DNA of 47,556 nt from Tissierellaceae bacterium (GCA_029257065.1 JARIDA010000009.1:1-47556); one strand, 5' to 3'; positions 1 through 47,556 are shown, counted from the first letter of the stretch. Program-made: numbers and translations. The notes: generated by a model from the letters alone, not told the origin.

Positions 1-563
1 ATTATATTTGGTTTTAAAATTTCAATATCCAAATCACTATGAGTAGAAAATATAAGTGTTTTGCCTTTTAATTCCTCCTTTACAAATTTAAGAGTTACTA
101 GATGAGTCCTTCTATCCATATCTTTAAAGGGCTCATCAAATATATATAAATCTGAATCCTTAAGGATTGCCCTTAAAATAGAAATTCTCCTCTTCATTCC
201 TCCACTTAGTTGATTTACAACTGTTTCTGGAGGAATATTTAAATCCAATCGTTCTAAATATTCCTCAATGGAATCATTAGTAATTTTATCTTTTAAGACA
301 AAATTTAGATTATCAGATATGGAATAATTTTCCAGTAATCTATCTTCTTGAAATACTACAGATTTATCCTTAGGAAGTCCAATTAGATTTCCAGTGTAAT
401 TCTTATCAATTCCCATTAATATATTCAAAAGCGTGGTTTTTCCAATGCCAGATTTACCCATAATGGCATTGAATATATTTTTACGAAATTTATAATTAGC
501 ATTTTTAAATATTGATTTACTATCATAATTTTTGTTGAGATTTTCAATCTTTATATATTTCAT
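1..563 (-). CDS. ABC transporter ATP-binding protein, NitT/TauT (SsuB-like) type, 3' end cut by window
   Basis: ATPase subunit of a nitrate/sulfonate/taurine-type importer that energises uptake on the cytoplasmic face. My translation from ATG at 563 gives about 187 residues before the window edge. It has Walker A GKSGIGKT near residue 36, a Q-loop FQEDRLL, signature LSGGMKRR, Walker B LYIFDEPF and the switch histidine in FSTHSD, so every catalytic motif is present and only the C-terminal tail is missing. Its ATG overlaps the stop of the permease gene by one base (TAATG), which shows translational coupling. The substrate cannot be read from the ATPase. Confidence 0.9.
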   Translation of the reverse strand, partial: MKYIKIENLNKNYDSKSIFKNANYKFRKNIFNAIMGKSGIGKTTLLNILMGIDKNYTGNLIGLPKDKSVVFQEDRLLENYSISDNLNFVLKDKITNDSIEEYLERLDLNIPPETVVNQLSGGMKRRISILRAILKDSDLYIFDEPFKDMDRRTHLVTLKFVKEELKGKTLIFSTHSDLDIEILKPNI

Positions 564-1309
564 TAACTCAGCCCTTCCATAATTTTTCTAATAATAAATT
601 GGAATAAATTTGCTAATAAAATTATCATAAAAGTCCAAGCAAATAATTCCCCAGTATTAAGATATAATTTAGAATAGTAAATATTCTCACCTATGGAATT
701 ATTAACTAATCCTAAAACTTCACCAGAAACCCCAGATTTCCAAGCCATGCCAGATGTGACCATTATACTTGGAATTAAGAATTCCTTTAATCCATCCCAA
801 TATAAAAACTTGAAAATGTTTGATCTTTTAGCATTAAATACATGGGCCATTTCTAATAACTTCTTATCCACACTCTTTAAACCAGATATTGAAGAGAAAT
901 ATATATTGGGAAGAGATATAAATAGTACAATGAAAATTGAAAGCTTACTAGAATTTATCCATATTAATAGAACAATTGTTATTGAAGCTATAGGAATAGA
1001 GCTTATTAGATTTATTGGAAGTTGGATAATTGACTCTAATATAGGAAAAAAATAGCTAATTATTCCTAATAGGATTCCTAATAAAATGCTTATTAAAAAT
1101 CCAGTTCCAATATTAACTATAGAATTAAATATACTAATCCAAAAGAATTCTTTTTGAATCAAATTAAAGAAAATCCTTAAAACTTCCCAAGGATTTGGTA
1201 GTAAAATATTATTATCAATTAAATGGGACAATATTGTCCAAAAAGAGATCCAAAAAATAATACTGAATAATTTTCTTTTTAATTTATCTAAAAATACAAA
1301 AGAATCCAT
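563..1309 (-). CDS. ABC transporter permease, NitT/TauT (SsuC-like) family
   Basis: Membrane subunit of the same importer, 248 residues, the usual length for the SsuC/TauC/ThiX group. It has about six hydrophobic segments. The region from about residue 155 to 200 has the character of the EAA coupling loop (a conserved stretch ending in SGVSGEVLG) that docks onto the ATPase. The ATG at 1309 is preceded by a GGAGGG ribosome binding site. It is followed directly by the ATPase gene. The binding-protein gene that should head the operon lies on the same strand but about 1.1 kb upstream, beyond an oppositely oriented reductase gene. The substrate is unknown; aliphatic sulfonates, thiamine precursors or nitrate-type anions are all possible for this family. 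Confidence 0.88.
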   Translation of the reverse strand: MDSFVFLDKLKRKLFSIIFWISFWTILSHLIDNNILLPNPWEVLRIFFNLIQKEFFWISIFNSIVNIGTGFLISILLGILLGIISYFFPILESIIQLPINLISSIPIASITIVLLIWINSSKLSIFIVLFISLPNIYFSSISGLKSVDKKLLEMAHVFNAKRSNIFKFLYWDGLKEFLIPSIMVTSGMAWKSGVSGEVLGLVNNSIGENIYYSKLYLNTGELFAWTFMIILLANLFQFIIRKIMEGLS

Positions 1310-1399
1310 ATAGAACCCTCCAATTCACTATTATTATAACATTAATAATCTAATAATATAGAATTAATGATATAATAATCTTAATTAGGAGGGATACAT

Positions 1400-2410
1400 A
1401 TGAAAAAGAGAATTTTAGGTAGAACTGGATTTGAAGTCTCCATAGTGGGTTTTGGTGGTATACCAATACAAAGAGTAGATGAAGAGCAGGCTTTTAAACT
1501 TTTGCAGGAGGCATATAATCAAGGAATAAATTTTATTGATACTGCAAGAGGATATGAGGAAAGTGAAAATTTAATAGGAAAGGCAATGGAGAAGATAGGT
1601 AGAGAGAAATTTATATTGGCTACAAAGTCTATGGCTCGAACTTATGAAGGAGTTAAAGCAGAATTTGAAAAGAGTATGGCAGATTTGAGAACTAATAGAA
1701 TAGAATTATTTCAATTCCACAATGTAAAAACAGAAGAGGAGTTAGAAATAATATTAAGTGATAAAGGGGCTTTGCGAGCAATTAAAGAATATCAAGAACA
1801 GGGAAAAGTGATTGAAATCGGAATAACCAGCCATAGTGTGGATCTACTGGATAAGGCTATTGATACAGATGAATTTAGTACAATTCAATATCCATATAAT
1901 CCTGTGGAAAGACAGGGTGAAGAGGTGTTTAAAAAGGCAAAAGAGAAAAACTTAGGTATAATAATAATGAAACCCTTAGCAGGTGGAGCTATTGCAAAAG
2001 GTGAACTTTGTCTTAGATTTATATTTGAAAATGAAGATATAACAGTGGCTATTCCAGGAATGGCAAGTGTAGATGAGGTAAAAGAAAATGTAAATGCAGG
2101 TATAAATTACAGACCATTAACAGATTCAGAGCGAGCTGAACTTAAAGAAGAGGTTGATACTTTAGATGGAGAGTTTTGTAGAAGATGTGGATATTGTGCA
2201 CCTTGTACAGTGGGCATAGATATTCCCACACAGTTTTTAATGGAGGGTTATTATTTAAGATATGACTTACAAGATTGGGCTCTTTCCAGATATGAAAAGA
2301 TGGAAAAAACAGCTGGGGATTGTATCCAATGTGGTGAATGTGAGCCAAGATGTCCTTATGATTTACCAATAATGAAAATGCTTAAAAGAGTGGAAAAAAA
2401 CTTAGGATAA
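1400..2410 (+). CDS. Aldo/keto reductase with C-terminal ferredoxin-like Cys clusters
   Basis: Predicted cytoplasmic oxidoreductase, 336 residues. The N-terminal TIM-barrel aldo/keto reductase domain (about 1-250) shows the tetrad D47, Y52, K76 and H107. The C-terminal part has two cysteine groups, C260/C263/C266/C269 and C308/C311/C314/C318, which fit [4Fe-4S] binding. This architecture is common in anaerobes. It suggests electron exchange with an iron-sulfur partner beyond plain NAD(P)H chemistry; the substrate is unknown. The ATG is preceded by AGGAGGG at 1387-1393, and a TATAAT-like -10 lies at 1371-1376. The gene sits head-to-head with the ABC permease and tail-to-tail with the binding-protein gene, so it splits the importer locus. 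Confidence 0.92.
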   Translation: MKKRILGRTGFEVSIVGFGGIPIQRVDEEQAFKLLQEAYNQGINFIDTARGYEESENLIGKAMEKIGREKFILATKSMARTYEGVKAEFEKSMADLRTNRIELFQFHNVKTEEELEIILSDKGALRAIKEYQEQGKVIEIGITSHSVDLLDKAIDTDEFSTIQYPYNPVERQGEEVFKKAKEKNLGIIIMKPLAGGAIAKGELCLRFIFENEDITVAIPGMASVDEVKENVNAGINYRPLTDSERAELKEEVDTLDGEFCRRCGYCAPCTVGIDIPTQFLMEGYYLRYDLQDWALSRYEKMEKTAGDCIQCGECEPRCPYDLPIMKMLKRVEKNLG

Positions 2411-2413
2411 GAA

Positions 2414-2439
2414 AAAAGCTAGGAAATTTCCTAGCTTTT
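2414..2439. terminator. Bidirectional intrinsic terminator between reductase and binding-protein genes
   Basis: A perfect 26-base palindrome: AAAAGCTAGGAAA followed immediately by its reverse complement. A-run and T-run flanks let it act on both strands. It lies between the convergent stops at 2410 and 2444. Confidence 0.85.
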
Positions 2440-2443
2440 AATA

Positions 2444-3436
2444 TTAATAGTAAAAATCTTCTTTTGGAATAGATCCGCCCACTAAATCAGCTTTAAAATT
2501 ATAGAGATTAGTTAGATAGTCCTGTAAAAGACTTTTCATCTCTTCACCCTTTATAAAGCTAATATTACAATTAGGGATTGAGTATTTACCAATTCCTTCA
2601 GGAATTATTCCCATAGATTCAACAATTTCCCCAGTTTTTTCTGGTTCTGTTTTAGCGAACTCCATAGAATCTTCATATTCTTTTAGAAAAATTTCTAAAA
2701 TATCACTATTTTCTTCTAAAAACTCACGTCTTCCAACTAAAACTCCAGTGACCATTGAATTGCCATTATTTAATTTTTCCCATTCTTCATTCATATCAAA
2801 TATAGTTCTAATATCTGGATTTCCCTTTTTAACCACAGAGACAAAAGGTTCTGGAAGCATTGCTATAATGTTACTCTCTGTCTTTAAAAGAGCAGCAATT
2901 TCACTAGCCTCTGATTTATATTCTACTTTAACGTCTTCTAATTGATTACCTTGGATAAAAAGATTTAAAACCCCTTCAGGTGTAATTCCCTTACCAACAG
3001 AGTAAATGGTTTTACCATTTAAATCTTCTATTGAATTAACATTATTGTCGTTTTCAACCATATATAATACGCCAAGAGTATTAATTGAAATTACTTGTAT
3101 ATCTCCTTCACTTTTATTATATAGTGTTGATGCTAGATTAGCAGGGATTGTAGCAAGGTCTGTCTCACCTTTCATAAGTTTTGTAACTACTTCCTCTGCT
3201 AGTCCAAATTGCTCAAAATTATATTCAACTTTGTTATTATCAATTATAAATTCCTCATCGTTATTTTCATGATCATCTATCATTTTGGCTAATCCAATTG
3301 TGGTAGCACCTTTTAGAGAGCTTATTTCAACAGTTTGAACTGATAGATCTTCTTCCACTATTTCATTAGAATTACAGCCAACTAGAACAAATGCACTTAA
3401 AAAAATTAAAAAAATACTTTTAATTGTTTTATTCAT
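2444..3436 (-). CDS. ABC transporter substrate-binding lipoprotein, NitT/TauT-like
   Basis: Extracytoplasmic solute-binding protein, 330 residues, anchored by a lipid: signal sequence 1-20 with lipobox LVGC and acceptor C21. The body has the features of the NMT1/SsuA-like periplasmic binding fold, including GLAEEVVTKLMKGETDLATI and an early domain-closing VGKGITPEGVLN stretch. It most likely serves the permease and ATPase at 1-1309, which share its strand. A transcript from this gene would, however, have to cross the antisense reductase gene and the terminator at 2414-2439, so the two halves may be expressed separately. The ligand cannot be deduced. Confidence 0.85.
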   Translation of the reverse strand: MNKTIKSIFLIFLSAFVLVGCNSNEIVEEDLSVQTVEISSLKGATTIGLAKMIDDHENNDEEFIIDNNKVEYNFEQFGLAEEVVTKLMKGETDLATIPANLASTLYNKSEGDIQVISINTLGVLYMVENDNNVNSIEDLNGKTIYSVGKGITPEGVLNLFIQGNQLEDVKVEYKSEASEIAALLKTESNIIAMLPEPFVSVVKKGNPDIRTIFDMNEEWEKLNNGNSMVTGVLVGRREFLEENSDILEIFLKEYEDSMEFAKTEPEKTGEIVESMGIIPEGIGKYSIPNCNISFIKGEEMKSLLQDYLTNLYNFKADLVGGSIPKEDFYY

Positions 3437-3794
3437 ATGATTCTCCTTTATTTTATAGTATAGGTCAGTTTGAACAAAATTAATGAAGAAATGAGGCTAA
3501 GCCTTCTTAAAGAACTTAGCCACATAGTCTAAATAATAAGCTCTTCAATAGATATCTTCAAAATGTTGGTGGCATTTCAAGTAAATTAGGACTATTATTT
3601 TGTTAATGTTGACTCTAATTTGATAAAATAATTTTGAAGATATCTATTATAATAAAGGCTTTCAAATATCTATTTTAGATTAGTATTGCATCTTAGTCAA
3701 TATGAACTTAAGTTAGATAGATAAATCTTGAAGAAATAAGGATTTAAATATATACTAGTCTATATATGTATAAATATATGGAAAGGACATGATT
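3437..3794. other. Intergenic region of about 358 bases between divergent lipoprotein genes
   Basis: No plausible coding sequence was found. It must hold the promoters of both divergent lipoprotein genes. It also contains a hairpin at 3495-3521 (7-bp stem GGCTAAG/CTTAGCC, with an inner TTCT/AGAA pairing) and a nested inverted repeat at 3547-3648. The minus-strand leader of the binding-protein gene would carry the first hairpin if transcription starts beyond 3521. No known riboswitch core was recognised. Confidence 0.7.
3547..3648. repeat. Nested inverted repeat, 18-bp perfect outer arms
   Basis: AATAGATATCTTCAAAAT at 3547-3564 is matched exactly in reverse complement at 3631-3648. Inside, AAATTAG at 3583-3589 pairs with CTAATTT at 3615-3621. 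The whole element is about 102 bases and is non-coding. It could be a miniature transposon remnant, a structured RNA or a large operator region; the sequence alone does not decide. Confidence 0.75.
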
Positions 3795-4412
3795 ATGAAT
3801 AAAAAGAGAAATTTTAAAAGATATATTTTTTTAGGAGCTTTAATTTTAACATTGAGTTTAACAGGATGTGCGCAAATAAGAGATAAAATAGCTGCTACTA
3901 AAGGAGAATTAGTTGGTAATCATTTTAAAATATCAATATTTGACCACTATGGTAGTAAGACATTGGATATGGATGGGAAAAAAATATCTGTGGCTGTTTT
4001 AAAGGAAAATAGGGATAGTAGTGAGGATGAAGCAAGTTATGATTCCTCTGTTTTAGAAATAACCATAAATGGAAGACAGATGATACAGGTGGGTAATACT
4101 ATGATTTTTGCTGAAGATGGACTTGATATGATAGAAGATTTTCAGATGGATAGTGAGATCCAGGTGGATAGTGGAGGATTTTTAACTCCAGTAGATAGAT
4201 ATATAAATGATATAAAAAACAAGATAGGTAAAGAAAAAACTGTAATACTATCAAGTCCAAAGGGAATACCTATAGGAGTTTTTCAAGGGAAAAAAGTATA
4301 TGCAACAGTTCCTAAAAACTTACCTAAAATGACAAGATTAAATATAGATGGAAAAAGTCTATATATTCATAGAGCTAATTATATGATATTAGATACAGAT
4401 ATAATAAATTAA
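3795..4412 (+). CDS. Putative lipoprotein of unknown function
   Basis: A 205-residue protein with a basic N-terminus, a hydrophobic stretch and lipobox LTGC (acceptor C25 from this start), so it is probably lipid-anchored outside the membrane. The body is mixed alpha/beta in character with no motif I recognise. I chose the ATG at 3795 over the in-frame ATG at 3789 because GAAAGGA ends at 3787, giving a 7-base spacer instead of 1. It is followed after 12 bases by the PhnA-type gene and then by a small membrane protein, so the three may be co-transcribed. Confidence 0.75.
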   Translation: MNKKRNFKRYIFLGALILTLSLTGCAQIRDKIAATKGELVGNHFKISIFDHYGSKTLDMDGKKISVAVLKENRDSSEDEASYDSSVLEITINGRQMIQVGNTMIFAEDGLDMIEDFQMDSEIQVDSGGFLTPVDRYINDIKNKIGKEKTVILSSPKGIPIGVFQGKKVYATVPKNLPKMTRLNIDGKSLYIHRANYMILDTDIIN

Positions 4413-4424
4413 GGAGTGAGTATA

Positions 4425-4775
4425 ATGAATAAAATACCAATTTGTCCAATATGTGATTCCAAATATACATATGAGGATGGCCATTTAATAATATGTCCAG
4501 AGTGTTCTTATGAATGGATACCAGTTTCTGAATCTGAGGAAAAAGAAGAATTAAAGGATGAAAAGATATATAGAGATGCACATGGTGCACAGCTTAAAGA
4601 TGGTGATTCTGTAACTGTAGTAAAAGATTTGAAAATCAAAGGAAGTTCTGAAGTAATTAAGAGGGGTACAAATATAAAGGATATAAAGTTAAAAGATGGA
4701 GATCATGATGTGGATTGTAGAGTTCCAGGAATAGGAAATATGGAGCTGAAATCTGAATTCTTAAAAAAGATTTAA
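4425..4775 (+). CDS. yjdM: PhnA/YjdM-family zinc-ribbon protein
   Basis: A 116-residue cytoplasmic protein. The N-terminal zinc ribbon has C7, C10, C24 and C27 (CPIC and CPEC pairs), followed by the YjdM C-terminal domain with GDSVTVVKDLKIKGSS and a KRGT-type loop. The family is historically called PhnA (alkylphosphonate uptake), but that role is not established and no phosphonate genes are nearby. The ATG at 4425 is served by AAGGAG at 4411-4416; a GTG at 4416 lies within that site and is unlikely to be used. Confidence 0.92.
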   Translation: MNKIPICPICDSKYTYEDGHLIICPECSYEWIPVSESEEKEELKDEKIYRDAHGAQLKDGDSVTVVKDLKIKGSSEVIKRGTNIKDIKLKDGDHDVDCRVPGIGNMELKSEFLKKI

Positions 4776-4794
4776 CTTAGAGGGAAGTGGTTGT

Positions 4795-5115
4795 TTGAGC
4801 TTAAGGAGAAATTTAATACTCAATACTTATATGGAATCAGGTGTGAGTAAAAATGAAATAATAATAGATGATAAGGAATATTTTATAACAGAAAAGTTGA
4901 GAAAAAAGTTGAGATTTAGAAATAATATAATCTTTATAGAAGTTGTCTTATTAGGTGTTTTATATAAATACTTATTGGAAAATGGTCTTAGAGAAATAAT
5001 ATCCAATAAATTTATAACTGGACTACTATTTATCTTGATTGGAATGATATTAGTAATATTTACAAGTAGCAGAATACTGAGAAAAGGTATAGAGAGAGAA
5101 TTAATTCCTAAATAA
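4795..5115 (+). CDS. Small membrane protein of unknown function
   Basis: A 106-residue protein with a charged N-terminal third and two predicted membrane segments (about 43-61 and 75-92), then a short basic tail. No family was recognised. The TTG start at 4795 has an AGAGGGAAG purine run upstream; an internal ATG at 4831 is an alternative. It begins 19 bases after the PhnA-type gene and probably belongs to the same transcript. A promoter for the next locus starts just after its stop. Confidence 0.6.
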   Translation: MSLRRNLILNTYMESGVSKNEIIIDDKEYFITEKLRKKLRFRNNIIFIEVVLLGVLYKYLLENGLREIISNKFITGLLFILIGMILVIFTSSRILRKGIERELIPK

Positions 5116-5131
5116 TTATGAAATGTTAAAC

Positions 5132-5160
5132 TTGCAAAAGAGATGTTTCAATGTTATGAT
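5132..5160 (+). promoter_or_regulatory. Predicted sigma-A promoter of the cobalamin-riboswitch transcript
   Basis: TTGCAA at 5132-5137, a 17-base spacer and TATGAT at 5155-5160. The implied start near 5167 lies just ahead of the riboswitch, as expected for a leader. Confidence 0.6.
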
Positions 5161-5182
5161 ATTTTTAATTGAATATAGTGTT

Positions 5183-5321
5183 ATACAATACAAGGGAAGT
5201 TGGTTAAAATCCAACACGGTCTCGCCACTGTAGTGAGGAGTGTTTAAAATTATGCCACTGAATAATGATAATTTGGGAAGGCTTTAAACATGATGAATCT
5301 AAGTCAGGATAACTTTTGTAT
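5183..5321 (+). ncRNA. Cobalamin (B12) riboswitch
   Basis: The aptamer shows the hallmark order of the class: AGGGAAGTTGGT, then ATCC, CGCCACTGTA near 5222, a second GCCACTG followed by TTGGGAAGGC, and the B12-box-like AAGTCAGGATAAC at about 5301-5313. ATACAA at 5183 or 5188 can pair with TTGTAT at 5316-5321 to close P1. It precedes a cobalt ECF transporter operon, a classic target. When cobalamin is plentiful the downstream terminators should form. The aptamer is compact, and exact ends are approximate. Confidence 0.93.
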
Positions 5322-5332
5322 GGCAAAAAGGT

Positions 5333-5370
5333 TAAATTAATTCACGATGTATGAATTTAATTTATTTTTT
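5333..5370 (+). terminator. First terminator hairpin of the riboswitch expression platform
   Basis: TAAATTAATTCA (5333-5344) pairs with TGAATTTAATTTA (5352-5364), with one bulged base and a 7-base loop, and is followed by six T residues. It starts only about 12 bases after the riboswitch, so it is well placed as the ligand-controlled terminator. Confidence 0.65.
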
Positions 5371-5432
5371 AATGCTTATATTAAATCTATAATATCCTAG
5401 GATTATATTTTAATAAAGCTGCTAAAAATATT

Positions 5433-5461
5433 AAGTTTATACGAGAGTATAAACTTTTTTT
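5433..5461 (+). terminator. Second intrinsic terminator upstream of the cobalt-transport operon
   Basis: AAGTTTATAC (5433-5442), a GAGA loop and a perfect GTATAAACTT arm (5447-5456) are followed by a T-run. It is stronger-looking than the first hairpin and lies about 65 bases before the lipoprotein ATG. It may be the real regulatory terminator, or a second check after the first. Confidence 0.75.
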
Positions 5462-5527
5462 ATTTAAAAATAAAAAAAGTAATTATAATTCTATATTCTA
5501 AAAAACTTAATATAGGGGGAAAAGAAA

Positions 5528-6070
5528 ATGAAAAGAAGAATGAAAAGTATTTTATTATTAACATTAGTATCGATTTTAGGATTAACATTGGTAGCTTGTG
5601 GTGGAGATAAGCCAGAGGAGCCAGAAATGGTAGCACAGGAAGAACAAGAAGATGAAGATGAGCATACTCATGACGCACCATTTGAGTGGAGAGGTACTTA
5701 TGAATTTGAAGAGGGAGAATACAAGATAAAATTCAATAAAAATGATGGAGATGCACATATGGCAATGGGTTTCTTGAAAACAGATGCTCAAATAGATGAT
5801 TTTGAACATCACGCAGCACATATGATGGATGAAGATTCAGTTATGGAAGATGTTGAGAAAGACGGAATATTCGAAGCAAAACATGAATATGCTTATGAAT
5901 TAGAATTAAATAATGAAACAGCAGAATTTACATTTACAATAGCTGAAGGAGAGTATTATGTATTCACAGAACATTTTCCAGAAGAATTTGATTTAGAAAT
6001 AGTAGATGCAGATGGAAATGTATTAGAAGCAACAGATACAAAAGAATATGATGAGGATTACGAAATTTAA
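5528..6070 (+). CDS. His/acid-rich lipoprotein, putative cobalt-binding partner of the CbiMQO transporter
   Basis: A 180-residue lipoprotein: signal 1-23, lipobox LVAC with acceptor C24. The mature part is strongly acidic and has about eight histidines clustered in EDEHTH, EHHAAHMMDED and a conserved-looking TEHFPEEFDLE segment. This suggests extracytoplasmic binding of divalent metal, cobalt given the context. It is the first gene after the B12 riboswitch and sits 14 bases before cbiM. No standard family name is recognised. A role as a metal collector handing cobalt to CbiM is inference from composition and position. The ATG is preceded by AGGGGGA. Confidence 0.85.
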   Translation: MKRRMKSILLLTLVSILGLTLVACGGDKPEEPEMVAQEEQEDEDEHTHDAPFEWRGTYEFEEGEYKIKFNKNDGDAHMAMGFLKTDAQIDDFEHHAAHMMDEDSVMEDVEKDGIFEAKHEYAYELELNNETAEFTFTIAEGEYYVFTEHFPEEFDLEIVDADGNVLEATDTKEYDEDYEI

Positions 6071-6084
6071 TTGGGAGGTATTTT

Positions 6085-6699
6085 ATGCACTTAGCGGATG
6101 GTGTTTTAAATACACCTGCAGTAGTGGCAACATCAGTTGCAGCAGGTGCTTTAATTATAAATTCTATTAGAAATATAGATAATGAAGAAATACCAAAAAT
6201 AAGTATAATGGCAGCAGCATTTTTTGTATTTGGACTTATGAGCTATCCAGCAGGTCCAAGTACAGTTCATCCATTATTAGGTGGATTACTAGGAATAATG
6301 TTGGGATGGAGAAGTCCTCTGGCCGTCTTTATTGGACTTTTATTGCATGCAGCAATATTTCAACATGGTGGATTTACAACAATAGGAATAAATACATTAA
6401 TTGTTGCCATACCTGCTATAATAGGTCACTTATTTTTCAAGTCGGCAATGAAAAAAGATAGAAGTATCTCGATTAGTGCAGGAATAACTGCAGCTCTTTC
6501 AGTTGCACTTACGGTGGTTATATTATTAACAGTATTAGCAATGGTAAATGAAAACTATAAAGAAATAATATATATATTGGGAATAGGGCATATTCCATTA
6601 TTAATAGCTGAAGGAGTTTTAACGGGTATAGTTGTAAAGTTTTTGAATGATACAAGACCAGAAATCCTCTCTCAATACAATATAAAAAAACAGGTGTGA
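6085..6699 (+). CDS. cbiM: Cobalt ECF transporter S-component CbiM
   Basis: A 204-residue integral membrane protein that binds the metal in an energy-coupling-factor cobalt/nickel transporter. The invariant N-terminus MHLADG supplies the Met1/His2 metal ligands of the family. Further family signatures are GPSTVHPLLGG near residue 55 and FQHGG near residue 93. The CbiM/NikM families overlap in sequence; the cobalamin riboswitch upstream argues for cobalt. The start is certain because the N-terminal His must be residue 2, and GGGAGG precedes it. No cbiN-like gene follows; cbiQ begins 4 bases after the stop. Confidence 0.93.
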   Translation: MHLADGVLNTPAVVATSVAAGALIINSIRNIDNEEIPKISIMAAAFFVFGLMSYPAGPSTVHPLLGGLLGIMLGWRSPLAVFIGLLLHAAIFQHGGFTTIGINTLIVAIPAIIGHLFFKSAMKKDRSISISAGITAALSVALTVVILLTVLAMVNENYKEIIYILGIGHIPLLIAEGVLTGIVVKFLNDTRPEILSQYNIKKQV

Positions 6700-6703
6700 T
6701 TAA

Positions 6704-7462
6704 ATGTTAGAAGATCAGGCATCATTATTAGATAAAACACTTCCACAGATAGATAAAAACTCCTGGATTCATAAATGGGAATCCAGATGTAAAGCAGTAA
6801 CTTGTGTATTATCCATATTTCTAATAGCATCAATGGAGTCACCAATATTACTAATGGGGATTTATTTAACCCTATTAGTAATGGTTTTATCCATGGGATT
6901 GTCAGTGAGAGAACTTATAAGAAGGACGGCTCACTTACTTCCCTTTATAATACTTATGGCTTTACCAATAATTTTAGGTGGAGGATTTCCTTTGAAAAGG
7001 GATAGAATATTATTGGCAACACTTTTAGCTTTAAAGAGTTTGTCAGGTCTATATATAATGTTTATTCTATTTTTTAGCCAATCAATCCCTAAATTATTAA
7101 ATGCATTGTCATATATGAAAATTCCAGATGTGTTTATGAGTATAATGTTTCTGACTTTAAGATACATTTTCATATTAGGTGAAAAACTTAGAAATATGTA
7201 TAAAGCATTGATATCTAGATTATTTAAACCAGCATTGGATAGAAAAACATTTAATGCAATGGGTGGAGTTGTTGGAGGAATATTGATAAAATCATTTGAT
7301 ACCTCAGATATAGTTTATAAAGCTATGATATCTAGAGGTTTTAATGGTAAAATGCCAGTATCTAAACCAGAAGAAATAAAATTGTCAGATCTTCTAAAAA
7401 GTGGAATCATACTAATAGTAATAATATTTATATTGATACTTGAAAGACGGTGGTTTGTATGA
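6704..7462 (+). CDS. cbiQ: ECF transporter transmembrane (T) component CbiQ
   Basis: A 252-residue membrane coupling protein linking CbiM to the ATPase. It has several hydrophobic segments (about 30-50, 60-80, 100-120, 225-245). Two ARG-type motifs in the cytoplasmic domain, SRLFKP near 158 and MISRGF near 210, contact the ATPase grooves in this family. The ATG is at 6704, with AGGTG just before it. Its last bases overlap the cbiO start (ATGA), a sign of tight translational coupling. The length is normal. Confidence 0.92.
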   Translation: MLEDQASLLDKTLPQIDKNSWIHKWESRCKAVTCVLSIFLIASMESPILLMGIYLTLLVMVLSMGLSVRELIRRTAHLLPFIILMALPIILGGGFPLKRDRILLATLLALKSLSGLYIMFILFFSQSIPKLLNALSYMKIPDVFMSIMFLTLRYIFILGEKLRNMYKALISRLFKPALDRKTFNAMGGVVGGILIKSFDTSDIVYKAMISRGFNGKMPVSKPEEIKLSDLLKSGIILIVIIFILILERRWFV

Positions 7463-8262
7463 AAGAGATAGATATAAAGAACTTGAAATACACATATCCA
7501 GATGGGACACTAGCAATAGATGACATGTCCATGAATATAAAGGGAGCAAAAAAAGTTGCAATTTTAGGTTCTAATGGTAGTGGTAAGTCCACATTACTTC
7601 AGCATTTAAATGGTTTAATTCTGCCTCAAGTGGGAAATATATCTATAAATGGAAGAATAATAAAAAAAGAAAATTTAGAAGAGATTAGAAAAACTGTAGG
7701 ATATGTTTTTGATAATCCAGATGATCAATTATTTTCTACTACAGTTTATGAAGATATTGCTTTTGGTCCTAGAAATTTACTTTATGATGAAAAAAAAGTT
7801 TCCAAAACACTGGATAGAGTAATGGACTTAGTCAATATAAGAGAGCTTAAGGATAAACAGCCTCATAATCTCAGTCTAGGCCAAAAGAGAAAAGTTGCCA
7901 TAGCTGGAGTATTAGCTATGGAGCCAGAAATAATGATATTAGATGAGCCTTTTTCTGGTTTAGACCCAATTTCATTGGATCAGTTTTTAGAAATTTTTAA
8001 TAGATTACATGAATTAGGTCACACATTAATAGTAACTACTCATGATGTGGATATAGCCTATGCATGGGCAGATGAGTTTATACTACTAAATGAGGGGAAA
8101 TTAATAGCTCATGGAGATATTACACTATTAGAAAATAGGGAAATAATATCTAAGGCAAATTTAAATCTTCCCACTATATATGAAATATTTGAGGAGTTTG
8201 ATTTAAAAATAAGATCTAAAAAACAGGCAAAAGAGTATATAAAAATGTTGATTAATAGATAG
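7459..8262 (+). CDS. cbiO: ECF transporter ATP-binding protein CbiO
   Basis: ATPase of the cobalt transporter, 267 residues. Walker A GSNGSGKST is at 36-44, the Q-loop region is FDNPDDQLF, the signature is LSLGQKRK, Walker B is IMILDEPFSGLD and the switch histidine is in TTHDVD. The FDNPDDQLF pattern is typical of ECF-type ATPases. With one ATPase gene, the complex would use a CbiO homodimer. I chose the ATG at 7459, which overlaps the cbiQ stop, over the upstream GTG at 7450. Confidence 0.93.
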   Translation: MKEIDIKNLKYTYPDGTLAIDDMSMNIKGAKKVAILGSNGSGKSTLLQHLNGLILPQVGNISINGRIIKKENLEEIRKTVGYVFDNPDDQLFSTTVYEDIAFGPRNLLYDEKKVSKTLDRVMDLVNIRELKDKQPHNLSLGQKRKVAIAGVLAMEPEIMILDEPFSGLDPISLDQFLEIFNRLHELGHTLIVTTHDVDIAYAWADEFILLNEGKLIAHGDITLLENREIISKANLNLPTIYEIFEEFDLKIRSKKQAKEYIKMLINR

Positions 8263-8271
8263 GGTGATTTT

Positions 8272-8670
8272 GTGAAAAAATTAAAAAGTTTTAAAGTATT
8301 ATTAATGATAATGATATTAGTTATAGGAGTAAATACAGGAACTTATGCACATAAAATGATTATAAACCCAATAGAAGAGGGGAAAATTAGAGTTGAATAT
8401 GATGGTGGGAATCCAGCAACTAGATCTAAAATAAGTGTTTATAACTCAGAAGATGAGTTAGTTGATGAAGGAGATGTGGATGAAGACGGAGTTTTCCAAT
8501 ATGATCAAAAAGAAACAGCTTATTTAGTAGCTGATGATGGAATGGGTCATAAGGATACTTGGGAAGCAGGTTCAAATGTGGAATCTTCAGATGGATCAAA
8601 ATTGCCTAAAATAGCAGCAGTTGTAGTGGTTTTAGGAGCAGTTGCTTTATTTTTTAGCAAAAAAAAGTAA
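8272..8670 (+). CDS. NikL/CbiL-like membrane-anchored accessory protein of the cobalt transporter
   Basis: A 132-residue exported protein. It has a signal peptide with likely cleavage after TYA (about residue 26), so the mature chain starts with His; a small beta-sandwich, carboxypeptidase-regulatory-like domain (DGGNPATRSKISVYNSEDEL... DEDGVFQYD) follows; and one C-terminal membrane anchor (about 112-128) ends in a basic tail. This is the layout of the NikL-type extra component of NikMLQO transporters, which replaces NikN/CbiN in some systems. The GTG start has AGGGTG upstream. It is the last gene of the operon, before a terminator. Confidence 0.78.
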   Translation: MKKLKSFKVLLMIMILVIGVNTGTYAHKMIINPIEEGKIRVEYDGGNPATRSKISVYNSEDELVDEGDVDEDGVFQYDQKETAYLVADDGMGHKDTWEAGSNVESSDGSKLPKIAAVVVVLGAVALFFSKKK

Positions 8671-8701
8671 ATATATAATTACAAATAATATTTAAATTTT
8701 C

Positions 8702-8728
8702 AAAAGCACTTATTTAAGTGCTTTTTTT
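8702..8728 (+). terminator. Intrinsic terminator of the cobalt-transport operon
   Basis: AAAAGCACTT (8702-8711), loop ATTT, AAGTGCTTTT (8716-8725), then T residues: a perfect 10-bp stem. Confidence 0.9.
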
Positions 8729-8738
8729 ATATTTATTT

Positions 8739-8766
8739 TTGGAAAAAACTAGAGAAGTGATATAAT
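8739..8766 (+). promoter_or_regulatory. Predicted sigma-A promoter for the VanZ-RDD-GNAT gene
   Basis: TTGGAA at 8739-8744, a 16-base spacer and a consensus TATAAT at 8761-8766. It lies just after the previous terminator and about 40 bases before the GTG start. Confidence 0.65.
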
Positions 8767-8808
8767 ATATAGAATGTTAGTGAAAAATAGTAAAAAAGGA
8801 GGAGAAAT

Positions 8809-10458
8809 GTGAGTACTTATTTTATACCAATAAAAACCGCAGTTATATTTTTTCCTTTTTTAGCATTGATTTTGACAATTCCATTTTTAATATTTCAATA
8901 TAGAAAATATGGATATATTAATAAAATAAGATTGGTAGTGGTTTTCTCTTTTTTATTTTATTTGATATCCGCCTATTATATGGTAATATTACCTTTACCG
9001 AAAACAAGAGATGTTAAAAGTGTTCAAAGAGATGATATAGAATATACAAATCTGAAACCATTTAAATTTGTAGAAGATATAAAAAGAAATACGACGGCAG
9101 AAATAGAGGATCCAACTAGTTATAAGTATTTATTTACTGAAAGAGAATTTTTACAAGCCATATTTAATGTGCTATTAACTCTACCACTTGGGATATATCT
9201 TAGATATTATTTTGGAAGAGGGTTAATCGCAACAATTTTAATAAGTTTTACAGCCTCCATTTTCTTTGAATTAACTCAATTCAGTGGTCTATATGGAATA
9301 TATAATGCACCTTATAGGGTTTTGGATATAGATGATTTAATTTTAAATACATTGGGAGGCACTATAGGATTTATATCAGCTCCAATTTTTACCTTCTTCT
9401 TACCAAAAGCTGATGAATTAGATGAAAATGTGGAGTTAGAAACGATGAGGGTTGGATTTCCAAGAAGATTACTGGCATTTACAATAGATATGCTAATAAT
9501 GAGTTTTATTCCCTACTATAAATTGGATTTTAGAGTGAAATACGTATCTTTTTTTGTATATTTTATCCTAATAGCTTATATTACAAATGGCAGAACCGTA
9601 GGTCATTGGATTACTAATACAAAAATTCAGGGAAAAGGGGACAGAATTGGTTTTTTTGAAATATTTTTAAGAAATGGAATATTATTCTTTGGAATAATTG
9701 GGCTAAATAGATTGCTTGGAAATTTAATAATTTTAGATCAACAATTAGACCTATACTCTATGGCTCTATTTATAGCATTATTTCAAGTGGCATATATTAT
9801 ATATTTAATAGGAGACCTTATATATGCATTATTTCAAAAGGATAGATTCTTTTATGAAAGGCTTAGTAATACTAGAATAGGGATTTATGAGGAAAAAATA
9901 GGAAAAGAAGATAGAGATGGAGAAAAATATATGGAAAAGAGAGATAATATGAAATTTAGAAAATCTGAATATGAAGATATTGATAATATATTAGAAATAA
10001 TTGAAGAGGGAAAAGTATCTTTGAAAAAAGCTCAAGTTCCACAGTGGATTGATGGATACCCGAATAGAGAAACAATTATGGAGGATATTGATAAAGGATA
10101 TTCATATGTTCTCACTAATAATGATGAAATAGTAGGAACTGCAGCTCTTATATATGGGGTGGAAGAGACTTATAAGGAAATTTTCCAAGGAGAATGGTTG
10201 TCTGAATTAGAAGAATATGCTATTCTGCATAGAGTTGCCATAAAAGAGAGTGAAAAAGGTAAATCTTTGGCAGTTAGAATAATGGAATTTGTCCAAGAGG
10301 ATGCTAAAGGCAAAGGGATGGCAAGTATTAGAATTGACACCCATAGAAAAAATAAATCTATGAAAAAAATGATTGAGAAGTCAGGATTTGAATATTGTGG
10401 GATAATATATTTGGAAGATGGATCAGAGAGAATAGCTTTTGAAAAGCTTATAAAATAA
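8809..10458 (+). CDS. VanZ-like / RDD membrane protein fused to a GNAT acetyltransferase
   Basis: A 549-residue three-part protein. Residues 1-200 form a VanZ-like membrane domain (four to five segments, with FFELTQ and DIDDLILNTLGGTIGF typical of VanZ). Residues about 212-365 resemble an RDD domain (FPRRLLAFTIDMLI, TNGRTVGHWITNTKIQ). After a charged linker, residues about 380-549 form a GNAT N-acetyltransferase domain (HRVAIKESEKGKSLAVRIM as the CoA-binding region, then a KKMIEKSGFEYCG ending). VanZ-RDD fusions are known in Firmicutes; the acetyltransferase makes this one unusual. The GTG start follows GGAGGAG. An in-frame ATG at 9931 with GGAG 8 bases upstream could make the GNAT domain alone. 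Substrates are unknown. Confidence 0.82.
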   Translation: MSTYFIPIKTAVIFFPFLALILTIPFLIFQYRKYGYINKIRLVVVFSFLFYLISAYYMVILPLPKTRDVKSVQRDDIEYTNLKPFKFVEDIKRNTTAEIEDPTSYKYLFTEREFLQAIFNVLLTLPLGIYLRYYFGRGLIATILISFTASIFFELTQFSGLYGIYNAPYRVLDIDDLILNTLGGTIGFISAPIFTFFLPKADELDENVELETMRVGFPRRLLAFTIDMLIMSFIPYYKLDFRVKYVSFFVYFILIAYITNGRTVGHWITNTKIQGKGDRIGFFEIFLRNGILFFGIIGLNRLLGNLIILDQQLDLYSMALFIALFQVAYIIYLIGDLIYALFQKDRFFYERLSNTRIGIYEEKIGKEDRDGEKYMEKRDNMKFRKSEYEDIDNILEIIEEGKVSLKKAQVPQWIDGYPNRETIMEDIDKGYSYVLTNNDEIVGTAALIYGVEETYKEIFQGEWLSELEEYAILHRVAIKESEKGKSLAVRIMEFVQEDAKGKGMASIRIDTHRKNKSMKKMIEKSGFEYCGIIYLEDGSERIAFEKLIK

Positions 10459-10485
10459 ATATTTATAAGAAAAGAGAGGAAAAGA

Positions 10486-11151
10486 ATGGATAAAAAATTT
10501 GATAAAAAGTTGCTTATAAGAACAAGAGGAATAAGAGAATGGAGAGGTGATACACCTTATAATAGATGTGAATCAACTCCCTATGCAGCTTTAGAAAGAT
10601 TATTTGAAAGATATAGAATAGAAGAAGATGACAAATTAGTAGACTTTGGTGCAGGACGGGGAAGGGTTGCTTTTTATGTTCACAATAAATTTAACATACC
10701 TATAACAGGTGTGGAGCTTAATGAGACCACTCTGGATGAGGCACTGGACAATAAACAAAGATACAGAACTCATGCACATGACTTAGAGTCACCTATAAGA
10801 TTTGAATATGGATACGCAGAGAATTATGATATAGATAAAGATGATAATAAATTTTATTTTTTTAATCCATTTCAAGCTCAAATATTTAAGGAAGTAGTGG
10901 ATAATATTGTGAAATCTGCAAAAGAAGATCGTAAGGAAGTGGATATTATTCTATATTATCCTATGGCAGAATATAAAAAGTATTTAAGAGAAAAAACGAA
11001 TTTTAAATTAATAGACAAAGTTTTATTAGAAGGTGTAAATGATAAGAAGGAAAAGTTTTTAATATATAGACTTGACCCAAATGAGACAGAAGAAAAAAAC
11101 ATTAAAAAACCAGAAGCCAAATTGGTTTTCAAGGGTAAGCGTAGAAATTAG
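10486..11151 (+). CDS. Class I SAM-dependent methyltransferase
   Basis: A 221-residue cytoplasmic protein. Motif I, LVDFGAGRGRVAFYV near residue 46, binds S-adenosylmethionine; the acidic residue after the second strand is the E in ITGVELNE. FYFFNPFQ near 122 occupies the position of motif IV. The substrate class (small molecule, protein or RNA) is not evident. It lies 27 bases after the VanZ-RDD-GNAT gene with GAGAGG upstream, and 39 bases before the next gene with no terminator between, so the three may form an operon. Confidence 0.85.
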   Translation: MDKKFDKKLLIRTRGIREWRGDTPYNRCESTPYAALERLFERYRIEEDDKLVDFGAGRGRVAFYVHNKFNIPITGVELNETTLDEALDNKQRYRTHAHDLESPIRFEYGYAENYDIDKDDNKFYFFNPFQAQIFKEVVDNIVKSAKEDRKEVDIILYYPMAEYKKYLREKTNFKLIDKVLLEGVNDKKEKFLIYRLDPNETEEKNIKKPEAKLVFKGKRRN

Positions 11152-11190
11152 GATGTAGATTAATAGCTATATTATTTGAGGAGGATTAAG

Positions 11191-12837
11191 ATGAGAAAAA
11201 GAATATTATTATTAATTTTAGTAGGAATATTGACTTTCAATGGAAACACATCATTAGCTAGTTCTACAGAAAATAATAATTTAATCGAGGAAATAAAAGA
11301 TATAAAAGTAGAAGATGAAGAGATAAAAGTTAGAAATAAAAATAAAATAGATATTATTATTCCTAAAATAAGGGGATTTAAAGATAGTTTATATGAAGAA
11401 TCCTTGAACAATACTATTAAGGGAGAAGTAGAAGATGATATTGAGGAATTTAAAAGAGAAATAGAATTGAGAAGATTAGGTGAGAATTCAGAATTAGAAA
11501 TAGAATATGAAATCAAATCTATGGGAGATATATTATCAATTGAAATAAGAAAATATGAAAAGTTTGAAGATAGAGCAAATGGGATGGAAGAGTCCAGATT
11601 TTATAATATTAGTAATTTAGAAAATAAAACAATTGAATTTGATGATTTATTTAAAGAAGATTCTAATTATAAAACTCTATTGGAGAAGATTATAAATTCG
11701 AAAACAGATAAATCTATAAAATTAAAAAATAATCAAGAATTTTATATAGAAGAAAATGGAGATTTAATCTTAATATTTAGAGATTGGGATAATAATTCTA
11801 AGGATATTCAGGAAATTAGAATTGAACTGGATCAAATAAGAGATTTAATGGTGGATAATGCTATTAATGAGGTGGAAATATTTGATAAAGAAATTAAATT
11901 AGATACAAGACAGGATGTGTTCATTATAATTCCACAGATAAGTGGCCTATCCAGTAAAGTCTATGAGTCAAAATTAAATAGAGAAATTGAATCCATAGCA
12001 ATAGAGGATATAGAAAAGTTTGAAAATATATTAGAAAGCAATAGCACTACTGGAAGTTCGGAATTAAAGATAAATTATGATATAAAATATGATGGGAAAA
12101 TAAAGTCTTTAATAGTTTCTACTTATAGATTTATATCAGGTGAAGCCAATGGGATCACTAGAAAAGACTATTATAATATAGATACTAGAGTAAATAAAAC
12201 TTTAGAGCTTAAAGACTTGTTTAAATCAGATACTAACTATAAAAATGTGATAAATAAAGAGATAAATTCACAGATAAATCAGGATAAGGAAAAATATTTC
12301 CAAGATGGAAAAGGATTTAAATCTATAGAGGAGAATCAAGGATTTTATTTTGATACAATAGGCAATATAATGATAGAATTTCCTATTGGAGAAATAGGTC
12401 CGAGAAGCTCAGGAACTCCAGTATTTAAAATTTCCAATTATATATTAAAAGATATATTAAAGAGAGATATAGCTAGTAAGGGAGTATATGAATTAGGTAA
12501 GATAAAAGTCAATGATCAAGAGACTAAATTAAATAGTGAAATGTATTTTTCAGATAATGGAAATTTAATGATGCCTCTATCAGAGGCAGTGAAAGAGCTA
12601 GGATATAAGGTGGATTGGAATGGTGAAACTAGGATAGTAACACTTACAAAGGGAAATTCAACTACCAAGGTTTCATTAATGAAAAATATTTATAACCATA
12701 ACAAGGCTACAATAATATTAGATGAGGAAGCCAGATCTGTGGAAGGAACAACCTATGTTCCAGGTAAGTTTTTTGAAGATGTGTTGGAATTAGAAGTTTT
12801 AGTTGAAAAAACAGGAACTTTAAATATAAAAGGATAA
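11191..12837 (+). CDS. Secreted protein with duplicated DUF4163/DUF3298-type domains and a copper-amine-oxidase-N-like C-terminus
   Basis: A 548-residue exported protein. The signal peptide covers about 1-25. Two homologous halves follow (about 40-230 and 240-435), each with an IIIP-[QK]I-x-G start, an acidic helix, a YNI element and a D-LF-[KE]-D/SD-NYK segment; this is the RsiV/PdaC-type DUF4163-DUF3298 arrangement, present twice. The last 100 residues resemble the copper amine oxidase N-terminal (stalk-like) domain: MPLSEAVKELGYKVDWN, then TYVPGKFFED. It is probably a cell-surface protein, with no catalytic site seen. I chose the ATG at 11191 for its GAGGAGGAT site; the TTG at 11176 overlaps that region. 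Confidence 0.8.
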   Translation: MRKRILLLILVGILTFNGNTSLASSTENNNLIEEIKDIKVEDEEIKVRNKNKIDIIIPKIRGFKDSLYEESLNNTIKGEVEDDIEEFKREIELRRLGENSELEIEYEIKSMGDILSIEIRKYEKFEDRANGMEESRFYNISNLENKTIEFDDLFKEDSNYKTLLEKIINSKTDKSIKLKNNQEFYIEENGDLILIFRDWDNNSKDIQEIRIELDQIRDLMVDNAINEVEIFDKEIKLDTRQDVFIIIPQISGLSSKVYESKLNREIESIAIEDIEKFENILESNSTTGSSELKINYDIKYDGKIKSLIVSTYRFISGEANGITRKDYYNIDTRVNKTLELKDLFKSDTNYKNVINKEINSQINQDKEKYFQDGKGFKSIEENQGFYFDTIGNIMIEFPIGEIGPRSSGTPVFKISNYILKDILKRDIASKGVYELGKIKVNDQETKLNSEMYFSDNGNLMMPLSEAVKELGYKVDWNGETRIVTLTKGNSTTKVSLMKNIYNHNKATIILDEEARSVEGTTYVPGKFFEDVLELEVLVEKTGTLNIKG

Positions 12838-12849
12838 TTTCAATATTTT

Positions 12850-12895
12850 AAAGGATATAAAATAGTGGATGATGATTCTATTTTATATCCTTTTT
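12850..12895 (+). terminator. Intrinsic terminator after the secreted multidomain protein gene
   Basis: AAGGATATAAAATAG (12851-12865) pairs perfectly with CTATTTTATATCCTT (12878-12892), followed by T residues. Confidence 0.88.
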
Positions 12896-12960
12896 ATTAT
12901 TGGAATAGAAAAAGGGTATATGTAAAATAGATTGAAAAATTAATCAAAAGGAGGTAGTTT

Positions 12961-13653
12961 ATGTTTACAATGGATGTGTCTTTGCCCTTGGCATTTGGAG
13001 CAGGCTTAGTATCATTTTTTACACCCTGTATACTACCTATGGTTCCAGCATATATAATGTATATAACTGGTTCAACTATGGAGGCAGATGTTAATAATAG
13101 AAGAATGTTAGCTCTATTGAGAACATTGGGTTTTGTAATTGGTTTTACAATTATATTTATGATAATGGGAACTTCAGCCAGTTTTATTGGTAGATTATTT
13201 ATAAAAAATAAGGATATAATAGGAAAAATAAGTGGGATTGTAATGGTGCTTTTAGGACTTAATCTAATGGGTGTCTTCAAATTAGGTGGATTAAATAAGG
13301 AGAAAAGATTTAAATTACCTAAAAACACTAGTTGGTTTAGCTCCTTATTAATAGGAATGGCTTTTGCAGCTGGTTGGACTCCTTGTTTTGGTCCAGTATT
13401 AGGGGCTATTTTGGTCTATGCTGGAAAATCCTCTACTTTAGGAGATGGAGTTTTATTATTGTTGGTTTATTCCATTGGTATGGGAATTCCATTTATATTA
13501 ACATCACTATTTATTAATGAATTTAATTCATTTTTAGTGAAAAATGAGAAGTTTTTTAAATATATTCCTAAAATCTCAGGATTATTAATATTAATTTTTG
13601 GAATATTAGTATATTTTGATAAAGTTATAAATATAAGTAGATTGTTAATTTAA
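12961..13653 (+). CDS. ccdA: Cytochrome c biogenesis / thiol-transport protein CcdA
   Basis: A 230-residue polytopic membrane protein of the CcdA/DsbD-beta family, which carries reducing equivalents from cytoplasmic thioredoxin across the membrane. About six membrane segments are seen. The two redox cysteines are C23 in FFTPCILPMVPAY and C142 in GWTPCFGP, both in the classic Pro-Cys setting. AAAGGAGGT precedes the ATG. The adjacent thioredoxin-like gene is the natural electron acceptor. With no cytochrome c genes in view, the likely job is general extracytoplasmic thiol reduction. Confidence 0.94.
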   Translation: MFTMDVSLPLAFGAGLVSFFTPCILPMVPAYIMYITGSTMEADVNNRRMLALLRTLGFVIGFTIIFMIMGTSASFIGRLFIKNKDIIGKISGIVMVLLGLNLMGVFKLGGLNKEKRFKLPKNTSWFSSLLIGMAFAAGWTPCFGPVLGAILVYAGKSSTLGDGVLLLLVYSIGMGIPFILTSLFINEFNSFLVKNEKFFKYIPKISGLLILIFGILVYFDKVINISRLLI

Positions 13654-13664
13654 GGAGGATATAT

Positions 13665-14246
13665 ATGAATAGAAAGACCAAATTTTTATTGGCAGGTATA
13701 ATTATAGCTTTCATAGCTTTTTTTATAATATTAGAAAAAGATGAAAGTGAGGTTAAAACAGTAAATAATGAAATAGAAGATAATGTGGAACAAGTAGAAA
13801 AAGATGTGGATAAAGAAGAAGTTCAGGCAGAATCTGTAGATATGGGGGCACCAGGATTTACATTGGAAAACTTAGATGGAGAACAGGTATCACTATCTGA
13901 TTATAAGGGAAAAATAGTATTTTTAAATTTCTGGGCTACTTGGTGTGGTTATTGTGATGAAGAGATGCCATATTTTCAAAATATGATGGATAACAATGAA
14001 GATCTAGTAGTTTTAGCTGTAAATGTTCAAGAGAGTAAAGACATAGTAAGTAAATATATTGAAGAGGGTGGATATTCTTTTCCTGTATTATTAGATTTAG
14101 AAGGAGAAGTTGGAGGAGAATATTTAGTAGGAGTACTTCCCACCACATATTTAATAGATAAAGAGGGAAATTTATTGGATCGAATGGCTGGAATGATGAC
14201 TGAAGATCAAATGGAAGAAGTTTTAAATATAATAAGAGAATTATAA
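13665..14246 (+). CDS. Membrane-anchored TlpA/ResA-like thioredoxin
   Basis: A 193-residue protein with an N-terminal membrane anchor (about 7-23), an acidic linker (25-60) and a thioredoxin fold whose active site is WCGYC (C94, C97) within LNFWATWCGYCDEEMP. The cis-Pro loop is in GVLPTTYLID. It should act outside the membrane as a thiol-disulfide reductase, recharged by CcdA. It starts 11 bases after ccdA with AAGGAGG; the two form a minimal operon. The terminal hairpin is shared with the leader of the next gene. Confidence 0.92.
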   Translation: MNRKTKFLLAGIIIAFIAFFIILEKDESEVKTVNNEIEDNVEQVEKDVDKEEVQAESVDMGAPGFTLENLDGEQVSLSDYKGKIVFLNFWATWCGYCDEEMPYFQNMMDNNEDLVVLAVNVQESKDIVSKYIEEGGYSFPVLLDLEGEVGGEYLVGVLPTTYLIDKEGNLLDRMAGMMTEDQMEEVLNIIREL

Positions 14247-14252
14247 TATAAA

Positions 14253-14281
14253 TTGATATTATAAGAATAATATTATATACT
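14253..14281 (+). promoter_or_regulatory. Predicted sigma-A promoter upstream of the MATE gene leader hairpin
   Basis: TTGATA at 14253-14258, exactly 17 bases, then TATACT at 14276-14281. The implied start near 14288 lies before the hairpin at 14301-14328. Confidence 0.6.
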
Positions 14282-14300
14282 AGATATTGATTATACTATA

Positions 14301-14336
14301 GCAGATGGGCGGCTTATCACCCATTTGCTTTTTTTT
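14301..14336 (+). terminator. Terminator hairpin after the ccdA-tlpA pair and within the MATE gene leader
   Basis: GCAGATGGG (14301-14309) pairs with CCCATTTGC (14320-14328), one G-T pair, followed by a run of eight T residues. It ends about six bases before the MATE ribosome binding site, leaving no room for a promoter after it. Confidence 0.85.
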
Positions 14337-14354
14337 GTGTTAAAGGAGGACATG

Positions 14355-15722
14355 GTGAGTAAAGAAAAGAACAAAATAAGTAATGAAATATTTTTTAGAA
14401 CGATTATAACATTGATTATTCCAATAACATTACAGAATTTAATTAGTTCATCATTAAATATGATTGATAATCTTATGATAGGTGAATTGGGAGAAGCTGC
14501 CATAGCAGGAACAGGACTAGTAAATCAATATTTTTTCATATTTACATTGACTCTGGCTGGAATAAATGCAGGAGCAAGTATATTTATATCTCAATTTTGG
14601 GGTCGTAGAGACGAAGAAAATATAGGTAAGATGTTAGGGCTGGATATTGTAATAAGTCTTATAGTAGGAATATTATTTTCTCTGTTGGCTTTATTTTATC
14701 CAGAAAAGGTAATGAGAATTTTTGTAAAAGATATAGAAGTAATCCGGATAGGTGCACAGTATTTAAAAATAATATCAGTGACCTTTATTATGACAGCAAT
14801 TACCCAGGCTTATTCCACTGTATTAAGATGTACTGGCATAGCAGGAGCTCCCATGTATGGAAGTTTAATTGGGGTTTTAGTTAATGCCTTTTTAAATTGG
14901 GTTTTAATTTTTGGTAATTTGGGCATGCCTGCACTAGGAGTTCAAGGTGCTGCAATAGCAACTGGAATAGCTAGATTTGTAGAAATGATATTTGTTCTAG
15001 TAAATGCATATACAGTAACAGACATTTTACCTAGGAAAATAACCCATATGCTAAATTTTGATTTTAATTATATAAAAGTATATTTTAGAACTTCAATAGC
15101 AGTTATTTTAAATGAAATTGCTTGGTCTGTTGGAATAGCAGTATTTTCTATAATATATGCCCAAATAGGTATAAAAGAAGTGGCCAGTATGCAAATAGCT
15201 ACTACAATAAACAATATGTTTATGGTTTTATCCATGGGAATAGCATCTTCAGCAGCCATAATAATTGGAAATAAAATTGGAGCAAATGAAGAAAACTTAG
15301 CTATGGATTATTCTAAGCGACTGACTATTTTGGCACCAATAGTAGGGTTGATTTCAGGAATAGGATTGTGGATAGCAGCTCCATATATAGTAGGATTATT
15401 TAATATAGATGAAAATACAGTTATTATGACCACGAATATTTTGAAAATCATGGCAATAATAGCTCCCTTAAGATTCTATAATGTCCTAATGATTGTAGGA
15501 GTATTTAGAGGTGGAGGGGATACCCTATTTACAATGCTACTTCAATTAAGTACAGTGTGGTTTTTTGCAATTCCAGTAGGATATATTTCAGCCACAGTAT
15601 TTAATCTACAACTAGAGATTGTATTTTTAATAATGAGTATTGAAGAAATTATAAAACTTGGATTTGGAGTATATAGATTTAAATCTGGAAAATGGCTTAG
15701 AAATGTATTAGATGGCATATAA
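14355..15722 (+). CDS. MATE family efflux transporter
   Basis: A 455-residue, 12-segment membrane protein of the multidrug and toxin extrusion family; it exports cationic compounds or metabolites driven by Na+ or H+. The two homologous halves are visible: the first begins LIIPITLQNLISSSLNMIDN, the second with a comparable stretch near residue 240. GGAGG at 14345-14349 gives a 5-base spacer to GTG at 14355 and only 2 bases to ATG at 14352, so the GTG is preferred. The drug or metabolite is unknown. A terminator-like hairpin sits between the likely promoter and this start. Confidence 0.9.
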   Translation: MSKEKNKISNEIFFRTIITLIIPITLQNLISSSLNMIDNLMIGELGEAAIAGTGLVNQYFFIFTLTLAGINAGASIFISQFWGRRDEENIGKMLGLDIVISLIVGILFSLLALFYPEKVMRIFVKDIEVIRIGAQYLKIISVTFIMTAITQAYSTVLRCTGIAGAPMYGSLIGVLVNAFLNWVLIFGNLGMPALGVQGAAIATGIARFVEMIFVLVNAYTVTDILPRKITHMLNFDFNYIKVYFRTSIAVILNEIAWSVGIAVFSIIYAQIGIKEVASMQIATTINNMFMVLSMGIASSAAIIIGNKIGANEENLAMDYSKRLTILAPIVGLISGIGLWIAAPYIVGLFNIDENTVIMTTNILKIMAIIAPLRFYNVLMIVGVFRGGGDTLFTMLLQLSTVWFFAIPVGYISATVFNLQLEIVFLIMSIEEIIKLGFGVYRFKSGKWLRNVLDGI

Positions 15723-15747
15723 AAAGGCACTTGAGTGCCTTTTTTTA
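15721..15747. terminator. Bidirectional terminator between MATE and butyrate kinase genes
   Basis: AAAAAGGCACT and AGTGCCTTTTT arms (15721-15731, 15734-15744) with A- and T-runs. It serves both convergent genes and overlaps their stop regions. Confidence 0.88.
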
Positions 15748-16821
15748 ATAATTATTATAGTTTAAAATTTTTACCTTTCCATTTAAATAGTCAACAGCAG
15801 TTTCTGCCAATGCTTCCATTTCACTCTCTCCAGGATAAATATAGACTTTAGAAATCCAATCGATTCTTCTTCTAATTAAATGGACTAAAAATTCAGAGTG
15901 ACTAAGTCCTCCTGTAAACAATATGGCATCCACATTACCTCTAAGCACTGTGGACATGGAGCCTATCTCTTTTGCAATCTGATATGCCATTGCTTCAAAA
16001 ACTTCCTTAGCCTTAGAATCACCTGATTCAATAAGTTCCATAACTTCTATTCCACTATTGGTTCCTAAATATGAGAAAAGTCCACCTTCACCAACTAATT
16101 TTCTTTCTATTTCACTTTTAGTATATTTTCCACTAAAGCACATATTGACAATTTTAGCTGCTGGAAGTCCTCCAGATCTTTCTGGTGTAAAAGGGCCGTC
16201 TCCAGCAAGAGCATCATTACTATCTATCATTTTACCGTTCTTATGGACGGTTACAGAAATGCCTCCTCCTAAATGAACTATTATTAAATTTAGATCTTCA
16301 TATTTTAATCTATTTTCCTCAGAGAATTTTTTTCCGATTGCTTTTTGATTTAGTGCATGTAGAATACTAGTTCTCTCCAAATCTTTAATTCCAGAATATC
16401 TGGCAATATCCTGAAATTCATCTGTAGTAGGAGAATTTGTAGATATGGTAGGAATATTATATTCATCTCCCAATTCAAAAGCAATTTTAGAACCAATTCC
16501 AGAAGCGTGAATTCCCCAATCTCCAGATTCAATATCTTCTATCATATTTTCTGTTATATTAAAAACTCCACTAGGCAGTGGTTTCCAAAATCCACCTCTA
16601 GAAACTATACAATCCAGATCTGTTAAATTAATATTATTATTATTTAAAAAATTTAACACATATCCCTTTCTATAGTCAGATTGATTAAAAATATTATTAA
16701 ATTTATTTAACTCATCACTGGGATGTCTGATGGTTTCTTCATTAAATAGCTCTAAATCATTATATAGGGCTACTTTTGTTGATGTGGATCCAAAATTTAA
16801 AACTAAAATTTTTCTATACAT
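15745..16821 (-). CDS. buk: Butyrate kinase
   Basis: A 358-residue acetokinase-family enzyme that transfers phosphate between butyryl phosphate and ADP, making ATP in butyrate or branched-chain acid fermentation. The N-terminal phosphate-binding motif is LVLNFGSTSTKVALY. Other family landmarks are HLGGGISV near 183, GDGPFTPERSGGLP near 207, and ILFTGGLSHS near 309. Length and the GPFTPERSG motif separate it from acetate kinase (about 400 residues). No phosphotransbutyrylase gene is nearby, so its partner must be elsewhere. The ATG follows AGGAGG. It lies 37 bases after the HdeD-like gene on the same strand. Confidence 0.93.
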   Translation of the reverse strand: MYRKILVLNFGSTSTKVALYNDLELFNEETIRHPSDELNKFNNIFNQSDYRKGYVLNFLNNNNINLTDLDCIVSRGGFWKPLPSGVFNITENMIEDIESGDWGIHASGIGSKIAFELGDEYNIPTISTNSPTTDEFQDIARYSGIKDLERTSILHALNQKAIGKKFSEENRLKYEDLNLIIVHLGGGISVTVHKNGKMIDSNDALAGDGPFTPERSGGLPAAKIVNMCFSGKYTKSEIERKLVGEGGLFSYLGTNSGIEVMELIESGDSKAKEVFEAMAYQIAKEIGSMSTVLRGNVDAILFTGGLSHSEFLVHLIRRRIDWISKVYIYPGESEMEALAETAVDYLNGKVKILNYNNY

Positions 16822-16858
16822 AATAACCTCCTAAAATCAAACTGAGAATATTTAACTA

Positions 16859-17398
16859 TTATAAAAACATTCCTCTAAATTTGGATAGAACAAAAAATGT
16901 GGAAATAAAAGAAATACCAGATATAAATAAATAAAGTGCTATAATGGTGTTAAGATAAATAGCTGAAAGTACAGGATTATTTATAAGCATAAAGCCAAAT
17001 ATAACCCCTATTATTCCAGTGATAAGTGCCAACCACCATCTTTTAATATCCAATTTTTTAAAATCTATTGCAGCAGCAATTTCAATAATTCCATTAAATA
17101 GAATCCAGAAACCAATCAAAATTCCAAAAGCTAAAGCTGATGTTTCTAAATTCCTATACATAATAGTTCCTAAAATAATGTCTAAAATACCACCAATTAA
17201 GAAGGAACCTGTTTTAAAAACATAAGAACTAAAATATCGGACTATCCTTATAATTCCAATTAAAATAAGAATAATTGAAAAGAGTTTAACAACAGCAATT
17301 GTTCCTTCAATAGGATTAAATAGATGTAGTCCACCTCCTATAATAAGTAAAATACCAATAAATAAAGAAAGCCATCTTGTGAAACTAATACCTCTCAT
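16859..17398 (-). CDS. HdeD/DUF308-family membrane protein
   Basis: A 179-residue protein with six hydrophobic segments in pairs, each with a Gly-rich GI-LLI-GG type helix. This is the repeated pattern of the DUF308/HdeD family, linked in enterobacteria to acid stress but otherwise of unknown function. The ATG is preceded by AGGTGA. It is upstream of butyrate kinase on the same strand with no terminator between, so co-transcription is likely. Confidence 0.82.
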   Translation of the reverse strand: MRGISFTRWLSLFIGILLIIGGGLHLFNPIEGTIAVVKLFSIILILIGIIRIVRYFSSYVFKTGSFLIGGILDIILGTIMYRNLETSALAFGILIGFWILFNGIIEIAAAIDFKKLDIKRWWLALITGIIGVIFGFMLINNPVLSAIYLNTIIALYLFISGISFISTFFVLSKFRGMFL

Positions 17399-17519
17399 TT
17401 AATCACCTCGATTAATTTGATTATACAGTTATATTATACCCGGACCTAAATTTTTCAAGCGATTGGGAAGATTCAGAAATCTCTCTTAATTCTATCATAT
17501 CATTTTTTAAAAAAAATAA

Positions 17520-17549
17520 AAGCCTGAGAATTATATAATTCTCAGGCTT
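17520..17549 (-). terminator. Intrinsic terminator of the ychF gene
   Basis: A perfect 15-bp palindrome centred at 17534/17535 with GCCTGAGAATTAT arms; on the minus strand it is followed by a T-rich run. Confidence 0.88.
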
Positions 17550-17568
17550 AATAATGATTTAATTTATC

Positions 17569-18660
17569 TTAAACATTGAATCTAAATAGACAAACGTCTC
17601 CATCTTGCATAATATAGTCTTTACCTTCTATTCTTAAAAGACCTTGGTCTCTAGCTTTTGCCATATCTCCATCACATTTCATTATAGCTTCATAGGAAAT
17701 AGTTTCAGATCTAATAAAACCTCTTTCCATATCTGTATGAATAACTCCTGCAGCGGCTGGGGCAAGGGTCCCTTCCTTAATGGTCCAAGCTCTAGCTTCT
17801 TTTGGACCAACTGTAAAGAAACTCATAAGTCCCAGAAGTCTATATCCTGCTCGAACTAATTTATCTAAACCTGATCTTTCTAAACCTAGATCATTTAAAA
17901 ATTCCATTTTTTCTTCTTCATCCAGTTGTGAAATTTCAGCTTCGATTTGTGCAGAGATAGTAACTACTTCTGCCTCCTCTTGCTTAGCATACTCTCTAAT
18001 AGACTGAACAAATTTATTCTCCTCATTAGTAACTTCTTCTTCTGAAACATTAGCTACATATATTATTGGTTTTGAACTTAAAAGATTGAATTCTTTTAAA
18101 ATAGCTTTTTCTTCCTTTGATAAATCAAGAGTTCTAGCAGAAATACCATCTTCTAAGGATGCAATTACTTTTTCTATTAAATCCAGTTCCAGTTGTAAGG
18201 ATTTATCTCCCTTAACGGATTTTCTAACTCTTTCCAATCTACGCTCTAGAACTTCAACATCTGAAAGCATTAATTCTAAATTAATAATTTCAATATCTCT
18301 AACTGGATCAATTCCACCATCCACATGGACAATGTCATCATCTTCAAAAGCTCTTACCACATGAACAATTGCTTGAACCTCTCTAATATGTGCAAGAAAC
18401 TTGTTTCCAAGTCCTTCACCAGCACTAGCACCTTCCACTAACCCAGCTATATCATAAAATTCTATAGCTGCAGGCATGGTTCTTTGAGAACCATATGCTT
18501 CTGCTAAATTATCAATTCTCTCATCTGGCACAGATACAACTCCAACATTTGGCTCTATGGTTGTAAATGGATAATTGGCTGACTCTGCTCCAGCCTGTGT
18601 AATAGCATTAAATAATGTACTTTTACCAACATTTGGTAATCCGACTATTCCTAATTTCAT
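17569..18660 (-). CDS. ychF: Ribosome-binding ATPase YchF (Obg-like)
   Basis: A 363-residue conserved P-loop protein that binds ribosomes and prefers ATP over GTP. The P-loop is GLPNVGKST (residues 6-14), G3 is DIAGLVEGAS, and the G4 position reads NVSEE, the non-NKxD form that explains ATP preference. A coiled-coil stretch follows (about 130-170), then a TGS domain at the C-terminus. The length matches the family. The ATG has AAAGGA upstream. It is transcribed alone. Confidence 0.96.
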   Translation of the reverse strand: MKLGIVGLPNVGKSTLFNAITQAGAESANYPFTTIEPNVGVVSVPDERIDNLAEAYGSQRTMPAAIEFYDIAGLVEGASAGEGLGNKFLAHIREVQAIVHVVRAFEDDDIVHVDGGIDPVRDIEIINLELMLSDVEVLERRLERVRKSVKGDKSLQLELDLIEKVIASLEDGISARTLDLSKEEKAILKEFNLLSSKPIIYVANVSEEEVTNEENKFVQSIREYAKQEEAEVVTISAQIEAEISQLDEEEKMEFLNDLGLERSGLDKLVRAGYRLLGLMSFFTVGPKEARAWTIKEGTLAPAAAGVIHTDMERGFIRSETISYEAIMKCDGDMAKARDQGLLRIEGKDYIMQDGDVCLFRFNV

Positions 18661-18846
18661 TTAATTTATCCTTTCTTATATCTTAATTTATATATTATTT
18701 ATTATATATTTACGAATTTAAACACAATTCAACAAGTATATATTGTATTATAAAAAAGTAAAAAAAGCAAATAAAGCCTGTATAACAGCTTAGTTTCATT
18801 TTAAATAGGTATATATAAGATAGAATCTTAAAATGGGGTGAAAAAA

Positions 18847-19902
18847 GTGAAAAAATCAATAAACAAAGTATTTATCAATATATTGTTAATGCTTCTAATA
18901 ATAATATCAATAAGTAAGGTTATTCCAATAATTAAACCAGTATTAGAAGTATTTTTCATGTTAATAGCACCAATTATAATCTCCTTTTTCATATATTATT
19001 GGTTAAGACCTATAAAGAGGAAACTTTCCCAAGGAAAATATAAGAAATACAGTGGAATTATATCTGCATTAGTTTTATTATTGTTTATAGGGATTTTAGC
19101 GGCTATAATATCATCAGCGGGAGTGGTTCTTGTAGATCAATTTAAGGATGTTTTCTTAAATAGTGATGGTATGATAGGTAATTATAAGGATATTATTCAA
19201 GAGCAATTATCCAATTTTAATATTAGTTCAGATATAACAAAAAAATTAGCCAGTGTATTAGAAAATGCAGTTGGTGGCATAGGTAATAGTGTGTTGGATA
19301 TGTTTTCTGGAATAGGAGATTTTACAACACAAATAATTTTGATTCCCTTTATAGTATATTATTTGCTTAGAGATGAGAAATACGCATATAAAAAACTACA
19401 GTCATTTATACCAGATGACAAGAAAGACAGGGTAAACTCCGTTCTAGGAACAATAGATGGAATATTAGCCAGTTATATAACTGGACAACTATTGGTGGCT
19501 CTTATACTTGGAGGATTAATGTTTATAGGATTTTTAATATTGAAACTTCCAAATTCGTTGCTGATGGCCACATTTGTAACAATAACTTCAATAATTCCAA
19601 TAATTGGAGCATTTTTAGGAGTTTTGCCAGCCATATTAACAGGGTTAACCATAGATTTATTATTAGTGGTTAAGATAGTAGTTTTAGCCACAATTGTACA
19701 ACAAATTGAAAGTAATCTTATAACTCCAAATGTTATTGGAAGTAAATTATCTATTCATCCACTGACAATTATGATTGTTGTAATTGTGAGTATTAATTTA
19801 ATGGGAATATTTGGAGCTTTTATAGGGGTTCCAACATATTTAGTCCTATCTACCATAATAAAGGAAATATATAAGTATAGATTTGAAAAAGATAAACAAT
19901 AA
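18847..19902 (+). CDS. AI-2E family transporter (PerM/YdiK-like)
   Basis: A 351-residue polytopic membrane protein of the AI-2E/PerM superfamily, with an N-terminal membrane pair, an extracellular mixed region (about 95-150) and five or more C-terminal segments. The conserved IIPIIGAFLGVLPA and ESNLITPNVIGSKLSIHPL stretches are diagnostic. Members export signals or move ions; the actual substrate here is unknown. GGGGTG at 18835-18840 fits the GTG at 18847 (6-base spacer), better than the GTG at 18838 that lies inside it. Confidence 0.88.
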   Translation: MKKSINKVFINILLMLLIIISISKVIPIIKPVLEVFFMLIAPIIISFFIYYWLRPIKRKLSQGKYKKYSGIISALVLLLFIGILAAIISSAGVVLVDQFKDVFLNSDGMIGNYKDIIQEQLSNFNISSDITKKLASVLENAVGGIGNSVLDMFSGIGDFTTQIILIPFIVYYLLRDEKYAYKKLQSFIPDDKKDRVNSVLGTIDGILASYITGQLLVALILGGLMFIGFLILKLPNSLLMATFVTITSIIPIIGAFLGVLPAILTGLTIDLLLVVKIVVLATIVQQIESNLITPNVIGSKLSIHPLTIMIVVIVSINLMGIFGAFIGVPTYLVLSTIIKEIYKYRFEKDKQ

Positions 19903-19998
19903 CTGGCATAGAGAGATAAAATTAGATAGAATAGAGATATGTGAAGATTAGGAATAAATAGATTTTTAAATATTTAAAAAATAGAAAGGGGATTATTT

Positions 19999-21699
19999 AT
20001 GAGTAAAAAAATATTAATAATAGGTGGAGTTGCAGGTGGAGCATCAACAGCAGCTAGAGCAAGAAGAATTGATGAAGATGCAGAGATAATAATATTTGAA
20101 AAGGGACCTCATGTTTCATTTTCAAACTGTTCACTTCCATATCATTTAAGTGATGTGGTGGAAGAAATTGATGATTTGGTACTAATGCAACCAGATAATT
20201 TTGAAAAAGAATATAATATAGAAGCAAGAGTGAACAACGAAGTATTAGAAATTGATAGAGAAAACAAAGAATTAGTGGTTAAGAATCTGGAAACAGGAGG
20301 CACATATAGAGAGTCATACGATAAATTAGTCCTATCTCCAGGAGCAAGTCCTATAATGTTACCATTTGAAGGTAGAGAAAGTGTAAATCTTTTTACAGTT
20401 AGAAATGTACCAGATATAGGAATGTTAAAAACTCATATAAAAGAGAAGTCAGTAAAAACAATTTCCGTAATTGGTGGAGGATTTATTGGAGTAGAGGTAG
20501 CAGAAAATTTACAAATGTCAGGTTATGAAGTGACTCTTATAGAGGCTGCAGATCAAATAATGAGACCATTTGATTATGATATGGCACAAATATTACACAA
20601 AGAAATTCATGACAATGGTATTAATCTTCTAGTGGGAGATCCGGTAGATAGATTTAAAAAAGATACAGTGGTTTTAGCATCAGGAGAAGAAGTTCAAGCA
20701 GACGTTGTGGTTATGGCTATTGGTGTTAAAGCTGAAACCGGATTAGCTGAAGAATCAGGATTAGAATTAGGTAGAACAGGTGCAATAAAAGTTGATCATA
20801 ACTACTTAACCAATGATAAAAATATATATGCAGTAGGAGATGCTATAGAAGTTTGGCACAAATTACTTCACAGACCTAGTACACTTGCACTTGCAGGACC
20901 GGCACAAAAACAAGCAAGAGCTGTGGCGAATCATATATTCGGTGGATGTGTACAGAGAACCGGAGTAATAGGATCATCTGTAATACAAATATTTGATATG
21001 AATGCAGCAGCTACTGGTTTAAATGAGTCTTTAATTAAAGCATCAGGATTGGATATAGAATATGAAACTATAACTGTAATTCCATCTGACAAGGTGTCTC
21101 TAATGCCTGATAGTCAGCCAATGCATTTTAAATTAATATTTGAAAAACCAACAGGAAAAATTTTAGGTGCTCAGGCAATAGGTAGGGGAAATGTGGATAA
21201 AAGAATAGATGTTATTGCAACTATTCTTCATTTCAATGGAACACTTAGAGACTTAGTTCAATTGGAATTAACATATGCACCACCATTTGGAACTGCTAAA
21301 GATATTGTTAATCATGCAGCTCTAGTAGGATTAAATATACTTGAGAGAAAATACGATCAAGTTAAAGTTACAGAAGTAAGAGAATTAGTTGAAAATGATG
21401 CATTTATAATAGATGTAAGAGATCAGGAAGAATGGGATGAAGGACATTTAATTAATGCAGTTCATATACCAATGTGTGAGATAAGAGGTAGATTAGGTGA
21501 GATACCAAAAAATAAACCAGTTTATTTACACTGTAGAAGTGGTCAAAGAAGTTATAATATAGTGACTGCACTACAAAATTTAGGATATGATAATGTTATA
21601 AACATTTCTGGAAGTTTCTTAGGAATATCCTATTATGAATATTTTAATGATGTTACTAAAAATAGAAAGCCAATAGTAACAGAGTATAATTTTGAATAA
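19999..21699 (+). CDS. CoA-disulfide reductase / FAD-dependent oxidoreductase with C-terminal rhodanese domain
   Basis: A 566-residue flavoenzyme. The FAD-binding GGVAGGASTAARARR is near residue 9, the redox cysteine C44 is in SFSNCSLPYH, the NAD(P)H motif is VIGGGFIGVEVAENL near 157, the FAD-binding YAVGDA is near 277 and a dimerisation domain follows to about 450. A rhodanese domain (about 465-560) carries C512 in HCRSGQRS. This is the CoADR-RHD layout, which reduces CoA or protein persulfides and polysulfides in anaerobes; the exact substrate is inferred. AAGGGG precedes the ATG. It is monocistronic. Confidence 0.93.
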   Translation: MSKKILIIGGVAGGASTAARARRIDEDAEIIIFEKGPHVSFSNCSLPYHLSDVVEEIDDLVLMQPDNFEKEYNIEARVNNEVLEIDRENKELVVKNLETGGTYRESYDKLVLSPGASPIMLPFEGRESVNLFTVRNVPDIGMLKTHIKEKSVKTISVIGGGFIGVEVAENLQMSGYEVTLIEAADQIMRPFDYDMAQILHKEIHDNGINLLVGDPVDRFKKDTVVLASGEEVQADVVVMAIGVKAETGLAEESGLELGRTGAIKVDHNYLTNDKNIYAVGDAIEVWHKLLHRPSTLALAGPAQKQARAVANHIFGGCVQRTGVIGSSVIQIFDMNAAATGLNESLIKASGLDIEYETITVIPSDKVSLMPDSQPMHFKLIFEKPTGKILGAQAIGRGNVDKRIDVIATILHFNGTLRDLVQLELTYAPPFGTAKDIVNHAALVGLNILERKYDQVKVTEVRELVENDAFIIDVRDQEEWDEGHLINAVHIPMCEIRGRLGEIPKNKPVYLHCRSGQRSYNIVTALQNLGYDNVINISGSFLGISYYEYFNDVTKNRKPIVTEYNFE

Positions 21700-21719
21700 T
21701 ATAAAATATTAATATGAAT

Positions 21720-21753
21720 ATATCCTCTTATAGTGTTTAGGAGGATATTTTTA
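21720..21753 (+). terminator. Intrinsic terminator after the CoA-disulfide reductase gene
   Basis: ATATCCTC (21720-21727) pairs with GAGGATAT (21741-21748), followed by T residues. Confidence 0.7.
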
Positions 21754-21857
21754 TATTTAAATTGAATAAAAATACAGAAAGCTTTGAAAGTGTGATAAAA
21801 TAGAATACTGATAGTCAATTATTGGAATTGAAATATATATTTAAGAGAGGAATAGAT

Positions 21858-22685
21858 TTGGAAAGTCAATTTAATAAGGGAATAGAGTTAGAAAAAATAG
21901 AGAGAAGCATTATAAAGACATATAGAAAACACATTTGGGCAAGATTCATTCAGAGTATAAATGAATTTGACCTTATTCAAGATGGTGATAGGGTAGCAGT
22001 GGCTATATCAGGTGGAAAAGATAGTTTACTTCTGGCTAAATGTATGCAGGAATTTGCCAAATATGGTAAATGGGATATAGAACTGGAATTTTTGGCTATG
22101 GATCCTGGATATAGACCTGAAATAAGAGACCTTTTAGAGAAGAATTGCGAACATTTGGGAATACAGGTTAAAATATTTGATTCAGATGTATTTGAAGTGG
22201 CAGACAAATTGGCACAGGATAATCCATGCTATATGTGTGCCAGAATGAGAAGAGGTTTCTTATATGCAAGGGCAGAGGAATTAGGATGTAATAAACTGGC
22301 ATTGGGACATCACTTTAATGATGTTATAGAAACCACCATGTTAAATGTATTATGCTCTGCTAATTTTATGACTATGATGCCAAAATTAAAAGCAGATAAT
22401 TTTGAGGATATTGAAATTATAAGACCTTTGTACTATGTTAAGGAAAAGGATATTATAAGATGGATGAATAATACGGAGTTAACACCACTGGATTGTGCAT
22501 GCACTGTTTCGGCAAAAGAAATTGGAAGTAAAAGAGAAGAGATAAAACAGTTAATACAAGATTTAGGAGAGACATTTGCTGATGTGGATATGTCAATCTT
22601 TAGATCAGCACAAAATGTAAATATGGATAGAATTATAGGATGGGAAAAAGATAGGGAAAAACATTCCTTTTTAGATGAATATTAA
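21858..22685 (+). CDS. TtcA-family PP-loop ATPase (tRNA 2-thiolation-like)
   Basis: A 275-residue adenylating enzyme. The PP-loop SGGKDS is at 51-56. A CYMC pair (C124, C127) and a further C213/C215 pair (DCACT) fit the iron-sulfur cluster of TtcA/TtuA-type tRNA sulfurtransferases. The LGHHFNDVIETTMLN motif near 149 is typical. It probably modifies tRNA, though the position modified is not certain because Firmicute homologues are little studied. The TTG at 21858 has AGAGAGG upstream with a 6-base spacer; an upstream TTG at 21822 has no such site. It is followed by the helicase gene after 16 bases. Confidence 0.87.
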   Translation: MESQFNKGIELEKIERSIIKTYRKHIWARFIQSINEFDLIQDGDRVAVAISGGKDSLLLAKCMQEFAKYGKWDIELEFLAMDPGYRPEIRDLLEKNCEHLGIQVKIFDSDVFEVADKLAQDNPCYMCARMRRGFLYARAEELGCNKLALGHHFNDVIETTMLNVLCSANFMTMMPKLKADNFEDIEIIRPLYYVKEKDIIRWMNNTELTPLDCACTVSAKEIGSKREEIKQLIQDLGETFADVDMSIFRSAQNVNMDRIIGWEKDREKHSFLDEY

Positions 22686-22701
22686 AAGATAGGATGATTA
22701 T

Positions 22702-23805
22702 ATGAAAAATTTTATGAGTTTAGGTATTAAGCAAGAATTACAAGAAAATTTAAGCAGAAGAGGCATAAAAGAACCTACTCCAGTGCAGAGTGAATCTATA
22801 CCAGCTATACTTGCGGGAAAAGATATAATAGCACAGGCACAAACGGGAACAGGTAAAACATTAGCCTTTTTATTACCAGTAGTACAAAATATAAATACGG
22901 ATAAAAATTATCCACAAGGATTAATATTAACTCCAACAAGAGAATTGGCTCTTCAAATAAGTAAAGATGCTAGGGAGTTAACCAAAGATACGGATATAAG
23001 CATTTTAGCAGCTTATGGTGGTCAAGATGTGGAAAAACAAATCAGACAGTTAAAAAGAGGAATACATTTAATAATAGCCACTCCAGGAAGGTTAATAGAC
23101 CATTTAAGACGTGGTAGTTTAAGTATTAAGGGCATAGAATACTTAGTAATAGACGAAGCAGATGAGATGATAATGATGGGCTTTGGAAGAGATGTGGAGG
23201 ATATAGTAGGAGCAACTACAAAAAACAGACAAACCATGTTATTCTCAGCTACAATATCAGGACAAGTTAGAGATATTGGTAAAAGATTTATGAAAAAACC
23301 AGTTCAAATAGAAATTAAAAGTGATAATATTACCCTGGATAAAATAGAACAGATAGGAATACGAATAGAAGAAAAGGATAAGGATGATAGAGTAATGAGC
23401 CTTATAGATCAATACAATCCTTTCCTAATGCTCATATTTTGTCGTACAAGAGAAGGTGTTACTAGAGTTTATAATAAGCTTAAGCAAAATAAATATAATG
23501 TGAATGAACTTCATGGAGATCTTTCTCAGAACAAAAGAGAAAGAGTTATGGAATCCTTTAAAACTGCAGAAATTCAAATTTTAGTTGCAACGGATGTTGC
23601 AGCTAGGGGGATTGATGTGGAAGGAATTACTCATGTTATAAATTATGACTTACCCAATGATTCTGATTCCTATATACACAGAATAGGTCGTACAGGTCGT
23701 ATAGGAAATGAAGGAATAGCCATTACCTTTGTTACTGATAGGGATAGAAGAAGATTATCTGAAATAGAAGATAAAATAAAACACAAATTAAAACTTATAA
23801 ATTAA
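22702..23805 (+). CDS. DEAD-box RNA helicase (core only)
   Basis: A 367-residue ATP-dependent RNA helicase. Q-motif: SLGIKQELQENL to PTPVQ; motif I: AQTGTGKT; motif II: VIDEADEM; motif III: SAT; motif VI: HRIGRTGR. It ends right after the second RecA-like domain and lacks the RNA-binding tail of CshA, DbpA or DeaD. It may work with a partner, or RNA specificity may be low. It follows the TtcA-like gene closely, suggesting an RNA-metabolism pair. AGGATG precedes the ATG. Confidence 0.93.
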   Translation: MKNFMSLGIKQELQENLSRRGIKEPTPVQSESIPAILAGKDIIAQAQTGTGKTLAFLLPVVQNINTDKNYPQGLILTPTRELALQISKDARELTKDTDISILAAYGGQDVEKQIRQLKRGIHLIIATPGRLIDHLRRGSLSIKGIEYLVIDEADEMIMMGFGRDVEDIVGATTKNRQTMLFSATISGQVRDIGKRFMKKPVQIEIKSDNITLDKIEQIGIRIEEKDKDDRVMSLIDQYNPFLMLIFCRTREGVTRVYNKLKQNKYNVNELHGDLSQNKRERVMESFKTAEIQILVATDVAARGIDVEGITHVINYDLPNDSDSYIHRIGRTGRIGNEGIAITFVTDRDRRRLSEIEDKIKHKLKLIN

Positions 23806-23806
23806 T

Positions 23807-23845
23807 AAAAAGCGTTACTTTTGAATAAAAGTAACGCTTTTTTTA
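23807..23845. terminator. Strong bidirectional terminator between helicase and metallo-hydrolase genes
   Basis: A 16-bp perfect stem, AAAAAGCGTTACTTTT (23807-23822) and its complement (23827-23842), with a GAAT loop and T-run. Confidence 0.93.
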
Positions 23846-24520
23846 TATCTGAAAAGATTCATTTCCATATTTTAAATTAAATATTTTAGTATCTGAATTT
23901 TTCATTTTTTCTATAAATCGCTTATTATATTCATAATTATCTCCAAAATGCATGGGAAAGAAATAATCTGGTTTTAAGGTGTTAATAAAGTACTCACCTG
24001 CCAGATGGAAATTCTTCTCCAATCTAGGATCTACAGGAACAAAGGCTATATCAATAGGAGTTCCTATTAATTTATCCACTTCGAATTTATAATCCTTCTC
24101 TCTTTGTAATTCCTTTTCCTCTCCACTGTCTTCCCAGGCCCACCAATTCAGGTCTCCAGCATGAAAAATAGTCAATCCGTCAAGTTTTACCAAAAAAGAG
24201 GAGCCTTCATCTGTGGATCCTAGTATTTTAATTTCCATACCATTAAAATTAATCTCCTCATCTGGATGTACAAGTCGAATATTATCCGACTCCTGAATAT
24301 TTTCCACATCATCACTAATCACATAATTAGCTATATCCTTATAATTAAATATTTCAGGATTGAAATGATCATCATGTCCATGAGTCACAAAAAAGGTTGT
24401 ATTCTTATCTGGTATATCCAAATTACCTTTATAGTAATCAAAAACTAAAAAATCCTTATCAGTCTCTAATGTAAAACCACTATTGTAAATATATTCTACT
24501 TTTATATTTAACTTTTTCAA
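23843..24520 (-). CDS. Metallo-beta-lactamase-fold hydrolase, UlaG-like
   Basis: A 225-residue MBL-fold protein with the metal motif THGHDDHF (about residues 46-53), a further metal ligand in FHAGDLNWW near 113, and PMHFGDNYEY as the C-terminal His. The fold and length fit the lactonase UlaG/YtnP-like branch; the substrate is unknown. The start is a TTG, 4 bases after the kinase stop, with the AGAGAGG site overlapping the end of the kinase gene. It is therefore the third gene of the response regulator-kinase operon and may be under the same envelope-stress control. Confidence 0.85.
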   Translation of the reverse strand: MKKLNIKVEYIYNSGFTLETDKDFLVFDYYKGNLDIPDKNTTFFVTHGHDDHFNPEIFNYKDIANYVISDDVENIQESDNIRLVHPDEEINFNGMEIKILGSTDEGSSFLVKLDGLTIFHAGDLNWWAWEDSGEEKELQREKDYKFEVDKLIGTPIDIAFVPVDPRLEKNFHLAGEYFINTLKPDYFFPMHFGDNYEYNKRFIEKMKNSDTKIFNLKYGNESFQI

Positions 24521-24524
24521 AAAA

Positions 24525-25910
24525 TCACCTCTCTATTATATCTATATAGAATGATACCCCATTTTCCTCATTTCTAGCAAAAATAGAATAATCATGTATA
24601 TCTAAAATTCTCTTAACAATGGACAATCCTAAACCAATCTCTCCATTTTTACCCTTATGAAACTTTTCAAATATAGTATTAATGGATTCATTATCTAAAC
24701 TTTCACCATCATTCCAAAATTTAACTCTATAGCCATTTGGAATCTCTTCACCAGATATAAGAATACTTGAATGCACATGTCTAATAGCATTATCCAAAAT
24801 ATTCTCAACAACAATTCGCATCTGTTCCTCATCAGCATGAATATTCATCTCTGGCAGATCAATATTCCATTTAATATTAGGATTTCTAAAGGATAATTTT
24901 TTTACTATGGAAATAATAAGCTGATCAAATAGAAAAAATTCTCTATTATGTCCTAAATTAGACATATAGTCCAATCGAGTAAGGTAAAGAAGATCTCCTA
25001 CCTTGGCCTCTAATCTATCCGTTTCTTCATCTATAATTGCCAGTGATGAATCCAAATCTCCCTCTGGGAAAATCCCATCTGAAATAGCTTGACTATAGCT
25101 CTTTATAACCATTATAGGTGTTTTAAGTTCATGGGAAATATTTTGTAAAAAAGCCTGTTCTGATTTATCCTGTCTGATCAATTCTTTTCTTAACTTTTCA
25201 ATGGATTCTCCTAATTTACCAATTTCATCACTTCTGTCCATTAAGATTTCTTCATCCCATTTTCTATCACTAAGTTTTTCTACCTTTTTTTCTAAATTGA
25301 CTAGAGGATTGGAAATATATTTAGAGAAAAATATAGCTGGAATCCAAGATAGAAGTAAAATTATAATTGTTAAAAATACCAGTTTGTTAAATAGTGTCTT
25401 AACCAAATCATCCCTATAGGAATCATTTAGAAAAGATACTAAAAAAACATCCTCACTTTTTATTAATGGTCCAAATTGTTCTTCCAGAGTGGCTTTTGTT
25501 ATTATATAAAATATCTTCTCATCTTTTAAACTCATAGAATATTCCTGTGAATTATCCTTCTGATTAAATGCATCTCTTTTTGTCTTTTCAATTAGTTCTA
25601 CAGAGAGAAATTCTTCATAAATAGAATCTGTAGTAAAGTTACCATCAGAATAGAGTATGAAATGTTTTACTCTTCTAGCATCCTCATCTAGAGGATCTCT
25701 CTTAATAGAAAAATCAGAATTCTCCTCCTCCATATTTGATTGGGATGATTTATTAAAAGTCTCTTGAGCCGTTCTAATGGTTGAATACATTTCTGTAGTG
25801 AAAAAATCTCTAAGAGTATATGGGAGTATAAAAACTAAAATGCCTGAAATAAATAAGCTTATTAGAGCTATAACAATCCAAATTTGTAATGACAGACTAT
25901 GGTTTTTCAT
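24525..25910 (-). CDS. Sensor histidine kinase (HAMP, HisKA, HATPase)
   Basis: A 461-residue two-component sensor. Membrane segments at about 9-30 and 174-195 flank an extracytoplasmic sensing region. Then come a HAMP domain (195-250), the H-box with phospho-acceptor H260 in NISHELKTP, the N-box (VENILDNAIRHV) and the G-box (GEIGLGLSIVKRIL). Its ATG overlaps the response regulator stop (ATGA), so the pair is co-translated. Divergence from htrA and the layout recall CssS, a secretion-stress sensor, but sequence identity to CssS cannot be asserted here. Confidence 0.94.
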   Translation of the reverse strand: MKNHSLSLQIWIVIALISLFISGILVFILPYTLRDFFTTEMYSTIRTAQETFNKSSQSNMEEENSDFSIKRDPLDEDARRVKHFILYSDGNFTTDSIYEEFLSVELIEKTKRDAFNQKDNSQEYSMSLKDEKIFYIITKATLEEQFGPLIKSEDVFLVSFLNDSYRDDLVKTLFNKLVFLTIIILLLSWIPAIFFSKYISNPLVNLEKKVEKLSDRKWDEEILMDRSDEIGKLGESIEKLRKELIRQDKSEQAFLQNISHELKTPIMVIKSYSQAISDGIFPEGDLDSSLAIIDEETDRLEAKVGDLLYLTRLDYMSNLGHNREFFLFDQLIISIVKKLSFRNPNIKWNIDLPEMNIHADEEQMRIVVENILDNAIRHVHSSILISGEEIPNGYRVKFWNDGESLDNESINTIFEKFHKGKNGEIGLGLSIVKRILDIHDYSIFARNEENGVSFYIDIIER

Positions 25911-26575
25911 ATCTCATTCATCCTATATCCAAAGCCATAAATAGTTTCTATATTTAATTTTGACATTTTGGACCTAAGCCTTCTAACTAAATCATCTACA
26001 ACTCTATCTGATCCAAAATAGTCATCACCCCAAACTTGATCTAATATCTCATCCCTTGAAAGAGCAGTATTATTATTCTTTAAAAACAGCTCTAATAGTG
26101 AAAATTCTTTATTTGTAAGCTCTATTATTTCATCATTTTCCCAGACTGAACGACTTTTTTTACTTATTTTATAAGTTTGTAGCTGAATTTCCTCTAAATC
26201 ATTGGAATCTCCATACACTCGGTTTAAAATATTTTTTGTTCTAATAACCAATTCACGGGGAAGGAAGGGCTTAGCCAAATAGTCATCACTACCAAATTCT
26301 AAACCTATAACCCTATCCATATCCGCATCTCTTGCAGAGATAAATATTACAGGAAGATTGGGATACTTATCCTTTATTGATTTTATTAATTGATATCCAT
26401 CTATATCTGGTAACATTATATCTAAAATCCATAAATCAGGTGGATTTACTATCTCCTTCTCAGCATCCTTTCCATTTAAGAAAGACCTAACTTTCCACCC
26501 CTGGTTAGTTAAATAATATTTAAGTATTTTATTTAAATTTGGATCATCTTCAACCAAATAGATATTAAAACTCAT
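25907..26575 (-). CDS. OmpR/PhoB-family response regulator
   Basis: A 222-residue DNA-binding regulator. The receiver domain (1-118) has the acidic pocket E9/D10/D11, phospho-acceptor D52, S79 and K101. The winged-helix domain (about 128-222) ends with the usual YGFGYRMN. It is the first gene of the operon with the kinase and the MBL-fold hydrolase. It is divergent from htrA across a 138-base gap with phased direct repeats, its probable binding sites. Self-regulation plus htrA control is the likely scheme. Confidence 0.94.
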   Translation of the reverse strand: MSFNIYLVEDDPNLNKILKYYLTNQGWKVRSFLNGKDAEKEIVNPPDLWILDIMLPDIDGYQLIKSIKDKYPNLPVIFISARDADMDRVIGLEFGSDDYLAKPFLPRELVIRTKNILNRVYGDSNDLEEIQLQTYKISKKSRSVWENDEIIELTNKEFSLLELFLKNNNTALSRDEILDQVWGDDYFGSDRVVDDLVRRLRSKMSKLNIETIYGFGYRMNEI

Positions 26576-26594
26576 ATTATCACCTCTTAATCCT

Positions 26595-26600
26595 ATTATA
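26595..26600 (-). promoter_or_regulatory. Predicted -10 of the response regulator operon
   Basis: On the minus strand this reads TATAAT, about 20 bases before the start codon at 26575. No acceptable -35 lies 16-18 bases further upstream (AGGAAT), which fits an activator-dependent promoter. Confidence 0.5.
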
Positions 26601-26639
26601 TATTAAGAAATTTAATAATTCCTAATATAGATGAAAATC

Positions 26640-26669
26640 ACATAAAAAAACATAATTCACACATAATTC
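26640..26669. promoter_or_regulatory. Helically phased ACATAA direct repeats, putative response regulator operator
   Basis: ACATAA occurs at 26640, 26650 and 26661, and the last two extend to ACATAATTC. Spacings of 10 and 11 bases match one DNA turn, as usual for tandem OmpR-family dimers. The cluster sits upstream of and overlaps the expected -35 of htrA (26663-26668). Confidence 0.65.
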
Positions 26670-26685
26670 CTCCATATTTATAGTA

Positions 26686-26691
26686 TATAAT
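26686..26691 (+). promoter_or_regulatory. Predicted -10 of htrA
   Basis: TATAAT, 22 bases before the htrA ATG and followed by AAGGAGG. The -35 position (ATAATT) is poor and lies within the ACATAATTC repeat, which suggests activation. Confidence 0.55.
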
Positions 26692-26713
26692 AATATACAA
26701 GGAGGTCGTTAGA

Positions 26714-27949
26714 ATGTATAGAGATGATGAAAATAATAGAGAAGAAAGCACTAAAAGAGAATTTTATCCAGATGAATCAACACTTATGGGAGAAAATAGT
26801 ATAAAACAATTAAGTGAAAATAATGATGAGAGAGAGAAAATTCCTAAAAAGAGGAAAAAAAATAAGGGCGGTAAGATTTCTTATTTTCTTGTAGCATTAG
26901 TGGCAGCAATAATAGGTGGGTTAGTGTCACAAATAATAGGACCCTATGTATTTACAAATTCAGGACTAAATCAAATAGATAGAGGGATAAATCAAGAATA
27001 TACAATTCATCCTTCAGATGATATTACATCTGTAGCTGCAGTGGCAAAGTCCAATATGAGCTCTGTAGTTGGGATAACAACAGTGGAAGTTCAACAATAC
27101 TTCTTTTCACTACAAGAGGTGGAAGGGGTTGGATCAGGAGTAATAGTGGATTCAGATGGTTATATTTTAACGAATTCACATGTGGTTGGAGACGGTAGAG
27201 CTAAATCATTAAATGTGATTTTTGAAGATGGAGAAAAAGTAGAAGGTAAGGTACTTTGGAATGATAGAAGCGTGGATTTAGCCATGGTAAAAGTAGATAA
27301 AACTGGTCTACCAGCAGCTAAATTAGGTGATTCAGACTCATTAGAAGTTGGGGAGTTAGCAGTTGCCATAGGAAATCCTTTAGGCCTTGATTTTCAAAGA
27401 TCTGTAACAGCAGGAGTAGTATCAGGTCTTAATAGAACTATAGAGGTAAATGATATAGTTATGGAAGACCTAATTCAAACAGATGCTTCAATAAATAGGG
27501 GAAATAGTGGAGGGCCACTACTTAATTCTAGGGGAGAGGTTATTGGAATAAATACTGTTAAAGTGAGCTCAGGAGAAGGATTAGGTTTTTCAATTCCAAT
27601 AAATTTAATAAAGCCGATAATATCTGAGGTAGTTAGCAAAGGAACTCATAAAGCAGTCCTTTTAGGTGTTAGTGGAGTTGGAGTTAAGGAATATCAGGCC
27701 ACACTGGGAATTCAATTATCTACAGACCAGGGTATTATATTGGTAGAAGTAATATCAGATGGACCAGCTCATCAGGCCGGATTAAGAGCAGCTGATATAG
27801 TAAAAGCTGTAGATGATAGAGAGATCAATAGTATGTCAGATTTAAAAGCAGTATTATATAAATATAAAAAAGGTGATAAAGCTATTTTTGAAATAATCAG
27901 AGATGGAAAAGAAGAAAAAATTGAAGTGCATTTTACTCAAACAAACTAG
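26714..27949 (+). CDS. htrA: HtrA/DegP-like membrane-anchored serine protease with PDZ domain
   Basis: A 411-residue quality-control protease that degrades misfolded exported proteins. It has a charged cytoplasmic tail (1-53), one membrane anchor (about 55-76), a trypsin-like domain with H156 (TNSHVVGD), D188 (SVDLAMVKV) and S265 (GNSGGPL), and a PDZ domain (about 315-405). The layout matches Firmicute HtrA/HtrB. It is divergent from a two-component system, with direct repeats between, which resembles the CssRS-htrA secretion-stress circuit of Bacillus. AAGGAGG precedes the ATG and a terminator follows. Confidence 0.95.
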   Translation: MYRDDENNREESTKREFYPDESTLMGENSIKQLSENNDEREKIPKKRKKNKGGKISYFLVALVAAIIGGLVSQIIGPYVFTNSGLNQIDRGINQEYTIHPSDDITSVAAVAKSNMSSVVGITTVEVQQYFFSLQEVEGVGSGVIVDSDGYILTNSHVVGDGRAKSLNVIFEDGEKVEGKVLWNDRSVDLAMVKVDKTGLPAAKLGDSDSLEVGELAVAIGNPLGLDFQRSVTAGVVSGLNRTIEVNDIVMEDLIQTDASINRGNSGGPLLNSRGEVIGINTVKVSSGEGLGFSIPINLIKPIISEVVSKGTHKAVLLGVSGVGVKEYQATLGIQLSTDQGIILVEVISDGPAHQAGLRAADIVKAVDDREINSMSDLKAVLYKYKKGDKAIFEIIRDGKEEKIEVHFTQTN

Positions 27950-27950
27950 A

Positions 27951-27980
27951 AAAAAGGCTTGAAATTTCAAGCCTTTTTTT
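27951..27980 (+). terminator. Intrinsic terminator of htrA
   Basis: A perfect 28-base palindrome with AAAAAGGCTTGAAA arms, followed by more T residues. Confidence 0.9.
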
Positions 27981-28057
27981 AAATACATATAAATGATTAT
28001 AATAATTATATAAAAGGTTATGATAAAAGGCTAAGTGCTTGAATAATAAAAGGGACA

Positions 28058-28099
28058 GTGTTAATATTTAGACATATAGAGTTTTCAGAATATTAACAC
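28058..28099 (+). repeat. 11-bp inverted repeat in the upstream region of the unknown membrane protein
   Basis: GTGTTAATATT (28058-28068) and AATATTAACAC (28089-28099) form perfect arms around a 20-base loop. They end 66 bases before the ATG at 28166. No T-run follows, so it is not a terminator; a leader structure or a pair of regulator half-sites is possible. Confidence 0.65.
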
Positions 28100-28165
28100 A
28101 ATCCTGAGGATTTAATATTTAAATAACTTATAGTATATTAATCTTAAATTTGAGGAGGAGATAGC

Positions 28166-29023
28166 ATGAGTATTATGGGTATAGCTGCTGCTTTTAGTGG
28201 TGGAATTTTTGGTGCATTAATAGGGGGTACAGTATCTTTTATATTTACAGGTATATTAGCACTTATGGGTATAGGGGTTTTAATGTCCTCAGGAGATAGT
28301 ACAATATTAGATGTAATAGCATTTGGACCATTTTTTGGACCACATATAGCTTTTGCAGGTGGAGTTGCGGCCTCAACTTATTCAGGTATGAGAAGAAGCA
28401 AACTAGAATCTCAAGGAATAGAATGTTACAAACTACATCCAGAAGGATATGACTGTACAGCACCTAACTATACTAGTAAGGAATTTGGACCACTAATAGT
28501 AGGTGGAGTTTTTGGTATATTAGGATACATAATTAATGATCTTATTATTAAGACGGGTATAGCAATAGATACAATAGCATTAGCAGTGGCAATATCAGGT
28601 GCTCTAAGTAGAATGTTTATAGCTAAACAAGGAATAATAGGAGACTATCAAGAGGCAGACTATGAAATTTCTATGAAAACATCATTATATATTATGCTTT
28701 GGGGTACAGCTGTAGGTCTATTAACTGCAATAGCAGCAATAGCAATTGATGCTCCAGCTATTGGATGGGCAATAAGTGCTACGTCACTATTATTTATATA
28801 TATGAAAGTGGATTCATTCCCAGTTTCCCACCATATTACAATGGTGGCAGGTGTAGCAGCAGTTACAACTGGTAGTCCAGTTATAGGGGCAATAGCAGGA
28901 GGAATAACTGGTATAGTAGGAGAATTTGTAAATAAATATACAAATTCAAATGTTCGTGGACATTTAGATATGCCAGCAGTATGTATAGCGATTGGTACTT
29001 TAATAGTATATGCAATATTTTAA
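28166..29023 (+). CDS. Polytopic membrane protein of unknown function
   Basis: A 285-residue, Gly/Ala/Ile-rich protein with about seven to eight predicted membrane segments. One soluble loop (about 75-105) has two Cys and the sequence SKLESQGIECYKLHPEG. Small-residue-rich helices such as FSGGIFGALIGG and VIGAIAGGITGIVGEF resemble channel or permease packing, and a SHH motif (DSFPVSHH) near 220 could bind metal or take part in transport. I recognise no family. It is monocistronic, with GAGGAGGAG before the ATG and a terminator after it. Confidence 0.75.
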   Translation: MSIMGIAAAFSGGIFGALIGGTVSFIFTGILALMGIGVLMSSGDSTILDVIAFGPFFGPHIAFAGGVAASTYSGMRRSKLESQGIECYKLHPEGYDCTAPNYTSKEFGPLIVGGVFGILGYIINDLIIKTGIAIDTIALAVAISGALSRMFIAKQGIIGDYQEADYEISMKTSLYIMLWGTAVGLLTAIAAIAIDAPAIGWAISATSLLFIYMKVDSFPVSHHITMVAGVAAVTTGSPVIGAIAGGITGIVGEFVNKYTNSNVRGHLDMPAVCIAIGTLIVYAIF

Positions 29024-29103
29024 TAGTCTTATTGATTGTTAAACTAGCTTTGGTAAAAGAGAGAAAATATTAGAAAATTAATTTAATATATTATAAGAGA
29101 ATG

Positions 29104-29138
29104 GAACAGGAGAGATTTTAATCTAGCCTGTTCTTTTT
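29104..29138 (+). terminator. Intrinsic terminator after the unknown membrane protein gene
   Basis: GAACAGG (29104-29110) pairs with CCTGTTC (29127-29133); an inner AGAT/ATCT pairing extends it and T residues follow. Confidence 0.8.
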
Positions 29139-29182
29139 ATATATGTTATATTTGTATTAAGATAAAAATAGGAGGTTATATA

Positions 29183-29869
29183 GTGAAACTTATATATAAG
29201 GGAAAAACAAAAGATGTTTATGATTTAAAGGATGGAAGTTATTTATTACAATTTAAAGATGATGTAACAGGAGAAGATGGTAAATTTGATCCAGGAGCTA
29301 ACACAGTAGGACTGACTATTGATGGAATAGGACAATCAGGTCTTAGACTCACAGAGTTCTTTTTTGAAAAGATAAATCAAATGGGAATAGACACACATTA
29401 TATTGATTCGGATATTGAAAAATCTACAATGACTGTTTTACCAGCCAAGATGTTTGGTGAAGGTTTGGAAGTTATTTGTAGATATAGGGCAGTTGGAAGT
29501 TTTATGAGAAGATATGGGAAATATGCTAAGGAAGGGCAAAAGCTAGACTCATATGTGGAGATAACACTAAAAGATGACGATAGAAATGATCCATTAATTA
29601 CAAAAGATGCTCTAGAAATGTTAGGTATATTGAATAATGAAGAATATGATATATTAGTCCAATTAACTAAGAGAATATGTAGTATGATAAAAGAAGAGTT
29701 AGCTAAAAAGGGTATAGAACTATATGATATTAAATTAGAATTTGGAAGAGTGGGAGAGGATAATCGTATTGCCCTAATTGATGAAATATCAGGTGGAAAT
29801 ATGAGAACCTATAAAGATGGAGAATATTTAGAACCCTTTCAGTTAGAAAATATTATTTTAGAAGATTAA
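29183..29869 (+). CDS. purC: Phosphoribosylaminoimidazole-succinocarboxamide synthase (SAICAR synthetase)
   Basis: A 228-residue purine biosynthesis enzyme that joins CAIR and aspartate using ATP. The N-terminal YKGKTKDVYDLKDG is the ATP-loop signature; RYRAVGSFMRRYG near 94 and KLEFGR near 188, followed by DEISGGNMR, are family landmarks. The GTG start at 29183 has AGGAGG at 29171-29176. It is separated from other pur genes in this window and followed after 20 bases by msrB, so the pairing is probably positional. Confidence 0.95.
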   Translation: MKLIYKGKTKDVYDLKDGSYLLQFKDDVTGEDGKFDPGANTVGLTIDGIGQSGLRLTEFFFEKINQMGIDTHYIDSDIEKSTMTVLPAKMFGEGLEVICRYRAVGSFMRRYGKYAKEGQKLDSYVEITLKDDDRNDPLITKDALEMLGILNNEEYDILVQLTKRICSMIKEELAKKGIELYDIKLEFGRVGEDNRIALIDEISGGNMRTYKDGEYLEPFQLENIILED

Positions 29870-29889
29870 TAGAAGGGATATGATAATAA

Positions 29890-30339
29890 ATGAATAAGGA
29901 ATATGGAAAGCCGGAGGAAGAAGAGATAAGAAATAGATTAAATCAAATTGAATATGCAGTAACTCAAGAGGATGCTACAGAAAAACCTTTTTCTCATGAA
30001 TATGATCAAAAATTTGAAGATGGAATTTATGTGGATATAGTATCAGGAGAACCACTATTTAGTTCGAAAGATAAATATGATGCAGGATGTGGTTGGCCTA
30101 GCTTTACTAAGCCAATAGAAAAGGTAGAGATTGTAGAATTAGAAGATAGAAGTTTAAGTAGAGTGAGAACTGAGGTTAGAAGTAAACACGGAGATTCTCA
30201 TCTAGGCCATGTATTTGAAGATGGACCAGTTAAAGAAGGTGGACTTAGATATTGTATAAATGGAGCGGCACTTAGATTTATTCCGGTGGATAAGTTAGAA
30301 GAAGAAGGATACGAAGAATATAAGAGTCTATTTAGATAA
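29890..30339 (+). CDS. msrB: Peptide-methionine (R)-S-oxide reductase MsrB
   Basis: A 149-residue repair enzyme that reduces methionine-R-sulfoxide. The core signatures are [19 protein letters not shown] and [11 protein letters not shown]; the catalytic Cys is in RYCIN and the Cys in AGCGWP is the likely resolving residue. It lacks the zinc CXXC pairs, as in many Firmicute forms. It sits between purC and a Cys-rich Crp/Fnr regulator, which starts 11 bases later. Joint oxidative-stress control is possible but not shown. Confidence 0.95.
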
Positions 30340-30350
30340 AGGGTGAAAAA

Positions 30351-31028
30351 ATGATCTGTAATTGTAGTAGTGAAAATAATTCTTGTTTAGATATTGTTCC
30401 TATATTTAGTAATCTTAATGAAGAAGAACAGATAAAAGTTTCAATGATAACGGATAGTAGACAATATAAAAAAGATGAGATCATTTATAATATGGGAGAG
30501 AGTAATAATAGTCTCTATGTAATTCATAAAGGTAATGTAAAAATAAGTAGAATAACTGAAGATGGTAAAGAGCAGGTTATTAGAATATTAAATCCAGGAG
30601 ATTTTTTAGGAGAATTATCCATTTTTTCCAAAGAATTGACATTGGATACGGCACAGGCCATATCTGATGTGACAATTTGTCAAATTCAAGGAGAAAAGTT
30701 AAAAGGGTTAATGTTAGAATATCCTAGTATTTCAATTAAAATAGTTGGTGAACTTAGCAATAGATTGAAAGATGCGGAAACCACTATTGAGAGAATTGGA
30801 GTTCAAACTGTGGATAAGAGAATAGCTGAAAAATTATTAGAATTATCTAAAGAGAGAAACATTATCCAATTGGATAGAACCAAAGGAATTTTGGCATCAG
30901 AGTTAGGTATAACACAGGAAACACTGAGTAGGAAACTATCTCAATTTCAAAAAGATGAATGGATAAGTATGAAAGGTCACAGAACAATTGTTATAAATAA
31001 AAGAGAAAAATTAGAAGAGATAAATTAA
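30351..31028 (+). CDS. Crp/Fnr-family transcriptional regulator with N-terminal cysteines
   Basis: A 225-residue regulator with a cyclic-nucleotide-binding-like beta-barrel (about 18-130), a dimer helix and a winged helix with recognition segment ASELGITQETLSRKL near 182. The N-terminus has C3, C5 and C12, and C110 lies in the barrel. This Cys set resembles FNR-type [4Fe-4S] sensors, though spacing differs from E. coli FNR. It may sense oxygen, NO or redox state; effector and targets are unknown. AAGGGTG precedes the ATG. It is the last gene after purC and msrB. Confidence 0.88.
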   Translation: MICNCSSENNSCLDIVPIFSNLNEEEQIKVSMITDSRQYKKDEIIYNMGESNNSLYVIHKGNVKISRITEDGKEQVIRILNPGDFLGELSIFSKELTLDTAQAISDVTICQIQGEKLKGLMLEYPSISIKIVGELSNRLKDAETTIERIGVQTVDKRIAEKLLELSKERNIIQLDRTKGILASELGITQETLSRKLSQFQKDEWISMKGHRTIVINKREKLEEIN

Positions 31029-31033
31029 TATTA

Positions 31034-31065
31034 AAAAACAGATGCTCCTAGGAGCATCTGTTTTT
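31034..31065. terminator. Bidirectional terminator between the Crp/Fnr and ABC-F genes
   Basis: A perfect 32-base palindrome with AAAAACAGATGCTCC arms, giving T-runs on both strands. It overlaps the last bases of the ABC-F stop. Confidence 0.92.
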
Positions 31066-32662
31066 ATTTTTCTTCATTTATAAATCGTTCAATATATTCA
31101 GAATAAGTCATAGCTCTATCATTAAAGCCATCTTCATTTAATTCTATTATCCTATTGGCAATAGTATCAATAAATTCATGATCCTTAGATGCAAAGAGAA
31201 TATTACTCTTATAGTCTATAAGACCATTATTAACAGCTGTTATAGATTCTAAGTCCAAATGGTTAGTAGGTTGATCTAAAACCAAAACATTTGCATTTTT
31301 AAGCATCATTCTAGATAACATACATCTAACTTTCTCTCCACCTGAAAGAACATTTGCCTCTTTTTTCGCCTCTTCTCCAGAAAACAACATTCTTCCTAGA
31401 AATCCTCTTATATAAATTTCTGATTGATCTTCTGAAAATTGTCTTAACCAGTTTATAAGATCTAATTTAACACCTTCAAAAAATTCAGAGTTATCTTTTG
31501 GAAAATAAGATGTTGTTATTGTAACACCCCATTTAAAACTACCCTCATCAGGTTCTATTTCTCCCATTAATATTTGGAAAAGAGTTGTTATAGCGATTTC
31601 ATCATTACCTATAAAAGCAATTTTATCTCCTGGATTAACTCTGAAACTAATATTATCCAAAATCTTAACACCATCAATAGTTTTAGAAATGTTTTCCACA
31701 GTTAACACTTCATTTCCAACTTCTCTATCTATTGAGAACCCAACAAAAGGATATTTCCTAGTAGATGGTTTAATGTCATCTAGTGTGATTTTATCAAGCA
31801 ACTTTTTACGTGAAGTAGCTTGTTTAGATTTAGATGCATTTGCACTGAATCTCTCTATAAAAGCCTCTAAATCTTTTATTTTTTCTGATTTTTTCTTATT
31901 TTGGTCTCTAGCCATTTGAAGTGCCAATTGACTTGATTCATACCAAAAGTCATAATTACCAGAAAACATAGTTATTTTACCAAAATCAATATCCACCATA
32001 TGAGTACAAACCTCATTTAAAAAGAATCTATCATGGGATACAACTATTACAGTACCCTGAAAATGTATTAAGAAATCTTGTAGCCAGTGTATGGTTTTAA
32101 TATCTAAATGGTTAGTAGGCTCATCCAGTATCAGTATATCTGGTTTACCAAATAGAGCTTGTGCTAAAAGCACTTTTATCTTTTCAATACCATTTAATTC
32201 GGACATGGTCTTATCATGTAATTCTGTATTTATTCCTAATCCTTGAAGCAAGGAAGAGGCATTTGATTCTGCAGACCATCCATCCATTTCAGCAAATTCA
32301 GCTTCAAGTTCTGAGGCTTTTATTCCATCCTCATCATTGAAATCTTCTTTCATATATAGAGCATCTTTTTCTATCATAATATTATATAATTTTTCATTTC
32401 CCATAATAACAGTGTCAATAACATTATATTCGTCATATTGAAAATGATCCTGTGTTAGAACAGACATACGAGCATCTTTATTAATATCTATTCTTCCAGC
32501 AGAGGGCTCTAGTTCTCCAGAAAGAGCTCTAAGAAAAGTACTCTTTCCAGCACCATTTGCTCCAATTACTCCATAACAGTTTTCAGGAGTAAACATTAAA
32601 TTTACATCTTCAAATAATTTTTGCGAGCCAAAACTAATGGCCAATTCATTTATATTTATCAT
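31064..32662 (-). CDS. ABC-F family ATPase, YkpA/YbiT type
   Basis: A 532-residue soluble twin-ATPase protein acting on ribosomes. The first site has Walker A GANGAGKST and Walker B LILDEPTNHLD, with a degenerate signature (LNGIEK). The linker is basic. The second has signature LSGGEK and Walker B VLVLDQPTNHLD (Gln in place of Glu). The opening residues ISFGSQKLFEDVN match the YkpA/YbiT subgroup, and there is no membrane segment. I start at 32662 because AGGATG lies 6-8 bases upstream; the ATG at 32710 has no such site. Confidence 0.9.
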   Translation of the reverse strand: MININELAISFGSQKLFEDVNLMFTPENCYGVIGANGAGKSTFLRALSGELEPSAGRIDINKDARMSVLTQDHFQYDEYNVIDTVIMGNEKLYNIMIEKDALYMKEDFNDEDGIKASELEAEFAEMDGWSAESNASSLLQGLGINTELHDKTMSELNGIEKIKVLLAQALFGKPDILILDEPTNHLDIKTIHWLQDFLIHFQGTVIVVSHDRFFLNEVCTHMVDIDFGKITMFSGNYDFWYESSQLALQMARDQNKKKSEKIKDLEAFIERFSANASKSKQATSRKKLLDKITLDDIKPSTRKYPFVGFSIDREVGNEVLTVENISKTIDGVKILDNISFRVNPGDKIAFIGNDEIAITTLFQILMGEIEPDEGSFKWGVTITTSYFPKDNSEFFEGVKLDLINWLRQFSEDQSEIYIRGFLGRMLFSGEEAKKEANVLSGGEKVRCMLSRMMLKNANVLVLDQPTNHLDLESITAVNNGLIDYKSNILFASKDHEFIDTIANRIIELNEDGFNDRAMTYSEYIERFINEEK

Positions 32663-32744
32663 TTTAATCATCCTAACTTTTAAATTCACAAAATCGAGTA
32701 TATCATACATTAAATTGTAAAGATATAATATTTTTTAAAAATAT

Positions 32745-32772
32745 AAAAAGATCTATATGAATAGATCTTTTT
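32745..32772 (-). terminator. Intrinsic terminator of the D,D-carboxypeptidase gene
   Basis: AAAAAGATCTAT and ATAGATCTTTTT arms (32745-32756, 32761-32772) around a 4-base loop, giving a T-run on the minus strand. Confidence 0.88.
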
Positions 32773-32781
32773 CACTATTAT

Positions 32782-33543
32782 CTATTGTTTAAAGCCTAAA
32801 TATTCTTCCAAGCTTGATGAATTTTCATATATTTCCTTAGCAGCATTTTCTCCCACATATCTTAAATGCCATGGTTCATAATTATACAGTGTAATATGAA
32901 CTTTATCCTCAGGATATCTTATTATAAATCCATATTTATGAGAGTTCTCTTGCAGCCAGATTCCCTCTTCTGTCTGCCCAAAATCCTCTTCCAGTAGTAA
33001 ATTCATCTCTCTAGAAGAAACATCTATTGCAAGTCCTGTTTGATGTTCACTTTGTCCTGGAGTTGCAACCAGTTTTTCTGCTTCTTCTAAACTGGATTGA
33101 CTTACTTTATTATTAAAGATAGATTCTTGAGTGTTAAAAGATCTATATCCAGAAACTGCAAATAATTCTAAATCATCTTCTTTAGCCCCTTGAAAAAGTA
33201 GAGAGAGTTTTTCTGCTGCCTCTTTTCTTAAATATCTCTTTTCTAGATCCTCATCAAAAGAAAATGGGACTTCAGGAATAGTTAAGTCTTCAGGTTCATA
33301 ATCTGAAGGAAGGTTTCTCTCTTTGTTTACTAATACTAAAATATCATCAGGATTTTTGATTATATTTCTACCTTCTTCATCTTTAAAAGTAGTATCCTTA
33401 AGCATATTCTCTTCTTGTATGGTTTCTTGTTTTGGTTGATTTAAATTGTCCAGACCTCTTTTACTAAAAGAACTTTTAACTATCATATTTATGGCTATTC
33501 CCATAACTACAAATATGGCAAATTGTTTTAAAGCTTTTTTCAT
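32782..33543 (-). CDS. Membrane-anchored D-alanyl-D-alanine carboxypeptidase (VanY/LdcB family)
   Basis: A 253-residue peptidoglycan-trimming enzyme. It has an N-terminal signal anchor (about 7-25) and a VanY-type zinc peptidase domain (about 90-250) with metal and catalytic residues in SEHQTGLAIDVSS and EPWHLRYVG; GYRSF near 130 is also typical. Location is outside the membrane, acting on peptidoglycan stem peptides (D,D- or L,D-carboxypeptidase). AAGGAGG precedes the ATG. It is divergent from the ABC exporter genes. Confidence 0.92.
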   Translation of the reverse strand: MKKALKQFAIFVVMGIAINMIVKSSFSKRGLDNLNQPKQETIQEENMLKDTTFKDEEGRNIIKNPDDILVLVNKERNLPSDYEPEDLTIPEVPFSFDEDLEKRYLRKEAAEKLSLLFQGAKEDDLELFAVSGYRSFNTQESIFNNKVSQSSLEEAEKLVATPGQSEHQTGLAIDVSSREMNLLLEEDFGQTEEGIWLQENSHKYGFIIRYPEDKVHITLYNYEPWHLRYVGENAAKEIYENSSSLEEYLGFKQ

Positions 33544-33710
33544 AATATCCTCCTTAAATTTATTCTATAACTATTGTAGCATAAGAAGAGTTAAAAGAGA
33601 GGATAATTCATATTAAATAGGAAATAAAACTTAGAATAGCTTAATTAAGCTGATATAGGGTATAGTTAATAGGAGTATAATATAAAATTGTAGAAATATG
33701 GAGTGGTGGA

Positions 33711-35432
33711 ATGTTAAAATTTGTAAAATATTTAAGAAAATATAGAAAATATGTGGTAGGAGTTCTGTCTCTTACTTTTTTTGATGTAATGATAGAGCTA
33801 TATCTTCCAAATCTAATGTCTATGATAGTCGACAAGGGTATAGTGACAGGAGATACCGCATATATATTTAGTATAGGTATTAGAATGCTTCTAGTAGCAG
33901 TTTTGTCCACCATAAGTATGATAGTGTCCTCATATCTATCATCCAAGGCATCAATGAGTGTGGGAAGGGATTTAAGAGAAAAAGTGTTTACTCATGTGGA
34001 GAACTTTTCTCTAGCAGAATTTGACCAAGTGGGAACTTCTTCACTAATAACTAGAACTACCAATGATATTAGACAAATTCAGCAATTGACAATAATGTTA
34101 CTTAGAATGATGATAAGAGCTCCTCTTATGTTAACAGGAGGTCTTATTATGGCTTATACTAAGAATAAAAAGCTATCCTTAGTATTACTTGTGGCAATGC
34201 CCATATTACTGTTTGCAGTAACCACTGTAGGTAGAAAGGCATTTCCACTATTTAAAAGTGTTCAAAAGAAAATAGATAGAATGAATTTAGTATTAAGAGA
34301 AAAATTAACAGGAGTTCGAGTGATTAGAGCCTTTAATAGAGATGATTATGAAAAAGAAAGATTTGCAGAGTCTAATAGAGATTTAACAGAAACCTCACTA
34401 ACAGTAGATAGAATTATGATAAGTATGTTTCCTTTAATAAATCTAATAATGAATTTTACAACTATAGCAGTTGTATGGTTTGGTTCTAAACAAGTGGATA
34501 TGGGGAATATGTTTGTAGGAGATATTATGGCATTTATTCAATATGTAATGCTTACCATGTTCTCCTTAGTAATGTTCTCTGTAATATTTGTTAATATTCC
34601 AAGAGCTGCTGCTTCTGCAGAGAGAATAAATGAAGTTTTAGATATTAAACCAAGGATAATTGACAGTGTCACTCCAAAAGATATAGGGGAACTGGAAGAG
34701 TTGGAATTTGACGATGTTACATTTTCATTTCCAGGAGCAGAATTACCCACTCTTTGTGATATAAGCTTTAAAGCGAAAATAGGTGAAACTGTTGCTATAA
34801 TAGGAGGAACTGGATCAGGTAAATCCACTTTAATAAATTTAATACCCAGATTCTATGATATTAATAAGGGTACGATCAAGATTAATGGTATAGATATAAG
34901 AGAGATAAGGCAAAAGACATTAAGACAGAAAATAGGACTTGTTCCACAACAGGCTGTCCTTTTCACTGGAACAATTAAAGATAATATAAAACAGGGAAAA
35001 TCAGAGGCTACAGATGAAGAAATTATACATGCAGCAAGAACAGCACAAGCAGAAGAATTTATAAATAATTTGGAAGATGGATATGAGTCATCAGTATCTC
35101 AAGGTGGAACCAATTTTTCAGGAGGACAAAAACAGAGATTGTCCATAGCAAGAGCATTAGTTAGAGAACCTGAAATTTATGTATTTGACGATAGTTTCTC
35201 AGCCCTGGATTTTAAAACAGATGCAAAATTAAGACAGGCTCTGTCCAAGGAGACAGAGGAGTCAATAGTTATAATAGTAGCTCAAAGGGTTAGCACTGTT
35301 AAAGATGCGGATACTATTATAGTTTTAGATAATGGTAAAATGGAAGGGATAGGAACTCACAAAGAGCTATTACACAGTTCTAAAGTATATGGAGAAATAG
35401 TAAGGTCTCAATATTCAGAGGAGGAGATATAA
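33711..35432 (+). CDS. ABC exporter half-transporter, heterodimer subunit with degenerate Walker B
   Basis: A 573-residue fusion of a six-helix membrane domain and an ATPase. Walker A is GGTGSGKST and the signature is consensus FSGGQKQR, but Walker B ends FDDSFSALD (Asp in place of catalytic Glu) and the switch histidine is replaced in AQRVST. These changes mark the NBD1 type of heterodimeric exporters such as TM287/288 and BmrCD. It should pair with the next gene product to export drugs, lipids or peptides. The ATG has GGAGTGG upstream. The partner starts one base after its stop. Confidence 0.94.
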   Translation: MLKFVKYLRKYRKYVVGVLSLTFFDVMIELYLPNLMSMIVDKGIVTGDTAYIFSIGIRMLLVAVLSTISMIVSSYLSSKASMSVGRDLREKVFTHVENFSLAEFDQVGTSSLITRTTNDIRQIQQLTIMLLRMMIRAPLMLTGGLIMAYTKNKKLSLVLLVAMPILLFAVTTVGRKAFPLFKSVQKKIDRMNLVLREKLTGVRVIRAFNRDDYEKERFAESNRDLTETSLTVDRIMISMFPLINLIMNFTTIAVVWFGSKQVDMGNMFVGDIMAFIQYVMLTMFSLVMFSVIFVNIPRAAASAERINEVLDIKPRIIDSVTPKDIGELEELEFDDVTFSFPGAELPTLCDISFKAKIGETVAIIGGTGSGKSTLINLIPRFYDINKGTIKINGIDIREIRQKTLRQKIGLVPQQAVLFTGTIKDNIKQGKSEATDEEIIHAARTAQAEEFINNLEDGYESSVSQGGTNFSGGQKQRLSIARALVREPEIYVFDDSFSALDFKTDAKLRQALSKETEESIVIIVAQRVSTVKDADTIIVLDNGKMEGIGTHKELLHSSKVYGEIVRSQYSEEEI

Positions 35433-35433
35433 T

Positions 35434-37290
35434 ATGTCTAAAGATGAAAATAGAACACCTCAAAGACGTAGAAGAGCTGGAGGTCCTCCTGGAAGTAGGG
35501 CAGCAAGACCTGTAGAAAAAGCTAAGGATTTCAAAGGTACATTAAGACGACTGATTAAATACTTAGGACAATATAAGTTGATGATGCTAATAGTATTTAT
35601 ACTAGCAGCCCTAAGTACAGTTTTCACAGTAATAAGTCCTAAAATAATGGGTATGGCCATAACCAAGCTTATGGAGGGTGCAACAGACAAATTAAATGGA
35701 GTTATTGGAGCAGAAATAGATTATTCATATATAGGGAAAATATTATTTTTATTAGGAGCATTATATTTGGCTGCAGCAATATTTTCTTATCTACAAAGAT
35801 ATTTAATGTCAGGAATTACACAAAAGATAGTTTATACATTAAGAGAAGACGTGGATAAAAAGCTATCAAAACTGCCCTTAAAATATTATGATGAAAATCA
35901 AACAGGAGAAATATTAAGTAGAATAACCAATGATGTAGACACTATAAGCAGTACACTACAACAGACCATAACCCAAATGATTACATCTATAGTAACTGTA
36001 ATTGGTATTGCAGTTATGATGGTCAGTATAAGTATTCCAATGACATTTTTTACAGTATTAGTTGTTCCTCTAGGAGCTTTAGCAACCAAAGGGATTGCTA
36101 AAAAATCTCAAGGATATTTTATAAAACAATCCAAAACTCTAGGTGGACTGAATGGTCATATAGAGGAGATGTATTCTGGACATAAAATAATAAAAGCCTA
36201 TGGGAAAGAGGAAAAATCCATAGAGGAATTTAAGAATATAAATGAAAAGTTATTTCAAGCCAGTCATATGGCCCAATTTATATCAGGTATAATAAGACCT
36301 ATAATAAAGCTTTTAAATAATATATCCTATGTATTTGTAGCTGTGGTAGGTAGTATATTTGTAATAAATGGAAGAATAACAATAGGTGAAGTGCAAGCAT
36401 TTATGCAATATTCAAAGCAGTTTACTCAACCTATTATACAAGCTGCAGATATAGCCAATACAATACAATCCACAATAGCATCTGCTGAAAGGGTTTTTCA
36501 GGTTTTAGATGAGGAAGAAGAGAATGTTATTCCAACGGATTTTAGAAAAAAACAAGATGTAAAGGGTAAAGTAGAATTTCAAAATGTTAACTTCAGTTAT
36601 GTGAAGGATGAAGAATTAATAGTAGATATGAATTTAAAGACTAAACCAGGAGACACAATAGCTATAGTAGGTCCAACAGGTGCAGGAAAAACCACTTTGG
36701 TGAATCTACTTATGAGATTTTATGATATAGACTCAGGGAAAATTATAATTGACAATGTGGATATTATGGATATGAGTCGTGAACAATTAAGAGCAATGTT
36801 TGGAATGGTATTGCAAGATACCTGGTTGTTTAATGGAACTGTTAAGGAGAATATAGCCTATGGAAAAGAAGATGCCACAGATGAAGAAATATGTGAAGCA
36901 GCTAAATTGTCTCAAGCAGACTTCTTTATAAGAACCTTGAAAGATGGTTATGATACAATATTAGGAGAAAATGGAGTTAGTATATCTCAGGGAGAAATGC
37001 AGTTGCTAACAATAGCTAGAGCCATACTCTCAGATCCAGATATAATGATTTTAGACGAAGCAACCTCTTCTGTTGATACTAGGACAGAATTACTAATCCA
37101 AAAGGGAATGAATAGGATCATGAAAGGTAGAACCAGCTTTGTAATAGCTCACCGATTATCAACTATAAAAAATGCGGATAATATTTTAGTTATGGAAGAT
37201 GGAAAAATAATAGAGCAGGGAAATCATGATGAGTTAATTAGTTTGAATGGATTCTATGCAGAATTATATAATAGCCAGTTTGTAGCTTAG
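35434..37290 (+). CDS. ABC exporter half-transporter, heterodimer subunit with consensus Walker B
   Basis: A 618-residue partner of the preceding protein. A basic, Pro/Arg/Gly-rich N-terminal tail (RRRRAGGPPGSRAARP) precedes the six membrane helices. The ATPase has Walker A GPTGAGKTT, Walker B MILDEATSSVD with catalytic Glu, and AHRLST with the switch His. Its signature is ISQGEMQ in place of LSGGQ. Together the pair forms one normal and one degenerate ATP site. GAGGAGG lies in the end of the upstream gene, so the two are coupled. Confidence 0.94.
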   Translation: MSKDENRTPQRRRRAGGPPGSRAARPVEKAKDFKGTLRRLIKYLGQYKLMMLIVFILAALSTVFTVISPKIMGMAITKLMEGATDKLNGVIGAEIDYSYIGKILFLLGALYLAAAIFSYLQRYLMSGITQKIVYTLREDVDKKLSKLPLKYYDENQTGEILSRITNDVDTISSTLQQTITQMITSIVTVIGIAVMMVSISIPMTFFTVLVVPLGALATKGIAKKSQGYFIKQSKTLGGLNGHIEEMYSGHKIIKAYGKEEKSIEEFKNINEKLFQASHMAQFISGIIRPIIKLLNNISYVFVAVVGSIFVINGRITIGEVQAFMQYSKQFTQPIIQAADIANTIQSTIASAERVFQVLDEEEENVIPTDFRKKQDVKGKVEFQNVNFSYVKDEELIVDMNLKTKPGDTIAIVGPTGAGKTTLVNLLMRFYDIDSGKIIIDNVDIMDMSREQLRAMFGMVLQDTWLFNGTVKENIAYGKEDATDEEICEAAKLSQADFFIRTLKDGYDTILGENGVSISQGEMQLLTIARAILSDPDIMILDEATSSVDTRTELLIQKGMNRIMKGRTSFVIAHRLSTIKNADNILVMEDGKIIEQGNHDELISLNGFYAELYNSQFVA

Positions 37291-37326
37291 TTAGAAATTA
37301 AATTTGAAAAAATAGGAGGGATTTAT

Positions 37327-37881
37327 TTGAAAATTTTAGTTTTATTAGCAGAGGGATTTGAAGAAATAGAAGCACTTACAGTAGTGGATTATCTTAGAAG
37401 ATTAGACATTAATGTAAAAACAGTTTCTATGACTGAAGATGAAAAGACTGTTGGAGCTCATGATATAGGAGTAATTGCAGATACTTTATTTCAAAATCTT
37501 GAAGATTTGGAGAGTTATGATGGATTAGTATTACCAGGAGGACTTCCAGGTGCCACTAATTTAAGAGATGATGAGAGAGTTATTGATCTAGTTCAAGATT
37601 TCAATAACAGAGAAAAGTTAGTAGCAGCCATATGTGCAGGTCCAATAGTACTTGAAAAAGCTGGAATAATTGCAGGAAAAGATATAACTTCCTATCCAGG
37701 ATTTGAAGACCAATTATCCAGTGGAAATTATAAAGAGGATAAAGTAGTGGTGGATGGAAATATAATAACGGGAAGAGGTCCAGCACTTGCAATGGATTTT
37801 ACAATTGAAATAGCTAAATATTTATTAGATGAACAGTCAGCAGAAGATTTAAAACAGGATATATTGTATAGATTCTTATAA
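37327..37881 (+). CDS. DJ-1/PfpI-family protein
   Basis: A 184-residue protein of the DJ-1/ThiJ/PfpI superfamily. LVLLAEGFEEIEALTVVDYLRR at the start holds the conserved Glu of the nucleophile elbow, LPGGLPGA near 77 follows, and the nucleophilic Cys is in AAICAGPIVL near 97. It is close in type to the YajL/DJ-1 group, linked to protein or nucleotide deglycation and oxidative protection; the actual activity is uncertain. The TTG start at 37327 has AGGAGGG upstream. It lies 36 bases after the ABC exporter pair, perhaps in the same transcript. Confidence 0.9.
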   Translation: MKILVLLAEGFEEIEALTVVDYLRRLDINVKTVSMTEDEKTVGAHDIGVIADTLFQNLEDLESYDGLVLPGGLPGATNLRDDERVIDLVQDFNNREKLVAAICAGPIVLEKAGIIAGKDITSYPGFEDQLSSGNYKEDKVVVDGNIITGRGPALAMDFTIEIAKYLLDEQSAEDLKQDILYRFL

Positions 37882-37883
37882 TG

Positions 37884-37925
37884 AAAAGGGTTTTATAACT
37901 ATTTTAGTTATAAAACCCTTTTTTT
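37884..37925. terminator. Bidirectional terminator between the DJ-1 and cobT genes
   Basis: An 18-bp perfect stem with AAAAGGGTTTTATAACTA arms (37884-37901, 37905-37922) and a 3-base loop, with T-runs on both strands. Confidence 0.93.
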
Positions 37926-38997
37926 ATTTTTTTCTCATATCCAATAAAATTGAACTATCTATATTTAAATCTTCAAATGTACCTATATTTTCCTGAATAA
38001 ATAGGGACAGATCAATTATTTGAAAAGCCAGTGGACAACCAGAACCTTCTCCAAGTCTCATTTTAAGATTAACCATAGGTTCTAAATCCAATTCTTCTAG
38101 GGCTTTTATAGCTCCAGTTTCTTTTGATTGATGAGATGGAATTATATAGTCCTTAACATTTTTATCCAATCTCACTGCACAAATTGCAGCAATAGTGGAT
38201 ATAAACCCATCTATAACCACAGGGACTCTATTTTTAGCAGCAGACAAGAAGGACCCACACATGGCAGCAATATCAAATCCACCGACTTTAGATATAATAT
38301 CTATTGGGTCGTTTTGATCTGGTTTATGAAATTCAATTGCCTCTTTAATAACTCTTTTCTTAAGTTCTAATTGTTCTGAGGTAAGCCCAGCTCCCACACC
38401 ACAAGTAATATCAACATCTAAGCCAGTTAAAGCCGTTAATACTGCAGAACTAGTAGTGGTATTGGCAACACCTAACTCTCCCACACCAATTAAATTATAT
38501 CCTAAATTACATAATTGATCTGTTTCTTCTATACCTATTTCAATTGCTTTAATAGCATCTTCGTATGACATAGCAGATTCTTTAAGGAAGTTTTTAGTTC
38601 CATAGGCTATTTTTCTATTTATAATTGTTTCATTTTCTAAATCCCTCATTATTCCAACATCCACTACAAACACATCTGAATTGACATATTTTGCAATAGT
38701 AGAAACTCCAGTAATTCCCTTAGCAGTGTTTTCTGCCAGAATAGCAGTGAATTCTTGAGGGGAAGAGGCTATATTTTCTTCATAAATACCATTGTCAGAA
38801 GCCATTACTATAATAGCTTTTTTATCCACTTTATTTTGAAGTTTTCCAGTAATACCTCCAATTTGAATTGCCAAATCTTCTAAAGTTCCCAAACTACCTA
38901 ATGGTTTTCCCAATGCATCCCAAAATTCCTTAACTTCAATTTGCATTTCTCTATCAGAAGCTTTTATATTCTTTAAGCATGATTCTAATATATTCAT
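37924..38997 (-). CDS. cobT: Nicotinate-nucleotide-dimethylbenzimidazole phosphoribosyltransferase CobT
   Basis: A 357-residue enzyme that makes alpha-ribazole phosphate for the lower ligand of cobalamin. The N-terminal KPLGSLGTLEDLAIQIGGIT, NPIDIISKVGGFDIAAM-like segment near 233, and RLGEGSGCPLAF near 316 (with the catalytic Glu) are typical. AGGAGG precedes the ATG. No other B12 biosynthesis gene is next to it and no riboswitch was seen upstream, yet a cobalt transporter under a B12 riboswitch lies in the same window. This fits salvage or de novo B12 use by the cell. Confidence 0.95.
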   Translation of the reverse strand: MNILESCLKNIKASDREMQIEVKEFWDALGKPLGSLGTLEDLAIQIGGITGKLQNKVDKKAIIVMASDNGIYEENIASSPQEFTAILAENTAKGITGVSTIAKYVNSDVFVVDVGIMRDLENETIINRKIAYGTKNFLKESAMSYEDAIKAIEIGIEETDQLCNLGYNLIGVGELGVANTTTSSAVLTALTGLDVDITCGVGAGLTSEQLELKKRVIKEAIEFHKPDQNDPIDIISKVGGFDIAAMCGSFLSAAKNRVPVVIDGFISTIAAICAVRLDKNVKDYIIPSHQSKETGAIKALEELDLEPMVNLKMRLGEGSGCPLAFQIIDLSLFIQENIGTFEDLNIDSSILLDMRKK

Positions 38998-39144
38998 AAT
39001 ATCCTCCTAAGTTTTTTGAGTATGTAAACAATATTATTGTATCATATAGATAATATTCTGAGTATTAATAATTTGGTTTCTATGCATTATAATCTTGATA
39101 AGAATAGCTAAAGATGATAATATTTAAACACGAGGAGTGATATT

Positions 39145-39372
39145 ATGAAGGATTTAATAGGAAGAATAAATGAATTAGCAAATAAATCAAAAGTAGAAGA
39201 GTTAACAGAAGAGGAAAAGCAGGAACAAAAAGAATTAAGAGAGAAGTATTTGGAAAGATTTAGAGGCAGAATGAAACAAACTCTTATGGGAGTAAAAGTG
39301 GTGGATGAAGAAGGACAGGACATTACACCTGAGAAATTAAAAGATGCTCAAAAGCGAAATAAATTAAATTAA
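39145..39372 (+). CDS. DUF896 family protein (YnzC-like)
   Basis: A 75-residue, highly charged helical protein: an N-terminal helical hairpin (INELANKSK then LTEEEKQEQKELREKYL) and a basic RGRMKQTL segment. This is the DUF896/YnzC family of small Firmicute cytoplasmic proteins, of unknown function (an SOS-related link exists in Bacillus). AGGAG precedes the ATG. It stands alone, ended by a terminator. Confidence 0.9.
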   Translation: MKDLIGRINELANKSKVEELTEEEKQEQKELREKYLERFRGRMKQTLMGVKVVDEEGQDITPEKLKDAQKRNKLN

Positions 39373-39378
39373 TCTAAT

Positions 39379-39410
39379 AAGTCTATTTGAAAAAATAGGC
39401 TTTTTTTTAT
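39379..39410 (+). terminator. Intrinsic terminator after the DUF896 gene
   Basis: AAGTCTATTT (39379-39388) pairs with AAATAGGCTT (39393-39402), one G-T pair, followed by eight T residues. Confidence 0.85.
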
Positions 39411-39433
39411 TGTCCATATAAAACAAAAATCTA

Positions 39434-39462
39434 TTGACATGATTTCCAATATGTCATACTAT
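39434..39462 (+). promoter_or_regulatory. Predicted sigma-A promoter of the PPDK regulator/ppdK operon with embedded palindrome
   Basis: TTGACA (39434-39439), a 17-base spacer and TACTAT (39457-39462). TGACAT (39435-39440) and ATGTCA (39451-39456) form an inverted repeat that fills the spacer, a good place for a repressor. Confidence 0.7.
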
Positions 39463-39494
39463 ATATCTGATTAGTGTAACACATATAGAAGGGT

Positions 39495-40325
39495 GTGGTA
39501 TTTATTAATAAATTAATGATTTATGTATTATCAGATTCTTTAGGAGAAACAGGTGAATTAGTTATAAGAGCTGCCATATCTCAATTCAATAATGCGGAAT
39601 ATGAAATTAAAAGATATTCACATATTCAAGATAAAGACACACTGGGGAAAATTTTAAATTTAGCATTAATAGAAGAGAATAGTTTGGTTGTATATACACT
39701 AGTGAATCAGGAGTTATTAGAATATATTAAAGCATATGAAAGTAAAACTCATATAAGAACGATTGATTTAATTAGTCCACTAATAGACATATTAAGTGAT
39801 AAATTAGGTTTGAATCCGAAATATGAATCAGGAGCTATTAGAAGATTGGATGAAGAATATTTTAATCGTATAGAGGCTATAGAATTTGCAGTTAAATATG
39901 ATGACGGTAAAGATCCAAGAGGATTTAAAGATGCTGATTTAGTGATTATAGGAGTATCTAGAACATCTAAAACACCATTATCCATGTATTTAGCTAATAA
40001 AAATATAAAGGTGGCAAATTTACCCTTAGTATTAAATACTAATCTACCTAAGGAAATATTTCAAATTCCATCAAATAGGATAATAGGATTGACAAATTCA
40101 CCAATAAAATTAAATGAAATAAGAGAAGAAAGATTAAAGACATTAGGACTTTCGAATACATCTGACTATGCAAGTTTAGAAAATATATTGGAAGAATTAG
40201 AATATGCAGATGGAATAATGAAAAGGATAGGATGCCCAATAATAGATGTTTCTAATAAAGCTATAGAGGAAACTTCTGAGATAATAATTGGATTACTAGA
40301 TAAAAATAAGACTATTATAGAATAG
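39495..40325 (+). CDS. Pyruvate, phosphate dikinase regulatory protein (PPSR, DUF299)
   Basis: A bifunctional kinase/phosphorylase of about 270-276 residues that switches PPDK off by ADP-dependent phosphorylation and on by Pi-dependent removal. The N-terminus YVLSDSLGETGELV and the P-loop GVSRTSKTPLSMYLANK near 153 are diagnostic. The start is uncertain: GTG at 39495 is only 1 base after GAAGGG (39488-39493), while ATG at 39516 is 22 bases away; the conserved region begins at that ATG. It lies 21 bases before ppdK, its target, so function and context agree. Confidence 0.92.
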   Translation: MVFINKLMIYVLSDSLGETGELVIRAAISQFNNAEYEIKRYSHIQDKDTLGKILNLALIEENSLVVYTLVNQELLEYIKAYESKTHIRTIDLISPLIDILSDKLGLNPKYESGAIRRLDEEYFNRIEAIEFAVKYDDGKDPRGFKDADLVIIGVSRTSKTPLSMYLANKNIKVANLPLVLNTNLPKEIFQIPSNRIIGLTNSPIKLNEIREERLKTLGLSNTSDYASLENILEELEYADGIMKRIGCPIIDVSNKAIEETSEIIIGLLDKNKTIIE

Positions 40326-40346
40326 ACTATCAAGGGGGAAAAGTTA

Positions 40347-42968
40347 ATGGCTAATAAGTATGTATATAGTTTTGAAGAAGGTACAAAAGATATGAAAAAT
40401 CTTTTAGGAGGTAAGGGTGCAAATTTAGGAGAGATGACAAATATAGGTCTATCTGTTCCTGCAGGATTCACTTTAACCACAGAGACATGCACTGAATTCT
40501 TTGAAAAAGATGAAAAACTATGGAGTGAATTATTAGATGAGATATACTTAAATATGGAGGAATTAGAAAGAAAAACGGGAAAGAAATTTTCAGATTCAGC
40601 CAATCCACTTTTAGTATCAGTTAGATCAGGAGCAGTAACATCAATGCCAGGAATGATGGATACTATACTTAATTTAGGATTAAATGATATATCAGTAAAG
40701 GGTTTAGCTAAGTTAACATCCAATGAAAAATTTGCCTACGATAGTTATAGAAGATTTATACAAATGTTTTCTGATGTGGCTATGAATATACCAAAAGTAA
40801 GATTTGATATGTTGCTTAATAGTATAAAACAAGAAAAGGGCACTGAATTAGATAAGGATTTACAGGCAGAAGATTTAAAGAGATTGGTTCAAGGATACAA
40901 GAAAATATACTTAGATGAAATGGGAGAAGAGTTTCCACAGGATCCAAAAGAACAATTGAAATTGTCTATTGAAGCAGTTTTCGCATCTTGGAATAATCCA
41001 AGAGCAATAGTATATAGAAAACTTAATGATATTCCAGATGAATTGGGAACGGCAGTGAATATTCAATCCATGGTATTTGGAAATATGGGAAAAACCTCTG
41101 GGACAGGAGTTGCTTTTACTAGAAATCCATCTAATGGAGAAAATCAGTTATATGGTGAATACTTAATAGATGCTCAGGGAGAAGATGTGGTTGCTGGAAT
41201 AAGAACTCCAGAAGAGATAAGTCATCTTAAAGATCAAATGCCTCAGGTTTATGAGGAGTTTTTAAAGAGCACAGAATTACTAGAAAAGCACTATAAAGAT
41301 ATGCAAGATATAGAATTTACAATAGAAAATGGGAAACTTTATTTTTTACAAACTAGAAATGGAAAGAGAACTGCTCAGGCTGGAATTAATATAGCAGTAG
41401 ATCTAGTAGAAGAAGGTTTATTAACTAGGGAAGAGGGAATAATGAGCATAAATCCAAATGATTTAAATCAGTTACTTCACCCTGCTTTTGATAAAAAGGA
41501 TTTAGAAAATGCAAAGAGAATAGCAAAGGGATTATCAGCATCTCCAGGAGCTTCAACGGGAAGAATTTATTTTAATTCAGAAGATCTTCTCTCAGCTAAG
41601 GGAAGAGGAGAAAAATGTATTCTAGTAAGACAAGAGACATCCCCAGAAGATATTGAAGGAATGATTTCTGCAGAGGGAATACTTACCTCAAGAGGAGGGA
41701 TGACCTCCCATGCAGCAGTTGTAGCAAGAGGTATGGGTAAATGTTGTATTGCTGGGTGTACAGAAATAAGAGTTGATGAAGCAGAAAAAATTATTATAGC
41801 TGAAGGAAAAACCTATAAAGAAGGAGATGTAATTTCTTTAGACGGTGAGACGGGAATTGTCTATTCTGGAGAAATTAAAAAGGCACAACCAGAATTAGGA
41901 GAAAAATTTCAAAAGTTTATGACTTGGGTAGATGAGATAAAAGAATTGGGAATAAGAACAAATGCAGATACTCCAAAAGAACTTCTTCAAGCAGTAGAAT
42001 TTGGAGCAGAAGGAGTAGGTCTTTGTAGAACTGAGCATATGTTTTTCAACTTGGAAAGATTGCCAGCTGTAAGAAAGATGATACTTGCTAAAGATTTTGT
42101 AGAAAGACAGGAAGCATTAAAAGAGTTGTTATCTGTTCAAAGAGAAGATTTTCATGAGCTTTTTAAAGCTGTTGGAGATAAACCAATTACAATAAGGCTT
42201 TTAGATCCTCCACTACACGAATTTCTACCTCATAGTGATGAAGATAGAATTAATACTTCAACACTTATGAAGATAGACTTAAAAGAACTTGAAAGTAGAA
42301 TAGAATCACTTTCAGAGGTAAATCCCATGTTAGGACATAGAGGATGTAGATTGGCAGTGACTTATCCTGAAATCTATAGAATGCAGGCAAGAGCCATAGT
42401 GGAAGCAGCATTGGATGTAAAAGCGGAAGCTGAAAATCTAAATGCACCAGAGATAATGATTCCATTAGTATCTCATATAAAAGAATTAGAATATGTAAAA
42501 GGACAAGTTGTAGAGGAAATAGAAGCTGTGTTTAGAGAGAGAAATGAAAGAATAAAATACATTATAGGAACTATGATTGAAGTTCCAAGAGCAGCTTTAA
42601 CAGCTGATGAAATAGCAAGAGAAGCAGAATTTTTTAGCTTTGGTACAAATGACTTGACTCAAATGGGATTCGGATTCTCAAGAGATGATTCAGGGAAATT
42701 TCTAAGTGAATATATGGATAAAAAAATATTAGACTATGATCCTTTCCAAAGAATTGATCAAAAGGGAATAGGTAAATTAATGGAGATAGCAGTTGATTTA
42801 GGGAAAGAGACAAGACCAGATATACAATTAGGAATATGTGGAGAGCATGGTGGAGAGCCAACATCTGTTGAATTCTGTCACAAATTAGGACTTCATTATG
42901 TCTCTTGTTCACCTTATAGAGTGCCAATAGCTAGATTAGCTGCGGCACAGGCAGTAATAGTTAATTAA
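40347..42968 (+). CDS. ppdK: Pyruvate, phosphate dikinase
   Basis: An 873-residue enzyme interconverting pyruvate, ATP and Pi with PEP, AMP and PPi; in fermenters it often runs in the ATP-saving glycolytic direction. The N-terminal nucleotide-binding domain includes LGGKGANLGEMT and VSVRSGAVTSMPGMMDT; the swivelling phosphohistidine domain has GGMTSHAAVVARGMGK; the C-terminal PEP-binding barrel contains GLCRTEHMF, FGTNDLTQM and GICGEHGGEP with the catalytic Cys. The length is standard. GGGGGA precedes the ATG. It is co-transcribed with its regulator. Confidence 0.97.
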   Translation: MANKYVYSFEEGTKDMKNLLGGKGANLGEMTNIGLSVPAGFTLTTETCTEFFEKDEKLWSELLDEIYLNMEELERKTGKKFSDSANPLLVSVRSGAVTSMPGMMDTILNLGLNDISVKGLAKLTSNEKFAYDSYRRFIQMFSDVAMNIPKVRFDMLLNSIKQEKGTELDKDLQAEDLKRLVQGYKKIYLDEMGEEFPQDPKEQLKLSIEAVFASWNNPRAIVYRKLNDIPDELGTAVNIQSMVFGNMGKTSGTGVAFTRNPSNGENQLYGEYLIDAQGEDVVAGIRTPEEISHLKDQMPQVYEEFLKSTELLEKHYKDMQDIEFTIENGKLYFLQTRNGKRTAQAGINIAVDLVEEGLLTREEGIMSINPNDLNQLLHPAFDKKDLENAKRIAKGLSASPGASTGRIYFNSEDLLSAKGRGEKCILVRQETSPEDIEGMISAEGILTSRGGMTSHAAVVARGMGKCCIAGCTEIRVDEAEKIIIAEGKTYKEGDVISLDGETGIVYSGEIKKAQPELGEKFQKFMTWVDEIKELGIRTNADTPKELLQAVEFGAEGVGLCRTEHMFFNLERLPAVRKMILAKDFVERQEALKELLSVQREDFHELFKAVGDKPITIRLLDPPLHEFLPHSDEDRINTSTLMKIDLKELESRIESLSEVNPMLGHRGCRLAVTYPEIYRMQARAIVEAALDVKAEAENLNAPEIMIPLVSHIKELEYVKGQVVEEIEAVFRERNERIKYIIGTMIEVPRAALTADEIAREAEFFSFGTNDLTQMGFGFSRDDSGKFLSEYMDKKILDYDPFQRIDQKGIGKLMEIAVDLGKETRPDIQLGICGEHGGEPTSVEFCHKLGLHYVSCSPYRVPIARLAAAQAVIVN

Positions 42969-42990
42969 AAGAGAATTTAAGATAAGTTAA

Positions 42991-43020
42991 AAAAGATACT
43001 TCGAAAGAAGTATCTTTTTT
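42991..43020 (+). terminator. Intrinsic terminator of ppdK
   Basis: AAAAGATACTTC, loop GAAA, GAAGTATCTTTT (43007-43018), then T residues. Confidence 0.9.
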
Positions 43021-43044
43021 AGTTTGTTGTAAAATATATATAAA

Positions 43045-43128
43045 TAAATACTTAGCATAAATAAAGAGAGATATATGATAACATATAGGCATAGGATTAA
43101 TAAAATGATTTTTATTATTAAGTATTTA
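43045..43128. repeat. 10-bp inverted repeat upstream of the Tro-type operon
   Basis: TAAATACTTA (43045-43054) is repeated in reverse complement as TAAGTATTTA (43119-43128), 64 bases apart. The surrounding 200-base gap holds no gene. The arms are AT-rich, so chance is possible; paired regulator sites for a metal repressor are an alternative. Confidence 0.4.
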
Positions 43129-43217
43129 AGTCATGTTAAATTACCTGGAAATGGATATAAAACTTAGATTTGGGTAATATATATAGATAGAACAATATAA
43201 AATAGGAGTGATTGTAA

Positions 43218-44153
43218 ATGAAAAAGAAAAGTTTGTTACTAGTAAGTCTATTGATATTAGGACTATTAGTTACATCATGTGGGTCGGATGGGGATAAGGA
43301 TTTATCTGATTCAGGAAAATATAATGTGGTTACAACAACAACATTAGTAGGAGATTTAGTAAAAAACATAGGTCAAGACCATATAAATGTTAAAAGTCTT
43401 ATGGGACCTGGAGTAGACCCACATATGTATAATGCTAGTGCAGGAGATGTTTCACTAATGCATGAGGCAGATATGGTTATCTATAATGGTTTGAATTTAG
43501 AAGGAAAAATGGGAGAAGTATTTGAGAATTTAAGAAATAGAGATAAATTGATTCTGGCAATTGGTAATGAGATTGATAAAGCCGAACTATTAGAATGGCC
43601 AGAATATCCAGGAAATTATGACCCACATATTTGGTTTGATGTGGAAAACTGGAAAACAGCAGCTTTAGGAGTGACTGAAGTGCTTAAAGAATTAGATCCT
43701 GAAAATAGTGAGGACTTTGACAGAAATTTAGAAGCACATTTGGCAGAATTGGATGAATTAATTCAATATATAGAGGATAGAAAAGAAGAATTACCAGAAG
43801 AAAAAAGAGTATTGGTAACAGCACATGATGCTTTTAACTATTTTGGAAATGCATATGGATTTAAAGTTAAAGGTTTACAAGGAATCAACACTAGTACGGA
43901 GGCAGCTACTTCAGATGTAAGAAATCTAGCTAATTATATAGTTGAAAATGAAATAAAAGCTATATTTATAGAATCTTCAGTGCCAAGAAAAAGCATAGAG
44001 GCTTTACAAGAAGCAGTTAAAGCCCAAGGATTTCATGTGGAAATCGGGGGAGAACTATATTCTGACTCTACAGGTGATGTGGGAACTCCAGCAGAGACTT
44101 ATATAGGTACATTCAAGGAAAATATAGATACTATTGTAGATGCGTTAAAGTAA
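43218..44153 (+). CDS. Metal ABC transporter substrate-binding lipoprotein (TroA/ZnuA-like)
   Basis: A 311-residue cluster A-I binding protein for Zn or Mn. Lipobox LVTSC with acceptor C21. The four metal ligands appear as H69 (DPHMYNAS), H137 (DPHIWFD), H203 (TAHDAFNYFG) and D283 (LYSDS). This His3-Asp set is that of TroA and of many Zn binders; Mn-specific PsaA types carry Glu at the third place. Zinc, manganese or both are possible. AGGAG precedes the ATG. The gene heads the operon, ahead of the PilZ gene. Confidence 0.93.
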   Translation: MKKKSLLLVSLLILGLLVTSCGSDGDKDLSDSGKYNVVTTTTLVGDLVKNIGQDHINVKSLMGPGVDPHMYNASAGDVSLMHEADMVIYNGLNLEGKMGEVFENLRNRDKLILAIGNEIDKAELLEWPEYPGNYDPHIWFDVENWKTAALGVTEVLKELDPENSEDFDRNLEAHLAELDELIQYIEDRKEELPEEKRVLVTAHDAFNYFGNAYGFKVKGLQGINTSTEAATSDVRNLANYIVENEIKAIFIESSVPRKSIEALQEAVKAQGFHVEIGGELYSDSTGDVGTPAETYIGTFKENIDTIVDALK

Positions 44154-44192
44154 TGATTTATAAAAGCAAATTAAAATATTAGGGGTGTGATT

Positions 44193-44861
44193 ATGTTTAA
44201 TTTAGGGCGTCTATTTGAAAACAAAAGTTCTGAAGATATAAAAGGGATTAAAATAACTGATATTCCTGATTTGTATAAAACCAAAAGATTGAAACTGGAA
44301 ATTATAAGACAGGATAAGACTATGAGTTTCAATGTCCAAATTAGAGATATGGACAAGAAAAAGAACCAATTACATCTCTCCTGTCAGTATATTCAAAGAG
44401 ATGAATTTGAAATACAAAAGGGAGACAGAATTAAATTAATTCATAAATATTATAGAGGAATATTGGAATGGGAATGTTCCAAGGTGGAAAAATATAAATT
44501 GGAATACCTGGACATATTAGTAGTAGAGCAAAAAAAAAATATGAAGAGAGTTAATCAAAGAGAATTTTTTAGGATAAATTTAAGATTAAATTTTAAATAT
44601 GAGCATGATGATAAAAGAATAAATGGAGAATTAGAGGATATAAGTTATACTGGTATGAAATTTAACACAAAACAAGAGCATGAAATAGGAGTTATATTAA
44701 AAGTATATATTGGAGATTTAATTGAACAGATAGAAATAGTTAGAAGTATTGGAAAAAATGATTATGATAAATTTGTTTATGGTGCAAAATTCAGCAACCC
44801 TAATGAGAAAATAGAAAAATATGTTAATAAAAAACAATTAGATGTATTGGGTAAAAAATAG
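44193..44861 (+). CDS. PilZ-domain (YcgR-like) c-di-GMP-binding protein
   Basis: A 222-residue cytoplasmic protein. The N-terminal part (about 20-115) resembles the YcgR-N/PilZN beta-barrel, and the C-terminal PilZ domain (about 120-215) has both c-di-GMP motifs intact: RxxxR as R123-EFF-R127 and DxSxxG as D149-S151-G154. It should be a c-di-GMP receptor, usually tied to motility or surface life. Here it is placed between the binding protein and the ATPase of a metal importer, 39 bases after the first and 34 before the second. AGGGGTG serves the ATG at 44193. Confidence 0.9.
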   Translation: MFNLGRLFENKSSEDIKGIKITDIPDLYKTKRLKLEIIRQDKTMSFNVQIRDMDKKKNQLHLSCQYIQRDEFEIQKGDRIKLIHKYYRGILEWECSKVEKYKLEYLDILVVEQKKNMKRVNQREFFRINLRLNFKYEHDDKRINGELEDISYTGMKFNTKQEHEIGVILKVYIGDLIEQIEIVRSIGKNDYDKFVYGAKFSNPNEKIEKYVNKKQLDVLGKK

Positions 44862-44895
44862 ATAGATCTGCTTTAAAATAGGAGGCATTATAAAT

Positions 44896-45642
44896 ATGGA
44901 GACAGAAAAGGAATTAGATATTGTAGTGGAAGTAGAAGATATGACAGTGGCGTATGATGTTAAACCAGTTTTATGGGATATTGACTTGGATATTCCAAAA
45001 GGTGTCTTAATGGCTATTGTAGGACCTAATGGAGCAGGAAAATCAACCTTGATAAAGGCCATGCTAGATTTAATTAAACCAGTATCGGGAAAGGTCTTGT
45101 TTAATGGAGAATCCTATAAATCGCAAAGAAGATATATAGGATATGTTCCACAGTCAGAAAGTGTGGATTGGGATTTTCCAGCCAGTGTATTAGATGTGGT
45201 TATGATGGGAACTTATGGTGAATTAGGTCTTTTTAAAAGACCAGGGGATGAACAGAAAAAAAGATCTATTGAAGCCCTTGAAAAAGTAGGTATGGAAGAA
45301 TTTGCTAGCAGACAGATATCAGAACTATCTGGTGGACAGCAACAGAGAATTTTCTTGGCAAGAGCACTGGTTCAAGAGTCGGATATATATTTTATGGACG
45401 AACCATTTAAAGGTGTGGATGCTAAAACAGAAGTTGCCATAATAGAACTTTTAAAGGAATTAAAAAATCAAGGAAAGACACTAATAGTTGTTCATCACGA
45501 TTTACAAACAGTAGAGGAGTATTTTGATTGGGTGGTTCTATTAAATACACAATTAATAGCAGCTGGTCCAGTTAAAACTACATTTACAGATGAAAATTTA
45601 AATAAAACCTATAGAAGTGTAGGTCAAATATTAAAAAGGTAG
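44896..45642 (+). CDS. Metal ABC transporter ATP-binding protein (TroB/ZnuC-like)
   Basis: A 248-residue ATPase of the metal importer. Walker [10 protein letters not shown] is near 41, the Q-loop region is [13 protein letters not shown] (the VDWDFP stretch is typical of Mn/Zn/Fe chelate-type importers), signature LSGGQQQR, Walker [12 protein letters not shown] and switch His in VVHHDL. AGGAGG precedes the ATG. It runs directly into the permease gene. Confidence 0.95.
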
Positions 45643-45651
45643 GTGAAAATT

Positions 45652-46785
45652 TTGAATTTAATAAACTCCGTATTGTCAGATTATACATTACAAATAGTTG
45701 CAATGGGCTCAGCAATATTAGGAATTATTTCTGGTGTAATTGGAAGTTTTGCTGTAATTAGAAAAGAAAGTTTATTGGGAGACGCTGTATCTCATGCAGC
45801 TTTACCAGGAATAGCAATAACTTTTCTAATAACTCAAACTAAAAATACAGAAGTTTTATTGTTAGGAGCATTGATTTCGGGATTAATAGCTACTTTAATA
45901 ATAATTTTAATAGATAGGCATTCTAGAGTGAAATATGACAGTGCATTAGCCCTTATATTATCAGTGTTTTTTGGATTTGGTATGGTGCTTTTAACCTATA
46001 TACAAAAACTACCTAATGCAAATCAAGCAGGATTAGAGAGTTTTATATATGGACAGGCATCCACACTACTTAAAAGAGATGTTCAAGTTATGATGCTATT
46101 AGGAGTAGTTTTAATTGGACTAGTTGTATTATTTTGGAAAGAATTTAAATTAGTCTCCTTTGACTCTGATTATGCTGAGAGTTTAGGTTTCTCTTCTAGA
46201 AAGATAACCCTAATACTATCAACCATGATTGTAGCTTCAATCATAATAGGACTACAAACAGTTGGAGTAATTTTAATGAGTGCCATGTTAACAGCACCAG
46301 CTGTAGCAGCCAGACAGTGGACTGATAAATTATGGTTAATGGTGGTCTTAGCAGCAGTGTTTGGATCCTTATCGGGAATTATAGGAACTATATCCAGTTC
46401 AATTATTCCTAATTTACCTACAGGTCCAATGATTGTCCTAACTATAAGTTTTATAGTTATAGTTAGTTTAACATTAGCTCCAAACAGAGGGCTTGTGTGG
46501 AAATACTTTAAAGACAGAAGAAATCAAAAGGACATAAATGAGGATCGATTATTGAATAATTTATATCAATTGTATAAAAATCATGATAATGAATGGCATC
46601 CTCATGATATTTATACAATAAAGCCAGAAAAGATAAGAAGCAAGCAAGCACTTAATTATGCTAAGGATAGATTAGAATCATTAGAGAGAAAAGGATTGGT
46701 TCAGAAGGAATATTTTGACTGTTGGGCCATTACTGAAAAAGGTATAGATTATATGGAAAACTTTATTAGCAAGGGAGGGTTATAA
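45652..46785 (+). CDS. Metal ABC transporter permease with C-terminal winged-helix-like extension (TroC-like)
   Basis: A 377-residue protein. Residues about 1-285 form the multi-helix cluster-9 permease (GDAVSHAALPGIAI near 45; MSAMLTAPAVAARQW near 205). The last 90 residues are soluble and look like a winged helix (NNLYQLYKNHDNEWHPHDIYTIK, then an ALNYAKDRLESLERKGLV wing), as in TroC/MntC-type permeases that carry a DtxR-like tail. This may sense cytoplasmic metal and gate transport. The start is TTG at 45652 (AGGTG upstream); GTG at 45643 is an alternative adding three residues. Confidence 0.9.
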   Translation: MNLINSVLSDYTLQIVAMGSAILGIISGVIGSFAVIRKESLLGDAVSHAALPGIAITFLITQTKNTEVLLLGALISGLIATLIIILIDRHSRVKYDSALALILSVFFGFGMVLLTYIQKLPNANQAGLESFIYGQASTLLKRDVQVMMLLGVVLIGLVVLFWKEFKLVSFDSDYAESLGFSSRKITLILSTMIVASIIIGLQTVGVILMSAMLTAPAVAARQWTDKLWLMVVLAAVFGSLSGIIGTISSSIIPNLPTGPMIVLTISFIVIVSLTLAPNRGLVWKYFKDRRNQKDINEDRLLNNLYQLYKNHDNEWHPHDIYTIKPEKIRSKQALNYAKDRLESLERKGLVQKEYFDCWAITEKGIDYMENFISKGGL

Positions 46786-47556
46786 TGTCACCAAATGTAG
46801 AAATTCAACTTATAGGAATACTTGTAGCAATAGCTTGTTCTTTGCCAGGAGTATTTTTAATTCTGAGGAAAATGGCTATGATGACAGATTCAATAACTCA
46901 TACCATATTGTTGGGAATAGTAATAGCCTTCTTTATAACGGGAAGCTTAACATCTCCTTTCTTGGTAATAGGAGCAGCATTGATGGGTGTCTTTACAGTA
47001 ATATTAACAGAAATACTAAATAGTACAGGATTAGTATCAGAGGACTCAGCTATTGGTATAGTATTTCCCCTATTATTTAGTATAGCAATAATAATAATTT
47101 CCAGATATGCAGGTTCAATTGCACTGGATACAGATTCAGTTCTCTTAGGTCAAATTGAATTTGCTCCCTTTGATAGATTAGTAGTAAATGGAAAAGATAT
47201 TGGAGCAAAATCCGTATATTTAATGGGAACAATATTAGTTATGAATCTAATATATGTAATAATGTTTTTTAAAGAGTTAAAAATAGTTACATTTGACCCA
47301 GCTTTAGCAACAGTACTGGGAATATCTCCAGTATTAATTCATTATTCCCTAATGGGACTAGTATCAATAACAGCTGTTGGAGCCTTTGAAGCAGTAGGGT
47401 CAATACTTGTAATAGCATTTATGATAGGGCCTCCAGTAACTGCCTATTTACTAACTGATGATTTAAAAAAGATGATAGTAATATCTTCAATAATAGGTGG
47501 GCTAAATGGATTAATTGGATATAGATTTGCCCTTTATTATGATGTATCCATAGCAG
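46785..47556 (+). CDS. Second metal ABC transporter permease (TroD-like), cut by window end
   Basis: My translation from ATG at 46785 gives 257 residues before the edge. It shares the cluster-9 permease features: RKMAMMTDSITHTILLGIV near residue 29, conserved SEDSAIGIVFPLLFS near 85, FDPALATVLGIS near 170 and VGAFEAVGSILVIAFMIGPP near 195. Its ATG overlaps the stop of the first permease (TAATG). Two permeases, one ATPase and one binding protein form a TroABCD-type transporter; a metal-dependent repressor gene could follow outside the window. Confidence 0.93.
   Translation, partial: MSPNVEIQLIGILVAIACSLPGVFLILRKMAMMTDSITHTILLGIVIAFFITGSLTSPFLVIGAALMGVFTVILTEILNSTGLVSEDSAIGIVFPLLFSIAIIIISRYAGSIALDTDSVLLGQIEFAPFDRLVVNGKDIGAKSVYLMGTILVMNLIYVIMFFKELKIVTFDPALATVLGISPVLIHYSLMGLVSITAVGAFEAVGSILVIAFMIGPPVTAYLLTDDLKKMIVISSIIGGLNGLIGYRFALYYDVSIA

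Follow-up and report, generated by a model that had tools for sequence, protein, structure and literature searches.

What does a His- and acid-rich lipoprotein do as the first product of a cobalt-uptake operon? To our knowledge, little is understood of how trace cobalt is acquired by ECF transporters that have no soluble binding protein. Extracytoplasmic helpers that collect metal are already known (ZinT, NikK, AztD), and ZinT aids zinc SBPs. We have addressed the question in the window, which is the whole stretch of DNA that was analyzed (47,556 nucleotides from a Tissierellaceae bacterium). The operon has the following features:

5169-5334, plus strand: cobalamin (B12) riboswitch aptamer (Rfam RF00174, 67.7 bits, E = 1.1e-14)
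~5434-5461, plus strand: hairpin and U-tract, probable riboswitch-controlled terminator (from folding)
5528-6070, plus strand: His/acid-rich lipoprotein, gene 1 of the operon (ORF; lipobox LVAC)
5663-6040, plus strand: shared domain, lipoprotein residues 46-171 (profile matches in several host types; AlphaFold2 model)
5807-5821, plus strand: H94xxxH98 motif, predicted helical (conservation in the lipoprotein group; helix in the model)
5969-5989, plus strand: EHxPxEF motif (E148, H149, P151, E153, F154), found in most members of the domain family
6085-6699, plus strand: CbiM, ECF substrate-binding membrane component, a short form starting MHLADG (PF01891, 162 bits)
6704-7462, plus strand: CbiQ, ECF transmembrane (T) component (PF02361, 99.6 bits)
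7459-8262, plus strand: CbiO, ECF ATPase (PF00005, ABC_tran, 112 bits; TIGR04521, 260 bits)
8272-8670, plus strand: NikL-like protein with a signal peptide, His27 at the mature N-terminus and a C-terminal membrane anchor (NF058648)
about 8702-8732, plus strand: intrinsic terminator of the operon, 3' of the nikL-like gene (10-pair stem and T-tract)

The riboswitch scored above the RF00174 gathering score (31.5 bits). Between the aptamer and the first gene, positions 5425-5466 folded at -10.9 kcal/mol (z -5.1), and the hairpin at 5434-5461 would be under the control of the aptamer. With the order riboswitch, lipoprotein, cbiM, cbiQ, cbiO and nikL-like gene, the operon is complete, and the assignment of the lipoprotein to a cobalt-uptake operon is well supported. 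The first-pass annotation had described the locus as a B12-controlled cobalt ECF operon, a description borne out by the RF00174 match together with the Pfam matches of CbiM, CbiQ and CbiO. Directly upstream of the operon lie genes for a DUF5052 lipoprotein (3789-4412) and a PhnA/YjdM zinc-ribbon protein (4416-4775). Elsewhere in the window, positions 8809-10458 hold a single ORF of 549 aa with an unusual combination of VanZ-like, RDD-like and GNAT acetyltransferase domains.

The product of the first gene had been characterized earlier as an exported lipoprotein with about eight His and many acidic residues, and counting agreed with this: behind the LVAC lipobox, the mature protein (157 aa) contains 8 His, 52 Asp/Glu and 9 Lys/Arg. 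Its sequence gave no usable match in Pfam, NCBIfam, PHROGs or PDB searches, and its domain of ~125 residues matched neither a Pfam or NCBIfam family nor a solved structure. ZinT (PF09223) and DUF4198 (PF10670) were ruled out as homologues of the lipoprotein, the Pfam search being without a match to either. The literature covered, which was the open-access PMC text, holds no description of the domain family. The suggestion that the lipoprotein would be a new step in cobalt capture stood in part: the idea of such a helper has the precedents named above (ZinT, NikK, AztD), whereas neither the protein family nor its wide distribution appears to have a name in the family libraries covered (Pfam and NCBIfam).

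In agreement with the earlier claim that CbiN is absent, the host genome assembly (92% complete) gave no match to CbiN (PF02553), and it gave none to DUF4198 (PF10670), which we take to be NikK. The CbiM of the window is the only one found in this genome. The last gene of the operon scored 42.9 bits (E = 5e-11) against the NCBIfam model NF058648 "NikL family," below its curated cut-off of 100; judged by its sequence, the protein is a distant NikL relative. A26-H27 and G92-H93 were invariant over 12 homologues, His27 being the predicted mature N-terminus, and this residue together with the second invariant His, His93, suggests a metal site in NikL itself. The proposal that a NikL-like protein is present instead of CbiN was right as to the presence of one and the absence of the other, but the locus is better read as having the lipoprotein, in the NikK slot, plus NikL, and not NikL alone. 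The host genome also has B12-synthesis-like genes (cbiB-, cbiL- and cobD-like, named by sequence inspection) that adjoin another B12 riboswitch, so the host has a use for cobalt.

Within the family to which the host belongs, two designs of CbiM were found. CbiN was present at 12 of 12 CbiM loci starting MHIMEG or MHVMEG after a signal sequence, and the lipoprotein and NikL were present at 3 of 3 loci starting MHLADG without a signal sequence. This split, and the presence of both designs in one genome (G001), supported that the lipoprotein/NikL pair and CbiN are alternatives. Like CbiMNQO systems, the window has CbiM, CbiQ and CbiO in one operon and a B12 riboswitch; unlike them, it comes from a genome in which no CbiN was found, and its CbiM is short and starts directly with MHLADG. 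NikKMLQO systems, in which NikN is replaced by NikK and NikL, include some that are B12-riboswitch-linked and predicted to be cobalt transporters (PMC2667541). The likeness here is that M, Q and O are accompanied by NikL and an extra extracytoplasmic protein and that the N component is missing; in the reported cobalt cases it extends to the riboswitch. The differences are that the protein in the window is a lipoprotein, carries another conserved motif and does not match DUF4198, to which the genome gave no match either. The window is best read as a NikK-M-L-Q-O-like design, with the lipoprotein standing in the slot of NikK. At three NikL loci (L143, L144 and L145), the slot before cbiM is held by another His-rich lipoprotein (HGDHWHG...DGDHHALG; positions 45-572, 2586-3059 and 40-561, respectively) with no Pfam match, and at L123 and L124 this HGDHWHG/DGDHHALG lipoprotein is fused to the shared domain. 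A further NikL locus, L148, has a DUF4198 (NikK) protein nearby.

We have then surveyed the neighborhoods of stand-alone homologues in Bacillota genomes, which were searched with the protein sequence as the sole query and without use of the neighboring genes. For 16 of 18 homologues (the copies in the window, at L116-L124 and at L127-L132), a cbiM, nikL or cbiO gene is no more than 3 kb away; they represent seven families, kinship being handled only by naming these. The chance expectation within this distance is ~0.5%, by our own estimate from one or two cbiM genes per ~2 Mb genome. A B12 riboswitch was found within 3 kb of 11 of the 18, in several cases directly 5' of lipoprotein-cbiM-nikL, and three loci (L117, L119 and L120) have two riboswitches, one before cbiQO and the other before lipoprotein-cbiM-nikL. 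The two exceptions located away from metal genes are a short copy adjoining glycogen genes (L125, genome G746) and the copy of genome G187 (L126). Hence, the vicinity of cbiM/nikM and B12 riboswitches, for which the first-pass annotation had proposed a check, was found; given the two counts, the contrary outcome that it had named, homologues lying mainly away from metal-transport genes, did not occur.

The domain occurs well outside cobalt ECF systems, which the first-pass annotation had missed: it is present also in SBPs for zinc, in GTPases of the COG0523 group and in further metal proteins. A pairwise BLAST network and profile matches linked the family across its hosts (ZnuA, CobW/COG0523, CbiM, RcnA-like and stand-alone lipoproteins), which belong to several bacterial phyla and to haloarchaea. 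Insertions in ZnuA-type SBPs were found in the host's own genome (L003/L133), in its order (L101-L104, where the genes adjoin ZinT and znuBC-like genes), in G315/G242 and on a Halorubrum megaplasmid. In the alignment of L030 with YcdH (2o1e), residues 33-127 corresponded to 22-118 and residues 260-448 to 116-300, which places the domain precisely at the His-rich loop of ZnuA, before the DPHxWL motif. COG0523/CobW GTPases carry it between PF02492 and PF07683 in most of the 66 loci that a pattern scan gave (from Chloroflexota, Planctomycetota, Acidobacteriota, Verrucomicrobiota, Pseudomonadota and Spirochaetota), counts that are tilted to CobW hosts and are not frequencies because of the two patterns used for the scan (EH[FH]P[ESD]EF[DS] and [DE][ALQ]PFEW[RSG]G[TEI]; three-row alignment). 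Among the loci examined, genes for ZnuA, ZinT, ZIP, ZrgA and Fur occur near some of the domain-bearing CobW genes. The insert is also carried by the CbiM of Alkaliphilus peptidifermentans (L036) and by an Alicyclobacillus membrane protein (L035/L023), which we label RcnA-like from its sequence and neighboring genes, no family model having given a name; on one plasmid, it adjoins cation-transporter/metal-exporter and metal-regulator genes.

His-rich flanks accompany the domain in most hosts, most strongly in the RcnA-like host, L021, L034 and L036, and are missing from the inserts that ZnuA proteins carry in the host's own order. In a tree of 50 domains, these last inserts clustered with the cobalt-linked lipoproteins (support 96/96), and the ZnuA label was gained or lost at least three times on well-supported branches, changes that we read as three separate insertions of the domain. 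A metal role of the domain is supported mainly by its fusion to unrelated metal proteins; found as an insert in such proteins for zinc, cobalt and nickel, it probably serves bacteria and archaea as a reusable, general module for gathering metal.

AlphaFold2 predicted a beta-sandwich with one main helix, with a pLDDT of 86.7 for the lipoprotein and 93.5 for a CobW insert; over the domain region of the lipoprotein model, block pLDDT was mostly 88-98. Family-wide (50 sequences), H149 (86%), P151 (78%) and E153 (84%) of EHxPxEF are conserved, as is an early E-W. Among the 18 lipoproteins, H94 and H98 reach 77% and 94%, respectively, both lying on the predicted helix. This HxxxH is not conserved in the inserts, in which position 98 is mostly Leu (CobW) or commonly Glu (ZnuA). 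In the host's order, the inserts in ZnuA lack H98 and have lost much of EHxPxEF, so the latter is not essential in every context. Fold searches with two models returned no significant match to a solved structure. The best plausible hit was the collagen-binding (PPC-like) domain of the ColG collagenase (1nqj; probability 0.85, E = 0.13, 3.1 Å over 97 columns, TM below 0.5), a weakly similar beta-sandwich. A firm claim of a PPC fold was dropped, as neither search was significant and 1nqj was unsupported with the second model.

Among known systems, a parallel is offered by ZinT (PF09223) and by AdcA, whose C-terminal domain is ZinT-like: these helpers recruit metal either as a free protein or as part of a zinc SBP. 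In AdcA, both a His-rich loop and the ZinT-like domain help zinc recruitment (PMC7858048). The ZinT-like domain sits at the AdcA C-terminus, whereas the domain family of the window sits inside the His-rich loop, and a separate ZinT gene adjoins the domain-fused SBP. The His-rich loops of ZnuA and the His stretches of COG0523 proteins occupy a similar place in the host proteins (PMC2770081); those are flexible, whereas here a folded domain of ~125 residues replaces or accompanies the stretch. The lipoprotein most likely works like ZinT or NikK while being related to neither.

We propose that, when B12 is scarce, the riboswitch would permit transcription of the operon, and that the lipoprotein, lipid-anchored outside the membrane, would gather Co2+ (perhaps also Ni2+ or Zn2+) by means of its His/acid-rich arm and of a putative site around the EHxPxEF loop and the helical HxxxH. 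It would raise the local Co2+ at CbiM/NikL, through which the ECF transporter is entered, or hand Co2+ to this pair, filling the slot that NikK has in NikKMLQO systems, and CbiQ and CbiO would then drive uptake. To this whole reading, a B12-controlled, membrane-anchored Co2+ collector feeding CbiM/NikL of the ECF transporter, we assign a probability of roughly 0.6. We infer metal binding from the conservation of His and acidic residues and from the nature of the host proteins; its site, the metal bound and the transfer to CbiM/NikL are putative as well, and the proposed ligands may lie apart in space.

The same conserved features could be read otherwise. The domain might be a docking or assembly module whose ligand is a partner protein (CbiM/NikL, the ZnuBC permease or a CobW client), the His-rich arms alone binding metal. 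Such a role would be compatible with a beta-sandwich core whose weak fold neighbors are mostly binding modules (collagen- and carbohydrate-binding), with aromatic and proline residues among the most conserved features, and with the position of the His-rich stretches, which in many hosts is outside the core. However, H149, E148 and E153 of the core are conserved, and in the cobalt-linked group H94 and H98 too, which metal ligation fits better; we regard docking as unlikely, though worth keeping in mind. A lipoprotein that buffers or sequesters surface metal for protection or storage, without feeding the transporter, could likewise be His/acid-rich, and the RcnA-like host type, which adjoins cation-transporter and metal-regulator genes, would suit it. 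Control by a B12 riboswitch argues for expression alongside the importer when cobalamin is short, and the domain occurs mostly in uptake proteins or at uptake loci, so that buffering appears improbable.

The location of the gene in G110/G145, flanked on one side by a gene resembling B12-dependent ribonucleotide reductase and on the other by an ABC transporter of the Peripla_BP_2 type (siderophore/B12 class), would be suggestive of the binding of a metal complex (chelated cobalt, corrinoid or metallophore) and not of the free ion. The ZnuA, CbiM and COG0523 hosts handle ions, though, and no ligand-binding pocket family was matched, which leaves little room for this explanation. That the gene is a chance neighbor with no part in cobalt uptake could be argued from the 2 of 18 homologues found elsewhere, but it is contradicted by the survey, in which 16 of 18, in seven families, compare with ~0.5% by chance, and we find it barely credible.

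The Co2+ collector is thus our preferred reading of the lipoprotein. For the domain at large, we put forward, tentatively and leaning somewhat against it as a whole, a general metal-relay module on zinc, cobalt and nickel importers, COG0523 chaperones and exporters, with a fold unlike known metallochaperones, a metal preference given by exchangeable ligands (HxxxH in the cobalt group), and a move between cobalt and zinc within one order. A purely extracytoplasmic collecting role misfits some hosts because the CobW copies are cytoplasmic. The recurrence of the lipoprotein in the CbiN/NikK slot and of the domain in ZnuA, COG0523 and CbiM offers one testable metal-collection module across unrelated systems, as well as an annotation handle for proteins unnamed by Pfam and NCBIfam.

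The collected loci also gave some separate observations. At L039, L041, L046, L047, L054, L065 and L090, in distant phyla, the CobW gene with the domain is followed, or overlapped at its end, by a gene for a WD40-repeat-like protein (by inspection). At L065, a single ORF (1301-3619) near the domain-bearing CobW combines ZnuA with two ZinT matches. On an Alkalihalophilus pseudofirmus plasmid (L020, 6001-6358), a copy of the domain is disrupted by frame changes.
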